The position numbers were made by a program, and so were the translations under genes. A DNA stretch of 64,000 nt from Streptomyces paludis (GTDB lineage: Bacteria > Actinomycetota > Actinomycetes > Streptomycetales > Streptomycetaceae): assembly GCF_003344965.1 (NCBI RefSeq), contig NZ_CP031194.1, positions 2,976,001-3,040,000 on the forward strand, read 5' to 3'. The notes under the pieces are model-generated. The model was not told the DNA's origin and searched no databases. It saw only the letters and a program-made list of their open reading frames with translations. Below, piece by piece: positions 1-64,000 of this stretch; the stretch's first letter is position 1, and each line of letters opens with the position of its first letter.

Positions 1-340
1 CCTCGGCCGCGCCGACCGACTGCCCGGCGATCAGCGCCGACGCCTCGTGCATCCCCGCGAACGCCGGATCGTCCACCGTACCCAGCCCGTACGCGCCATC
101 GGCGGCCCGCGGATCCCGCGAGGCCCGCCGTACCGCGTCCACATAGTCCTGGTGGTGTACGAGCCCCAGCGTCGAACCGCCCGCGGCCGGCGCCGCGACG
201 ACATCCACCAGCCGGTCGAGCCCGCAGGCCCGCACCAGCCCCATGGTCAGCGACAGCCGTACCGGATCCATCGGATGACCGGCGCCGAAGTCGTATCCCG
301 TAACCGCGTCATCCCACATCAACCGCGCGTGGCCGCTCAT
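1..340 (-). CDS. acuC: AcuC-like acetoin utilization deacetylase, N-terminal part (runs off the window)
   Basis: Only the first 113 codons are present. My translation starts MSGHARLMWDD, followed by YDFGAGHPMDPVRL and LVHHQDYVDAV. These match the start of the AcuC / class I histone-deacetylase-like family, which is a zinc-dependent arginase/deacetylase fold. The family deacetylates proteins such as acetyl-CoA synthetase. The catalytic His and Asp metal ligands lie beyond the window edge. The start codon lies inside the 3' end of the preceding MFS gene (32-nt overlap), suggesting co-transcription. Family assignment is fairly sure; function is inferred. Confidence 0.8.
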   Translation of the reverse strand, partial: MSGHARLMWDDAVTGYDFGAGHPMDPVRLSLTMGLVRACGLDRLVDVVAAPAAGGSTLGLVHHQDYVDAVRRASRDPRAADGAYGLGTVDDPAFAGMHEASALIAGQSVGAAE

Positions 341-1538
341 GCCCGCCACCGTATCGGTCCGGCTCCACCCCGAACGAGCGGGCATACACCAGAGTCACCA
401 GCACCATCACCATCGGTACGAGCATCGCGCCCCGATAGCTCCACGCATCCCCGAGCGCCCCCACCAGCGGCGAACCGACCAGAAAACCCACATAGTTGAA
501 GACGTTGAGCCGCGCGACCGCCGCGTCACTCGCCGCCGCACCCCGCTCCCCGGAGGCGAGCCGCCCGGCGGCGGCGAAGGTCTGCGGCACGATCACACAG
601 AGCCCGAGCCCCAGCATCGTGAAACCGGCGATCCCCACCCACGCCCCCGGCGCCACCGCCACCACGGCGAATCCGGCCCCCGCCAGCAGCGCCCCGCACC
701 GCACCACCGCCACAGGCCCGAACCGCCGCACCCCGAGATCCCCGACCGCGCGCCCCAGCAGAGTGGTCACCATATAGGCGTTGTACGGGACGGTCGCCAG
801 CTCCTCCGAGCCGCCGAGGACGTCCTGAAGGTACTTGGCGCTCCAGTTCGACACCGTGGAGTCGCCGATATACGCGAACGCCATGACGAGACAGAGCGGC
901 AGCAGGAACTTGAACGCCACCGGCGTCCCCCCGCCACCGCTCTCCCCCGCACCGCCGGCACCCGGCTCCGGCTCCTGCCGCACATCCGCGTACCAGCGGC
1001 TCCCGAGCAGCGCCGCGGGCAGCAGCACCACGACCACCGGGAGGTACGACACGACCAGCGCCAGGTGCCAGTGCGCCCCCACCCAGGCCAGCGAGGCCCC
1101 GGCGATGCCCCCCAGGCTGAACGCGGCATGGAACCCAAGGATGATGCTGCGCCCGTACGCCCGCTGAAGGCTCACGCCGAGCATGTTCATGGACGCGTCG
1201 AGCGTGCCGACCCCGAGGCCGAACATGGCCAGCGAGAGCCACAGTTGCCAGACCTCGTCCCCGGCGCCCACCCCGAGCAGCGCCAGCAGGACGACGGGCT
1301 GCGACCAGCGCAGCAGCATCCCCGGCCACACCCGCGCCACCAGCTTCTCGCTGAGCACGCTCCCCACCCCGGCCAGCACCGGCACCGCGGCGAGGAAGAG
1401 GGGGAGCATCCCGTCGGATATCCCGTAGCGGTCCTGGATGGCGGGGATGCGGGTCACCAGGAGCGCGAACGTCACCCCCTGGACGAAGAAGCTGAGCGCC
1501 AGAGAGACCCGACCGTGCCGCAAACGCGCATCTGTCAT
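309..1538 (-). CDS. MFS transporter, 12-TM type
   Basis: The 409-residue protein is almost entirely hydrophobic helices. It starts with a short basic N-terminus, then a first membrane segment near LALSFFVQGVTFALLV. A glycine-rich loop (GGAGESGGGG) separates the two six-helix halves. The overall pattern resembles the FucP/YbjJ-like branch of the major facilitator superfamily. The substrate cannot be read from sequence. It precedes and overlaps acuC, so the two are probably one transcript. The ATG start follows no strong Shine-Dalgarno site. Membrane transport is clear; substrate is unknown. Confidence 0.8.
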   Translation of the reverse strand: MTDARLRHGRVSLALSFFVQGVTFALLVTRIPAIQDRYGISDGMLPLFLAAVPVLAGVGSVLSEKLVARVWPGMLLRWSQPVVLLALLGVGAGDEVWQLWLSLAMFGLGVGTLDASMNMLGVSLQRAYGRSIILGFHAAFSLGGIAGASLAWVGAHWHLALVVSYLPVVVVLLPAALLGSRWYADVRQEPEPGAGGAGESGGGGTPVAFKFLLPLCLVMAFAYIGDSTVSNWSAKYLQDVLGGSEELATVPYNAYMVTTLLGRAVGDLGVRRFGPVAVVRCGALLAGAGFAVVAVAPGAWVGIAGFTMLGLGLCVIVPQTFAAAGRLASGERGAAASDAAVARLNVFNYVGFLVGSPLVGALGDAWSYRGAMLVPMVMVLVTLVYARSFGVEPDRYGGGHERPRAVDVG

Positions 1539-1581
1539 GGCCGGACAGCGTAGGACCCCGCGCTACCCATGGGTAGATGGA

Positions 1582-2238
1582 TCAGCCCACGGATCCGTGG
1601 AGGAGGCCGGGAAGTTCGGACATGTGGGAGAAGAGCCCGGTCGCCCCGGACAGTTTCCCGGCGGGGGTCATCGCGGTGAACGCGTAGACGTCCATGCCCG
1701 CGGCCCTGGCGGCGGTGACTCCGTGCGGGCTGTCCTCGACGACGGCACAGCGGCCAGGGGCGATCCCCATTCGCTCGGCGGCGTGAAGGAAGAGATCGGG
1801 CGCCGGCTTGCCCCGCCCGACATCCTGGGCGCTGAAGATGATGCCGTCCCCGAACAGCCGGTCGAGCCCGGTCTTGCGGTGTCCCACCCGGATCCGTTCA
1901 TGGCTCCCGGACGAGGCCACGCAGTACGGCACCCCGTCGCCGGCGAGCTTCTCCACGACGTCGACCGCTCCGTCCACCGGCAGCAGCTCGCGCTCGAAGG
2001 CGGCGAAGATCCGGGCGTGGAGGACATCGTCGAAGTCGGCCGGCAGCGCCTGGCCGGTCCGCTCGCGTACGAGGTCATGGATCCGGTGGACGGCACCGCC
2101 CATGTAGTCGTGCAGGCACTGCTCGTAGGTCGTGGGGTGACCCAACTCGGTGAGATAGGCGGCGAGGATGGTGTTGGAGATCGGCTCGCTGTCGACAAGC
2201 ACACCGTCGTTGTCAAAAATGATCAGTTCGTAGCGCAT
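1582..2238 (-). CDS. HAD-superfamily hydrolase, subfamily IA (phosphoglycolate phosphatase-like)
   Basis: A 218-residue soluble protein with all four HAD motifs. Motif I is FDNDGVLVDSEP with the nucleophile and acid/base aspartates. Motif II is the SSGSHERI region. The motif III lysine is in GKPAPDLF. Motif IV is VVEDSPHGV. The cap between motifs I and II is the helical subfamily-IA type seen in beta-phosphoglucomutases and phosphoglycolate phosphatases. Substrate is not predictable. It sits immediately downstream of the rrn terminator and upstream of the MFS/acuC pair on the same strand. Length is normal for the family. Confidence 0.87.
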   Translation of the reverse strand: MRYELIIFDNDGVLVDSEPISNTILAAYLTELGHPTTYEQCLHDYMGGAVHRIHDLVRERTGQALPADFDDVLHARIFAAFERELLPVDGAVDVVEKLAGDGVPYCVASSGSHERIRVGHRKTGLDRLFGDGIIFSAQDVGRGKPAPDLFLHAAERMGIAPGRCAVVEDSPHGVTAARAAGMDVYAFTAMTPAGKLSGATGLFSHMSELPGLLHGSVG

Positions 2239-2255
2239 GCTTCGACCCTAAACGC

Positions 2256-2292
2256 AAAAATGCCCTGTACCAGATACCTGGCACAGGGCATT
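2256..2292 (-). terminator. Rho-independent terminator of the rrn operon
   Basis: Read on the minus strand just past 5S rRNA, the sequence forms a GC-rich hairpin with arms AATGCCCTGT and ACAGGGCATT around a 14-nt loop, followed by a T tract. It is well placed to end the ribosomal transcript before the HAD gene. Confidence 0.85.
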
Positions 2293-2303
2293 CCCACAAT
2301 AAT

Positions 2304-2423
2304 TGTTCGGCGGCGTCCTACTCTCCCACAGGGTCCCCCCTGCAGTACCATCGGCGCTGTGAGGCTTAGCTTCCGGGTTCGGAATGTAACCGGGCGTTTC
2401 CCTCACGCAATGACCACCGAAAC
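2304..2423 (-). rRNA. rrf: 5S ribosomal RNA
   Basis: The minus strand begins GTTTCGGTGGTCATTGCG and ends GGACGCCGCCGAACAAT, the standard ends of Streptomyces 5S rRNA, about 120 nt. It is the last gene of the 16S-23S-5S operon. The ends are estimated from conserved sequence, within a few bases. Confidence 0.95.
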
Positions 2424-2481
2424 ACTATGAAGATATCCAACAGCTGGAAGACAACACGGCTGTTCGTTACTTCAGAACTAA

Positions 2482-2498
2482 CACAGTGGACGCGAGCA
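2482..2498 (-). other. 3' arm of the 23S rRNA precursor processing stem
   Basis: This 17-nt stretch is the exact reverse complement of positions 5631-5647 on the other side of 23S. In the transcript the two arms form a long duplex enclosing 23S, the typical RNase III-type processing stem of bacterial rrn operons. Confidence 0.75.
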
Positions 2499-2502
2499 AC
2501 TG

Positions 2503-7452
<4,950 letters not shown>

Positions 7453-8090
7453 AATGTTTACCCGTAATCGGGTGACACCACGAGAGCGGAACCACCGGCC
7501 GGAATAAGACCAGTGGTTCACAGCGTCCTCGCTGTGTTTTTCTTCAAAGGAACCTCAACCCACCGAGTATTCGGTAGGTCGGGGTATCAACATATCTGGC
7601 GTTGACTTTTGGCACGCTGTTGAGTTCTCAAGGAACGGACGCTTCCTTCGTACTCACCCGCAGATTGTTTTCTGGGGCTTTCCTCCGGGCGCTTTCCCTT
7701 CGGTGTTTCTTGTTTTGTTTCCGTCTTGCGTTTCCGACTCTATCAGACTCTTTCGTGTCCGATTCCCCGTCGGAGCGGGGCTTGCTTTCCAGTTCTTCGC
7801 TTTCGCGTTTTCCCTTTCCGGCGGTTCCGACTCTATCAGATCCTTTCGGGCCTGATTCCCAGTCAGAGTGGGCTGTCATCCGGGCTGTTCGACCCTTCCG
7901 ACGAGTGAGACTTTAGCGGAATCTCGGGCTCCGACGCTAATCGGGGCTGCGTCCCTTCGAACGCGGATTCCTCATTTCGCAAACCCACACGCGAAAACAG
8001 AGCGACCATGGTCGCTGCTCGTTGTGTGGTCCTGCGGAGTGGCTGTCCGGGGCCGACCTGGGCCGGTTCTCACGTCGGACAGCTCGGAGA
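7453..8090 (-). promoter_or_regulatory. rrn upstream leader with three downstream promoter candidates
   Basis: This stretch of over 600 nt has no gene; the short ORFs here lack coding character. On the minus strand I see -10 hexamers TAAAGT (7910-7915), TAGAGT (7830-7835) and TAGAGT (7737-7742), all with weak -35 boxes. The last two lie in two copies of an about 45-nt module whose core is GAATC, 17-18 nt, TAGAGTCGGAA, spaced 93 nt apart. A conserved element, CTTGAGAACTCAACAGCG, lies about 150-180 nt upstream of 16S. With the TTGACA promoter at 8091-8119 this gives four tandem promoters, the arrangement known for S. coelicolor rrnD. The promoter calls are by eye. Confidence 0.6.
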
Positions 8091-8119
8091 ACATTACGGA
8101 TCCGTGTTTGCCGTGTCAA
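8091..8119 (-). promoter_or_regulatory. Strong HrdB-type promoter, most distal rrn promoter
   Basis: On the minus strand there is a perfect -35 TTGACA (8114-8119), a 17-nt spacer, and -10 TAATGT (8091-8096). This is the best vegetative promoter match in the window and points toward 16S. Its -35 overlaps the candidate -35 of the divergent trpS promoter. Confidence 0.75.
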
Positions 8120-8141
8120 CTCGGGGGGTCGGCGCTACTCT
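8113..8141 (+). promoter_or_regulatory. Candidate trpS leader promoter
   Basis: GTGTCA (8113-8118), a 17-nt spacer and TACTCT (8136-8141). The predicted transcription start falls on or within 1-2 nt of the leader peptide ATG at 8149, which would make the leader peptide mRNA leaderless. That fits the lack of a properly spaced ribosome binding site. Confidence 0.5.
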
Positions 8142-8148
8142 GGGAGCC

Positions 8149-8190
8149 ATGAACGCGCGTATGTGTCGCCTTGAGTGGCGGGCCGCCTGA
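8149..8190 (+). CDS. trpS leader peptide with one Trp codon
   Basis: A 13-residue ORF, MNARMCRLEWRAA, with its single TGG codon at 8176-8178. The codon sits directly before the first arm of the attenuator hairpins. There is no well-spaced Shine-Dalgarno; the promoter placement suggests leaderless translation. Its likely job is to sense charged tRNA-Trp: a ribosome stalled at TGG would mask the first hairpin arm. Attenuation by a leader peptide is known for the auxiliary trpRS1 of S. coelicolor. The peptide itself needs no function. Confidence 0.65.
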   Translation: MNARMCRLEWRAA

Positions 8191-8250
8191 CGGCGGCCCC
8201 GTGACGCATGTACGCGCGCAACGGCCGCCGCCTCGGCGGCCGTTCGTGTT
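8180..8250 (+). promoter_or_regulatory. Transcription attenuator of trpS (protector, antiterminator, terminator)
   Basis: Four complementary arms are visible. A is GGGCCGCC (8180-8187), B is GGCGGCCC (8192-8199), C is AACGGCCGCC (8220-8229) and D is GGCGGCCGTT (8235-8244). A pairs with B. C pairs with D as a perfect 10-bp stem followed by CGTGTTTCTCC, an intrinsic terminator. B plus the preceding base also pairs with C for 8 bp, an antiterminator. A ribosome stalled at the leader Trp codon would free B to pair with C and prevent the terminator. This is the classic trp-type logic. Confidence 0.75.
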
Positions 8251-8321
8251 TCTCCCTCCCCGGGAGTCCGGCCGTCGGTGGTGCCGGCCCCGGCTCCGAT
8301 CAACTGGAGGATGAGGAAGAG

Positions 8322-9353
8322 ATGACGCGGATCTTCAGCGGGATCAAACCGACCGGACATCTGACGCTGGGCAACTACCTCGGTGCTCTGCGGCGGTGGG
8401 TCGATGTCGACCAGCGCCGGGCCGACGCCCTGTTCAGCGTGGTGGATCTGCATGCCCTGACGGTCGAACACGATCCGGCTCGGGTACGCAGGCTCAGCCG
8501 GCAGGCCGCGACCCTGATGCTGGCAGCCGGGCTGGACCCCGCGCTGTGCACCGTCTTCGTACAGAGCCATGTGGACGAGCACACCCGGCTCTCGTATCTG
8601 CTGGAGTGCACGGCCACGGACGGCGAGCTGCGGCGCATGATCCAGTACAAGGAGAAGAGCGCGCGGGCGCGGGCGGCCGGGGAGAGTCTGCGTTTCTCCC
8701 TGCTGTCGTATCCGGTGCTGATGGCGGCCGACATCCTCGCCTACGGCACCGACGAGGTCCCGGTGGGCGAGGACCAGACCCAGCATGTGGAGCTGACGCG
8801 GGATCTCGCCGTGCGGTTCAACCAGCGGTACGGGCACACCTTCGCCGTACCGAGGGCGACCCGGCCGGCGGTGGCCGCGCGGGTCATGGACCTTCAGGAT
8901 CCGACGTCCAAGATGGGGAAGTCGCACGAGCCGGGCGCCGGGATCGTCTATCTGCTGGACGACGCGGATGTCGTACGGAAAAAGATCATGCGGGCCGTCA
9001 CGGACAGCGGGCGCGAGGTCGAGTACGACCGGGAGACCAAGCCGGGGATCGCCAATCTGCTGGAGATCCTCGCCGCCTGCACCGGCCCGTCCGGCCAGGT
9101 CGGCCCGGACGGGCTGGACCCCCGGGAGCTGGCCGGGGGCTACGACTCGTACGGCGCGCTGAAGAAGGACACCGCCGAGGCCGTCATCGAAACGCTGCGG
9201 CCCCTGCGGGAGCGGCACGCGGTCCTCGCCTCGGACATCGGGGCCGTGGATCAGGTGCTGCGGGACGGCGCGGAGCGCGCCAGGGGGCTGGCCCGGCCCG
9301 TGGTCGACGCGGCCTACCGGGCGGTCGGGCTGCTCCCGGCCGCCGCCGGATGA
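8322..9353 (+). CDS. trpS: Tryptophanyl-tRNA synthetase, auxiliary (TrpRS1-like)
   Basis: The 343-residue class I synthetase charges tRNA-Trp. The HIGH-type motif is PTGHLTLGN (residues 10-18), DLHALT is at 42-47, and the KMSKS-type motif is SKMGKS (196-201). The ATG at 8322 was chosen because it begins the conserved MTRIFSGIKPTG and follows purine-rich GGAGG and GAGG sites; an in-frame upstream extension to 8208 would run through the attenuator. Streptomyces usually carry two TrpRS. Location and attenuator match the inducible, indolmycin-resistant enzyme of S. coelicolor, so resistance is a reasonable inference not proven here. Its 3' end faces proC. Confidence 0.9.
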   Translation: MTRIFSGIKPTGHLTLGNYLGALRRWVDVDQRRADALFSVVDLHALTVEHDPARVRRLSRQAATLMLAAGLDPALCTVFVQSHVDEHTRLSYLLECTATDGELRRMIQYKEKSARARAAGESLRFSLLSYPVLMAADILAYGTDEVPVGEDQTQHVELTRDLAVRFNQRYGHTFAVPRATRPAVAARVMDLQDPTSKMGKSHEPGAGIVYLLDDADVVRKKIMRAVTDSGREVEYDRETKPGIANLLEILAACTGPSGQVGPDGLDPRELAGGYDSYGALKKDTAEAVIETLRPLRERHAVLASDIGAVDQVLRDGAERARGLARPVVDAAYRAVGLLPAAAG

Positions 9354-9391
9354 CCGGATGAGCCGCTGTCGCTGAGGTGGGCGGCCCCGTC

Positions 9392-10201
9392 TCAGCCGGT
9401 GCCCGTGGCCAGGGCGCGGCTGCGGTCGCGGGCCGCCTCGATGGCGGCGATGAGGGCCGCCCGTACGCCGTGGTTCTCCAGCTCGCGGATGGCGCTGATG
9501 GTGGTGCCGGCCGGGGAGGTCACCGCCTCGCGGAGCTTCACGGGGTGCTCGCCGCTGTCGCGCAGCATCACGGCGGCGCCGACGGCGGCCTGGACGATCA
9601 GCTCGTGGGCCTGGGCGCGGGGCAGGCCCAGCAGGATGCCCGCGTCGGTCATGGCCTCGACCAGGAAGTAGAAGTACGCCGGGCCGGAGCCGGACAGGGC
9701 GGTGCACGCGTCCTGCTGGGACTCGGGGACGCGGAGGGTCTTGCCGACGCCGCCGAAGATCTCCTCGGCATGGGCCAGATGGGCGGCCAGGGCGTGGCTG
9801 CCGCCCGAGATGACGGACATGCCCTCGTCCACCAGGACGGGGGTGTTCGGCATGACGCGGACGACGGGGGTGCCGAGGGGCAGTCGTTCCTCGATGAACG
9901 CCGTGGTGATGCCGGCGGCCGCGCTGATGACCAGGCGGTCGGCGGTGAGGTGCGGGGTGAGTTCGTCGAGGAGCCGGCCCATGTCCTGGGGCTTGGGGGC
10001 GAGGATGAGGATGTCGGCGCGCTTCGCCGCGTCGGCGTTGGTGACGGTCTCGACGCCGTAGCGGTCGCGCAGCTCCTCCGCGCGCTCGGCGCGGCGGGTG
10101 GTGGCGAGCAGATCGGCGGCTCGCCAGCCCGCGCGGATCATGCCGCTGAGCAGGGCCTCGCCGATCTTTCCGGTGCCGAGGACTGCGACTGTCTGGGGCA
10201 T
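9392..10201 (-). CDS. proC: Pyrroline-5-carboxylate reductase
   Basis: A 269-residue NAD(P)H-dependent enzyme for the last step of proline synthesis. The N-terminal Rossmann motif is VLGTGKIGEALLSG (residues 6-19). The C-terminal dimerisation and substrate domain carries the family signature LSGSGPAYFYFLVEAM. The length equals the family norm. The gene is convergent with trpS and lies downstream of the ABC permease with a 129-nt gap, so it may have its own promoter. Nothing unusual is seen. Confidence 0.95.
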   Translation of the reverse strand: MPQTVAVLGTGKIGEALLSGMIRAGWRAADLLATTRRAERAEELRDRYGVETVTNADAAKRADILILAPKPQDMGRLLDELTPHLTADRLVISAAAGITTAFIEERLPLGTPVVRVMPNTPVLVDEGMSVISGGSHALAAHLAHAEEIFGGVGKTLRVPESQQDACTALSGSGPAYFYFLVEAMTDAGILLGLPRAQAHELIVQAAVGAAVMLRDSGEHPVKLREAVTSPAGTTISAIRELENHGVRAALIAAIEAARDRSRALATGTG

Positions 10202-10330
10202 TGCGGGGTCACCTCGCCGGTGGGTACGGGTGCTGCTGTTCGTCCGCCGCCCATCCTCGCACCGGGGTCGGACATCGGGCGTGAGGTGTCCGAGGAGCGG
10301 TACGCGTCGCGAGGGGCCTCGCGGTGCGCG

Positions 10331-11128
10331 TTATGCCGTACGGCGGCGGAGGGTGGCCGCGCCGAGGACCAGGACGAGGAGGGCGCTTCCGGCGACGACG
10401 GCGCAGTCGCGGACGAAGTCGCCGGTGACGGTGGAGTGGCGCAGGACCTGGGTCATGCCGTCGACCGCGTACGACATGGGCAGCACGTTGGAGATCGCTT
10501 CCAGTACGGGCTGCATGTTCGAGCGCGGGGTGAACAGTCCGCAGAGCAGGAGCTGCGGGAAGATCACCGCGGGCAGGAACTGGACGGCCTGGAACTCGGA
10601 CTTGGCGAAGGCGGAGACGAAGAGGCCGAGGGCCGTGCCGAGCAGGGCGTCGAGGAGCGCGATCAGGAGCAGCTGCCACGCGGAGCCCGCGACATCGAGC
10701 CCGAGGAACTGGACGGCGAGGCCGGTGGCGAGGGCGGACTGGACGACGGCGAGCGCGCCGAAGGCGAGGGCGTAGCCGGCGATGAGGTCGGCCTTGCCGA
10801 GCGGCATGGCGAGCAGGCGTTCGAGGGTGCCGGAGGTGCGTTCGCGCAGGGTCGCGATGGAGGTCACCAGGAACATCGTGATCAGCGGGAAGATGCCGAG
10901 CAGTGAGGCTCCGATGGCGTCGAAGGTGTGCGCGCTGCCGTCGAAGACGTACCGGAGGAGAAAGAGCATCGCGCACGGGACGACGATCATCAGCGCGACG
11001 GAGCGCGGGTCGTGGCGCAGCTGGCGCAGGACGCGGGCGGCGGTGGCGAGGGTCCGGTGCGGTGAAAGCGTGCTCGTGGGCGTCGGCTGCCTGGCCGTCG
11101 CGGGCGTGGTCGTCGCGGGCGTGGTCAT
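10331..11128 (-). CDS. ABC-2 type transporter permease
   Basis: A 265-residue integral membrane protein with about six helices, of the DrrB/ABC-2 exporter family. It has a Thr/Pro-rich N-terminal tail, then VALMIVVPCAMLFLL as the first helix, and the family-typical RERTSGTLERLL loop before helix 2. The ATG overlaps the stop of the upstream ATPase gene as ATGA, so the two are translationally coupled. Together they should form an exporter of drugs, lipids or natural products; substrate unknown. The much larger ORF extending upstream in this frame is antisense or out-of-frame noise. Confidence 0.85.
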   Translation of the reverse strand: MTTPATTTPATARQPTPTSTLSPHRTLATAARVLRQLRHDPRSVALMIVVPCAMLFLLRYVFDGSAHTFDAIGASLLGIFPLITMFLVTSIATLRERTSGTLERLLAMPLGKADLIAGYALAFGALAVVQSALATGLAVQFLGLDVAGSAWQLLLIALLDALLGTALGLFVSAFAKSEFQAVQFLPAVIFPQLLLCGLFTPRSNMQPVLEAISNVLPMSYAVDGMTQVLRHSTVTGDFVRDCAVVAGSALLVLVLGAATLRRRTA

Positions 11129-11952
11129 CGGGGGCTCTTCCGGGGTTCGCCGGACGCGGGTCCGGGGGTGGGCGTGGGGGTGGGGGTGGGTCCCGGGCCG
11201 GGTGCGTCGACCAGGTGGAGGAAGGCCGCTTCGACGGTGTCCGTGCCGGTACGGGCGCGGAGGGCGGCCGGGGTGTCGTCGGCGAGGATCCGGCCGTCGC
11301 GCATGAGGAGCAGCCGGTCGCAGCGTTCGGCCTCGTCCATGACGTGGGAGGAGACGAGGATCGTCGCGGCGCGTTCGGCGGCGATGCGGTGGAGGAGCTG
11401 CCACAGGTCGCGGCGGAGTACGGGGTCGAGGCCGACGGTCGGCTCGTCCAGTACGAGCAGTTCGGGTGTGCCGAGCAGGGCGACGGCGAGGGAGACGCGG
11501 CTGCGCTGGCCGCCGGAGAGCCGGCCGGCGAGCGCGTCGGCGTGGGAGGCGAGGCCGACCTCGTCGATGGCGCGGGCGACGGAGTCCCGGCGGTCGGCGC
11601 GGTGGGCGCGGCCGGGTTCGAGGACGGCGGCGAAGTAGTCGAGGTTCTGGCGGACCGTCAGGTCGTCGTAGACGGAGGGCGCCTGGGTGACGTAGCCGAT
11701 CCGGGCGCGCAGCGTGGCGTCTCCGGCGGGCCGGCCGAGGACGTCGAGGCTGCCGCCGACGCCGGCCTGGGTGCCGGTGATCGCGCGCATCAGGGTCGAT
11801 TTGCCACAGCCGGAGGGGCCGAGCAGTCCGGTGATCAGGCCGGTCGGTACGGAGAAGCCGAGGTCCCGCAGGACGGTGCGGCCACCGCGCCGCACGGTGA
11901 GGCCGTGGGCGCGGATGGCCCCCGTCGCCGTCGGCGCCAGCAAATTCATCAT
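11125..11952 (-). CDS. ABC exporter ATP-binding protein (DrrA-like)
   Basis: 275 residues with one ABC nucleotide-binding domain. Walker A is GPSGCGKST, the signature is LSGGQRSRVSL, Walker B is LLVLDEPTVGLDP, and the H-loop is SSHVMDEAERC. A proline/threonine-rich tail (about 30 residues) follows the domain. The partner permease overlaps by 4 nt. Two adjacent ATG codons can serve as start. They lie inside an 18-bp perfect palindrome, so a repressor bound there would block initiation directly. The gene starts 33 nt after the methyltransferase stop. Confidence 0.9.
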   Translation of the reverse strand: MMNLLAPTATGAIRAHGLTVRRGGRTVLRDLGFSVPTGLITGLLGPSGCGKSTLMRAITGTQAGVGGSLDVLGRPAGDATLRARIGYVTQAPSVYDDLTVRQNLDYFAAVLEPGRAHRADRRDSVARAIDEVGLASHADALAGRLSGGQRSRVSLAVALLGTPELLVLDEPTVGLDPVLRRDLWQLLHRIAAERAATILVSSHVMDEAERCDRLLLMRDGRILADDTPAALRARTGTDTVEAAFLHLVDAPGPGPTPTPTPTPGPASGEPRKSPR

Positions 11953-11961
11953 GTGATGAAT
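11944..11961. promoter_or_regulatory. Perfect palindrome over the ABC operon start codon, probable operator
   Basis: ATTCATCA-TG-TGATGAAT is an 8+2+8 perfect inverted repeat in an otherwise very GC-rich region. It contains both candidate ATG codons of the ATPase gene. Its size and symmetry suit a TetR, GntR or MarR dimer. No adjacent regulator gene is present, so the regulator would be encoded elsewhere. Confidence 0.55.
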
Positions 11962-11985
11962 AATGCGACCGCCCGGCCGGGTCCG

Positions 11986-12771
11986 TCAAGGGCGTGGCGG
12001 GGTGAGGGACGGGGTGACGGGCGGGTTGAGGGGCCGGGCGAGGGTCAGCTCCGTCACGTACGCCTCGGGGACCGTGCCGTCGGGGAACTCGCTGAGCAGC
12101 GCGGCCCGTTCCGCGGCGAGGAAGCCCGCCGTGGACCGCTCTCCGAGCAGCTGGAACACGGAGTGGCTGCCGAGGTTGGCGAGGTGGGTGTCGACGGGGA
12201 CGCGGCGGCCCCACGGCACCTGGCGTTCGGTGCGCTCCAGCGTTCCGGGGAGGTCGAGTCCGCGCCCGGAGGCGCTGTGCGCGCCATGGGCGCTGTCCCG
12301 GGTCCAGCGGTGGATACGGTCGCCCTGGGCGGCGATCCAGGGGACCTCGGTGTCCGAGACGTTCCACCAGAGCGCGAGCGCGCCGCCGGGCCGCAGGACG
12401 CGCAGGGCCTCGGGCACGGAGCGGGCCGGGTCGGTCCAGTGCCAGGACTGGGCGTACGTGACGAGGTCGGCGCTGCCGGCGGCGAAGGGCAGCGCGTCGC
12501 CGGAGCCGCGGACGAGCGGGACGCCGGGCAGGACACGGCGCAGCCGCGCCGCCATACCGGGGCCCGGCTCGACGGCGACGACGCGGGCCCCGCGCTCGTG
12601 CAGCGGGCGGGTGGCGATACCGGTGCCCGCGCCGACGTCGAGGACGCGGGCGCCGTGGAGCGGACGGCCGGTCAGCTCCTCGACGGCGTCGAAGAGGGCG
12701 GGCGGATAGCCGGGGCGGGCCGTGTCGTACTGGTCGGCCACGGCGTCGAAGGAGAGTGCGCGACGGGTCAT
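11986..12771 (-). CDS. Class I SAM-dependent methyltransferase
   Basis: 261 residues with the UbiE/Methyltransf_11 core. Motif I is VLDVGAGTGIATRPL (residues 44-58), the acidic residue after it is in VVAVEPGPGM, and the post-motif region is DLVTYAQSWHW. It resembles small-molecule methyltransferases of the Tam/UbiE group; substrate unknown. It is on the same strand as the ABC exporter but separated by the operator palindrome, so co-regulation is uncertain. The ATG start gives the standard length. Confidence 0.85.
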   Translation of the reverse strand: MTRRALSFDAVADQYDTARPGYPPALFDAVEELTGRPLHGARVLDVGAGTGIATRPLHERGARVVAVEPGPGMAARLRRVLPGVPLVRGSGDALPFAAGSADLVTYAQSWHWTDPARSVPEALRVLRPGGALALWWNVSDTEVPWIAAQGDRIHRWTRDSAHGAHSASGRGLDLPGTLERTERQVPWGRRVPVDTHLANLGSHSVFQLLGERSTAGFLAAERAALLSEFPDGTVPEAYVTELTLARPLNPPVTPSLTPPRP

Positions 12772-12842
12772 ACGCCCATCGTGCGCGCGGGACGGGAGGG
12801 GCCGGGACGGATCGGAGCGCCGAAGCCGGTGGTACGGGAGCG

Positions 12843-12866
12843 CCGGCCGTCGTGGGGGACGGCCGG
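12843..12866 (-). terminator. Hairpin terminator downstream of the SH3 gene
   Basis: A 9-bp perfect stem (CCGGCCGTC with GACGGCCGG) and a 6-nt loop, about 60 nt past the stop codon of the SH3-domain gene. No clear U tract, as is common in Streptomyces. Confidence 0.5.
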
Positions 12867-12923
12867 TGCCGCCGGCCCGGGGCTCACGCGGCGTTTTTCA
12901 CCGCCACGCGCGCGTGCGGCGCG

Positions 12924-13301
12924 TCAGGAGCAGCGCACCGTCACATAGCCGATCTTGCCCGTGTAGACGTACGAGTCCGAGATGTACTGACCGTTGGCGA
13001 TGTTGTCCCAGAGGTTCGTCGTGCCGTACGGACCCGCGATCGTCTCGCCCGGCTTCTGGCAGTTGATCGTCACGGTCGCGCCGTACGACAGCACCCGGAC
13101 GATCGAGTAGCCCGTGCCGGGACCGCTGCGGACGTTCACCCGGTAGTCCGGGTGGACGGCGTACTTGGTGGCCGCCACCTCGAACACCGCCTCGGCCTCC
13201 GCCTCGACGGCCTCCACCTCGACCGCCTTCGTCTCGACCGTCCCCGCTTCGACCGCCCCTGTCGCGGCCATCGTCATGTCGCTGACCTCTTCGACCGACA
13301 T
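12924..13301 (-). CDS. SH3b-domain protein
   Basis: 125 residues. The first 45 are an acidic, Val/Ala/Glu-rich stretch without a signal peptide. The C-terminal half holds a bacterial SH3 domain with the hallmark VNVRSGPGTGYSIVRVL and a following WDNIANGQYISDSYV segment. SH3b domains often bind peptidoglycan or mediate protein contacts. Two cysteines (NCQ and VRC near the end) might pair if the protein is exported by an unrecognised route. It is divergent from the Ser/Thr kinase gene, 129 nt apart. Function is otherwise unknown. Confidence 0.7.
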   Translation of the reverse strand: MSVEEVSDMTMAATGAVEAGTVETKAVEVEAVEAEAEAVFEVAATKYAVHPDYRVNVRSGPGTGYSIVRVLSYGATVTINCQKPGETIAGPYGTTNLWDNIANGQYISDSYVYTGKIGYVTVRCS

Positions 13302-13430
13302 ATTCGTTCCTCCCCCATAGAAGGTGTATGTCCCTGCCGCGGCACGCTAGCAAGCCATGGCCGGATCGCACGCACCATCGACTAGGCTCCGTGCGTCGCG
13401 CTCGCGCACGAATCTCAACGGGGGTGGGCG

Positions 13431-15833
13431 GTGCCACCACAGCGCCATACCGGGCCGGCCCCGGAATCGGAACATCCGGACTACGCGGGCCGCTATCTGC
13501 TCGAAGCGGCCCTGGGATCCGGCGGTATGGGAGTGGTCCATCTGGCCACCTCCGCCTCGGGGTTGCGGCTGGCCGTCAAGGTCATTCATGGCCATCACGC
13601 CTCGGATCCCGAGTTCAGGGCGCGCTTCCGGCAGGAGGTCGCGGCGGCCCGCCGGGTGAGCGGGGCGTTCACCGCGCCGGTCGTGGACGCCGATCCCGAG
13701 GCCGTACGGCCCTGGATGGCCACGCTGTTCATCGACGGTCCGACCCTGTCGGAGCGGGTGAAGCGGAACGGGCCGCTGGACTACGAGGAGTTGGTCAGAT
13801 TCGGCGCGGGCCTGGCGGAGGGGCTGCGCGACATCCACCGGGCCGGCGTGGTGCACCGCGATCTGAAGCCGAGCAATGTCCTGCTGGCGGCAGACGGTCC
13901 CAAGGTCATCGACTTCGGTATCTCACGTCCCGTGGACAGCGATCTGCGGACGGAGACGGGCAAGCTGATCGGCACACCGCCGTTCATGGCGCCCGAGCAG
14001 TTCCAGCGCCCGCGCGAAGTCGGGCCCGCCGCCGATGTGTTCGCGCTGGGGGCGGTGCTGGTCCACGCGGCCACCGGGCGGGGGCCCTTCGACTCGGACA
14101 GCCCGTACATCGTCGCGTACCAGGTGGTGCACGACGAGCCGGATCTGACGGGTGTTCCGGATGGGCTCATACCGCTGGTCACCCGGTGTCTGGCGAAGGA
14201 GCCGGCAGACCGGCCGACGCCGGACGAGCTGATGACGGCGCTGCGCCTCAACGGTCCGGGCGGTACGGGCGGTCCGGGCGGGAGCGGCGTTACGGATGGT
14301 ACGGACGGTACGCACGGGGGCCGCGGGCCCGCGCACGGCACCGGTACCGACACCGCCAGCACCCATGGCTCCGGCGCGCGCCCGGCGCACGGGGTGAGTC
14401 CCCTCGTACCGGCGCGGCGGGCCGCCGATACCGCCGAGTCCGCGCGCCCCTCGCTCGCCACCACCCACTCCCCGGCCGCCCCGCCGCCCCAGACCGTCCA
14501 GTCCACGCCGACCCGCGCCCGCCGCCGGGTCCGCCGGGCGGTCGCGACCGGGATCGCGGCGGCGGCGCTGGCCACGGGCGGTGTGGTCGCCGTACACGCC
14601 TCGGGCGACGACACACCGTCGGCGGTGGCGGACGCTCCCGCCTCCCGGGTGGAGCCGAAGAGCCGGCCGGTCCAGCCCTGGCACCGGAAGCTGCGCGCCG
14701 GGGACGGCGCGGACAAGGTGCCGTTCTGTACGGCCGGAGGCACGGACGCGGGTACGGGTACGGGTACGGGTACGGGCTCAGGTACGGATACGGACGCGGA
14801 CGCGGGCGTCTACTGCACCGGCTCCGGCATCACGGCGGCGCGTCTCGACCCCGCCGACGGAAAGGTCCGCTGGACCGTCAAGCACACCGCCGCGGACGCG
14901 AGCGCGGGCGCGGAGTCCGACGACGGCGCCCCGCCGGTCCTCTCCGGCGGGCTGCTGCTGGTCACCACCCCCGGCCGGGCCCGGCTGGCGGCGCTCGACC
15001 CCGCCTCGGGCACCGAGCGCTGGTCGGTCCCCCTCTCCTCGTACGCGATGCTGCGCCACACCGCCGACAGGGTGCTGCTCGTGACGTACGACGGCGAGGT
15101 GCGGGCGCTGGACAGCGCGACCGGCACCGAGCGCTGGACGGTCCGGCACGGCGGGACCGGCACGGTCTGGAGTACGGCAAGCGGTGCGGAGGGCGGTGCG
15201 GGCAGCGGCCTGCTGTACGCGGCGACTCCGTCGCCCGACGGCGCGACCACCGAGGTCGGCGCCCTCGATCCGGCCTCCGGCGCGCTGCGCTGGACGAAGC
15301 GGCTGACCGGCACGCTGACCCCGGCGGGCGCCTCGGCCGACGCGCTCTTCCTGCTGGCCAGTGGCACCGACGACGTGACCCGCGCGGTGGTACGGATCGA
15401 CGCGGCGACCCGTACCGTACGGCGGGTCCCGCTGGCCGCGCCGGTCGAGCAGGCGCAGGCCACGGTGTTCGGCGACACGGTCTATGTCATGGGGTACACG
15501 GGTTCGCTGCTCGCCGTGGACACCACCGGCGCCACCGCCGACACCGGCAACGGCGCGGGCGTCCGCTGGCGGCTGGAGACCTCGGTCACCCGGGCCTCCC
15601 GGCCCACCGCGACGAAGGACCGCGTCTATGTGAGCGCGGGGGACGGGCGGCTGCTCGCCGTGGACACCGCGCGCGGGAAGCTGCTGGGGCAGACGAAGCC
15701 CCGGATGGGCTCGGCGGGCGGCACGGTCGCGGCGGCCCTGGCCGCGCCCGTCGCCCTCGGCCGGCGGGTCTTCGCCACGGCGCCCGACGGATCCGTCTTC
15801 ACCGTCGCCGGGCGCGATCCCGCGCGCTGGTAG
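13431..15833 (+). CDS. Membrane Ser/Thr protein kinase with extracellular PQQ (beta-propeller) sensor
   Basis: 800 residues. The cytosolic kinase has a glycine loop LGSGGMGVV, Lys50, HRDLKPSN (142-149), DFG (161-163) and APEQ (187-190), all intact. A linker rich in Gly/Thr/Pro leads to one membrane helix near AVATGIAAAALATGG. Outside, about 400 residues contain repeated W-T-V / ALDPASG blades of the PQQ/WD40-like propeller. The family phosphorylates Ser/Thr in response to external cues; ligand unknown. The GTG start fits the spacing to GGGGTGG and conserved kinase onset. A degenerate GGTACG hexamer repeat lies in the juxtamembrane extracellular part. Confidence 0.9.
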   Translation: MPPQRHTGPAPESEHPDYAGRYLLEAALGSGGMGVVHLATSASGLRLAVKVIHGHHASDPEFRARFRQEVAAARRVSGAFTAPVVDADPEAVRPWMATLFIDGPTLSERVKRNGPLDYEELVRFGAGLAEGLRDIHRAGVVHRDLKPSNVLLAADGPKVIDFGISRPVDSDLRTETGKLIGTPPFMAPEQFQRPREVGPAADVFALGAVLVHAATGRGPFDSDSPYIVAYQVVHDEPDLTGVPDGLIPLVTRCLAKEPADRPTPDELMTALRLNGPGGTGGPGGSGVTDGTDGTHGGRGPAHGTGTDTASTHGSGARPAHGVSPLVPARRAADTAESARPSLATTHSPAAPPPQTVQSTPTRARRRVRRAVATGIAAAALATGGVVAVHASGDDTPSAVADAPASRVEPKSRPVQPWHRKLRAGDGADKVPFCTAGGTDAGTGTGTGTGSGTDTDADAGVYCTGSGITAARLDPADGKVRWTVKHTAADASAGAESDDGAPPVLSGGLLLVTTPGRARLAALDPASGTERWSVPLSSYAMLRHTADRVLLVTYDGEVRALDSATGTERWTVRHGGTGTVWSTASGAEGGAGSGLLYAATPSPDGATTEVGALDPASGALRWTKRLTGTLTPAGASADALFLLASGTDDVTRAVVRIDAATRTVRRVPLAAPVEQAQATVFGDTVYVMGYTGSLLAVDTTGATADTGNGAGVRWRLETSVTRASRPTATKDRVYVSAGDGRLLAVDTARGKLLGQTKPRMGSAGGTVAAALAAPVALGRRVFATAPDGSVFTVAGRDPARW
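14751..14810 (+). repeat. Coding hexanucleotide microsatellite (GGTACG type)
   Basis: Four perfect GGTACG units followed by degenerate units, encoding an alternating Gly-Thr then Asp-rich stretch of the kinase outside the membrane. Loss or gain of units keeps the frame, so length variation would be tolerated. Confidence 0.7.
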
Positions 15834-15860
15834 CGCGGAACACGGAACGGGTGGAACGGG

Positions 15861-15898
15861 CGAGGCCGCGCGCCCCGGATCGGGGACACGCGGCCTCG
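15861..15898. terminator. Bidirectional terminator between the kinase gene and ilvD
   Basis: A 10-bp outer stem (CGAGGCCGCG with CGCGGCCTCG) encloses an inner CCCC/GGGG pairing. It is centred between convergent genes, so it can serve both. Confidence 0.65.
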
Positions 15899-15932
15899 TC
15901 GTACGACGTACGGATACGGGTGAGAAGCGACG

Positions 15933-17783
15933 TCAGCCGAGCCGCGACACGTCCCGCACCGCGCCCTTGTCGGCGCTCGTCGCCATCGCCGCGTACGCGC
16001 GCAGCGCCGCCGAGACCTTGCGCTCGCGCTGCGCCGGGGCGTACACGCCGTTCAACGCGGCGCGCCGGGTGGCGAGTTCCTCGTCGTCAACAAGGAGTTC
16101 GATCGTCCGGTTCGGGATGTCGATCCGGATCCGGTCGCCGTCGTTGACCAGCGCGATCGTGCCGCCCGAGGCGGCCTCCGGGGAGGCGTGGCCGATGGAG
16201 AGGCCCGACGTACCGCCGGAGAAGCGGCCGTCCGTGACCAGCGCGCAGGACTTGCCGAGGCCGCGGCCCTTCAGATACGAGGTCGGGTAGAGCATCTCCT
16301 GCATCCCGGGGCCGCCGCGCGGTCCTTCGTACCGGATGACGATCACATCGCCCTCGGTGATCTCCTTGCGGAGGATCTTCTCGACGGCCGCGTCCTGCGA
16401 CTCGCAGACGACGGCGGGGCCCTCGAACGTCCAGATGGACTCGTCGACACCGGCGGTCTTCACGACACAGCCGTCCTCGGCGAGGTTGCCCTTGAGGACC
16501 GCCAGGCCGCCGTCCTTCGAGTACGCGTGGCCGACATCGCGGATGCAGCCGCCGGCCGCGTCGGTGTCGAGCGTGTCCCACCGCTCGGACTGCGAGAACG
16601 CCTCGGCGGAGCGCACACAGCCGGGGGCCGCGTGCCACAGCTCGACGGCCTCGGCGGACGGCGAGCCGCCGCGCACGTCCCAGGTCTCCAGCCAGTCCTT
16701 GATGCTCGGCGAGTGGACGGTGTGCACGTCCTCGTTGAGCAGCCCGCCGCGGTACAGCTCACCGAGGATGGCGGGGATGCCGCCGGCCCGGTGGACGTCC
16801 TCCATGTAGTACGTGCCGCCGGGGGCGACGTTCGGCGCGACCTTGGCCAGGCAGGGGACACGGCGCGAGACGGCGTCGATGTCGTCCAGGTCGTAGTCCA
16901 GCTCGGCCTCCTGGGCGGCGGCGAGCAGGTGGAGGATGGTGTTCGTGGAGCCGCCCATCGCGATGTCGAGCGCCATGGCGTTCTCGAAGGCGGCGCGGGT
17001 GGCGATGTTGCGCGGCAGGACCGACGCGTCATCCTGCTCGTAGTGGCGCTTGGTGATCTCGACGACCGTGCGGCCGGCGTTCTCGTACAGCGCCCTGCGG
17101 GCGGTGTGGGTGGCGAGCACCGAGCCGTTGCCGGGGAGGGAGAGGCCCATGGCCTCGGTCAGGCAGTTCATGGAGTTGGCCGTGAACATCCCGGAACAGG
17201 AGCCGCAGGTGGGGCAGGCGTTCTCCTCGATACGGAGGATGTCCTCGTCCGAGATGGACTCGTCGACGGCGTCCGAGATCGCGTTGACCAGGTCGAGTTT
17301 TCGGACCGTACCGTCCACCAGGGTGGCTTTGCCGGCCTCCATCGGGCCGCCGGAGACGAAGACCGTGGGGATGTTGAGGCGCAGCGCGGCCATCAGCATG
17401 CCCGGGGTGATCTTGTCGCAGTTGGAGATGCAGATCAGCGCGTCCGCGCAGTGCGCCTCGACCATGTACTCGACGGAGTCCGCGATCAGGTCGCGGGACG
17501 GCAGGGAGTAGAGCATGCCGCCGTGGCCCATCGCGATGCCGTCGTCCACGGCGATCGTGTTGAACTCGCGCGGCACGGCGCCCGCGGCCTTGATCGCTTC
17601 GGAGACGATCCGGCCGACCGGGGCGAGGTGGGTGTGGCCGGGCACGAACTCGGTGAAGGAGTTGGCCACGGCGATGATCGGCTTGCCGATGTCCGCGCTC
17701 GCTACGCCCGAGGCTCGCATAAGGGCACGTGCGCCCGCCATATTGCGGCCATGGGTGACAGTGCGGGACCTCAGCTCGGGCAT
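15933..17783 (-). CDS. ilvD: Dihydroxy-acid dehydratase
   Basis: A 616-residue Fe-S dehydratase of valine, isoleucine and pantothenate precursor synthesis, converting dihydroxy acids to 2-keto acids. The N-terminus [19 protein letters not shown], the cysteine in [11 protein letters not shown], and the second cysteine motif [19 protein letters not shown] are the IlvD/Edd family signatures. The C-terminal [10 protein letters not shown] motif is intact. The length is standard. It is convergent with the kinase gene and upstream of nothing obvious in branched-chain synthesis, so it is a stand-alone unit, as in other Streptomyces. Confidence 0.97.
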
Positions 17784-17888
17784 CGCCGTTCGCTCCTTCG
17801 ACAGATCCTTCGGCAGAAAAGACTCTTTCCGAGCGTACGCCCCGGATCCAAGATCTGGACATGGCGTCCGGAATGCGGGATACGCGTA

Positions 17889-18515
17889 TCAGCGCTCGGT
17901 CAGATAGCGCTGGATCGTCGGCGCCACCAGCGCGATGATCTCCTCGGGGTCCGCCGACGCGAGCGGCTCCGCCTTGATCACGTACCGCAGGAACGCCGTC
18001 CCGATCATGTGGGAGGCGGCCATCTCCGCCCGGAACTCCGGGTTCGGTACGTCCAGCTCCCCCGCGATCCGGCCGAGGAGCCGGCGCAGCAGGAACGACC
18101 GCAGGACCGTGGCCGCCGCCTCGTGCGTCAGCGCGGAACGGATCACCGCCAGCAGCGGGGCGCGGGTGGCCGGGTTCTCCCAGATGGCGATGAAGTGGCG
18201 CGCGAGCTGCTCCCCGATGTGGTCGCGGTCGGCGGTGAACAGCGGGGTGACCAGCAGGGCGGGCTCGAAGGAGACCTCGATGGCCGCCGCGAACATCTCG
18301 TCCTTGGTACCGAAGTAGTGGTGCACCAGCGCCGCGTCGACGCCCGCGGCCTTGGCGATGCCCCGGACCGACGTCTTGTCGTACCCCCGCTCGGCGAACT
18401 GCGCGCGCGCCGCGTCGAGGATCTGCTGCCGGGCGCCAGGGCCGTTGCCCGCGTCCTTGCGGGCGGGACGGCCACGGCGGCGGGGGGTGTCGCCCGGGGT
18501 GCCGGCCGGGGTCAT
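17889..18515 (-). CDS. TetR-family transcriptional regulator
   Basis: 208 residues. After a basic RRRGRPARK tail comes the TetR helix-turn-helix: [19 protein letters not shown], then [24 protein letters not shown]. The C-terminal helical domain is of the TetR_C_17 kind. The ATG was chosen at the ATGA overlap with the stop of the sugar isomerase gene, which implies translational coupling and a shared role. The larger reading frame upstream is out of frame with that isomerase and is not coding. Ligand unknown. Confidence 0.88.
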
Positions 18516-19426
18516 GAGGGTTCGGACGTGTGCGAGGTACGCGGCGACGTACGCGACGATGACGCCCGTACGGGAGCGGAAGCGGGACCGGGAGCCGGAC
18601 CGGAAGCCGGAGCGGCTGCGCCCAGATGCTGCCGGGCGAACGCCAGCGCCTCCGCGAGATCCGCTTCGCGCTCCGCCGCCGACATCGCGCGCCGCGTGTT
18701 GACCTCGATCACCACATGGCCGTCGAAGCCGCTGCCCGCCAGCCCCGCCAGCAGCTCGGCGCACGGCTGGCTGCCCCGTCCCGGCACCAGGTGCTCGTCC
18801 TTCCCGGAGCCGGTGCCGTCCGCGAGATGGACGTGGCCGAGCCGGTCGCCCATCCGGTCGATCATGGACAGGGCGTCCGTACGGGCGGTCGCGGTGTGCG
18901 AGAGGTCGACGGTGAAGTGCCGGTAGTCGTCCTTGGTGACGTCCCAGTCGGGGGCGTAGGCGAGCATCTCGCGGTCCCGGTAGCGCCACGGGTACATGTT
19001 CTCGACGGCGAACCGCACGTCCGTCTCGTCCGCCATCCGCCAGATACCGGTGACGAAGTCACGCGCGTACTGCCGCTGCCAGCGGAACGGCGGATGTACG
19101 ACCACGGTGTCCGCCCCGAGCCGCTCCGCCGCCTGCCGCGCGCGCTGGAGCTTCACCCAGGGATCGGTGGACCAGACCCGCTGGGTGATCAGCAGACAGG
19201 GCGCGTGGACGGCCAGGACGGGGACCCCGTGGTAGTCGGAGAGCCTGCGCAGCGCCTCGATGTCCTGGCTGACCGGATCGGTCCAGACCATGACCTCCAC
19301 GCCGTCGTACCCGAGGCGCGCGGCGATCTCGAAGGCCGTCGCCGTGGACTCCGGGTAGACCGAGGCCGTCGACAGCGCGACCTTCACCGCGTTCTCCGCC
19401 GGGTTGCGCACCACTGGATCTGCCAC
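18512..19426 (-). CDS. Sugar phosphate isomerase/epimerase (xylose isomerase-like TIM barrel)
   Basis: About 304 residues with the AP_endonuc_2 / xylose isomerase-like TIM-barrel pattern: [56 protein letters not shown] and HVVIEVN. These supply the metal-binding Glu, Asp, His and Glu positions. The GTG at 19426 begins the conserved [19 protein letters not shown]; an upstream in-frame start would add an unconserved stretch. There is no good Shine-Dalgarno. A Pro/Ala-rich tail of about 35 residues ends the protein. It overlaps the TetR gene by 4 nt. Substrate unknown. Confidence 0.82.
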
Positions 19427-19474
19427 GGAAGACAGCGTACGGGCACCGCGTACGGGCACCTTCCGCACCGTGAG

Positions 19475-20404
19475 CTACACCGTGAGCTGGTCGAGGCGGC
19501 GCAGGATCACGCCCTCGCGCAGCGCCCAGGGGCAGATCTCCAGCGTCTCGACCCCGAACAGATCCATCGCCGCCTCCGCGACCAGCGCCCCCGCCAGCAG
19601 CTGCGAGGAGCGGCCCTCGGAGACACCGGGGAGCGCGGCGCGCTGGAGGGCGTTCATCGTGGCGAGCCGGGGGACCCACTCCTCCAGCGACGCGCGGCTC
19701 AGCTCGCGCTGGACGTAGAGCCCCTCGGCGGAGCGGGCGGCCCCGGCGATCCGGGCGAGCTGCTTGAAGGTCTTGGAGGTCGCCACCACATGGTCCGGGG
19801 TGCCGAGGCGGGCGAATTCGCCGACGGTACGGGCGATCTCCGCCCGTACGTGCCGGCGCAGCGCCTTCACGTCGATGGGGTCGGGCGGGTCACCGGGCAG
19901 CCTGCCCGCCGTGAGCCGGCCGGCGCCCAGGGGCAGGGAGACGGCGGCGTCGGGCTCCTCGTCCATGCCGTACGCGATCTCCAGCGAGCCCCCGCCGATG
20001 TCCAGGACCAGCAGCTTCCCGGAGGACCAGCCGAACCAGCGCCGGGCGGCGAGGAAGGTGAGCCGGGCCTCCTGCTCGCCGGTGAGCACTTCGAGATCCA
20101 CACCGGTCTCGCTCTTGACGCGGCCGAGGACCTGGTCGGCGTTGGTGGCCTCGCGCACGGCGGAGGTCGCGAACGGCAGGACCGCCTCGCAGCCCTTGTC
20201 CTCGGCGGCCTGGAGCGCGTCGGCGATGGTCGCCACCAGCCGGTCGACGCCCTCGGGACCGATCGCGCCGTCCGCGTCGAGGAGTTCGGCGAGCCGCAGC
20301 TCCGCCTTGTGCGAGTGCGCGGGCAGCGGGCGGGCACCGCGATGCGCGTCGACTGCCAGCAGGTGCACCGTGTTCGAACCGACGTCGAGGACTCCGAGTC
20401 TCAT
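19475..20404 (-). CDS. ppx: Exopolyphosphatase / guanosine pentaphosphatase family protein
   Basis: 309 residues of the Ppx/GppA ASKHA-fold family. Two phosphate-binding loops are clear: [12 protein letters not shown] at the N-terminus and [13 protein letters not shown] in the middle. The catalytic Glu region is in [10 protein letters not shown]. The family hydrolyses inorganic polyphosphate or pppGpp; this is the short, two-domain actinobacterial type. The start MRLGVLDVG was chosen because it aligns with the family; an upstream extension is unlikely. It is divergent from the Cys-rich protein gene with 40 nt between, and upstream of the isomerase. Confidence 0.9.
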
Positions 20405-20444
20405 GGGCGGAACGCTACTGCGGCCGCGCGCATACGCTGGACCC

Positions 20445-21344
20445 GTGCCAAAGACGAAAAAGGCGAAGCCGGGCAAAGCTCAGGGCCCGAAGAAGCAGGA
20501 CGAGAGGCGTCGGGAGGTCCGGGTCGCGGCTCCGGACGTCCCCGACGAAAAGGGTCTGGACTTCGCCCGCGCCTGGGTGGAGTTCCCCGACCCGGCGGAC
20601 GACGAACAGGTCTTCCGCTGTGATCTGACATGGCTCACCTCGCGCTGGACCTGCGTCTTCGGCAGCGGCTGCCAGGGCATCCAGGCGGGCAGGGCCGACG
20701 ACGGGTGCTGCACACTGGGCGCGCATTTCTCGGACGAGGAGGACGAGCAGCGGGTCGCGGAGCATGTGGCGCGTCTCACTCCCGATCTCTGGGAGTTCCA
20801 CGCCGAGGGAACGAAGACGGGCTGGACGCAGACCGACGACGACGGCGAGCGCCAGACCCGGCGCTGGAAGGGCTCGTGCATCTTCCAGAACCGGCCGGGC
20901 TTCGCGGCGGGCGCGGGGTGCTCGCTGCACATCCTGGCGCTGCGCGAGGGGCGCGAGCCGCTGGAGACGAAGCCGGACGTCTGCTGGCAGCTGCCGGTGC
21001 GCCGGACGTACGACTGGATCGACCGCCCCGACGAGACCCGGGTCCTCCAGGTGTCGATCGGCGAGTACGACCGGCGCGGCTGGGGCTCGGGCGGTCACGA
21101 TCTGCACTGGTGGTGCACCTCGGCGACGTCGGCGCACGGCGCGGGTGAGCCGGTGTTCCGGACGTACCGCCCGGAGCTGACCGAGCTGATGGGCAAGGAG
21201 GGCTACGACCGCCTGGTGGAGCTGTGCGAGCGGCGGATCGCGAGCGGGCCCGCGATGGTGGCGCCGCATCCGGCGGACCCGGCGCTGCCGCTGCTTCCCG
21301 TACCGCCGGTGCCGCCGGCCGCTCCGGCCGCCGCTGGGGGCTGA
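20445..21344 (+). CDS. Conserved Cys-rich protein of unknown function
   Basis: 299 residues. A very basic N-terminal tail ([16 protein letters not shown]) precedes a domain with about ten cysteines: [55 protein letters not shown] and ELCERR. The spacing (single Cys, C-x5-C, CC, C, GC) recalls metal- or Fe-S-binding families such as YkgJ/DUF3109, but I cannot assign it firmly. A proline-rich tail ends it. The GTG start lies about 8 nt past a TACGCT -10 box, so the mRNA may be leaderless. No signal peptide is seen. Confidence 0.7.
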
Positions 21345-21403
21345 GGGCGAGCGCGCCGTCAGCCCGTACGGCATCGGTCCGTACGGCATCGGTCCGTACG
21401 CCG

Positions 21404-23431
21404 TCAGTCCGACGGTGGCGGGTCGGCCGGGCCCGGCGCGCTGGAGTCGGGCGGCGAGGGCGCGGAGCCGGACGGGTCCGGATCCGGGTGCGACGGGGAC
21501 GGATCGCCCGGATCCGGCCCCTGCCCAGGACCGGTGGGATCCGCGGGGTTCGGCGGGGACGGGTCGGTGGGGCGTGGGGTGCCGGGGCCGGATGGGGCGG
21601 GCGGCGAGGCCGGTCCGCCGGTGCCGCCTCCCGTACCGCCGCCGGGGCCGCCCGGTCCGGTGGTGTGACCGGGGCTGCCCGGTCCTGGCCGGCCGCCCGT
21701 CGCCGGGGGCCGGACCCCGTAACCGTGGAGCTTGACGACCACACCGGCCGGGTAGAGGGCGATCCGCGCGCTCCAGGGCCCGGACGGTGCGCGCCGGTGG
21801 TCGACGGTGACGCGGACGGTGGCGGACTCGCCGGGCGCGAGGGTGCCGTAGTGGCGGCTCAGCCGCAGCCAGGGGGCTTCCGTACCGGCGGTCCAGGAGA
21901 CCGGTTCGCCGCCGGACGCGCGCAGGATGATCAGCGTCGAGTCGACCGCGTCCCCGGCGGGCCGCGCCTCGACGGCGATCCGGCCGGGGTTCGGCCGGTC
22001 CGGTCCCACGGGCGGCACCCCGACGCCGTCGCTGATGATCTCGACGGAGATACCGGGCGCGCGGCTGCCCTCGATGAAGCGGGCCCCTGTCCCGTCGCGG
22101 GTGCTGCCGGTGTTCTCGTAGTGCTCGTACGGCTCTCCCCCTGGCCCTTCCGGACCGTACGGACCGTCCGAGCCCGCCGGCCCGCCGGTCTCGCCCGCGG
22201 CGATCGAGGAGCCGCCGCGGCTCTCGCCGGTCTGCGGTGCGCCCCGGTACGCGGCCCAGAGCGCGAGCACGGGGGCGGCGACGACCGTCGCGACGACGGT
22301 GGTGGTCACGGCGCGCGCCCGGAGCCGGTCGCGGCGGGCGGCGCGGTCCTTGGGGTCCATGGGAAAACCGTTACGGCCGAAGCGCGGCGCCGACGGGCGA
22401 GCGCGGCGGGCCCGGGTCATGGCGGCGTACGCGGCGCTCCTGGGCGCGGTGACGAGGGGCAGCGTCGCGGCGGGTGAGACGGACGAGGTGGGCGGGGCGG
22501 ACGGGACGGCAGGTGCGGCCGTGGCGGTGGAGGCGCTACTGACGCCTCCCGCGGCGGGCGCCGAGGCCACCGGGACCGCCCTCGGTGCCGGGACCACCGG
22601 GCGTGAGCCGGGCCACGGGTCCGCCGCCCCGGCGCGCTCGGCGGCGCGGCGGCAGCGCGGGCAGTCGTCCACGTGCCGGACGAGTTCGCGCCGGAGCGCG
22701 GCCGAGAGCAGCACCTGGTCGTCGCCGGTGAGCCGGGCGACCGACGCGCAGCCGCCGGTGTCGACGACGGCGAGGGCGGCGCGGGTGCGCTCCACCTCGC
22801 AGGCGGCGGAGGAGAGCAGCGCGCGGGCAGCCGGGGGCTCCATGGACAGGACGGCGGCGACTTCGCCGGGGCCGAGCCGGTGCCGTACGGCCAGCTCCAG
22901 GGCCTCGCGCTGTTCGGGCGTCGTCCCGGCGGCCTCGGGCCAGGCCAGCAGCGCGAGTTCACGGCGGCGCCGCTCGGCGGCCTCGGGCTCGTGACCGGGG
23001 CCGGGCTCGGCAGCGGCGCCCGGTCCGGCCGTCTTCGCCACACCGTCGCGCCGCCCTTCACGCCGCCCTTCACGCCGTCCTTCGCGCCCCCGCTCCGGCT
23101 CGCGGCTGCCCGAATACGCCCCCGGCCGGCCGCGCCGCCGCTCGGTCATCTCGCGCAGACAGGCCCAGCGCGCGATCGCGTACAGCCAGGCCCTGCGCTC
23201 CCCCTCGCCGGCGGGGCAACGCCCGTACTGCCGCTCGGAGATGGCCAGGACATCGCCCAGTACGCCGGTCGCCGCGTCGTGGTCGCAGAGGACCGAGAGA
23301 CAGTAGGTGAACAGCCCGTCCAGATACGGCTCGTAGCGGGCGGGCGGGACCGGCGCCACCGACTGGGGCGCACTACGGGGCGCGCGAGGTGCGCCGGTGG
23401 TATCCGGGGAGGTGTGGGGACCGCTGCTCAT
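21404..23431 (-). CDS. Fused ECF-sigma-like / zinc anti-sigma / membrane / BACON-domain protein
   Basis: 675 residues. Residues 31-100 look like sigma region 2 (RYEPYLDGLFTYCLSVL, then RAWLYAIARWACLREM). Residues 158-220 look like region 4 (TPEQREALELAVRHRLGPGE, then helix-turn-helix). Residues 250-260 hold the zinc anti-sigma motif HVDDCPRC (H-x3-C-x2-C). A single membrane helix spans about 375-394. Residues 486-571 outside resemble a BACON beta-sandwich (VSWTAG, WLRLS, GTLAPGESATVRVTV). The tail is Gly/Pro-rich. Both sigma-like and anti-sigma parts in one chain suggest a membrane-held regulator or a degenerate one. The ATG at 23431 was chosen after an unconserved N-terminal extension. Divergent from radA. 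Confidence 0.7.
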   Translation of the reverse strand: MSSGPHTSPDTTGAPRAPRSAPQSVAPVPPARYEPYLDGLFTYCLSVLCDHDAATGVLGDVLAISERQYGRCPAGEGERRAWLYAIARWACLREMTERRRGRPGAYSGSREPERGREGRREGRREGRRDGVAKTAGPGAAAEPGPGHEPEAAERRRRELALLAWPEAAGTTPEQREALELAVRHRLGPGEVAAVLSMEPPAARALLSSAACEVERTRAALAVVDTGGCASVARLTGDDQVLLSAALRRELVRHVDDCPRCRRAAERAGAADPWPGSRPVVPAPRAVPVASAPAAGGVSSASTATAAPAVPSAPPTSSVSPAATLPLVTAPRSAAYAAMTRARRARPSAPRFGRNGFPMDPKDRAARRDRLRARAVTTTVVATVVAAPVLALWAAYRGAPQTGESRGGSSIAAGETGGPAGSDGPYGPEGPGGEPYEHYENTGSTRDGTGARFIEGSRAPGISVEIISDGVGVPPVGPDRPNPGRIAVEARPAGDAVDSTLIILRASGGEPVSWTAGTEAPWLRLSRHYGTLAPGESATVRVTVDHRRAPSGPWSARIALYPAGVVVKLHGYGVRPPATGGRPGPGSPGHTTGPGGPGGGTGGGTGGPASPPAPSGPGTPRPTDPSPPNPADPTGPGQGPDPGDPSPSHPDPDPSGSAPSPPDSSAPGPADPPPSD

Positions 23432-23597
23432 CACCCGGTGACGGTAGACAGGACAGCCCGCACCCTTCGCAGACCTTGAGTCAATTTCATTCTTACGGGT
23501 GAATCTATCGCTCGAAAGGGGAACACTGGCCCTCCTCCGGCCCGGACGCCGCACCGACTGGTAAGGCGCTGTCAGTGGGCCCCTATACGGTGACGTC

Positions 23598-25007
<1,410 letters not shown>

Positions 25008-25051
25008 ACTTTGCCCTGGTCTCGCCCATCCGTACGAGCCGGAGGAGTGCA

Positions 25052-26176
25052 GTGGCAGCCAACGACCGGGCATCAGCGCCCGGAAAATCCGGCACGGGCT
25101 CCGGCAACGAAGCGCTGATGCGCGCCACCCTGAGCGCTGTCGCGCCCGGCATGGCCCTGCGCGACGGGCTGGAGCGGATCCTGCGCGGCAACACCGGCGG
25201 TCTGATCGTCCTGGGCATGGACAAGACCGTCGAATCGATGTGCACGGGCGGCTTCGTGCTGGACGTGGAGTTCACCGCGACGCGCCTGCGCGAGCTGGCG
25301 AAGCTCGACGGTGCGCTCATTCTGGACAAGGACATCACCAAGATCCTGCGGGCCGGTGTGCAGCTGGTCCCGGAGTCCTCGATCCCCACGGAGGAGACGG
25401 GCACCCGGCACCGCACGGCGGACCGGGTGTCGAAGCAGTGCGGCTTCCCGGTCGTCTCGGTGTCGCAGTCGATGCGGCTGATCGCGCTGTACGTGAACGG
25501 TGAGCGCCGGGTGCTGGAGGAGTCGGCGGCGATCCTGTCGCGGGCGAACCAGGCGCTGGCGACGCTGGAGCGCTACAAGCTCCGGCTCGACGAGGTCGCG
25601 GGCACGCTCTCCGCCCTGGAGATCGAGGACCTGGTGACGGTCCGTGATGTGACGGCGGTGGCGCAGCGGCTGGAGCTGGTGCGCCGGATCGCCACGGAGA
25701 TCGCGGAGTACGTGGTCGAGCTGGGCACCGACGGCCGGCTTCTCTCGCTCCAGCTGGAGGAGTTGATCGCGGGCGTCGAGCCGGAGCGGGATCTGGTCGC
25801 GCGCGACTATGTCCCGGAGCCGACGGCGAAGCGGTCCCGTACGGTCGAGGAGGCGCTCGACGAGCTGCACGCGCTGACCCATCCCGAGCTGCTGGAACTG
25901 CCCAATGTGGCGCGGGCGCTGGGCTACAGCGGTTCGCCCGAGACGCTCGACTCGGCGGTCTCGCCGCGCGGTTACCGGCTGCTGGCGAAGGTGCCCCGGC
26001 TTCCGGGCGCCATCATCGAGCGGCTGGTCGAGCACTTCGGCGGGCTCCAGAAGCTGCTGGCGGCGAGTGTGGACGATCTCCAGACGGTGGACGGTGTCGG
26101 CGAGGCGCGGGCCCGGAGCGTGCGCGAGGGGCTGTCGCGGCTGGCGGAGTCGTCGATCCTGGAGCGGTACGTGTAG
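25052..26176 (+). CDS. disA: DNA integrity scanning diadenylate cyclase DisA (c-di-AMP synthase)
   Basis: 374 residues. The DAC domain has the catalytic LDGAL (DGA at 86-88) and RHRTAD (119-124). A helical linker leads to a C-terminal helix-hairpin-helix DNA-binding region around LQTVDGVGEARARSVREGL. The enzyme makes c-di-AMP and senses branched DNA. In Streptomyces c-di-AMP controls osmotic balance and development. The GTG start has a good GGAGGAG site. It ends in front of a strong hairpin. Full length and all catalytic residues present. Confidence 0.96.
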   Translation: MAANDRASAPGKSGTGSGNEALMRATLSAVAPGMALRDGLERILRGNTGGLIVLGMDKTVESMCTGGFVLDVEFTATRLRELAKLDGALILDKDITKILRAGVQLVPESSIPTEETGTRHRTADRVSKQCGFPVVSVSQSMRLIALYVNGERRVLEESAAILSRANQALATLERYKLRLDEVAGTLSALEIEDLVTVRDVTAVAQRLELVRRIATEIAEYVVELGTDGRLLSLQLEELIAGVEPERDLVARDYVPEPTAKRSRTVEEALDELHALTHPELLELPNVARALGYSGSPETLDSAVSPRGYRLLAKVPRLPGAIIERLVEHFGGLQKLLAASVDDLQTVDGVGEARARSVREGLSRLAESSILERYV

Positions 26177-26206
26177 CGGGCGCGCACGTCAGGTCTTGTC
26201 CGTACG

Positions 26207-26244
26207 AATGCCCCGGTGGGACCGGAAGATCCCACCGGGGCATT
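26207..26244. terminator. Strong bidirectional hairpin terminator after disA
   Basis: A perfect 15-bp stem (AATGCCCCGGTGGGA and its complement) with an 8-nt loop, between convergent genes. Confidence 0.85.
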
Positions 26245-26298
26245 CGGCTGTGCGGTCCTTCAGTTGCTGAGCCTTCAGCGCTTCAGCCCTTCGCCGCT

Positions 26299-27225
26299 TC
26301 AGTCCTTCTCCAGGCGGATGGACGCCCGGCCCTGCTTGACCGAGGCGCCCGCCGCCTCGACCTCCACCAGATAGGTGCCGGTGCCGACCGCGCCGGGGGC
26401 CTTGGTGGCCTCGCAGTCGGTGGTGCTCTTCCGGCGGTCCCAGGTGACGGTCCGGGTGATGGTGCCCTTGGCGGGGACCTCGAAGAGGGCGGCGCCGGTC
26501 TTCGGGCAGTCCTTGGAGGTCCAGACCTCGTCGTCGTCCGCGTTGGTGATCGTCAGTACGAGGGCCTTCGGCCCGAAGTCCGCCTTGCAGGCGGTGTCGG
26601 AGGTGTTCATGGCGGTCAGCCGGAACGCGGGCTTCTCACCCGGCGCGTAGGCGACCTTGGTGGCGGCGAGGCGCAGGGTGAGGGAGTTGGGGGCGCAGTC
26701 GGGGAGACCGGAGCCCGTCGCCACCTGACGGCCCGACCCGGTCGAGCCGGTGCCCCCGGCTCCGGAGCCGGCCGAGCCGCCGCCCGTACCGCCCGAGGAG
26801 CCCGCCGCCGTACCGTCTCCGCCGTCCGTGGCGCCGGCGCCGCCGGGTTCCGACGAGGCGCCGCTGTCGCCGGAGCCGCCGCCGGAGCCGTTCTTGCCGC
26901 CGTCCTCGCCCTCGTCCGTACCGGCACTGGCGCCGCCGTCACCGGAGCCGCTGGTGGCGCCGTCCTCGCCGGAGCCGTCCGCGTCGTCACGGCCGCCGGG
27001 CTGCCGGCTGATGGCGGGACCCGAGCCGGAGGGCCCCGGGCCGATGGTCTTCGTGGGGTGCGCGCCGTCGGTGGTGTCGCCGGTCTTCTTGCTCCCGCCG
27101 CCGCCGATGCTGACGACCCAGACGACGAGGAGAGCGAGCAGCGCGATCAGCGTCGCCGCTACAGCCCTCCGTCGCCAGTAGATGGTGGAGGGAAGCGGCC
27201 CGACCGGATTGCGCAAAGATCCCAC
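26299..27225 (-). CDS. Membrane-anchored protein with a low-complexity stalk and an extracellular beta domain
   Basis: 308 residues. A short basic cytosolic start (YWRRR) is followed by one uncleaved membrane helix (AVAATLIALLALLVVWVVS). About 120 residues of Gly/Ser/Asp/Thr-rich low complexity then lead to a C-terminal domain of about 130 residues. That domain reads like an immunoglobulin-like DUF fold (LTLRLAATKVAYAPGEKP, LVLTITNADDDEVW, GTYLVEVEA) with four cysteines. Its position next to disA and PAP2 is conserved in Streptomyces as I recall. Likely a surface protein; no enzymatic motif seen. GTG start. Confidence 0.72.
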   Translation of the reverse strand: MGSLRNPVGPLPSTIYWRRRAVAATLIALLALLVVWVVSIGGGGSKKTGDTTDGAHPTKTIGPGPSGSGPAISRQPGGRDDADGSGEDGATSGSGDGGASAGTDEGEDGGKNGSGGGSGDSGASSEPGGAGATDGGDGTAAGSSGGTGGGSAGSGAGGTGSTGSGRQVATGSGLPDCAPNSLTLRLAATKVAYAPGEKPAFRLTAMNTSDTACKADFGPKALVLTITNADDDEVWTSKDCPKTGAALFEVPAKGTITRTVTWDRRKSTTDCEATKAPGAVGTGTYLVEVEAAGASVKQGRASIRLEKD

Positions 27226-27401
27226 GGCTCAAACTGTACGAGAGATCGGCGCCAACTCCCGCCCCCCATGCCGCCCGTCTCGGCAAGTTTTACGGATCAT
27301 CATTCCGGCGAAGCGGACCGATGCCCCGCCGACGGCCCGTCAAAACCTTATGAGGGACCGCGCATGCGGGGAACGCTGGGCGAACTCTGTACGTTCTCCC
27401 C

Positions 27402-28052
27402 ATGGACAGCAGCGCAACTGCCGATCTCTATCGGGACATAACCGACTTTGCCCGTTCGACCCCCTCCTGGTTCCAACACCTCGCCGAGCTGTGGACGGAG
27501 GCCGGACTCCTTCTGTTCGGCGTCATCTTCATCGTGCTCTGGTGGTCCGCCCGGCCGACCGGCTCACGCGCCGTGGCCGTGGCGGTGCTCGCCCCGCTCG
27601 CGACGGCCATCGCGTATGTGTGCAGCGAGACGCTCAAGACCGTCTTCACGGAGGACCGGCCCTGCCGGGCGGTCGCGGGGGCCGGGGCATCGCTCGTGGC
27701 CTGCCCCCCGGTCGGTGACTGGTCCTTCCCGAGCAACCACTCGACGATCGCCGGCGGCGCCGCGATCGCGATCGCGATCGTGAGGCCCCTGCTCGCCTAT
27801 CTCACGGTGCCGATGGCGCTCCTGATGGCGTTCTCCCGGGTCTTCGTCGGCGTGCACTACCCGCACGACGTCGCCGTGGGTCTGGTGCTGGGCGGTGTGG
27901 TGGCCGCGCTGATCGTTCTGCTCGCCGCCGGTCCCGTACAGAAACTCGTGGAGACCATGCGGACGAGCCAGTCGGGGGCGGTCCTCTGGATGGTCGGTAC
28001 GGGTGCGCGCGCCGGGGCCGAGCGGGGCCGGCACAGCGCCGGCCGCCGCTGA
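27402..28052 (+). CDS. PAP2-family membrane phosphatase
   Basis: 216 residues with about five membrane helices. The three PAP2 motifs are complete: K-x6-RP as KTVFTEDRP, PSNH, and SR-x5-H-x3-D as SRVFVGVHYPHD. Such enzymes remove phosphate from lipid pyrophosphates such as undecaprenyl pyrophosphate, recycling the carrier for cell wall synthesis; the exact substrate here is inferred. A basic C-terminal tail follows the last helix. The ATG is clear and the gene lies divergent from the anchored surface protein gene, 176 nt apart. Confidence 0.88.
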   Translation: MDSSATADLYRDITDFARSTPSWFQHLAELWTEAGLLLFGVIFIVLWWSARPTGSRAVAVAVLAPLATAIAYVCSETLKTVFTEDRPCRAVAGAGASLVACPPVGDWSFPSNHSTIAGGAAIAIAIVRPLLAYLTVPMALLMAFSRVFVGVHYPHDVAVGLVLGGVVAALIVLLAAGPVQKLVETMRTSQSGAVLWMVGTGARAGAERGRHSAGRR

Positions 28053-28233
28053 CCGCGCCACCGGACCGGACACCACACGAACGAGCACGTACGACAACGC
28101 CAACGCACGACTACAAGTACGAGGAACCGAACGGGAGAATGGACGGCAGCGGAGCCGGGCGCGTGACAACCTCCGGCGTACGCCCGCCCGCTGCACCGTC
28201 CACGCTCCCGGCCGTGCCAGGATCGGTGGTGCC

Positions 28234-29265
28234 ATGACTGCTACCCCCGCGCACACCCCAGACGCCGTGCACACCCCAGCCGCCGCGCACCTGCCGGACA
28301 CCGCACCCGCCCTGGACATCCCGTCCGCCACAGACAGCATGTCCACCACGGATATCACCTCCACCTCACTCTCCCCCTCCCCCGCCACCGAAGCGGCGGC
28401 CCTGCACACCCCCGTCCTCGCCTGGTTCGAGACGCACGCGCGCGACCTGCCCTGGCGCCGTCCCGAGGCCGGCGCCTGGGGCGTGATGGTCAGCGAGTTC
28501 ATGCTCCAGCAGACCCCCGTCAGCCGGGTGCTCCCCGTGTACGAGCAGTGGCTCGCCCGCTGGCCGCGCCCCGCCGACCTCGCGGCCGAGGCCCCCGGCG
28601 AGGCCGTCCGCGCCTGGGGCCGGCTCGGCTACCCGCGCCGCGCGCTGCGGCTGCACGGGGCCGCGCAGGCGATAACGGAACGGCACGGCGGTGACGTACC
28701 CCGCCGGCACGCGCAGCTGCTCGCCCTGCCCGGCATCGGCGAGTACACCGCCGCCGCCGTGGCCTCCTTCGCGTACGGACAGCGGCACGCCGTGCTCGAC
28801 ACGAACGTGCGCCGGGTCCTCGCCCGCGCCGTGACCGGCGTCCAGTACCCGCCCAACGCGACCACGGCCGCCGAACGCAAGCTCGCCCGCGCGCTGCTGC
28901 CCGCCGACGAGGACACGGCCGCGCGCTGGGCCGCGTCCTCCATGGAGCTGGGCGCGCTGGTCTGCACCGCGAAGAACGAGAGCTGCGCGCGCTGCCCGAT
29001 CGCCGCCCGCTGCGCCTGGCTGCTGGCCGGCAAGCCGCCGCACGACGGCCCGGCCCGGCGCGGCCAGACGTACGCCGGTACGGACCGCCAGGTGCGCGGC
29101 AAGCTCCTCGCCGTACTGCGCGACACGCACGGTGCCGTCACGCAGCGGGCGCTGGACGCGGTGTGGGACGAGCCGGTGCAGCGGGCCAGGGCGCTGGACG
29201 GGCTGGTCGCGGACGGGCTGGTCGAGCCGCTGGACGGCGGCCTCTACCGGCTGCCGCGGAGCTGA
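28234..29265 (+). CDS. mutY: A/G-specific adenine DNA glycosylase
   Basis: 343 residues. The catalytic Glu is in SEFMLQQT, the helix-hairpin-helix is LPGIGEYTAAAV, and the catalytic Asp is in LDTNVRRV. The Fe-S cluster loop C-x6-C-x2-C-x5-C is visible (CTAKNESCARCPIAARC). It removes adenine mispaired with 8-oxoguanine. The first about 55 residues are a Thr/Pro/Ala-rich extension unlike the family and the true start may be further in. The C-terminal NUDIX-like domain of E. coli MutY seems to be replaced by a short winged-helix-like segment, as in other actinobacteria. Confidence 0.9.
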   Translation: MTATPAHTPDAVHTPAAAHLPDTAPALDIPSATDSMSTTDITSTSLSPSPATEAAALHTPVLAWFETHARDLPWRRPEAGAWGVMVSEFMLQQTPVSRVLPVYEQWLARWPRPADLAAEAPGEAVRAWGRLGYPRRALRLHGAAQAITERHGGDVPRRHAQLLALPGIGEYTAAAVASFAYGQRHAVLDTNVRRVLARAVTGVQYPPNATTAAERKLARALLPADEDTAARWAASSMELGALVCTAKNESCARCPIAARCAWLLAGKPPHDGPARRGQTYAGTDRQVRGKLLAVLRDTHGAVTQRALDAVWDEPVQRARALDGLVADGLVEPLDGGLYRLPRS

Positions 29266-29340
29266 TCCCGAACGGCCCCGACCGGGGCGGCCCGGTCACC
29301 CACCGGAAACCTCTCACCACATGACCGTTACACAACCGAT

Positions 29341-29370
29341 GGACAGCCGTGCGTCCTCCGACGGCTGTCC
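29341..29370. promoter_or_regulatory. Inverted repeat between mutY and sigE
   Basis: GGACAGCCGT, 10 nt, ACGGCTGTCC, a perfect 10-bp inverted repeat 76 nt past the mutY stop and about 100 nt before sigE. It may be the mutY terminator or the operator of the sigE promoter, which in S. coelicolor is activated by CseB. I could not define -35/-10 boxes for sigE with confidence; GTGACA at 29382-29387 is one weak candidate. Confidence 0.5.
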
Positions 29371-29467
29371 CGCACAGCCTCGTGACAGACGCTCCGTAAT
29401 TTCAGTGACGTAAGGAAAAGCGCCGTCAGGGAACGGCGCGGTGGTCACGGGGTCGGAGGCGGTTGGC

Positions 29468-30064
29468 ATGGCGCAGGGTGAGGTGCTCGGTTTCGAGGAG
29501 TACGTGCGTACCCGGCAGGAGGCGCTGCTGCGCAGCGCCCGCCGTCTCGTACCGGATCCGGTGGACGCGCAGGATCTGCTCCAGACCGCGCTGGCCCGTA
29601 CGTACGGCCGCTGGAACAGCATCGCCGACAAGTCCCTGGCCGACGCCTATCTGCGCCGGGTCATGATCAACACCCGTACGGAGTGGTGGCGCGCCCGCAA
29701 GCTCGAAGAGGTCCCCACCGAGCAGCTGCCCGACGCTCGGGTCGAGGACGGCGCCGAACAGCGCGCCGACCGCGCGCTGCTGATGGATGTCCTCGGGGTG
29801 CTGGCTCCCAAGCAGCGCAGTGTGGTCGTCCTGCGGCACTGGGAGCAGATGAGCACCGAGGAGACGGCCGCGGCGCTCGGTATGTCGCCGGGTACGGTGA
29901 AGAGCACACTGCACCGCGCGCTGGCCCGGCTCCGCCAGGAGCTGGAGAGCCGGGCGCGGGAGAGCAGGGCGCAGGAGGGCCGGGCGCACGAGAGCCGGGC
30001 CCTCGACAACCGGGAGTCCGGGACGAGGTCCGGGGAAATGGGGCGGGAGAGGTGCGCGGCCTGA
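29468..30064 (+). CDS. sigE: ECF sigma factor SigE (cell envelope stress)
   Basis: 198 residues. Region 2 runs through FEEYVRTRQEALLRSARRL, LQTALARTYGRWN and LRRVMINTRTEWWR. Region 4 contains VLAPKQRSVVVLRHWEQMS and the helix-turn-helix TEETAAALGMSPGTVKSTLH. The sequence is nearly the S. coelicolor SigE in the core. It differs in a longer Arg/Glu/Ser-repeat tail (RARESRAQEGRAHESRA). SigE directs genes for peptidoglycan and envelope repair. The ATG has GGAGG 8 nt upstream. The operon order sigE-cseA-cseB-cseC is intact. Confidence 0.95.
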   Translation: MAQGEVLGFEEYVRTRQEALLRSARRLVPDPVDAQDLLQTALARTYGRWNSIADKSLADAYLRRVMINTRTEWWRARKLEEVPTEQLPDARVEDGAEQRADRALLMDVLGVLAPKQRSVVVLRHWEQMSTEETAAALGMSPGTVKSTLHRALARLRQELESRARESRAQEGRAHESRALDNRESGTRSGEMGRERCAA

Positions 30065-30723
30065 CAGGCCCCGGCCGGCCGGGGGGCGGATCGCCGGCGA
30101 CAGGAGGCACGCTGATGGCCGGGCTGATCGCCCTGGGCCTGTTCGCGGGGGCCTGTTCGACCGGCGGTACGGGGACGAGGGACGAGGGGGCGGCCATGAC
30201 CGCGCCCACCCAGCACGGCGTGGCCTCGCCGAGGGCGCCCGGGGCGGCGTCGAAGACGAAGACCGTCGATCCGGTGGCGGTGCTGCGGAAGGATCCCACC
30301 GTCAGCAAGCGGATCAAGGCCGAGCTGAAGCCGTGCTCCGGGGCCGGCTACCCGGTGGACACCTCGTACGGGAACCTCACCGGCGGTACGGTGCCGGATG
30401 TGGTGATCAACGTGCTGACATGCGCCGACTCGGTGGGGGTCGGGACGTTCGTGTACCGCGAGAAGAACGACGCGTACGAGAAGGTCTTCGAGGCCGAGGA
30501 GCCCGCCGTCTACGCCACGATCGACCGCGGCGAACTGGTCGTCACCCAGCAGATATACGCGCGCGGGGACGCGGCCACGTTCCCCTCGGGCGAGGACGTG
30601 GTGACCTACGGCTGGGCGGATACCAAGTTCAGCGAGCGCTACCGGGTGCGCAACGACTACAGCAGAGCGGTGGGCAACGGCGACGGCAACGCCGACGAGT
30701 CCGCCGCGCCGAGCGATCACTGA
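30052..30723 (+). CDS. cseA: CseA lipoprotein, negative modulator of the SigE response
   Basis: About 223 residues from a GTG that overlaps the sigE stop by 13 nt. The start VRGLTG resembles my memory of S. coelicolor CseA. An ATG at 30115 with AGGAGG upstream is a credible alternative giving 202 residues. A hydrophobic segment LIALGLFAGAC ends in a lipobox cysteine. The mature protein has a conserved domain, VSKRIKAELKPCSGAGYPVD, then two more cysteine-containing segments. CseA is an outer-face lipoprotein that dampens sigE expression by an unknown mechanism. It lies between sigE and cseB. Confidence 0.85.
   Translation: MRGLTGPGRPGGGSPATGGTLMAGLIALGLFAGACSTGGTGTRDEGAAMTAPTQHGVASPRAPGAASKTKTVDPVAVLRKDPTVSKRIKAELKPCSGAGYPVDTSYGNLTGGTVPDVVINVLTCADSVGVGTFVYREKNDAYEKVFEAEEPAVYATIDRGELVVTQQIYARGDAATFPSGEDVVTYGWADTKFSERYRVRNDYSRAVGNGDGNADESAAPSDH
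30069..30084 (+). terminator. Palindromic hairpin at the sigE-cseA junction, partial terminator
   Basis: CCCCGGCCGGCCGGGG, a perfect 16-nt palindrome directly after the sigE stop; folded, it gives a 6-bp GC stem with a CCGG loop. In S. coelicolor most sigE transcripts end just past sigE, with limited read-through into cseABC; this hairpin fits that role. Confidence 0.5.
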
Positions 30724-30733
30724 GAGGCGCGGG

Positions 30734-31441
30734 ATGGCCGAGACCCACGTCCTGTTCGTCGAGGACGACGATGTCATCCGCGAAGCCACCCAGCTGGCGC
30801 TGGAGCGCGACGGCTTCGCGGTCACCGCGATGCCCGACGGGCTGTCGGGGCTGGCGGCGTTCCGCGCGAACCGGCCGGACATCGCGCTGCTCGATGTGAT
30901 GGTGCCGGGGCTGGACGGGGTCAGCCTGTGCCGGCGTATCCGCGACGAGTCGACCGTGCCGGTGATCATGCTGTCGGCGCGCGCCGACTCGATCGATGTG
31001 GTGCTCGGTCTGGAGGCCGGCGCCGACGACTATGTGACGAAGCCCTTCGACGGCGCGGTGCTGGTCGCGCGGATCCGGGCCGTACTGCGCCGCTTCGGAC
31101 ACGCGGGAGGGGCCGCCGGGGAGCCGGACGGCTCGGACGGGTACGCCGACGAGAACGGGGTGCTGACCTTCGGCGATCTGGTGATCGACACGGAGGGCAT
31201 GGAGGTGCGCAGGGCGGGTGCGCCGGTGGCGCTGACCCCGACGGAGATGCGGCTGCTGCTGGAGTTCTCGGCGGCGCCCGGGACCGTACTGTCGCGGGAC
31301 AGGCTGCTGGAGCGGGTCTGGGACTACGGCTGGGGCGGTGACACCCGGGTGGTGGACGTCCATGTGCAGCGGCTGCGTACGAAGATCGGCCAGGACCGGA
31401 TCGACACCGTCCGGGGTTTCGGCTACAAGCTCAGGGCCTGA
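30734..31441 (+). CDS. cseB: Response regulator CseB (OmpR family)
   Basis: 235 residues. The receiver has acidic EDDD near residue 10, the phospho-acceptor Asp in IALLDVMVPGLDG, the Ser/Thr in VIMLSARAD, and Lys in DDYVTKPFDG. The C-terminal winged helix is the OmpR type, ending in VVDVHVQRLRTKIG. When phosphorylated by CseC it activates the sigE promoter. It follows cseA by 10 nt. The linker contains an acidic Gly/Asp stretch. All key residues are present. Confidence 0.95.
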   Translation: MAETHVLFVEDDDVIREATQLALERDGFAVTAMPDGLSGLAAFRANRPDIALLDVMVPGLDGVSLCRRIRDESTVPVIMLSARADSIDVVLGLEAGADDYVTKPFDGAVLVARIRAVLRRFGHAGGAAGEPDGSDGYADENGVLTFGDLVIDTEGMEVRRAGAPVALTPTEMRLLLEFSAAPGTVLSRDRLLERVWDYGWGGDTRVVDVHVQRLRTKIGQDRIDTVRGFGYKLRA

Positions 31442-31537
31442 CCCGCCGGCCCGACGGCCCAGGCCCTTACCCACGTACATCACGCCCGGACGGTCCGCGT
31501 CCGGGCGGTCCGGCATCCAGAAGGAACAGGGAGCACG

Positions 31538-32854
31538 ATGAAGCGGCTCGTCCTGCGCACCGGGGTCAGGTGGAAGATCAGCATCGCGATCGCCGCCGTC
31601 GGTGCGCTGGTCGCGGTGGCGCTGAGCCTGGTGGTGCACAACTCCGCCCGGGTCTCCATGCTCGACAACGCGCGCGAGTTCCAGATGGAGCGGCTGCTGT
31701 TCGCCCAGCGGATGTACGAGACGACCAAGGACCCGAAGTTCGGCACGAAGATCAACGACCCCGCCCTCCCGCGCGATCTGCACCGGAAGATGAAGGAGGG
31801 GCGGCGCGCGACCTTCGTGCACGAGAACGCGAACGGGTCGCCGGACATCTGGGCGGCCGTGCCCATGTCCAACGGCTCGGTGCTCTCGCTGCACGGTACG
31901 GTCGCCGACCGCAGCGCCTCGATCATGTCGGCGCTGGACCGCTCCCTGATCATCGGTTCGGTCGCGGTGGTCTTCGGCGGCTGCGCCCTGGGCGTGCTGA
32001 TCGGCGGGCAGCTCTCGCGCAGACTGCGCAAGGCCGCCGCGGCGGCGGGCCGGGTGGCGCAGGGGAACACGGACGTACGGGTCGGGGAGGCCATCGGCGG
32101 GCTCGTCCGCGACGAGACCGACGAGCTGGCGCGTGCCGTGGACGCCCTGACGGACGCGCTGAACGCGCGTATCGAGGCGGAGCGCCGGGTCACCGCCGAT
32201 ATCGCCCATGAGCTGCGTACCCCCGTCACGGGACTGCTCACGGCCGCCGAGCTGCTGCCGCCGGGCCGCCCCACGGAGCTGGTACGGGACCGGGCGCAGG
32301 CGATGCGGACGCTGGTCGAGGACGTCCTCGAAGTGGCCCGGCTGGACAGCGCGTCGGAGCGCGCGGAGTTGCAGGAGATCGCGCTCGGCGAGTTCGTCGG
32401 GCGCCGGGTGTCGCTGCTGAACCCGGACATCAGGATCCAGGTGGTGCACGAGTCCTGGGTGAACACCGATCCGCGCCGGCTGGAGCGCATCCTCGGCAAT
32501 CTGCTGGCGAACGCGGCCAAGCACGGCGCGACCCCGGTCGAGGTCACGGTCGAGGGCCGGGTCGTGCGCGTACGCGACCACGGTCCCGGTTTCCCCGAGG
32601 CGCTGCTGCGCGAGGGCCCGAGCCGCTTCCGTACGGGCGCCACCGACCGGGCGGGCCACGGCCACGGGCTGGGTCTGACGATCGCGGCGGGCCAGGCCCG
32701 GGTCCTCGGCGCGCGGCTCACCTTCCGCAACGCGACGCCGGAGGGCGCGGTGGAGCGCGAGGGCGAGGGCGGCGCGATCGCGGTCCTGTGGCTGCCGGAA
32801 CACGCGCCGACGGCGACGGGCAGCTTCCCGATGCTGCCGCACCTGATGGACTAG
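31538..32854 (+). CDS. cseC: Sensor histidine kinase CseC
   Basis: 438 residues. Two membrane helices (about residues 15-34 and 130-152) flank an extracellular domain of about 100 residues rich in charged residues. A HAMP domain follows, then the H-box with His in DIAHELRTPVTG, the N-box NLLANAAKHG, and the G-boxes DHGPGFP and GHGLGLTIAAG. It senses envelope damage such as glycopeptide or lysozyme exposure and phosphorylates CseB. A 96-nt gap separates it from cseB; the ATG follows AGGGAG. A strong hairpin ends the operon. Confidence 0.95.
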   Translation: MKRLVLRTGVRWKISIAIAAVGALVAVALSLVVHNSARVSMLDNAREFQMERLLFAQRMYETTKDPKFGTKINDPALPRDLHRKMKEGRRATFVHENANGSPDIWAAVPMSNGSVLSLHGTVADRSASIMSALDRSLIIGSVAVVFGGCALGVLIGGQLSRRLRKAAAAAGRVAQGNTDVRVGEAIGGLVRDETDELARAVDALTDALNARIEAERRVTADIAHELRTPVTGLLTAAELLPPGRPTELVRDRAQAMRTLVEDVLEVARLDSASERAELQEIALGEFVGRRVSLLNPDIRIQVVHESWVNTDPRRLERILGNLLANAAKHGATPVEVTVEGRVVRVRDHGPGFPEALLREGPSRFRTGATDRAGHGHGLGLTIAAGQARVLGARLTFRNATPEGAVEREGEGGAIAVLWLPEHAPTATGSFPMLPHLMD

Positions 32855-32885
32855 AACGCACCACGCGGACAACAGGACGACCGAC

Positions 32886-32924
32886 AGCGGCTCCCCGGCG
32901 CGATGTGCGCGCCGGGGAGCCGCT
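32886..32924. terminator. Strong bidirectional terminator after cseC
   Basis: A perfect 17-bp stem (AGCGGCTCCCCGGCGCG and its complement) with a 5-nt loop, between convergent cseC and the MFS exporter gene. Confidence 0.88.
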
Positions 32925-32992
32925 GTGAGGGTGCCGACCGGGGATCCGGGGGTACGGGTCAGTGCCGTACGGGCGGCGAAGGGGTCAGGCGG

Positions 32993-34636
32993 TCACGCGG
33001 GCTGCGCGACCTTGCCGTCCGCCGCGGGCGGCACGGTCGGCGCGGACGTCTCGCCGCTCTCGCCGGGTTCCTGCGGTCCCGCGCCCCTGAGCGGGACCTC
33101 CTTGACGAAGAACGCCGCGACGAAACCGACCACCGCGACCGCCGCGCCCAGCGTGAAGGCCGCGTGCGTACCGGACGACACCGCGTGCTGGTACGCCTCG
33201 CGCGCCACGTCGGGCAGCTTCGCCAGGCTCGCCGCGTCCAGCTGCGCGGACTGCGAGGCCGCGCCGGCGGCGGCGCCACCGGCCTGGGACATCTCGTGCT
33301 GCACCCGGCTGGTGAAGAGCGCGCCCATGATCGCGGCGCCGAAGGAGCCGCCGAGCGTACGGAAGAGGGTGGTCGTCGACGAGCCGACGCCCATGTCCTT
33401 CATCTCGACGCTGTTCTGGGCGACGAGCATGGTGATCTGCATCAGGCAGCCCATGCCCGCGCCGAGCACCGCCATGTAGAGGCCGGAGGTCAGCCGCGAG
33501 GTGCCGGTGTCCATCTGCGCGAGCAGGAACAGCCCGGCGACCATCAGCCCGCTGCCCATGATCGGGAAGATCTTGTACCGGCCCGTGCTGGTGGTGACCC
33601 GGCCCGCGACGAGCGAGACGAGCATCATCGACAGCAGCATCGGCAGGAGCAGCAGCCCGGAGTTGGTGGCCGAGGCGCCCTGGACGGCCTGCTGGTAGAG
33701 CGGCAGGAAGAGGACCGCGCCGAACATGACGAAGCCGACCAGGAAGCCGATCACCGACATGAGCGAGAAGTTGCGGTCGCCGAAGATGTGCAGCGGCATG
33801 ATCGGCTCGGCCGTCTGCCGCTGTACGGCGACAAAGCCGACCAGCGCGGCGATCCCGCCGAAGATCAGCAGGAGGATCACCGGCGAGGTCCAGTCGTACT
33901 CGGTGCCGCCCCAGGTGGTGACCAGCACGATCGCGGTGATACCGGCCGCCAGCAGCCCGGCGCCGAGATAGTCGACCTTGGCCTTCCCGGGGTCCTTGGC
34001 GGGCAGCTGGAGGACGATCGTGATCATCGCCAGCGCGACCGCGCCCAGCGGCAGGTTGATGTAGAAGCTCCAGCGCCAGCCGAGGTGGTCGGTGATGGTG
34101 CCGCCGACCAGCGGTCCGCCGATCATGGCGAGCGCCATGACGCCGGCCATCATGCCCTGGTACTTGCCGCGCTCGCGGGGCGGGATGAGGTCACCGATGA
34201 TCGCCATGACACCGACCATCAGACCGCCGGCGCCAAGTCCCTGGATGGCCCGGAAGCCGATCAGCTGGCCCATGTCCTGGGCCATGCCGCTGAGCGCGGA
34301 GCCGATCAGGAAGACCACGATCGAGGTGAGGAAGACGCTCTTGCGCCCGTAGAGGTCGCCGAGCTTGCCCCAGATCGGGGTGGAGGCGGCGGTGGCCAGG
34401 GTGTACGCGGTGACCACCCAGGAAAGGTGTGCGAGCCCGCCCAGCTCGCCGACTATGGTCGGCATCGCCGTACCGATGATCATGTTGTCCAGCATGGCGA
34501 GCAGCATCGCGATCATCAGCGCGAGCAGCACCACGCGCACGCTGCGCGGCTGCGCCTGGGACGGGGACCGCGGATCGTCCTGCGTCTGTTTGTCCCTGCC
34601 GGCCGCTTCGACCGCGCCTGGATTGGCCGTACTCAT
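32993..34636 (-). CDS. MFS drug exporter, DHA2 / EmrB-QacA family (14 TM)
   Basis: 547 residues with about 14 helices. Motif A is GKLGDLYGRKSV and motif C is in MIGGPLVGGTITDHLGWRW, both hallmarks of drug:proton antiporters. LDNMIIGTAMPTIVGEL in helix 1 is the family D1 motif. The first codon was set to the ATG at 34636, with GGGGAG upstream; a TTG three codons earlier is less likely. It is divergent from a TetR gene with two operator-like palindromes between, so a repressor-exporter pair. Substrate unknown. Confidence 0.92.
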   Translation of the reverse strand: MSTANPGAVEAAGRDKQTQDDPRSPSQAQPRSVRVVLLALMIAMLLAMLDNMIIGTAMPTIVGELGGLAHLSWVVTAYTLATAASTPIWGKLGDLYGRKSVFLTSIVVFLIGSALSGMAQDMGQLIGFRAIQGLGAGGLMVGVMAIIGDLIPPRERGKYQGMMAGVMALAMIGGPLVGGTITDHLGWRWSFYINLPLGAVALAMITIVLQLPAKDPGKAKVDYLGAGLLAAGITAIVLVTTWGGTEYDWTSPVILLLIFGGIAALVGFVAVQRQTAEPIMPLHIFGDRNFSLMSVIGFLVGFVMFGAVLFLPLYQQAVQGASATNSGLLLLPMLLSMMLVSLVAGRVTTSTGRYKIFPIMGSGLMVAGLFLLAQMDTGTSRLTSGLYMAVLGAGMGCLMQITMLVAQNSVEMKDMGVGSSTTTLFRTLGGSFGAAIMGALFTSRVQHEMSQAGGAAAGAASQSAQLDAASLAKLPDVAREAYQHAVSSGTHAAFTLGAAVAVVGFVAAFFVKEVPLRGAGPQEPGESGETSAPTVPPAADGKVAQPA

Positions 34637-34673
34637 CTGCCCCAACTCCCCTGTCCCACTGCCCCTGCACTTA

Positions 34674-34738
34674 CTTGCCGCCCGGCAAGCTGACTACACT
34701 GGGGGAAGGTAGACCTTTACTTGCCGGGCGTCAAGTAA
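34674..34738. promoter_or_regulatory. Two TetR operator-like palindromes in the exporter/TetR intergenic region
   Basis: Site 1 (34674-34689) is CTTGCCG-CC-CGGCAAG. Site 2 (34717-34738) is TTACTTG, 8 nt, CAAGTAA. Both contain a CTTG/CAAG core, and each is preceded by TTACTTGCCG. They lie between the divergent start codons and so could repress both genes. Confidence 0.7.
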
Positions 34739-34759
34739 GTTAATTCTCGGGAGAGCAGC

Positions 34760-35338
34760 ATGGGCAGCACCCAGCACCCGCGACGGGGCGACACCCGCCA
34801 GCGCATCCAGGACGTCGCGCTGGAACTCTTCGCCGAGCAGGGGTACGAGAAGACCTCGCTACGGGAGATCGCGGAGCGGCTGGATGTGACAAAAGCGGCG
34901 CTCTACTACCACTTCAAGTCCAAGGAAGACATCATCGTCAGCATCTTCGCGGATCTGACGGCGCCGATCGACGAACTGATCGCCTGGGGCCGGAGCCGGC
35001 CGCACTCCCTGGAGACCAAGCACGAGATCCTGCGCCGCTACAGCCGGATGCTGGCGAACGCGGCACCGCTCTTCCGCTTCTTCCAGGAGAACCAGGCGAG
35101 CCTGCGCGATCTGCGCATCGGGGCGCCGTTCAAGGACCGGATGCTGGATCTGCGCGATCTGCTCCAGGAGCCCGGCGCGTCGATGAGCGACCAGGTCCGC
35201 TGCCTGAGCGCGCTCTTCACCGTGCACACCGGGATGCTCGCGCTCAAGGACGTGGCAGGAGACCCCGAGGAGAAGCGCGAGGCTGTCCTTGAGGTCTCCT
35301 TCGAGCTGATGAACCGGGCTCACGGTGTGACCGGCTGA
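34760..35338 (+). CDS. TetR-family regulator of the adjacent exporter
   Basis: 192 residues. The helix-turn-helix lies in ALELFAEQGYEKTSLREIAE and RLDVTKAALYYHFKSKEDI. The C-terminal domain is all-helical and probably binds a drug-like ligand. It is divergent from the 14-TM exporter, with paired palindromes in between, so it most likely represses the exporter and itself. The ATG follows GGGAGAG. Typical length. Confidence 0.9.
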   Translation: MGSTQHPRRGDTRQRIQDVALELFAEQGYEKTSLREIAERLDVTKAALYYHFKSKEDIIVSIFADLTAPIDELIAWGRSRPHSLETKHEILRRYSRMLANAAPLFRFFQENQASLRDLRIGAPFKDRMLDLRDLLQEPGASMSDQVRCLSALFTVHTGMLALKDVAGDPEEKREAVLEVSFELMNRAHGVTG

Positions 35339-35372
35339 GACGGTACGCGACCGCTCAGCCACGTTCGGCCGG

Positions 35373-36002
35373 TCAGACCTTCACACCGACGGAGCGCAGG
35401 AAGTTCACCGGATTGACCGCCGAGCCGTAGTTCGGGGTCGTACGGATCTCGAAGTGCAGGTGCGGGCCGCTGGAGTTGCCGGTGTTGCCGGACAGCGCGA
35501 TCTGCTGGCCCGTCTTCACGGCCTGGCCGATCTTCACCTGGATCTTCGAGAGGTGCGCGTACTGCGAGTAGGTGCCGTTGGCGTGCTTGATCACGATCGC
35601 GTTGCCGTACGCGGGACCGTCACCGCCGCCGTTGGGGCCGGCCTTCACGACGGTGCCGTTGTGGGCGGCGTGGACGGCCGTGCCGACCGGCACCGCGAAG
35701 TCCTGGCCGGAGTGCTTCTGCGACCACATGTTGCCGCCGAGACCGAAGCTGGCGCTCAGCGTGTACTTCTTGACCGGACCGGTCCAGGTGACGGCCTTCG
35801 CGGCCGCTTCCTTGGCCGGGGCGTGCGCGGCGGCCCGGTGCGATACGGAGGCGGAGGCGGCGGCCGTCTCGCCACCACTGGTCGCGGCGACCGCGGCACC
35901 GGCCCCGACCACCGCGGACACCCCGAGTCCGGCAGCCAGGACACCGGCACGGGTACGAAGGGCGGACGGGCGGACGAGACGGGACAGCGTGCGCTGCGAC
36001 AT
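35373..36002 (-). CDS. Secreted M23-family metalloendopeptidase (LytM type)
   Basis: 209 residues. A basic start and long hydrophobic segment (VLAAGLGVSAVVGAGAAVAA) form a signal peptide, probably cut near AVAA-TSGG. The mature protein has the M23 motifs: H-x3-D as HSGQD, then a conserved HLSK, and HLHFE (HxH) near the end. These coordinate zinc in cell wall hydrolases that cut peptidoglycan cross-links. The Ala/Lys-rich linker between signal and catalytic domain has no cell wall-binding module. GGAGG 9 nt before the ATG. A 19-bp palindrome lies about 100 nt upstream. Confidence 0.92.
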   Translation of the reverse strand: MSQRTLSRLVRPSALRTRAGVLAAGLGVSAVVGAGAAVAATSGGETAAASASVSHRAAAHAPAKEAAAKAVTWTGPVKKYTLSASFGLGGNMWSQKHSGQDFAVPVGTAVHAAHNGTVVKAGPNGGGDGPAYGNAIVIKHANGTYSQYAHLSKIQVKIGQAVKTGQQIALSGNTGNSSGPHLHFEIRTTPNYGSAVNPVNFLRSVGVKV

Positions 36003-36443
36003 ACGCGAGAACCTCCGGGCGTAAAGGGACCCGGCACTCGAAGCGCCGGGCTTGCCTCACCTTGGTAACCCGGACCCCACCGCATCCCAAAACACCCCAT
36101 CTACGACATCGCGTCGTAGCGAACGCCCCTGCCCTCCGCCCCTTGACGCTTCAAACACCCGGGCCGTAAACCTCCCGGCATATGCCAATCCGTACCCTTC
36201 CACGGCTTCCTGAAGGGGTACGGAACGACGGCGCCGTCCAGCGGGGACAGCGAGAACCCGCCCGCCGCCGAAGGTCCCCCGCCCCGCCCGCCCCTCGGCC
36301 CGGCCGGCGACGGGCGCGGCTACTACCCCGCGTAGGGGGGCCGAAAACGCCTGTGCGCCTTGTCACGGCCACCGGGCCGGAAGGCCGTCCGTTTCGGGAC
36401 GTAGGTCCTTGCCGGAAACGGCGGGTACGGAGGGGCCCGGAAC
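36003..36443. other. Upstream region of the M23 gene, no coding gene
   Basis: About 440 nt with no gene I can support. On the minus strand an 8-9 bp GC hairpin (CCCGGC core with a TTCG-type loop) lies close to the M23 start codon. A near-perfect hairpin (CCGTACCCTTC with GAAGGGGTACGG) is at 36190-36223. The palindrome GGCATATGCC is at 36177-36186. I tested for the c-di-AMP ydaO riboswitch, common before Streptomyces wall hydrolases, and could not fit the conserved core. Confidence 0.5.
36101..36119. promoter_or_regulatory. 19-bp perfect palindrome upstream of the M23 gene, candidate operator
   Basis: CTACGAC-ATCGC-GTCGTAG, a 7+5+7 perfect inverted repeat, 99 nt upstream of the M23 start codon. 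It is likely near the promoter. The binding regulator is unknown. Confidence 0.45.
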
Positions 36444-36626
36444 CCTAGACGAGTAAGTCCGAAGTAGCGTCGTCCGCCCCTTGGGGCGGGCGGGGAAGTG
36501 TCAGGTGCGTGCAGCCGCAAGGCGGAGGAGGGAGGCGACGCGGAGCGTCGTCGACCGACGACAACGCCGCGGATGTGCGTGCGTGGCGCTTCCCCGCAGA
36601 CGGGACTTCGGACTTACTCGTCTAGG
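36444..36626 (+). ncRNA. Candidate structured RNA upstream of the NLR cassette
   Basis: Outer arms 36444-36465 and 36605-36626 are a perfect 22-bp inverted repeat. Inside, 36468-36471 pairs with 36599-36602. A side hairpin (CCGCCCC/GGGGCGG) is at 36474-36489. Positions 36490-36518 pair with 36569-36597 over 29 positions with only two mismatches. Six of those pairs are G-U wobbles if the plus strand is the RNA; on the minus strand they would be A-C mismatches. That asymmetry favours a plus-strand RNA with a three-way junction. It ends 40 nt before the trypco2 ATG, so it may be its 5' leader or a separate RNA. No similar Rfam family recognised. Confidence 0.5.
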
Positions 36627-36666
36627 CTCGACGGGATCCCGAAACCAGCTCAGGGGGCGAACAGCC

Positions 36667-37029
36667 ATGACCGGCGCCGACGACCGGACCGAGGACCACG
36701 AGTTCGACGGCATCGAACTCGCCGACGCCATCCAGTCCGTACGCGACCAGCTCCTGGACGCCGCCACCCGCGCCACGGGCCAGCCCATGGCCTTCGAGGT
36801 CGGTGACATCCAGATGGAATTCACGCTGGAACTCCGCAAGGAGATCAAAGGCGGCCTCAAGGTCAGGGCATGGGTGGTGGAGGCGGGCGCGGACGGCGCC
36901 CGTACCTCGGCCCACACCCACAAGGTCGCGTTCACGCTGAAGCCGCGGGACGCCCGTACCGGAGCGCCGTGGCAGGTCGGCAACGCGGACCGGGGCAGCA
37001 CGGCCGGCTTCGGCGGCCCGGGGCGGTGA
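36667..37029 (+). CDS. Trypco2-domain protein (trypsin co-occurring domain 2)
   Basis: 120 residues forming one domain. The N-terminal helix is IELADAIQSVRDQLLDAA, followed by beta strands MAFEVGDIQMEFTLELRKE, GGLKVRAWVVEAG and HKVAFTLKPRD. This pattern matches the trypco2 family, small proteins found next to trypsin-like proteases in NTP-dependent biological conflict systems. It probably binds or is cleaved by the protease encoded next. The stop overlaps the GTG of the next gene (GTGA), so they are translationally coupled. The gene lies 40 nt after the structured element. Confidence 0.85.
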   Translation: MTGADDRTEDHEFDGIELADAIQSVRDQLLDAATRATGQPMAFEVGDIQMEFTLELRKEIKGGLKVRAWVVEAGADGARTSAHTHKVAFTLKPRDARTGAPWQVGNADRGSTAGFGGPGR

Positions 37030-40000
37030 CCCTGGCCCGGGTCGTCGCCGTCCTGGGCGCGAGCCAGGGCACGGGGGTACTGCTCACCCCGCGCCTGGTC
37101 CTCACCTGCGCGCACGTGCTGGGCGACGGCAGCGGCGACGGCAGCGGACCGTCCGTCGCCCATCCGCAGCGCACGGGAAGCGTCGCCGCCGCCGTCCAGT
37201 GGCGGGACGACGGTCTCGACATCGCGGCCCTGATCACCGGCGAGGACATCATCGGCCCGGAACTGGCCGCTCCGCTCGGCATGATCCGTGTCGGCACCCT
37301 CGCCACCGAGTCGCCCCTGCCGCACTGCGCGATCACCGGCTTCCCCGCCGTCCAGCGGTACGGGGACGACGGCGCGCTCGAACTCGACCAGTACCGCGCG
37401 ACGGTCCTCCCGGCGGCGGGCACCCTGCGCTCCGCGCTGGTCTGTGAGCTGGACCACCCGGCGGCCGAGGACCGCCACGACGGCACCACACCGCTCGCCG
37501 GGCTCTCCGGCGCACCGGTCTTCGCGGGGAGCGTGCTGCTGGGCGTGGTCACCCAGGTCCCGCGCGGGCGCGGCCATCTGCGCGTCGAGGGCGTACCGAT
37601 GGACCGGATCGTCAGCAGCCTCCCGGTGAAGCTGTTCCCGTTGAAACACGAGTCGCTCACCGGCCATCACCCGCGGGACCGGCGTTTCGAGGAGGAGTAC
37701 GCGCGGGCCGTCCGGGCCCGCTACCGCAAGACCCGGATCTTCGGCATCGACGAACTGGGCGCGGGCGAGTCCACCTGGGACCTGGACACGGCGTATCTGA
37801 GCCTGGAGGCCGGCCGGCGGGACCGCTCCCCCGGCCGGCCCCGCCGGATCGAGGAACTGCTGACGGAGCGGCCCCGTACGCTCCTGCGCGGCGAGGCGGG
37901 CGCCGGCAAGACGACCCTGGTGTGGTGGCTCGCCGCCCACGCCGCCTGCGGCACCCTGGGCCCCGAGCTGGCCGGCCTCAACGGCCTGGTCCCGTTCGTC
38001 GTCCCCTTACGGACCCTGCACGCCCGTGGACTCGGCCCCCGAGCCCCACCGCGCTCCACTCCGTCGCCCAGATCCTGACGGACGACCCGCCGCCCGGCTG
38101 GGCGCGCCGTGTCCTGTCTGCGGGCCGGGCGCTCCTGCTGATCGACGGCGTGGACGAGATCCCGCCGGGCGAGCGCGAGGAGGCCCGGCGCTGGCTGGGC
38201 GAACTGCTGGACCTCTACCCGCACATCCACTGTCTCGCCACCGTCCGGCCGCTCGCCGTCGAGGACGACTGGCTCCGCTCGGAGGAGTTCGAGGAACTCC
38301 AGCTCCTGCCCATGCGGGACAAGGACATCGAGGCGTTCGTCACCGCCTGGCACCGGGCGGCCCGCCTCGAATGCGACCGATACGCGGACCAGCACCGCGC
38401 CGCCGCCGAACGCGCCGAACTGGACGGCCTGGAAGCGGAGCTGAAGGAGCGGTTACGGCAGAACACCGCACTGCGCACCCTCGCGCGGACCCCGCTGCTC
38501 TGCGCGGTCATCTGCGCCCTGCACCGCCGCCGGGGCGGCCTCCTGCCCGACACCCGCTGGGAGTTGTACCGCGCCACCCTCGCGATGCTCCTCGGAAACC
38601 GGGACGCCCAGCGCAGGATCGGCAGCCCCGAAGGCATCACCATGGGCTTCGAGGAGCACCAGGAGCTGTTGCAGTGTCTGGCGGTCTGGCTGGTCCGGGC
38701 GGGGCGGGCGCAGCTCTCCCGCGCGGACGCGGAACAGCAGATCGAGGTGGCGCTGCGACGGCTGCCCAAGGTCAGGGAACAGGGATCGGCGGCGACGGTT
38801 CTCCGGCATCTGCTCAACCGCAGCGGTCTGATCCAGGAACGCGCGGACGACGAGATCCAGTTCATCCACCGCACCTTCCAGGACTATCTGGCGGCCCGCG
38901 CGCTCATCGAGGGCGGCTCGCTGCTTGAGCTGCTCCAGAACGCCCCCAACGAGCAGTGGCGGGACACGGTCCTGCTGGCGGTGGGCCACTGCCGTCCGCA
39001 CGAGGTACGGAGACTGGTCGAGGGCCTGCTCGCGGACGGGGCGGCCTCGTCCTACGGCGGCAGACGCGCGGACCTGTATGTCCTCGCGGCGCGCTGTCTG
39101 CTCAACACGGTCGTGGTGGACGAGACGGTGGGCGAACGGGTCGCCGACCGGATCCGTACGCTGCTGCCGCCCCGGGACAGCGGGCACACGGACGCGCTGG
39201 TCTCGCTCGAAGACTATGTGCTGCCGCTTCTCCCCGAACCGTCCGGCCTCGGCGTCAGGGACGCCGAGGAAGTGGCCGAACTCATCTGCATGGTGGGCGG
39301 ATCCAGCGCCATTCCCTACGCCAAGCGGTTCTCCCTGCACGAGAGCGTGCACGTACGGTCCACCATCGCGGCAAGCTGGTTCCAGTTCCCGACGGAGCGG
39401 TACGCCCGTGAGGTACTCGCCGGGATGTCTCTGACGGGCCTGGCCATCAGCGTATCCACGCCGGACAGACTGCGGCTGCTCCCCGGCCTGCCATCCCCGT
39501 CGGCGGTCGATGTCTCCATCGACGCCTCCTCCTCGCAGCTGGGTGAGTATCTCCCCACCGCGGGATGCGAAGAGCTGAACGTCTACGGCAACGCGGTGCT
39601 CCGGGATGTGTCGTTCCTCCCGGGACTCACCGACGTGCGGAGTCTCAGTGTCACCAAGTGCCCCGCCCTGGAGGACCTGTCCGGGCTGGTGAACACGCCG
39701 CTCACCGCTCTGGAACTGGACGTGGGCACCCTCGGCGAGGAAGAACTCGACGCTGTCCACCGGATCCCGTACCTCCGGAGTCTGACGCTCACCTACGGCA
39801 GCTCGTCCCCCGGCCGGCTGCCCGCCGCCCACCCCGGGGTGAGCTACCTCCGACTGGACAGTCGGCAGCCGCTCGATCTCTCGTCCCTGGACGCGTGGTT
39901 CTCACTGCGGGAACTCGATGTGACCGTCGACTCGTGCGACTGGCTCACCCTCGGCTCCCCCGGTCCTGTCCGTGCGCCTCAGGTCGCCTCGCTCACGCTC

Positions 40001-40162
40001 CGGCTCTCGGCGGACCATGCCGGGCTGGCCCGCCTGGGCGAGGTGTTTCCGTTCCTGGCCACGCTCGTTGTCTTCACTCATGTACCGGGCCCGCTGCCGG
40101 ACCTGACGCCTCTGCGCACACTCCCCGGGCTGCGGACCAGCGTCGCCCGTCGCGCCGACTGA
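37026..40162 (+). pseudogene. Trypsin-NACHT-LRR-like NLR protein, reading frame broken by a -1 frameshift
   Basis: As one chain this would be about 1,045 residues. The N-terminal trypsin-like protease has an intact triad: His30 in LTCAHVLG, Asp65 in DDGLDIAAL, Ser161 in GLSGAPVF. Walker A is GEAGAGKTT (289-297). The frame then ends at 38078, but the other frame carries on without a gap in sense: Walker B LLLIDGVDEIP, the NACHT winged region, FIHRTFQDYLAARALI, and C-terminal LRR-like strands. One extra C in the C5 run at 38036-38040 restores the frame. It is therefore a sequencing error, a recent mutation or programmed slippage. The family acts in phage defence and conflict. Confidence 0.8.
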
Positions 40163-40177
40163 GCCCCGCCCACGCCA

Positions 40178-40222
40178 AAGGGGCTGCCCCGGACCGTGGA
40201 ACCGGTTCCGGGGCAGCCCCTT
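40178..40222. terminator. Bidirectional terminator between the NACHT gene and clpC
   Basis: A 16-bp stem (AAGGGGCTGCCCCGGA and its complement) with a 13-nt loop, between convergent genes. Confidence 0.85.
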
Positions 40223-40250
40223 CGTACTGCTCAGCGTGGAGCGCGGACGC

Positions 40251-42773
<2,523 letters not shown>

Positions 42774-43207
42774 CGTTAATCGCTCCTCAGAGCGGTCAGG
42801 CAGTAAAGGGGTCGGTCCCCTCCCTGTCCTTCCGCAGCTTAGTCCCGCAAGCGGGGACCGCTCATTCCAACTGCTGACACCTGTCCCAGGCTCTCAGCCC
42901 CGAACGCCGGACACCAGCTCCAACCCGATGGTCCGAGACGATGTTCCCGCAGGCCAGGCAGATACCCCCGCCATCAGTACGCCGATGGCGAACGCGAGCC
43001 GCCCGAAACCGCGTGTCGCCCCTCTCCCACTAGGTAATGTCTTACCCGCCGTCACTGACAGTCCATGCGGCGCACCCCTGTTCCCTCCGCTACGGGCGAA
43101 CACCCTTGCGCTCCGGGACGCTCCCGCACGCCCCCGAATCCCGCACCCTGTGCGACGCGTACGCGACACAGCGTAACTCCGTGCCCTGTTCGGGAGTTGC
43201 TCCGGGT
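42774..43207. other. Intergenic region between clpC and the divergent hypothetical gene
   Basis: 434 nt without a supported gene. It should hold the clpC promoter and that of the plus-strand gene. CGC-TACGG-GCGAA at 43088-43100 resembles a ClgR box (CGC-N5-GCG), one mismatch in the variable core. ClgR controls clp genes in Streptomyces. The site lies about 320 nt from the clpC start, so relevance is uncertain. A GCTTAGTCCCGCAAGCGGGGACC-type small hairpin lies near 42838. No heat-shock CIRCE or HAIR element found. Confidence 0.4.
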
Positions 43208-43846
43208 ATGGCCCTTCCCGTCCCGCCCCCGCGCGCCGCTCCCGAAGGCGGTCCCGCGCGCCAGGATTCCACCGGGCGCGCTGGTGGCGCCGGGTGCGCC
43301 GGCCGGGATCTCGCGCGGTGGTACGAGGAGGGGCTCGGCTGGCCGACCGCGGCGGGGCCGCCGGTCGCGCTGCTCACCGGGGTGCGGTTCGACGCGCTGG
43401 AGCTGCCGGCCGACGCGGGCGCCGCGCTGCTGCGGCGGATCGGCCCGACGGGTCCCGTGGCGCTCCACGGGGACCGGATGCGGCTGCTGGTGGCCGTGGG
43501 CGGCGCGGACGAGCTGCCGGGGCTGCTCGACTGGCTGGAGTGGGGCGGTATCACCCTGGGGCTGACCGCGCTCGGCGCGGGCGGGCGCATGACCGCTCCC
43601 GTGCCCCCGCGCTGGGGGGCCGCCACCGCGCAGGGGGCCGCCGTGTGGCTGCGACCCCCCGTGCCCGGGCGCGAGAGGGAATCGGCGCTGCCGGCGTTCG
43701 TACCGTTCGGACAGCGCGGGGGCAGCGGTGGGGGTGCCCCCGATCTCGTACGCCTCGTGGGCGCGGCGGCGTTGGAGTGCCACCGGGCCCGGTTGCTGCG
43801 CAGAAATACGTTTCGTACGAATACTCAGCCGTTGGCCTTCTCGTAG
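43208..43846 (+). CDS. Conserved hypothetical protein, DNA primase/polymerase N-terminal-like
   Basis: 212 residues. A tail rich in Pro/Ala/Gly precedes a domain starting RDLARWYEEGLGWPTA. It continues LLTGVRFDALELPADAG, GPVALHGDRMRLLVAVGG and LPGLLDWLEWGG. I associate this pattern with actinobacterial proteins annotated as primase/polymerase N-terminal-like. Catalytic metal-binding residues of a true PrimPol are not evident, so it may be non-enzymatic. The ATG was chosen inside a longer unconserved frame. Its last 22 nt overlap the end of lsr2 on the other strand. Confidence 0.65.
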   Translation: MALPVPPPRAAPEGGPARQDSTGRAGGAGCAGRDLARWYEEGLGWPTAAGPPVALLTGVRFDALELPADAGAALLRRIGPTGPVALHGDRMRLLVAVGGADELPGLLDWLEWGGITLGLTALGAGGRMTAPVPPRWGAATAQGAAVWLRPPVPGRERESALPAFVPFGQRGGSGGGAPDLVRLVGAAALECHRARLLRRNTFRTNTQPLAFS

Positions 43847-44160
43847 GCTTCACGGATCTCGGCGGGAACACGGCCGCGGTCGTTGACGTTGTAGCCGTTC
43901 TCCTTCGCCCACTTGCGGATTTCCGCGGTGTCCTTGTTGCCACCGGCCGCTACCCGGCCCTTGCCGCGGGTGCCCGCACTCCGGCCACCGGTACGCCGGC
44001 CGCCCTTGGTGTACGGATCGAGGAGACCCCGGAGCTTGTCCGCATTCGCGGTAGTGAGGTCGATCTCGTAGGTCTTGCCGTCGAGCGCGAACGTGACGGT
44101 CTCGTCCGCCTCGCCGCCGTCGAGGTCATCGACAAGAAGGACCTGAACCTTCTGTGCCAC
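43825..44160 (-). CDS. lsr2: Lsr2 nucleoid-associated xenogeneic silencer
   Basis: 111 residues. The N-terminal dimerisation domain is AQKVQVLLVDDLDGGEADETV, then TFALDGKTYEIDL. A Gly/Arg/Lys-rich linker follows. The C-terminal DNA-binding domain contains IRKWAKENGYNVN and the AT-hook-like RGR loop (NDRGRVPAEI). Lsr2 binds AT-rich DNA and silences specialised metabolite clusters in Streptomyces. The GTG start (not the ATG further up) follows AAAGGAAA and begins the conserved AQKV. It follows argA by 155 nt on the same strand. Confidence 0.96.
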   Translation of the reverse strand: MAQKVQVLLVDDLDGGEADETVTFALDGKTYEIDLTTANADKLRGLLDPYTKGGRRTGGRSAGTRGKGRVAAGGNKDTAEIRKWAKENGYNVNDRGRVPAEIREAYEKANG

Positions 44161-44315
44161 CGGATTTCCTTTCATCGAAAATGCAGTACGCGGAAAGGAA
44201 ACCGCTTTTCTCAGGAAAACACAAACCCCCGGTAGAGGTTCGGTCCTGCGGACGCGCGGGAAACGTGCGCGATTCGGACATAGGGCTCTCGGCGCTCTCG
44301 ACCGTAGTCCGGCGA

Positions 44316-44855
44316 TCACAGGTGCAGAAGCATCCGGCTGTTGCCCAAGGTGTTCGGCTTCACCCGTTCGAGACCGAGGAACTCGGCAACACCCTCGTCA
44401 TAGGAACGGAGCAGCTCTCTGTAGACATCTCCGTCGACCGGTGTCTCACCGATCTCGGTGAAGCCGTGCTTCGTGAAGAACTCGACTTCGAAGGTCAGGC
44501 AGAATACGCGGCGCACTCCCAGCCAGCGGGCCGTCTCCAGCAGCTTGTCCAGAAGAAGATGTCCGGCGCCCGCCCCCCTGGCCGCGGGATCCACGGCGAG
44601 TGTGCGCACTTCCGCGAGGTCTTCCCACATCACGTGCAAGGCGCCGCAGCCGATGACAGTAGCGTCGTCGTCGCGTTCCGCTACCCAGAACTCCTGGATG
44701 TCCTCGTAAAGGGTCACCGGTGCTTTGTCGAGCAGGATGCCTTCACTCACGTAAGGGTCGACAAGGCGGCGGACCGCGGGTACATCCCTGGTCCTGGCCC
44801 GCCGGACGGTGAGGGCATTTGCCGCGGGATTGGGAGGCGGAAGGGCTGAGGACAT
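44316..44855 (-). CDS. argA: Amino-acid N-acetyltransferase, short actinobacterial ArgA type
   Basis: 179 residues of GNAT fold. Acetyl-CoA binding is seen in VRTLAVDPAARGAGAGHLLL, with CLTFEVEFFTKHGFTEIGE typical of N-acetylglutamate synthase-like enzymes. The short stand-alone form matches Mycobacterium ArgA (Rv2747). It would acetylate glutamate at the start of arginine synthesis. The protein ends in a conserved stretch VKPNTLGNSRMLLHL. It lies 9 nt downstream of the BlaI-type regulator on the same strand, so they are probably co-transcribed. Confidence 0.82.
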   Translation of the reverse strand: MSSALPPPNPAANALTVRRARTRDVPAVRRLVDPYVSEGILLDKAPVTLYEDIQEFWVAERDDDATVIGCGALHVMWEDLAEVRTLAVDPAARGAGAGHLLLDKLLETARWLGVRRVFCLTFEVEFFTKHGFTEIGETPVDGDVYRELLRSYDEGVAEFLGLERVKPNTLGNSRMLLHL

Positions 44856-44864
44856 GGCTGGACG

Positions 44865-45344
44865 CTATCGCCCCGTCCCGGTCGGATCGTCGGCGCCCTC
44901 GACCGGCTGTTCGGATGCCGCTTCGGCGGGGGCTTGCGCGGATGTCCCGCCGTCTTCGGAGTCATCGGCGTCGTCTTCCGGCCGGTCGGCGCGGACCATA
45001 CGGACCGCGTCCACCAGTGAGGTGCGCTGCTCCGGTGACATCATGCCGAAGAAGGCGACGAGCGCGGCGGCCGGATTGTCACTCTTCGACCAGGCTTCGT
45101 TCATCAGCGCGGCCGCGTAGGCGGCGCGGGTGGAGACCGCCGTATATCGATAGGCGCGGCCGTCCACTTCCCGGCGCACCCAGCCCTTCTGATGGAGATT
45201 GTCCATTACGGTCATGACCGTGGTGTAGGCGATGGACCGTTCCTGTTGAAGGTCTTCCAGGACTTCCCGGACAGTGACCGGACGGTTCCATTGCCAGACA
45301 CGCGTCATGACGGCGTCTTCCAGGTCTCCCAATTGGCGGGGCAC
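44865..45344 (-). CDS. BlaI/MecI-type winged-helix repressor
   Basis: 159 residues. The N-terminal winged helix is LGDLEDAVMTRVWQWNRPVT, then VREVLEDL, IAYTTVMTVMDNLHQKGWV and RREVDGRAYRY. The next helices form the dimer domain. The last 40 residues are acidic and Pro/Ala-rich. The GTG start was chosen because the conserved PRQLGDLE begins there; a longer frame upstream is not conserved. There is no BlaR1-like sensor beside it, so the inducing pathway is unknown. A CACTAT -10 box 16 nt upstream hints at a short leader. Confidence 0.87.
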   Translation of the reverse strand: MPRQLGDLEDAVMTRVWQWNRPVTVREVLEDLQQERSIAYTTVMTVMDNLHQKGWVRREVDGRAYRYTAVSTRAAYAAALMNEAWSKSDNPAAALVAFFGMMSPEQRTSLVDAVRMVRADRPEDDADDSEDGGTSAQAPAEAASEQPVEGADDPTGTGR

Positions 45345-45390
45345 AGCGCAACCATAGTGCGAGATGTCCGAATGGCCGGTTATTGACGTA

Positions 45391-45427
45391 ACAAAAAGGA
45401 CGTACGACTGAAGGCAGTCGTACGTCC
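45391..45427 (-). terminator. Rho-independent terminator after the 62-residue membrane protein gene
   Basis: On the minus strand a 12-bp perfect stem (GGACGTACGACT and its complement) with a 6-nt loop is followed by TTTTT. A textbook intrinsic terminator. Confidence 0.9.
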
Positions 45428-45445
45428 AGGTCATACGCCCGGCCG

Positions 45446-45634
45446 TCAGACGCCGGGGGCGTCCGGGGCCGGGCCCTGCGCGCGGGCGGCTTCCGCGCGG
45501 GCGAACGCCGCGTCGACGGCGGCGTCCTCCTTGGCCTTGTTGGGACCGCCCTGGCTCTTGACGATCGTCACGACCAGGCCGGTGAAGAAGGCCGCCATCA
45601 CCACGGGCGGCAAAAGAGCGGATACGTATTCCAT
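45446..45634 (-). CDS. Small single-helix membrane protein
   Basis: 62 residues: one N-terminal membrane helix (LLPPVVMAAFFTGLVVTIV) and a charged, Ala-rich cytosolic tail with AAFARAEAARAQ. A similar short gene occupies this place in related Streptomyces as I recall. The minus-strand start MEYVSALLPP is clear and a strong terminator follows. Function unknown; the tail may form a short coiled coil. Confidence 0.75.
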   Translation of the reverse strand: MEYVSALLPPVVMAAFFTGLVVTIVKSQGGPNKAKEDAAVDAAFARAEAARAQGPAPDAPGV

Positions 45635-45648
45635 GCCGCCCAGAGTAG

Positions 45649-46305
45649 CTATCCGGCGGCGAGACGCTCCGGCGGGGGCTTCGGGCGGCGGCGCGGCGGG
45701 AAGACCTCGGACGGCTTGGGCGCGGGCGGCCGGGGCGCGGCGGGATCGCGCGGGTCGCGCGGATCGCGGGGTTCGCGCGGCACGGCCGGGCGCTGGGGCT
45801 CCTTGGGGCGGCGCGGCTCGTCGGCGGCCCGGCCGCCGGGCAGGGCGAGCAGCCGGGTGCGCGGCGCGGGGGTCATGGCGAGGGGGCGGGCGGCGGCGGT
45901 CGCGCGGCCGGCGAGGCGGGCCCGTACCGACTCCTCGGCGAGCCGCAGACAGCGGTCCAGGAGGGCCCCGGCGGTCGGGTGGCCGCGCAGGGCGCGCAGC
46001 GCGGCCAGATCGTCGGCGACGGGGACGTAACCGGCGCCCAGGGCGTCCTGGAGCAGCTCCAGATAGCCCGCGAGGGACCCGGGGAGGGCCAGGCGGTATC
46101 TCGCGAGGTCGGCCAGGAGAAAGTCGCGCAGCCGTCCGGCCTCGCGCATCGCCTCGTCCACGGACTCGGCGAGCCGCAGGCACGCCCGTACGTCGTCGTT
46201 CGGGAGCGGGGCGGGATGGAGGGCAACGGCGAGGGCACGTCGGAGCACACGCAGCTCGTCGGTGCCGAACGCCATGCCGCCGCGGGATCCGTATGGCGTG
46301 GGCAT
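45649..46305 (-). CDS. Conserved hypothetical protein with a proline/arginine-rich tail
   Basis: 218 residues. The first 130 form a helical domain (FGTDELRVLRRALAVALHP, CLRLAESVDEAMREAG, LARYRLALPGSLAGYLELLQ). The remainder is Pro/Arg/Glu-rich with repeated PRDP units. No enzymatic motif or signal peptide. It follows coaX by 99 nt on the same strand and precedes the small membrane protein by 14 nt, so it may be part of that tail-end unit. Function unknown. Confidence 0.75.
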   Translation of the reverse strand: MPTPYGSRGGMAFGTDELRVLRRALAVALHPAPLPNDDVRACLRLAESVDEAMREAGRLRDFLLADLARYRLALPGSLAGYLELLQDALGAGYVPVADDLAALRALRGHPTAGALLDRCLRLAEESVRARLAGRATAAARPLAMTPAPRTRLLALPGGRAADEPRRPKEPQRPAVPREPRDPRDPRDPAAPRPPAPKPSEVFPPRRRPKPPPERLAAG

Positions 46306-46404
46306 GCGGCGACAGTACGCGCCAAAGGGACAAAATCCTCTTAACGCCCTCTTCTGGCGCGGCCCCGGCCGCCGAACGGGGGACGGCGGCCGGGCCCGGG
46401 GTGC

Positions 46405-47202
46405 TCACATGCGGGAGACGTTGCGCTCGTACACCAGGCGCAGCCCGATCAGGGTCAGCCAGGGCTCGTGCTCGTCGATCACCGACGCCTCGCCGAGGAC
46501 CATGGGCGCCAGGCCGCCGGTCGCGATGACCGTGACGTCCTCGGGGTCGTCGGCCAGCTCCCGGGCCATCCGGGTCACCACGCCGTCGACCTGTCCGGCG
46601 AAGCCGTAGAGGATGCCCGACTGCATCGCCTCGACGGTGTTCTTGCCGATGACGCTGCGCGGCCGGGCCAGTTCGATCTTGCGGAGCTGGGCGCCCTTGA
46701 CGCCGAGCGCCTCGACGGAGATCTCGATGCCGGGGGCGATGACTCCGCCCGCGTACTCGCCGCGCGCGCTGACCGCGTCGAAGGTGGTCGCCGTACCGAA
46801 GTCCACGACGATCGCCGGGCCGCCGTACAGCTCGACGGCGGCGACGGCGTTGATGATGCGGTCCGCGCCGACCTCCTTGGGGTTGTCCATGAGGATCGGC
46901 ACACCGGTCTTGATGCCGGGCTCGACGAGGACGGCCGGGACGTCGCCGTAGTAGCGGCGGGTGACCTCGCGCAGCTCGTGCAGGACGGAGGGGACCGTCG
47001 AGCAGATGGCGATGCCCTCGATGCCGTCGCCCAGCTCGTCGCCGAGCAGCGGGTGCATGCCCATCAGGCCCTGGAGGAGGACCGCGAGTTCGTCGGCGGT
47101 GCGGCGGGCGTCGGTGGAGATGCGCCAGTGCTCGACGATCTCCTCGCCGTCGAAGAGACCGAGGACCGTATGGGTGTTGCCGACGTCGATGGTGAGCAGC
47201 AT
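46405..47202 (-). CDS. coaX: Type III pantothenate kinase
   Basis: 265 residues. The ASKHA phosphate-binding motif IDVGNTHTVLGLF begins the protein, with GADRIINAVAA and VVDFGTATTFDAV in the middle and TGGLAPM near the end. CoaX phosphorylates pantothenate, the first committed step of CoA synthesis. It is not inhibited by CoA and does not use the CoaA fold. The ATG overlaps the nadC stop by one base (TGATG). Last coupled gene of the DUF2520-panC-nadB-nadC-coaX operon. Confidence 0.95.
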   Translation of the reverse strand: MLLTIDVGNTHTVLGLFDGEEIVEHWRISTDARRTADELAVLLQGLMGMHPLLGDELGDGIEGIAICSTVPSVLHELREVTRRYYGDVPAVLVEPGIKTGVPILMDNPKEVGADRIINAVAAVELYGGPAIVVDFGTATTFDAVSARGEYAGGVIAPGIEISVEALGVKGAQLRKIELARPRSVIGKNTVEAMQSGILYGFAGQVDGVVTRMARELADDPEDVTVIATGGLAPMVLGEASVIDEHEPWLTLIGLRLVYERNVSRM

Positions 47203-48278
47203 CAGACGCCCGCCCCGGCGCTCTCCGCCGTGTCGGCCTCGCGCAGGTCGAGGCCGATGTCCAGGATCGGCGAGGAGTGCGTCAGCGCGCCGACCGCGAG
47301 ATAGTGCACGCCGGTCTCCGCGTACGCGCGCGCGTTGGCCAGCGTGAGCCGGCCGGAGGACTCCAGGACCGCGCGGTCCTGGACGATCAGCACGGCCTCG
47401 GCGGTCTGCTCCGGGGTGAAGTTGTCCAGCAGGATCAGATCGGCGCCCGCGTCGAGCACCTCGCGGACCTGGTCGAGCGTGTCGACCTCCACCTCGACGG
47501 GGACGCCGGGGAACCGGTCCCGTACGGCCTTGAAGGCAGGCGCGACGCCGCCGGCCGCGACGACGTGGTTGTCCTTGACCAGGGCCGCGTCGGAGAGCGA
47601 CATACGGTGGTTGACGCCGCCCCCGCAGCGCACCGCGTACTTCTCCAGGGCGCGCAGCCCCGGCGTGGTCTTGCGGGTGTCGCGGACCTTGGCGCCGGTG
47701 CCTTCGAGGGCGTCCGCCCACGCGCGCGTGGCGGTCGCGATGCCGGAGAGCCGGCACAGGAGGTTGAGGGCGCCGCGCTCGGCGGTCAGCAGGTCCCGGG
47801 TGCGGGTGGTGACGCTCAGCAGCTTCTGGCCGGCCTCGACGCGGTCGCCGTCCAGGACGTGCCGCTCGACCTCGAACGCCTCCGTACAGACGAGGGACAG
47901 GACGGCCTCGGCGATGTGCAGGCCGGCGACCGTACCGCCCTCGCGGGCCGTGAAGTCGCCGGTGGCGACGGCGTCCTCGGGGACGGTCGCGACGGAGGTG
48001 ATGTCCTCGCCGCCGTCGAGGTCCTCCTCGATGGCGACATGGGCGATGTCCTCGACCAGGACGGGGTCGAGCCCGCCGTCCAGGAGGAGCTGGGCGAGCG
48101 CGGGGTCGAGCCCGCACTCCAGCTCGGCGAGGCCGTCGGCGCCGTCCTCCCCGCCGCAGCCGCAGCCGTCGCCGCAGCCGCCGGACCCGGCCGCCGCGGG
48201 GGCGGAGGCGGGGGCGCCGATCTGGATGAGCGGTACGTCCACGGGCTCGGGACGCGGATTGTCTTCGTACGTGCTCAC
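47202..48278 (-). CDS. nadC: Nicotinate-nucleotide pyrophosphorylase (quinolinate phosphoribosyltransferase)
   Basis: 358 residues; the QPRTase core begins near residue 65. Key motifs are IEEDLDGGEDITS, RKTTPGLRALEKYAVRCGGG, HRMSLSDAALVKDNH and VEVEVDTLDQV. It makes nicotinate mononucleotide from quinolinate and PRPP. The N-terminal 60 residues are an extension not found in E. coli NadC and contain a Cys/Gly cluster (GGCGDGCGCGGEDG). It is the fourth gene of the cofactor operon, starting 3 nt after the nadB stop. GTG start. Confidence 0.95.
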   Translation of the reverse strand: MSTYEDNPRPEPVDVPLIQIGAPASAPAAAGSGGCGDGCGCGGEDGADGLAELECGLDPALAQLLLDGGLDPVLVEDIAHVAIEEDLDGGEDITSVATVPEDAVATGDFTAREGGTVAGLHIAEAVLSLVCTEAFEVERHVLDGDRVEAGQKLLSVTTRTRDLLTAERGALNLLCRLSGIATATRAWADALEGTGAKVRDTRKTTPGLRALEKYAVRCGGGVNHRMSLSDAALVKDNHVVAAGGVAPAFKAVRDRFPGVPVEVEVDTLDQVREVLDAGADLILLDNFTPEQTAEAVLIVQDRAVLESSGRLTLANARAYAETGVHYLAVGALTHSSPILDIGLDLREADTAESAGAGV

Positions 48279-48281
48279 GGT

Positions 48282-50066
48282 TTACGGCTCCCTGGGGGCG
48301 TCGGTGGGAAGGAGTGCGGGGTGTACGGGCGGGAAGGCGGCGGTGTCCGTACGGCGCGTCACGAGCCCGCGCCCGGGTGTCAGCCGGACCACGAGGTGGC
48401 GGCGCCAATCGGCGTCGTCGCGCTCGGGCCGGTCCTCGCGCCAGTGGCAGCCGCGGGTCTCCTCGCGCTCCAGCGCGGCGGCGACGAGCACGCGCGCGAC
48501 GCAGAGGAGATTGGTGGTCTCCCAGGAGTCGACGCCCGGCTCGGCGGCCTTGGCGTCGGGGGCCAGGGGCTCGTACGCGGCGGACTGGACGGCGTCCAGG
48601 GCGCGCGCGGCCTCCTCCAGGCTGCGGGCCGAGCGCAGGACGCTCGCGCCCCGGGACATGGCCCGCTGGATCGTGGAGCGCGCCTCGGGGACGATGAGCG
48701 GCAGCACTTCGGCGCTCGCCGCGTCCTCCGTGAGGGCGCTGGCCGCGTCCTCCGTAAGGAGGCTGTGTCCGGCCGGTCCGGGGCGCTCGGCCGCGACGAT
48801 GTCCGCCGCGATGCGCTCCGCGAAGACCAGGCCCTCCAGCAGGGAGTTGGACGCCAGCCGGTTCGCGCCGTGCACGCCCGTGCAGGCGGCCTCGCCGCAC
48901 GCGTAGAGCCCGGGGACCGTGGTCCGGCCGCGCAGGTCCGTACGGATGCCGCCGGAGGCGTAGTGGGCGGCGGGCGCCACCGGGATGGGCTCCGTGACGG
49001 GGTCGATGCCGTGCGAGCGGCAGGCCGCCAGAATCGTCGGGAAACGGTGCTCCCACATGTCGGCGCCGAAGTGCCTGGCGTCCAGATACATGTGCTCGGC
49101 GTCCCGCTCGCGCATCCTGCGCATGATCGCCTTGGCGACGATGTCGCGCGGCGCCAGCTCCGCCAGCTCGTGCTGGTCGAGCATGAACCGGATCCCGTCG
49201 GCGTCCACGAGATGCGCGCCCTCGCCCCGTACCGCCTCGGAGACCAGCGGCTGCTGGCCCTCGGAGCCCGCGCCGAGGAAGAGCACCGTCGGGTGGAACT
49301 GGACGAACTCCAGGTCGGAGACCTCCGCGCCGGCCCGCAGCGCGAGCGCCACCCCGTCCCCGGTGGAGACGGCGGGGTTGGTCGTCGCGGAGAAGACCTG
49401 GCCCATGCCGCCGGTGGCGAGGACCACGGCGGGCGCGTGGACGGCGCCGACGCCGTCGTGCTGCCCCTCGCCCATCACATGGAGGGTGACACCGCGCGTA
49501 CGGCCCTGGGCGTCCGTCAGGAGGTCCAGTACGAGCGCGTTCTCGACCGTACGGAGACCCGCCGCGCGGGCCGCCTCGACCAGGGCCCGGGAGATCTCGG
49601 CGCCGGTCGCGTCGCCGCCCGCGTGGGCTATCCGGCGGCGGTGGTGACCGCCCTCGCGGGTCAGCTGCAACTCGCCGCCGTCGGCGGTGTCGAAGTGCGC
49701 GCCGGTGTCGATCAGCCGGTGCACGGCGGCGGGGCCCTCGGTGACCAGGGTGCGTACGGCCTCCTCGTCGCAGAGTCCCGCGCCCGCGACGAGCGTGTCG
49801 GCCAGGTGCTGCTCGGGGGTGTCGCCCTCGCCGAGCGCGGCGGCGATGCCGCCCTGCGCCCAGCGCGTGGAGCCGTCGTCGAGCCTGGCCTTGGTGACGA
49901 CGACCGTACGGAGCCCGGCGGCGGCGCAGCGCAGGGCCGTGGTGAGACCGGCGACGCCCGAGCCGACGACGACCACGTCGGCGTCGATGGCCCAGCCGGG
50001 GGCGGGGGCGGACAGCCGTATTCCGGTGCCCGCTCCGCCGGCGGTGCCGGTCGCTGTTCCGGTCAT
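48282..50066 (-). CDS. nadB: L-aspartate oxidase
   Basis: 594 residues. The FAD-binding Rossmann motif [17 protein letters not shown] lies at the N-terminus, followed by [12 protein letters not shown]. The flavin/substrate region RFPTI, and [20 protein letters not shown] near the middle, are typical. It oxidises aspartate to iminoaspartate for NAD synthesis. The C-terminal helical domain contains an Ala/Ser-rich insertion ([17 protein letters not shown], a short tandem repeat) not essential to the fold. The ATG overlaps the panC stop (ATGA). nadA is not in this window. Confidence 0.96.
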
Positions 50067-51142
50067 GGGGTGGCTCCGAACGTGAGGGTGATGTTGTCGA
50101 TCAGCCGGGTGGTGCCGATCCGCGCGGCGACGGCGAGGACCGCCTCGCCGGTGTGGCCGTCGGGGACCTCGGTGAAGTCCCGGGGGTCGACCAGCGCCAG
50201 GTAGTCGAGGGTCAGCGGCGGTACGGACCGGGCCGCCCCGTCGAGTACGGCGCGGGCCGCGGCCCGTACGGCGTCGGCCCCGCAGGGGCGGCCGGGCGGC
50301 TCCTCGACGGCCCGGAGCCCCGCGGCGGCCACCGCGTGGGCGTCGGCCGCGAGCCGGTCCTCGCCGAGCGCGGAGAGCCCGGCGGCGCGGGCGGCCGGCG
50401 CCGGGGCGGACACGGCGCGGGCGCGCAGCGCGTGCTGGGCACCGAGGCGGTCCCGGGCGGCGAACAGGGCGCGGGAGAGGGTGAGGGCGGTGCGCCGCTC
50501 GGCCGGGGAGAGGTAGCGGTTGCGGCTGGAGCGCGCGAGGCCGTCGTCCTCCCGGACCGTCGGTACGCCGACGATCTCGACCGGGAAGTTCAGATCGCGG
50601 GCCATCCGGCGGACCAGCGCCAGCTGCTGCGCGTCCTTGCGGCCGAAGAACGTGACGTCCGCGCGCGTGAGGTGCAGCAGCTTGGCGACGACGGTGAGCA
50701 TGCCGTCGAAGTGGCCGGGGCGCGCGGCGCCTTCGAGCCGCTCGCCCATGGGCCCGGCGGCCAGGGTGACCTGGGGCGCGCCGTCGGGGTAGACCTCGGC
50801 GGCGGACGGCGCGAAGACGGCGTCCGCGCCCGCCGCGCGCGCCAGTTCGAGATCGGCGTCGAGGGTGCGCGGATAGCGGTCCAGATCCTCGCCCGCGCCG
50901 AACTGGAGCGGGTTGACGAAGACGGTGACCACGACGAAGCCGGCCGGTCCCACGCGGTCGCGCGCGGCCCGTACCAGCGCGGCGTGGCCCTCGTGGAGGG
51001 CGCCCATGGTCAGTACGGCGGCGATCTCGCCGGAGGTGGCGCGCGCCGCGTCGAGGAGACGGTCGAGGTCGGCGCGCGCGGTGACGGGTCCGGGGCCGCG
51101 GCCGTGTTCGGGTCCGGGGCTGGAGCTGGGGCCGGCGCTCAT
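50063..51142 (-). CDS. panC: Pantothenate synthetase
   Basis: 359 residues, longer than the usual 280-310. The HIGH-type motif is in [14 protein letters not shown], the pantoate site is [21 protein letters not shown], and FFGRKDAQQ is conserved. It joins pantoate and beta-alanine. The extra length is at the N-terminus (a Ser/Pro/Gly-rich 20 residues) and in an Ala-rich insert ([16 protein letters not shown]) between the conserved C-terminal elements. The ATG overlaps the DUF2520 gene stop by 4 nt (ATGA). Confidence 0.93.
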
Positions 51143-52092
51143 CGGGTGCCCCCCGCGCCGCCTCCGCGGGCGCCCCCGAGGCTGTCCCCGCCGGCGAGCA
51201 CGCCGAGAAGATCCTCGGCCAGCTCCGGCTTGAGCAGCCCGTTCGCCAGCGCCCGGTCCGCGGTCGTCCGGGCCATCGCGAGATATCCGGCGACGGCCGC
51301 GGGCGCGTGCGCGCGCAGCTCCGCGACGTGCGCGGCGACCGTACCGGCGTCCCCGCGCGCGACGGGTCCGGTGAGCGCGGCGTCGCCGGAGCGCAGCGCG
51401 TTGTCGAGGGCGGCGCCGAGCAGCGGGCCGAGCATCCGGTCGGGGGCGGCGACGCCCGCCGTACGGAGCAGCTCCATGGCCTGGGCGACCAGGGTGACCA
51501 GGTGGTTCGCGCCGATGGCCAGGGCCGCGTGGTAGAGCGGCCGGGCCTCCTCGGCGATCCACTCCGGCTCGCCGCCCATCTCGATGACGAGGGCTTCGGC
51601 GGCCAGCCGCAGTTCGTCGGGCGCGGTGACGCCGAACGAGCAGCCCGCCAGCCGCTGGACGTCCACCGGGCTGCCGGTGAAGGTCATCGCGGGGTGCAGG
51701 GCGAGCGGCAGCGCGCCGGCGCGCCGGGCCGGGTCGAGGACCTTGACGCCGTACCGCCCCGAGGTGTGCGCGAGGAGCACTCCCGGCCGTACGGCGCCGG
51801 TCTCCGCGAGCCCCTCGACCAGTCCGGGGAGGGCGTCGTCGGGGACGGTGAGCAGCACCAGCTCGGCGCGGGCGAGCACCTCGGCGGGGGTGACCAGGGG
51901 GATGTCGGGCAGCAGCGCGGCGGCCCGCCGTACGGAGGCGTCGGAGACCCCGGAGACGGCGACGGGCCGGTGTCCCGCGAGCTTCAGCGACGCCGCGAGG
52001 GCCGGGCCGACCCGGCCCGCGCCGACGACACCGACCGTGAGCCGGGCGGGGCGGTCCCGGGGATCGAAGGGGTCCTGTGGTGGTGGATTCAC
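51139..52092 (-). CDS. Rossmann-fold DUF2520 oxidoreductase, possible PanG-type ketopantoate reductase
   Basis: About 317 residues. The N-terminal NAD(P) fold is [30 protein letters not shown] is characteristic of DUF2520 proteins. The C-terminal domain is helical ([18 protein letters not shown]). The GTG at 52092 begins the conserved [10 protein letters not shown]; a longer frame upstream is not conserved. It is the first gene of a run translationally coupled to panC. Francisella PanG, which I recall as a DUF2520-type enzyme, is a ketopantoate reductase, the enzyme just before PanC. Function here is inferred from that. Confidence 0.8.
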
Positions 52093-52260
52093 GCGGCGGG
52101 GCCTTCCGTTCCAGTCCGCAGGGGGTACCGGACGATTTCTCGCCATGCTACGCCAGCGTTTCGGGGAGCCGCCCGAGTTGTCCACAGGCTGTGGGCCACC
52201 GCCCACGGACCGCGCGGAGCGGCCCCGGGCCACCCCTCTGCCGTCGCCGCCGTCCCGTCC

Positions 52261-52461
52261 TTACGGACGGGACACAGTCAGCCGGCCGAGCAGCCGCGCC
52301 AGCCGCGCGGCGAGGGTGGCGCCGCACCCGCCGCACCTCTCGCGGTACTCGCGGATCGTACGGAACGTCTCCCGGTCGTAGCGGCCGGGCGCCGGGGGGA
52401 CGGGCTCGCCCCGGAGTGTGGCGCGGTAGCTGTCGAGCATGTGCTGCTGAATCGAGTCCAT
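52261..52461 (-). CDS. Small conserved hypothetical protein
   Basis: 66 residues from MDSIQQHMLDSYRATLRGEP. The middle has PPAPGRYDRETFRTIREY, and the C-terminus a cysteine pair RERCGGCGATLAARLARLL. The ATG was chosen over the upstream in-frame start because the N-terminal extension is low-complexity and reads like non-coding sequence. It lies between the DUF2520 gene and the divergent ArsR-like gene. A basic, amphipathic C-terminus; no known domain. Similar genes may sit here in relatives, but I cannot verify that. Confidence 0.55.
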   Translation of the reverse strand: MDSIQQHMLDSYRATLRGEPVPPAPGRYDRETFRTIREYRERCGGCGATLAARLARLLGRLTVSRP

Positions 52462-52561
52462 GGCGCACACCCTGTGCCGGGGAGCGGGCGGCGGGCGCGT
52501 CGTTTGACCGCCCCCGTCAAACGAGGGCCCGTTGTCGGTGGCGGCGGGCACCATGGGGGTT

Positions 52562-53650
52562 ATGAGCGTGTTCATCGACATCACCGGGCTGCCCCAGGAG
52601 CGGATCGCCTTCGGCATCTCGCCGCTGGCCGAGCTGGCCGCCGCCCTGCACGCGCTGTCCGAGCCCGCCCATCACCCCCGGCTGCACGGCTGGACCACCT
52701 CCATATCCGCCACGTTCAAGGCGGAGCTGGCCGAGCGGCTGCACGAGGCGGACTTCCTCTGGCGCGCCGCCCGCGCGGACTTCCTGCTGCCGGCCGTCCC
52801 GCGCGGCACCCTCGCCGAGGAGCTGGACGACCTCGACCAGATGGACGACGAGCGGTATGTCGCCGCCGCGCTGGAGATCTCCTGCGCCAGCCGGTACTGC
52901 GAGGGCGTGCCCTCGCCGCTCGTCGACGCGGCGGCGCGCGGGCGTGCCCTGGACCTGGCGGCGGCGCGCGGCCCGCGCCAGGCCGCGTTCGTCCAGCGCA
53001 TGCTCGACGACCCGCCGGCCGTCCGGGCCTGGATCCGGCGGCTGCTGGAGGAGTGCGACGAGGTGTTCTTCTCGGACACCTGGCGGCGCGCCCGGGTCCA
53101 GCTCGCCGCCGACGCCCGGCACAAGACGGAGCTGCTGCGCCACAAGGGGCTGGCGGAGGCGCTCCAGGCCGCCTCGCCCGCCCTCACGGTCGAGGAGGAC
53201 GGCCTGCGCACCCGGATCGTGGTGGACAAGCTCGGCGCGGGCCGCACCACGGCCGCGGGCTCGTCGCTGACGCTGCTGCCGACCGCCTTCGGCTGGCCGC
53301 ATCTGATGGCCCTGTACACCCCGGGCTGGCAGCCGGTCGTCCAGTATCCGGTGGCCGCCGGTGAGCCGGCCGGCGCCGCCTCGGTCGACACGGTCAGGCT
53401 GCGTCTGGAGGCGGTCGCCCACCCGATGCGGATGCGGCTGTGCCGGCACCTCGCGCGCGGTACGTACACGACGGGCGAGCTGGCCGACGCGAACGGGATC
53501 ACCGCGCCCGAGGTCTCGCGCCATCTCGCCGTCCTGCGGAAGGCGGGGCTGCTGACGACGCGGCGCCGCGGCCGCTATGTGCTGCACCAGCTGGACGTGT
53601 CGGTGGTGGCGCGCCTCGGCAGCGACTTCCTGGAGGGGATGCTGCGCTGA
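52562..53650 (+). CDS. ArsR-type winged-helix regulator with a DUF5937-like N-terminal domain
   Basis: 362 residues. The first 280 form a mostly helical domain (GISPLAELAAALHALSEP, HHPRLHGW) like that of DUF5937 proteins. The C-terminal 80 are an ArsR winged helix: LRLEAVAHPMRMRLCRHLA, YTTGELADANGITAPEVSRH, LAVLRKAGLLTTRRRGRYVL. The ligand is unknown. The ATG at 52562 follows GGGGG closely and begins the conserved SVFIDITGL; an in-frame start ten codons earlier is possible. It is convergent with the TmrB-like gene. Confidence 0.82.
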   Translation: MSVFIDITGLPQERIAFGISPLAELAAALHALSEPAHHPRLHGWTTSISATFKAELAERLHEADFLWRAARADFLLPAVPRGTLAEELDDLDQMDDERYVAAALEISCASRYCEGVPSPLVDAAARGRALDLAAARGPRQAAFVQRMLDDPPAVRAWIRRLLEECDEVFFSDTWRRARVQLAADARHKTELLRHKGLAEALQAASPALTVEEDGLRTRIVVDKLGAGRTTAAGSSLTLLPTAFGWPHLMALYTPGWQPVVQYPVAAGEPAGAASVDTVRLRLEAVAHPMRMRLCRHLARGTYTTGELADANGITAPEVSRHLAVLRKAGLLTTRRRGRYVLHQLDVSVVARLGSDFLEGMLR

Positions 53651-53656
53651 CGGCCG

Positions 53657-53708
53657 GCGGCACATCCGCTCGGTCGGAGGGGACGCTCAGTCGAAGCGGA
53701 TGTGCCGC
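53657..53708. terminator. Inverted repeat between convergent genes, probable terminator
   Basis: A 14-bp arm (GCGGCACATCCGCT) and its complement separated by 24 nt. The right arm includes the last codons of the minus-strand kinase-like gene. Confidence 0.6.
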
Positions 53709-54289
53709 AGCCCGATCCGGATCTGCCGCAGCCGGTGCCGCCGCGGCCCGTAGGTGTTCGGCGCCAGCCGCAGCCCGGCCGACTCCGCGATCCGGTCGGC
53801 GACCCCCGGCAGCGTCAGCCGGTCGGTGTGGAGATGTTCGGCGAACAGCGGGTCCGCCAGGGCGTCCAGGCAGTGGTCCAGTTTCCGTACGGCGAAGCTC
53901 TCCCGCTTGAGCCCGGTGCCCCAGCCGCGCTCGGTCAGCCGGCGCAGTACGGTCGCGCGCTCGGCGAGCAGCGCGAAGTGGCGCACCTCGTGCCCGGCCG
54001 CGCGCAGCCGGCCGATGATCTCCTCGAAGTAGCCGCGGTCGGTCAGCGTCATCGGCGCGATCACCACCCCGGGGTGCTCGCGCAGGGCCAGATCGAGCAC
54101 CTCGTACACGCCCTGCCGCCAGGCGGACAGATCCTGGAAGTCGCCGCGCAGACCGGCCGGGAGCATCCGGTGCAGGCCGAAGCCGACATGCTCCGGGTCG
54201 CAGACGACACTGCCCGGCAGCCTCCGCCGGATCTCGTACGCGGTCTGTGTCTTGCCGCCGCCGAAGGGGCCGTTGATCCACAGGAGCAT
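53687..54289 (-). CDS. P-loop NTPase/kinase of the TmrB (tunicamycin resistance) family
   Basis: 200 residues. The Walker A region is MLLWINGPFGGGKTQTAYEI, and CDPEHVGFGLHRMLP follows. This pair closely parallels Bacillus TmrB, an ATP-binding protein that confers tunicamycin resistance. LIVAPMTL-like strands and LRRLTERGWGTGLKRE complete a small-kinase fold. The ATG starts 5 nt after the response regulator stop, so it belongs to the sensor kinase/regulator operon. Whether it protects against a nucleoside antibiotic is untested. Tail ends in a basic stretch. Confidence 0.8.
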   Translation of the reverse strand: MLLWINGPFGGGKTQTAYEIRRRLPGSVVCDPEHVGFGLHRMLPAGLRGDFQDLSAWRQGVYEVLDLALREHPGVVIAPMTLTDRGYFEEIIGRLRAAGHEVRHFALLAERATVLRRLTERGWGTGLKRESFAVRKLDHCLDALADPLFAEHLHTDRLTLPGVADRIAESAGLRLAPNTYGPRRHRLRQIRIGLRHIRFD

Positions 54290-54293
54290 GGGC

Positions 54294-54968
54294 TCAGCGT
54301 GCCGTACCGCCGCCCGCCCGCACCAGTCCGGTCTCGTACGCGAGGACGACGACCTGGACGCGGTCGCGCAGGCCGAGCTTGGTGAGGATCCGGCCGACAT
54401 GGGTCTTCACGGTCGCCTCGGAGAGGACGAGCCGGCCCGCGATCTCGCCGTTCGACAGCCCCTGCGCGACCAGCAGCAGCACCTCGCGCTCGCGGGCGGT
54501 CAGCCGGCCGATCTCCTGGTTCTGCGGCTGCGCGCCGCCCGGCAGCAGGGGCGCGAAGCGGTTGAGGAGTCGGCGGGTGGTGGACGGGGCGACGACGGCG
54601 TCGCCGCTGTGCACGGAGCGGATCGCGGTCAGCAGCTCGGCCGGCGGCACGTCCTTCAGCATGAAGCCGCTGGCCCCGGCCTTGAGCCCGGAGAACGCGT
54701 ACTCGTCCAGGTCGAAGGTGGTCAGGATGAGCACCTTCGGGGCGTCGGGCTGCGCGCAGATCCGCCGGGTGGCCTCGACCCCGTCCAGACGCGGCATCCG
54801 GACGTCCATCAGGACGACGTCCACCGCCGTGGCGCGGAGGTTCTCGATCGCCTCCGCGCCGTCCCCGGCCTCCGCGACGACCTCCATGTCCGGCTGCGCG
54901 GCCAGCACCATACGGAAACCGGTGCGCAGGAGCACCTGATCGTCGACGAGCATCACGCGGATCGACAT
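54294..54968 (-). CDS. NarL/LuxR-family response regulator
   Basis: 224 residues. The receiver has acidic VDDQ, phospho-Asp in [16 protein letters not shown], Thr in LILTTFD and Lys in MLKDVPP. The LuxR helix-turn-helix is [20 protein letters not shown], then [13 protein letters not shown]. It is encoded 58 nt after its partner histidine kinase and directly before the TmrB-like gene. Target genes unknown. Confidence 0.93.
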
Positions 54969-55026
54969 ACGGGGAGTCCTGTCCAGTAGAGCGGCGGGGG
55001 GAAGAGGGAAGGAACCAGGGAGGCGG

Positions 55027-56226
55027 CTAGGAAGCGGATTTCAGGGGCAGCAGCGCGCTGATCCGGAAGCCGCCGCCCGGCCGCGGTCCGGCGTCCAGCG
55101 TGCCGCCGACCATACCGATCCGCTCCCGCATTCCGATGAGCCCGTGCCCCCTGCCGTCGGCGCCGCCGTCCTCGTACAGCTCGTGCGTCGCGCCCCGGCC
55201 GTCGTCCTCGACGAGCAGCCCGAGCCCGTCGTCGAAGTAGACGAGCCGCACACTGGCACCGACATCGGGGCCGCCGTGCTTGCGGCTGTTGGTGAGGGCC
55301 TCCTGCACGATGCGGTACGCGGTCAGCTCCACGCCGCTGGGCAGCGGGCGCGGGGTGCCCTCGATCCGGAAGTCCACGGTGAGACCGGCCTCCCGCACCT
55401 TCTCGACCAGGTCCTCGATCTGGCCGACGTCCGGCTGCGGTACGTACCCGTCGCTGTCCTCGGCGTCACCGGTGCGCAGGACGCCGAGCAGCCGGCGCAT
55501 CTCCGCGAGGGCCTGCCGGCCGGTGGTCGAGATGGTCTCCAGCGCCTGCTTGGCCTGGTCGGGGGCGGCGTCCAGGACGTACGCGGCGCCGTCCGCCTGG
55601 ACGACCATCACCGAGACGTTGTGGGCGACGACATCGTGCAACTCGCGGGCGATCCTGGCGCGTTCGGCGGCGACCGCGACCTTCGCCTCGGCCTCGCGCT
55701 CCTTCTCCAGCCGGGTGGCGCGCTCCTCCAGCTGGTCGAAGTAGGCGCGGCGGGTACGGAGCGAGTCGCCGAGCACCCAGGCGAGTACGAACGGCACGGT
55801 CATCACGACGGTGAAGAAGACCCGGCCCGCCGTGCCGGACTCCGGCAGGGGCCAGCGCAATTGGGAGACCGGTGTGGCGGCCACCCCGCCGGCGAGCGCG
55901 AGCCGGGAGACCCAGCGCGGTCCGCCCTGTCCGGCGACGGTGTAGATGATCACCAGCATCGCGAAGTCGGCCGGATTGGGCTCGATGTCGAACGCCACCT
56001 GACCGACACCGATCACCCCCGCGCCCAGCAGCATCGTCCCGGGCGCGCGGCGGCGCAGCGCCACGGTCAGGCTGAGCAGCAGCACCGCGGCCATGGCGGC
56101 CAGCCGCACCGCCGCTCCCGTGTTCTCCCTGACCACCCACAACAGGGAGAACCCGAAGAGCAGGACAGCCCAGAAACTGTCGACGCCCGTCGGGTGTCTG
56201 CGGAGAAAGTCGTAGAAGCGCTGCAC
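55027..56226 (-). CDS. Sensor histidine kinase (HisKA_3 / NarX-like)
   Basis: 399 residues. About five N-terminal membrane helices ([24 protein letters not shown] and others) precede a coiled stretch ([18 protein letters not shown]). The H-box is [20 protein letters not shown] and the ATPase has EDDGRG and [16 protein letters not shown]. No large extracellular domain, so it may sense through the membrane, like many Streptomyces kinases next to resistance genes. GTG start. It heads an operon with the response regulator and the TmrB-like gene. Confidence 0.92.
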
Positions 56227-56322
56227 GTAACCCAGCGTAGGGAGGGGGGAACGGGGGACGGGTCAACCGGAGGGTCGATCCGGTCGGCGGAAGCGTACTC
56301 CCCAAGGTGGAGACTTGGTGCC

Positions 56323-57444
56323 GTGGTGGATGAGCTGACGCACAGGACGGGCCGGCACGCGCACCGGAACGCGGGCGGTGACCGGCCGCCCGGGCGCGCG
56401 CTCACCTGGCGTACGGCGGCCGAGGCCGCGCTGTACGGCCCGGGCGGCTTCTATCTGCGTCCCGAGGGCCCCGCGGGTCACTTCCGTACCTCGGTGCACG
56501 CCTCCCGGCTCTTCGCCGCCGCCGTCGCCCGGCTGCTGGCCGGGACCGCCCGGGAGCTGGACACCGACGAGATCGCCGTCGTGGACCTGGGCGCGGGCCG
56601 CGGCGAACTGCTGACCGGGATCCTGGCCGCGCTCCCCCCGGGCCTCACCGTGCGCCCGTACGCCGTCGAACGCGCCGCGCGCCCCCCGGGCCTCGATCCG
56701 CGCGTCGAGTGGCTGGCCGAGCCCCCGGCCGGGGTCCGCGGGCTGCTGTTCGCGAACGAGTGGCTGGACAACGTACCGCTGGATGTCGCGGAGACGGACC
56801 GGGACGGCGTCGTACGGTACGTCCTGGTCCGGCCGGACGGTGCCGAGGAGCCGGGCGAGCCGGTCCGGGGCGCGGACGCCGCCTGGCTGGAGCGCTGGTG
56901 GCCGCCGGGCGGTCCCGGCACGCGCGCGGAGATCGGCCGGCCGCGCGACGAGGCGTGGGCGGCGGCCGTCGCGACGCTGGAGCGCGGGCTCGCGGTCGCC
57001 GTCGACTACGCGCACACCCGGGACGGCCGGCCGGCCTTCGGCACCCTGACCGGCTTCCGCGCGGGGCGCGAGGTGCGGCCCGTACCGGACGGTTCGTGCG
57101 ACCTGACCGCCCATGTGGCGCTGGATTCCTGCGCGTTCGCGGGTACGGGCACGGGCGCGGGTACGGGCACGGGCGCGGGTACGGGTACGGGTACGGGCAC
57201 AGGCGCGCCCGCCGAGCTGCTCACCCAGCGCGAGGCGCTGCGCCGGCTCGGGGTGAGCGGCGCGCGCCCGCCGCTCCCGCTCGCCGCCACCGACCCCGCC
57301 GGGTACGTACGCGCGCTGGCGGCGGCCGGCGAGGCGGCCGAGCTGACCGCGCGCGGCGGCCTGGGGGACTTCGGCTGGCTGGTGCAGCCCGTCGGGACCG
57401 CTCCGAGTGGGCCGGGCGGCGCTCTGCGAGACTGTGGCGCATGA
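56323..57444 (+). CDS. SAM-dependent methyltransferase, NDUFAF7/MidA (DUF185) type
   Basis: 373 residues. [14 protein letters not shown] and [13 protein letters not shown] match the family's N-terminal EAALYDPxxGYY and F-T-x-E-x-S region. [16 protein letters not shown] is the SAM motif, and [16 protein letters not shown] matches the family's ANExxDxLPV. NDUFAF7 methylates an arginine of the complex I subunit NDUFS2, which is the NuoD homologue. Here the gene overlaps an orphan nuoD by 4 nt, which strongly suggests the same pairing. A Gly-Thr hexamer repeat near residue 285 is an insertion. GTG start with AAGGTGGAG upstream. Confidence 0.8.
57142..57207 (+). repeat. Coding hexanucleotide repeat (GGTACG/GGCACG/GGCGCG)
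   Basis: Eleven hexamer units in the methyltransferase, encoding Gly-Thr and Gly-Ala dipeptides. Frame-neutral and similar to the repeat in the Ser/Thr kinase. Confidence 0.75.
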
Positions 57445-58598
57445 CGGAGACGACCCCCACCCGGACGACGGTCGGCATCGGCGGCGCGGCGGAGAGCACC
57501 GACATGGTGCTCAACATCGGCCCGCAGCACCCTTCCACGCACGGTGTGCTCCGGCTGCGCCTCGTGCTGGACGGCGAGGTGATCCGGGAGGCGGAGCCGG
57601 TCATCGGCTATATGCACCGGGGCGCGGAGAAGCTCTTCGAGGCCCGTGACTACCGGCAGATCGTGATGCTCGCCAACCGCCACGACTGGCTGTCGGCGTT
57701 CTCCAACGAGCTGGGTGTGGTGATGGCCGTCGAGCGGATGCTCGGCATGGAGGTGCCCGAGCGCGCGGTCTGGACGCGGACGCTGCTCGCCGAGCTGAAC
57801 CGGGTGCTGAACCATCTGATGTTCCTCGGCTCGTACCCGCTCGAACTGGGCGGTATCACCCCGATGTTCCACGCCTTCCGGGAGCGCGAGGAGCTTCAGT
57901 CGGTGATGGAGGAGATCTCCGGCGGCCGGATGCACTACATGTTCAACCGCGTCGGCGGCCTCAAGGAGGATCTCCCGGCGGGCTGGCTGTCCAGGGCCCG
58001 GCACGCGGTCGCCGAGGTGCGTTCACGGATGGACGTGTACGACCGGCTGGTGCTCGGCAACGAGATCTTCCGGGGCCGTACGCGCGGTATCGGCGCGCTG
58101 TCGCGGGAGGCGGTCCACGCGTACGGGGTGTCCGGGCCGATCGCCCGTGCCTCCGGGGTGGACTTCGACCTGCGCCGCGACGAGCCGTATCTCGCGTACG
58201 GGGAGCTGCTCGGCACGCTGAAGGTGGTGACGCGCGAGGAGGGCGACTGCCTGGCGCGCTTCGAATGCCTGCTGGAGCAGACGCACAACGCGCTGGATCT
58301 GGCGGACGCCTGTCTGGACCGGATCCCGGAGCTGCCGCCGGGGCCGATCAACCAGCGGCTGCCGAAGGTGCTGAAGGCGCCCGAGGGGCACACGTACGCC
58401 TGGACGGAGAACCCGCTCGGGGTGAACGGCTACTACCTGGTGTCGAAGGGCGAGAAGACGCCGTACCGGCTGAAGCTGCGGTCCGCGTCGTTCAACAACA
58501 TCCAGGCGCTGGCCGAGCTGCTGCCCGGGACGCAGGTCTCGGACATGGTGGCGATCCTGGGCTCGCTGTTCTTCGTCGTCGGCGACATCGACAAGTAG
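57441..58598 (+). CDS. nuoD: Orphan NADH-quinone oxidoreductase subunit D (NuoD paralogue)
   Basis: 385 residues, slightly shorter than chain NuoD of a full nuo cluster. The conserved start is [16 protein letters not shown], then [12 protein letters not shown] and the quinone-site region DRLDW equivalent as [13 protein letters not shown]. The C-terminus GDIDK is conserved. No other nuo genes are present in the window. It is translationally coupled to the upstream NDUFAF7-type methyltransferase. It may be an alternative quinone-site subunit or work in another complex. Confidence 0.92.
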
Positions 58599-58642
58599 GC
58601 CGTACGTACGGAGGCGTGCATACGGGCCCTACGTACGCGCCC

Positions 58643-59731
58643 TCAGGAGCTGACCGCGCCCCTCAGCCGGCCGAGTTCGAACCGCTCGGTGTCGTCGTGC
58701 GCGGTCAGGTCGATGACCTGGCCGACGCCCCGCTCCTCGGCCTTGCGCCGCTCGGCGAGCGCCTCCTCGCCCACCACATCGGCGAGATCCTCGCGCTCCA
58801 GCGCGGCGGCCGGGACAGCGAGGGTCTCCGGAGCGGGCTCCTCGCCCGGTCCCTCGGCCGATTCCCCGCCCGATTCCCCGGCGGGCTCCTCGCCCGGCTC
58901 CTCGCCGGACTCCTCCTTGGGCCGGCCCTCCGCGCCGAAGAAGTCGAAGCCGCCCTCGGGCCGCACCGGACGGCGCAGCGGGGAGTACGGCACGATCGCG
59001 GACGCCGTCGCGACCCGGGACGCGGGCAGGGCGGGGAGCGCGGGCGCCGGACGGGCGTGCTGCTCGGACTCCGCCGTATCGGCCGCCGCGTGCTTCCCCT
59101 GCTGGTCCTCGGCCTCGATGGCACGCTCCGCCAGGTCGCGCGCGCGGGCCGCCTCCACGGTGCGCCGCGCCTCCTGGGCGGCGGCGTTGCGCAGCAGCTC
59201 GTCCAGCGCGCGGGCGGCGCCGAGATATGCCGCCGTGGTGGGCGCGTTGCCCGTGGTCAGTGCCCGGGGCTCGGCCGCCGCCTCCAGGGCGAGCCGGCGC
59301 CGGCCCTCCAGCGCCGTGGCACGCTCGGTCTCGGCGGTGGCGTAGCGCCGCAGGAGCGCGGCGTGTTCGCCGCGGAGCTTGGCCAGCTCGACGCGCTTGG
59401 CCCGGAGCTTGATGTCGAGCTTGAGGCGCAGTTCGCGCGACTCCTCGACATCGGCCTCCAGTTCGGCCACCCGCTCCTCGGTCTTCCACTGATCGCTCTC
59501 CCGGCCGCGCGCCAGCTCGGCGACACGGCGGCCGGCGCTGCGGTCCCAGCCGCGCATGACGATGGCGCCGCAGACGGCGACGGCCGTCGTCGCGGCGACG
59601 AGTCCACGCAGCACCAGGGGATCCGCGAACAGCCAGGAGCCCGCGGCGAAGAGAACCGCGGCTCCGGCGACCGCCGAGGGCGGCAGAAGCTTGTGGAGGG
59701 GTGGCGAATGGCGGTGGCGTCCACGTGGCAT
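58643..59731 (-). CDS. Membrane-anchored coiled-coil protein of unknown function
   Basis: 362 residues. After a basic start (PRGRHRHSPPLHK) come two helices (AVAGAAVLFAAGSWLFA and LVAATTAVAVCGAIVM), then a long predicted coiled coil (EERVAELEADVEESRELRLK and on). An acidic Glu/Gly/Pro-rich linker (EESGEEPGEEPAGE) leads to a short folded end (HDDTERFELGRLRG). No enzyme motif. A similar protein is found in this context in Streptomyces as I recall. Convergent with nuoD. Confidence 0.75.
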   Translation of the reverse strand: MPRGRHRHSPPLHKLLPPSAVAGAAVLFAAGSWLFADPLVLRGLVAATTAVAVCGAIVMRGWDRSAGRRVAELARGRESDQWKTEERVAELEADVEESRELRLKLDIKLRAKRVELAKLRGEHAALLRRYATAETERATALEGRRRLALEAAAEPRALTTGNAPTTAAYLGAARALDELLRNAAAQEARRTVEAARARDLAERAIEAEDQQGKHAAADTAESEQHARPAPALPALPASRVATASAIVPYSPLRRPVRPEGGFDFFGAEGRPKEESGEEPGEEPAGESGGESAEGPGEEPAPETLAVPAAALEREDLADVVGEEALAERRKAEERGVGQVIDLTAHDDTERFELGRLRGAVSS

Positions 59732-59895
59732 GGCCTGAAATTTACCGCGAGTGCGGACCGAATGGGGCACCGGTCGGACAATCTTTCCCGGTCCGTTGCC
59801 GGGCCCCCTCGGTCCGTCTTCCGTTTCCGCTGGAGAACTCCTTTATGCCTGGTGCGGGTTACCCCGCGGGTTAGCGTGCGACCGCCCGGCGGGGG

Positions 59896-60885
59896 CTACT
59901 TGCCGACCAGACCTTTGCTCTCCAGATACTCCTTGGCGACATCCTGGGGCTTGGCCCGCTCGGCGTCGACCTTCAGGTTCAGCGCGCCGAGATCGGCGGT
60001 CGTCAGAGCGGCGGTCAGCTTGCCCAGAACGTCGGCTATCTCCTGCGAACCGGCGTCCTTGGCATTGACCACCGGCAGGATGTTGTCCGCGTTCTGGAGG
60101 TTCTTGTCGTCCTCCAGCACCACCAGTCCGAAGCTGTCGAGGGTGCCGTCGGTGGTGGTGCTGAGGACCAGTTGGTCGACGCCGTCCTTGACGGCCTGTT
60201 TCGACTGCGGGGTGCCGACGCCCTTGGGGTCGATGCCCGCCACGTCGATGCCGTACGTCTTCTTCAGACCGGGCGCGCAGAACGGCCGTACCTCGCACTC
60301 GTCACCGGCGGCGATCTTCACCTTGATCTTGGACTTGCCGAGGTCGGAAAGGGTCTTGAGGTTGTTCTTCGCCGCGAATTCCTTGCTGACCGCGAAGGCA
60401 TTCTGGTCAACGGCCTGTCCGGCCGGGAGCACCTTCAGCCCGCGCGGCTCGGCGAGCTTCTTCAGCTCGGCGACGGTCGCGTCCGCGTCGCTGGAGGCGA
60501 GCGGCTTGGCCGCCGCCGCGTCGGCGCCGTTCACCTTCGCGTTGAGGAATTCCGTGATCGTCGCGGCGTATTCCGGTACGACGTCGATCTCGCCCTTCTC
60601 CAGGGACGGTTCGTACAGCTCCCGGTTCTTGACCGTCGTGACGGAGGTCGAGTAGCCGGCGTCCGCGAGGATCTGGGCGTACAGCTCGGCCAGGATCTTG
60701 GACTCGGTGAAGGCCGCCGCGCCGATGACGAGCGATTCCTTCCCGCCGGACCCGGACCCTGACCCGGAATCCGAGCCGGCACCGCTCTTGTCCTTCTCCA
60801 GGCTGTCGCCGCCGCACGCGGCGAGCGACGCCGCCAGCGCCACCGCCGCGAGTACCGCACCCGCGGTGCGCGAGGTCTTGCTCAT
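59896..60885 (-). CDS. Glycine betaine/choline-type ABC transporter substrate-binding lipoprotein
   Basis: 329 residues. The signal peptide ends in a lipobox cysteine (LAASLAAC). A Ser/Gly-rich spacer precedes the OpuAC/OpuBC-type domain: IGAAAFTESKILAELYAQIL, GEIDVVPEYAATITEFLN, and DQLVLSTTTDGTLDSFGLVVL. These bind quaternary amines. The start was set at MSKTSRTAG, since the six codons before it have no family support. It is 52 nt downstream of its permease genes. Substrate could be betaine, choline or carnitine. Confidence 0.88.
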   Translation of the reverse strand: MSKTSRTAGAVLAAVALAASLAACGGDSLEKDKSGAGSDSGSGSGSGGKESLVIGAAAFTESKILAELYAQILADAGYSTSVTTVKNRELYEPSLEKGEIDVVPEYAATITEFLNAKVNGADAAAAKPLASSDADATVAELKKLAEPRGLKVLPAGQAVDQNAFAVSKEFAAKNNLKTLSDLGKSKIKVKIAAGDECEVRPFCAPGLKKTYGIDVAGIDPKGVGTPQSKQAVKDGVDQLVLSTTTDGTLDSFGLVVLEDDKNLQNADNILPVVNAKDAGSQEIADVLGKLTAALTTADLGALNLKVDAERAKPQDVAKEYLESKGLVGK

Positions 60886-60937
60886 GATGTCCACCATCTC
60901 CAAGAAGCCGAAAGGTCGGTCGTCACGCGGTCGTGCA

Positions 60938-61696
60938 TCACGCGGTCGTACGGGCGGGGTCCTTACGGGCAGGATCCTGAGCGGCGGGATCCTTACGGGC
61001 GGGGGCCGCCGGGGCGCCGGCCGCGGGGGCCCGGCGCGCCGCGGCCGGGCCGATCAGCCGGTCCAGCAGAAGCAGCGCCCCTTCGACCAGCAGCGCGAGC
61101 AGCGCGACGAGCAGGGCGCCCGCGACCACCTGCGGGGTGTTGTACGTGTTGAAGCCGGCGGTGATGATCCGGCCGAGCCCGCCCTGCCCGACCATCGCCG
61201 CGATCGTCGCCGTGGCCACCACCTGGACGGAGGCGGAGCGCAGACCGGTCATGACCAGGGGATGGGCGAGGGGCAGCTCCACCCGCAGGAAGAGCTGCCA
61301 CCCGGACATCCCCATCCCCCGGGCCGCCTCCACCACCGCGCGGTCCACCTCGGCCATCCCCACATACGCGTTGGTCAGCAGGGGCGGTACGGCGAAGAGC
61401 ACCAGCGCGATGACGGTGGGCACCGAGCCCGAGTTGCGCAGCGGCGAGACCATGAAGAGCGCGAGCACGGCGAAGACGGGAACGGCCCGGCCCACATTGG
61501 AGATATTGATCGCGACGGCGCCGCCCCGGCCGAGGTGCCCCAGGAAGAACGCCACGGGCAGGGCGATCGCGCAGGCGATGAGGAGCGCCGTCGCGCTGAC
61601 GGTCACATGCTCCTGGAGGCGGTGCCACACCCCGCCGTCCCCCACCCAGTGGCCGGCCGTCGCCAGCCAGGTCCACGCCTCCCCCAGCACGCCCAT
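60938..61696 (-). CDS. Glycine betaine/choline ABC permease (second)
   Basis: 252 residues of the OpuBB/OpuBD-like BinpDT permease family with about five helices. The EAA-type loop is VEAARGMGMSGWQLFLRVELP. An Ala/Pro/Arg-rich cytosolic tail of about 30 residues contains repeated KDPA units. It starts 2 nt after the upstream permease and pairs with it in the membrane. Confidence 0.9.
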   Translation of the reverse strand: MGVLGEAWTWLATAGHWVGDGGVWHRLQEHVTVSATALLIACAIALPVAFFLGHLGRGGAVAINISNVGRAVPVFAVLALFMVSPLRNSGSVPTVIALVLFAVPPLLTNAYVGMAEVDRAVVEAARGMGMSGWQLFLRVELPLAHPLVMTGLRSASVQVVATATIAAMVGQGGLGRIITAGFNTYNTPQVVAGALLVALLALLVEGALLLLDRLIGPAAARRAPAAGAPAAPARKDPAAQDPARKDPARTTA

Positions 61697-61698
61697 GG

Positions 61699-62445
61699 TC
61701 AGCCCACCGCCCCGGCCGACGCGGGCGCCGTGTCGCCCGTACGCGTCTTGTCGCCCTTACGCCCCGTGTCGCGCGGCGTCCGTATCCGGGTCCAGGGTGT
61801 CAGCAGCCGCTGGACGCCGAGCAGCAGCAGATCGGCGGCCACGGCGAGCAGCACACAGAGCACCGAGGCCGCCAGCACCTGTGCCTTGAAGAAGTTCTGG
61901 AGGGCGTCGTCAATGAGATTGCCGAGCCCGCCGCGGCCGACGATCGAGCCGATCGTCGTCAGCGCGACCGTCGACACCGTCGCTATCCGCAGGCCGGCCA
62001 TCAGCGCGGGCAGCGCGAGCGGCAACTCGACCTCCCAGAGCAGCCGGCCCGGGCCGTACCCCATCCCGCGGGCCGCTTCCCTGGCCTCTTCCGGAACGGA
62101 ATCCAGCCCCGCCAAGATGTTTCGCACGAGAATGGTGAGTGAATACAGGACCAACCCCGTGATCACCAGTCCGGCGGAGAGTCCGAACAGCGGCAGCAGC
62201 AGCGAGAACATCGCGAGTGAAGGAATCGTGTAGAGCAGGGTGGTCAACCCGAGGACCGGTCCCGCGAATACCGGTCTGCTCCGGGCCAGCAGCGCCAGCG
62301 GAAAGGCCACCAGGAGACCGATGGCGACCGAGACCGCCGTGATCCACACATGCTGGACCGTCGCGTCCGTCAGCTCCTGGCCGCGCGAGCGGAGATATTC
62401 CCCGCAGATCCAGTCGTTCGCCGCCAGACATCCACGTGTGCTCAT
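61699..62445 (-). CDS. Glycine betaine/choline ABC permease (first)
   Basis: 248 residues, about five helices. The EAA loop is AREAARGMGYGPGRLLWEVE. It begins CLAANDWICGEYLRSR, typical of the OpuBB N-terminus with an extracellular start. With the next permease and the lipoprotein it forms the membrane part of an osmoprotectant importer. The ATPase is divergent, 142 nt upstream, so the promoter lies between. Confidence 0.9.
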   Translation of the reverse strand: MSTRGCLAANDWICGEYLRSRGQELTDATVQHVWITAVSVAIGLLVAFPLALLARSRPVFAGPVLGLTTLLYTIPSLAMFSLLLPLFGLSAGLVITGLVLYSLTILVRNILAGLDSVPEEAREAARGMGYGPGRLLWEVELPLALPALMAGLRIATVSTVALTTIGSIVGRGGLGNLIDDALQNFFKAQVLAASVLCVLLAVAADLLLLGVQRLLTPWTRIRTPRDTGRKGDKTRTGDTAPASAGAVG

Positions 62446-62587
62446 CCCTTCCCACCTCCCCCGTTCTTCTCGCGTACGACCCTATCCCCGACCACTGACA
62501 ATCGCGGAGGGCCGCCACATTCCAGCAACATGGCCTTCACACGAACCGCCGTACACCGCCCGCGCATCGCCCGCACAATGGGGAGTC

Positions 62588-63790
62588 ATGATCCGATTCG
62601 AGCACGTCTCCAAGCGGTACCCGGACGGCACGGCAGCAGTCGACGATCTCTCCTTCGAGGTCGCCCGGGGTGAACTGGTCACGCTGGTCGGGCCTTCGGG
62701 CTGCGGCAAGACGACGACCATGAAAATGGTCAACCGGCTCATCGAACCGACCGAGGGACGGATATTCCTCGACGGCGACGACATATCCGCGATCGACCCG
62801 GTCCAACTCCGGCGCCGTATCGGCTATGTGATCCAGCAGGTCGGGCTCTTCCCGCACCGGACGGTCCTGGAGAACACCGCGACCGTCCCGCACCTCCTCG
62901 GCTGGAAACGCGCGAAGGGCCGGGCCCGCGCCGCCGAACTCCTCGATCTGGTCGGCCTCGATCCGTCCGTCTACGGCGACCGCTATCCCGAGCAGCTCTC
63001 CGGCGGCCAGCGCCAGCGCGTCGGGGTGGCCCGCGCGCTCGCCGCCGACCCGCCGGTGCTGCTGATGGACGAGCCCTTCGGCGCGGTCGACCCGGTGGTG
63101 CGCGACCGGCTCCAGGGCGAGTTCCTCCGGCTCCAGGCGGCGGTCGGCAAGACGGTCCTGTTCGTCACGCACGACATCGAGGAGGCCGTCCGGCTCGGCG
63201 ACCGTATCGCCGTCTACGGCCGGGGCAGGATCGAGCAGTTCGACGCCCCCGCCGCCGTGCTGGGCGCCCCGGCGACCCCGTACGTCGCGGACTTCGTCGG
63301 GGCCGACCGGGGCCTCAAGCGGCTCTCCGTCACCCCCATCGAGGAGGGCGATCTCGAACAGCCGCCCGTCGTCCACCTGGACGACCCGCTCGCCGGCGCC
63401 GCCGCGAAGCTCGCGCGGGCGGGCGCGCGCTGGGCCGTCGTCCTGGACTCCGAGGACCGGCTGCACGGCTGGATCCCGGCGGCGCCGTCCGGCGCTCAGG
63501 ACACCGCGCCGGACACCCCTGAGGCGTCGGGAACGGTACGGGAGCACGCCCGCCGGATGGAGGCGTGGCTGCCCGTCGGCGCCTCCCTCAAGCAGGCGTT
63601 CGCCACGATGCTCCAGCACGACGCCGGCTGGATCGCCGTCATCGACCGCGAGGAGACCGGCCGCTTCCTCGGCGTCCTCACCCCGGCCCGGCTGCACGAG
63701 GCGCTGCGCCGGTCCATCGACGCCGACGGCCGGGCCGTCCCCCGTACCGACGTCGAGCTGGAGACCATCAGCACCGTCACGCGCCGCTGA
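62588..63790 (+). CDS. Glycine betaine/choline ABC transporter ATP-binding protein
   Basis: 400 residues. Walker A is GPSGCGKTTTMKMVN, the signature is LSGGQRQRVGVARAL, Walker B is VLLMDEPFGAVDP and the H-loop is VTHDIEEA. A C-terminal CBS-like regulatory region (about residues 260-400) contains a Pro/Thr-rich linker. CBS modules in OpuA sense ionic strength. It is separate from and divergent to the permease operon. ATG start; no strong Shine-Dalgarno. Confidence 0.92.
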   Translation: MIRFEHVSKRYPDGTAAVDDLSFEVARGELVTLVGPSGCGKTTTMKMVNRLIEPTEGRIFLDGDDISAIDPVQLRRRIGYVIQQVGLFPHRTVLENTATVPHLLGWKRAKGRARAAELLDLVGLDPSVYGDRYPEQLSGGQRQRVGVARALAADPPVLLMDEPFGAVDPVVRDRLQGEFLRLQAAVGKTVLFVTHDIEEAVRLGDRIAVYGRGRIEQFDAPAAVLGAPATPYVADFVGADRGLKRLSVTPIEEGDLEQPPVVHLDDPLAGAAAKLARAGARWAVVLDSEDRLHGWIPAAPSGAQDTAPDTPEASGTVREHARRMEAWLPVGASLKQAFATMLQHDAGWIAVIDREETGRFLGVLTPARLHEALRRSIDADGRAVPRTDVELETISTVTRR

Positions 63791-64000
63791 GGCGCCCGCT
63801 CATCCACACCAGGGCCGGCGGGATCTCGCGGCGCCAGGTGTTGAAGTTGTGCGCGCCGCTCGGGAGGATGATCGAGGAGACCTGCGCGGGCGCCTTGACC
63901 TTGCCGATGAACGTCTCGGTGTCCTTCAGGTTCCGCTCGCCCTTGCGGGAGCTGGTGACGAGCAGCGAGGTGTCGCCCTGCGGCAGATGGTCGAGGCTCC
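63777..64000 (-). CDS. Alpha/beta-hydrolase-fold esterase, C-terminal part (runs off the window)
   Basis: Only the last 74 codons are present. My translation gives SLDHLPQGDTSLLVTSSRKG, then VSSIILPSGAHNFNTWRREIPPALVWMSG near the stop. The histidine in SGAHNFNTWR is the likely catalytic His of the esterase-D/YieL-like family. Its 3' end overlaps the ATPase gene by 14 nt on the other strand. Confidence 0.75.
   Translation of the reverse strand, partial: SLDHLPQGDTSLLVTSSRKGERNLKDTETFIGKVKAPAQVSSIILPSGAHNFNTWRREIPPALVWMSGRLSGA

Follow-up and report, generated by a model that had tools for sequence, protein, structure and literature searches.

A MITE-like element with a structured core upstream of trypco2 in Streptomyces paludis

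Bacterial MITEs are usually seen as passive remnants of one IS, and many of them are near-palindromes. ERIC/RU, BOX and Correia elements are near-palindromes of 100-200 nt, scattered between genes and potentially able to fold as RNA; to our knowledge, each of them is confined to one lineage. CORE-SINEs of animals, which are retrotransposons, combine a conserved central domain with exchangeable ends that recruit different mobilisation machinery.

In the window, a 64,000-nt stretch of the Streptomyces paludis genome (NZ_CP031194.1, positions 2,976,001 to 3,040,000), we are confident that positions 36444..36626 form a MITE-like element, whose parts are given in Table 1. Taken as a whole, the explanation that we consider very probable is a non-autonomous element moved in trans, with a core common to many elements, exchangeable ends and a plus-strand fold maintained by selection.

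Table 1. Parts of the element and the adjoining gene, in window coordinates
Feature	Coordinates	Strand	Evidence
MITE-like element, whole, subfamily A; core defines plus strand	36444..36626	+	fold; two other full-length copies, 77% identity
Left CTAG (target or duplicated target)	36445..36448	.	CTAG at both ends
Left terminal inverted repeat; 21 letters equal to the end of a 979-bp IS982-family IS	36445..36465	+	end matches
Subterminal arm: internal loop, 4-bp helix, side hairpin CCGCCC/GGGCGG; common to subfamily B (by eye)	36466..36489	+	fold, copy alignment
Conserved core plus its flanking helix; scores 88.9 bits with covariance model R1, of which this copy is itself a row	36492..36592	+	covariance model
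Tandem U-G/G-U wobble pairs, conserved, left half; partners 36580-36581	36506..36507	+	alignment, fold
Core motif, left half, GCAAGGCGGAGGA	36517..36529	+	sequence, alignments
Apical hairpin region; sequence variable; takes secondary palindromic inserts in some other copies	36530..36556	+	fold, copies
Core motif, right half, CGACAACGCCGCG	36559..36571	+	sequence, alignments
Right terminal inverted repeat	36605..36625	-	end matches
Right CTAG	36622..36625	.	CTAG at both ends
trypco2 gene; neighbour, outside the element	36667..37029	+	Pfam PF19631

Fold, copies and ends of the element

The plus strand of 36444-36626 folded with an MFE of -136.5 kcal/mol, against a mean of -79.4 (sd 4.2) for dinucleotide shuffles (z -13.7), and none of 200 shuffles matched this energy; the minus strand gave -106.8 kcal/mol (z -10.5). 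A preliminary description made from the letters had claimed a perfect 22-bp outer helix, a short second helix, a side hairpin, a 29-position inner helix with six plus-strand G-U pairs and a 40-nt gap between the element and trypco2. Each of these was found: the outer helix had 22 of 22 Watson-Crick pairs, the second helix four pairs and the side hairpin six, the inner helix had 27 pairs (21 Watson-Crick and 6 G-U) with G/G and G/A as its two unpaired positions in the sequence, and 40 nt separate the end of the element from the trypco2 ATG at 36667. The structured stretch is real, as first described.

A BLAST search of the element's own genome (8.45 Mb, one contig; E of 0.001 or less) returned 36 places, of which three lay on the 36444..36626 copy itself and several were arms of a single copy. 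The 22-letter end had 11 matches at three or fewer mismatches in this genome, two of them in the copy itself, and the reversed control had none. Covariance model R1, built from 14 core centres including that of this copy, matched 30 cores in the genome, again including this copy. As expected of a MITE, the terminal inverted repeats agreed in 22 of 22 letters, several dispersed copies were present (besides this one, two full-length BLAST matches and another 27 core matches), and the element encodes no transposase, 183 nt being too short for one; no ORF of at least 100 aa lies inside it, and three overlap it. The preliminary description had counted scattered copies elsewhere in the genome against its functional reading, and dispersed relatives are what we observed.

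Alignment of the copies separated at least five groups with different ends around one common centre, which reads in order GGTGC..., GCAAGGCGGAGG..., an apical hairpin of free sequence, CGACAACGC... and GTGCGTGCC. Some copies carry other short palindrome-like inserts, either in the apical hairpin region (L034:1441-1580, L037:1373-1506 and L041:1279-1420) or on the 3' side of the core (L048:1501-1620), and the model still matches the rest. At L030, about 1452-1532, we observed an arms-only derivative that lacks the core and has matching letter changes in both ends, a pattern that suggests arm-to-arm correction.

The tip CTRGACGAGTAAGTCCGAA was present in 12 of 295 genomes of the genus, and in G282, G256 and G183 it occurred as facing pairs 979 bp apart. 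The 979-bp unit encloses an IS982-family transposase (NCBIfam NF033520, 190 bits against a cut-off of 130) in which a DDE domain was found; a full IS with the same ends as the element is therefore present in three other genomes of the genus. The blastn comparison of the element with this IS showed only the 21-22 bp ends in common, with further hits at E 0.4 and worse. An internal-deletion derivative of the IS was ruled out because nothing but these ends was common below E 0.1. Among the 11 end matches in the element's own genome, no facing pair near 979 bp was found, so the helper IS is absent or diverged there, and the 36444..36626 copy may be an immobile relic, since no IS with its ends was seen in its genome.

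Other core elements, for example in G185, carry the end GGGCCTGTCCGGCGGATC. An end one letter off this sequence bounds a 955-bp unit, with seven facing pairs in the element's own genome, and the ORF inside the 955-bp unit at L036 belongs to the IS5 family (NF033580, 136.6 bits against a cut-off of 110). Given IS982-type and near-IS5-type ends on core elements, one core is combined with the ends of at least two transposase families. CTAG stands on both sides of the element; at aligned element-free sites the flanks have diverged to the point that the exact junction and any target duplication are unreadable. A possible intermediate for the exchange of ends was seen at L108, near 1371-1600, where a core element and an IS982-type right end meet directly at one CTAG common to both.

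Covariation and strand asymmetry of the core

For the core alignment we used 69 matches, 66 of them distinct, found in Streptomyces and other Actinomycetota; because the alignment was fitted to the model, it is biased in favour of the structure. In it, 94.2% of cells were standard pairs, compared with at most 49.9% paired for slid versions of the structure, and 29 of the 33 pairs showed changes on both sides. All five covariation measures were reached by 0 of 500 shuffles, a comparison that related sequences can exceed. The covariation among homologues that the preliminary description had proposed as a check was thus found in the core. The tandem U-G/G-U step (columns 15/176 and 16/175) was kept in most sequences; its alternatives were C-G, U-A and G-C, and it was never unpaired.

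Covariance model R3 had 45 rows. In the pan-bacterial alignment, most of which was chosen by exact core letters, 85.0% of cells paired under the structure of R3, and the covariation score was 0.546 against 0.168 in shuffles (0 of 500). Among the five measures for the pan-bacterial alignment, three were reached by 0 of 500 shuffles, one (further pair types) by 14 and one by 498; double-change pairs showed no excess, numbering 10 against 10.0 in shuffles. Letter conservation is by construction in both alignments, since one was fitted to the model and the other was mostly picked by exact core letters.

On the plus strand of the core, G-U pairs outnumbered A-C by 347 to 25. Leaving out the five wobble-rich pairs gave 103 to 24, and thinning the rows at 85% identity, which left 30, gave 136 to 14. 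Outside the core, the arms leaned the same way: in 62 non-redundant elements from the wide scan we counted 174 G-U and 61 A-C (45 elements above, 4 below), and in 31 non-redundant Streptomyces elements 163 and 29 (30 above, 1 below; 26 of the 58 rows were dropped as too alike and one was skipped). In free folds, obtained for 76 of 81 elements, the plus strand folded better in 64 of 76, a result to which the core itself contributes. G-U pairs in these free folds of whole elements were near-equal on the two strands (428/5181 plus, 389/5090 minus), so this measure shows no asymmetry.

A DNA palindrome under strand-symmetric mutation would give no excess of G-U over A-C, whereas single-stranded DNA would, so the asymmetry does not prove RNA. 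From the covariation and the excess of G-U over A-C, we are fairly confident that a plus-strand, single-stranded fold of the common core is under selection. The earlier argument for a selected plus-strand RNA over a DNA palindrome therefore holds for the fold and its strand, and RNA is not proven over single-stranded DNA.

Spread and placement of the copies

Within the genus, R1 matched 104 of 121 sampled genomes, the element's own included, with at most 32 candidates scored per genome. Matching plasmid records numbered 27, all from Streptomyces. Among 149 Actinomycetota genomes, R1 matched seven from outside Streptomyces, all weakly (best matches 34.5 to 43.6 bits). Both GCAAGGCG and AACGC are retained in the seven matches shown from outside Streptomyces, at unpaired positions too, though the model itself rewards these letters.

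An exact-letter scan with the pattern GCAAGGCGCGAGGAG N18-42 CGACGAGNAACGC, derived from the non-Streptomyces matches, returned at least 120 stretches, with 80 loci among the matches listed; by our own arithmetic, the expected chance count for 27 fixed letters is far below one. Record titles among the matches listed named Pseudomonadota, Acidobacteria, Verrucomicrobia, Planctomycetota, Omnitrophota, Kofleriaceae and Actinomycetota, that is, at least seven phyla, all of which except Pseudomonadota rest on MAGs. The Pseudomonadota isolates listed were Massilia, Ottowia, Novosphingobium, Sphingomonas, Polaromonas and Alloalcanivorax, and two contigs labelled Klebsiella are probably misbinned. Many loci among the matches listed had, by eye, long inverted arms of differing sequence, ended by TAG/CTAG. 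The arms are evidence here; conservation of the core letters is not, since the scan demands them.

Matches to R3 numbered 1 to 40 per genome in 12 genomes, all picked for having a hit, and some of them are opposite-strand neighbours of one element, which inflates the counts for G541 and G547. In these two genomes, neighbouring + and - hits had a double-core-like appearance. In the Actinomycetota sample, R3 matched 32 of 296 genomes and 22 of 192 genera. A phage collection and viral contigs contained no match to the element. A blastn search of plasmids, phages and E. coli with the 55-nt pan-bacterial core was likewise without a hit, which is weak evidence given the short query and its variable hairpin.

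The placement of 67 non-redundant Streptomyces copies was determined with a codon-based gene finder, which was compared with nine annotated plasmid loci; of the annotated plasmid regions considered, three listed no genes and two were repeats of others. Copies lay between convergent genes (21), between tandem genes in antisense (21) or sense (12), between divergent genes (10) or inside a predicted ORF (3). The difference between 12 sense and 21 antisense copies was not significant, and a simple mRNA function is disfavoured because the copies show no bias to the sense of genes. In 15 of the 67 rows, the end of a neighbouring gene on the minus strand falls 28 nt beyond the core, in the element's right end; judging from these sequences, the CTAG there can supply the TAG stop of such a gene.

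With dnaA taken as the origin, 102 of 149 copies in 18 Streptomyces genomes pointed towards the replication origin (p 8e-6), and without the element's own genome 81 pointed towards it versus 38 (p 1e-4). Fourteen genomes followed the trend, three went against it (G209, G241 and G194) and one was even. The count used only the best-scoring matches, except for all 30 core matches of the element's own genome, and left out 12 rows of G151, G158 and G199, in which dnaA was not mid-way in one long contig; of the six such rows of G158, four pointed towards the origin and two away. This bias was observed despite near-alike ends, which a transposase should hardly distinguish. With this orientation, the strand that folds more strongly would lie on the leading-strand template, which is what selection against a strong hairpin on the lagging template would produce.

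Competing explanations and known systems

The preliminary description had proposed a regulatory leader, decoy or trigger RNA of the trypco2/trypsin-NACHT system. The adjoining gene does encode Trypco2 (PF19631, 93.8 bits), and the element has the same orientation as this gene and ends close upstream of it. We compared the region with 392 genomes of the genus and took the best 29 other loci with about 1.5 kb on each side. An element was found at only one of them, L136 in G303 (53.6 bits); it belongs to another subfamily, with different ends, and lies just upstream of trypco2 at L136:1278-1437, so that, with the present copy, 30 loci show two distinct insertions upstream of the gene. The other 28 of the 29 had no match at E 0.01, although three of these had weak matches at E 0.1 to 0.8, and at L134, L135 and L151, in three other genomes, the upstream region of trypco2 aligns without the element. 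The 29 other core matches elsewhere in the genome also speak against such a link, as does a -10-like TAGGCT at the right border, seen by eye only, which would leave the element untranscribed. Consensus promoter and terminator scans of the region found nothing, so that an insertion touching the trypco2 promoter would be a guess only. At the element's own locus, moreover, a frameshift inside the NACHT domain breaks the trypsin-NACHT frame at 37980-38150, where the homologues at L134, L135 and L151 are open; this is either a pseudogene or a sequence error. With relatives scattered through the genome and one of 29 other trypco2 loci carrying an element, the proposed link is not supported. We regard it as largely refuted and very improbable, and the trypco2-NACHT system is, as far as these comparisons indicate, merely the landing site of this copy.

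What the core does is a separate matter, and on the sequences at hand we give even weight to its acting as RNA and to its not doing so. It could instead work as single-stranded DNA, folded into a hairpin that serves as a signal during replication, transfer or transposition. The orientation towards the origin and the lack of a significant sense bias would fit such a signal, and G-T pairs would favour one DNA strand over A-C just as G-U pairs do; however, IS982- and IS5-family transposases, the partners found here, act on double-stranded DNA, and the stronger-folding strand would lie on the leading-strand template, the less exposed one. We therefore rate the single-stranded DNA signal as possible but somewhat unlikely. 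An ordinary MITE family would account for the core similarity by descent and for the G-U excess as a by-product of selection against a hairpin on the lagging template or in mRNA. Near-palindromy is common in MITEs, and if the stronger hairpin were avoided on the lagging template, copies would be oriented as observed, but a bias of 68:32 seems too weak to produce 45 elements against 4. Descent and avoidance would also leave the exchanges at the two wobble columns, with no unpaired cell, to be explained, as well as the retention of the two core strings in the seven non-Streptomyces matches, though the model rewards these. Across genera and phyla the structured core is kept even though the ends that bind the transposase are exchanged, so something besides the transposase seems to select it. 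An ordinary MITE family is thus improbable, and a core with no selected role beyond descent and hairpin avoidance is, by the same sequences, unlikely. Conserved internal loops, covarying helices, strand specificity and spread over phyla are what an RNA acting on RNA polymerase, Rho or the ribosome (e.g. by put-like antitermination) or a self-cleaving ribozyme would show, either of which might soften the cost of insertion; by eye, the motif GAG..CGA with its CAA bulge is also compatible with sheared G-A pairs. On the other hand, copies lie in antisense no less often than in sense, and Rfam, which includes ribozyme families, gave no match, leaving this more specific role doubtful, less probable than an ordinary MITE family.

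Indeed, a search of Rfam at gathering and permissive thresholds gave no family over its cut-off on any element, in agreement with the preliminary description, which had recognised no known RNA family. The L031 copy matched mir-1397 at 31.5 bits, where the cut-off is 70, and we took this as chance. In the parts of the open-licence literature covered, no description of the element was found, and the publications containing one of the letter strings were unrelated by title (osteoclasts, ArsH).

For the favoured explanation, a non-autonomous element moved in trans, we propose the following course. A MITE-like element would have inserted at a CTAG between genes, immediately upstream of trypco2; we infer that an IS982-type transposase, working in trans on the 21-bp ends, most likely mobilised it. 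It would belong to a wider set in which one structured core is joined to ends of different transposon families, and selection would keep the plus strand of core and arms foldable as a single strand. The core, as RNA or as folded single-stranded DNA, may meet a host factor common to most bacteria, which would let the element persist. The dispersed copies, matching ends, exchangeable ends, covariation, strand asymmetry and presence in several phyla are the steps of this course that can be read from the sequences. It raises a testable question, namely what the core binds or does, and in some Streptomyces and other bacteria the covariance model annotates, in each genome, dozens of intergenic elements that had no annotation before.

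REP/REPIN elements with RAYT (PMC3116915, PMC2817692, PMC3733652) are likewise dispersed bacterial palindromes, but REP elements are shorter, at 20-40 bp (PMC3733652). The element resembles the MITEs of IS982 and IS5 transposases in being short and dispersed, with IS-equal terminal inverted repeats and CTAG ends; it differs in that only the 21-22 bp ends are common with the IS and one core occurs with the ends of different IS families. Like ERIC/RU, BOX and Correia elements, it is a dispersed intergenic near-palindrome foldable as RNA, but unlike them as generally described, its core spans phyla and has exchangeable ends and strand-specific covariation. The nearest analogy is with CORE-SINEs, which share the conserved centre and exchangeable ends, although they are eukaryotic retrotransposons, whereas the partners here are DNA transposases. 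We tentatively suggest, with somewhat less weight than we give to an RNA role as such, that a single nucleic-acid domain, most likely an RNA touching a universal bacterial machine, may have spread domain-wide as a hitchhiker of unrelated DNA transposases, with a constant core and changing ends; it would then be a bacterial counterpart of the CORE-SINEs and an RNA family new to Rfam.
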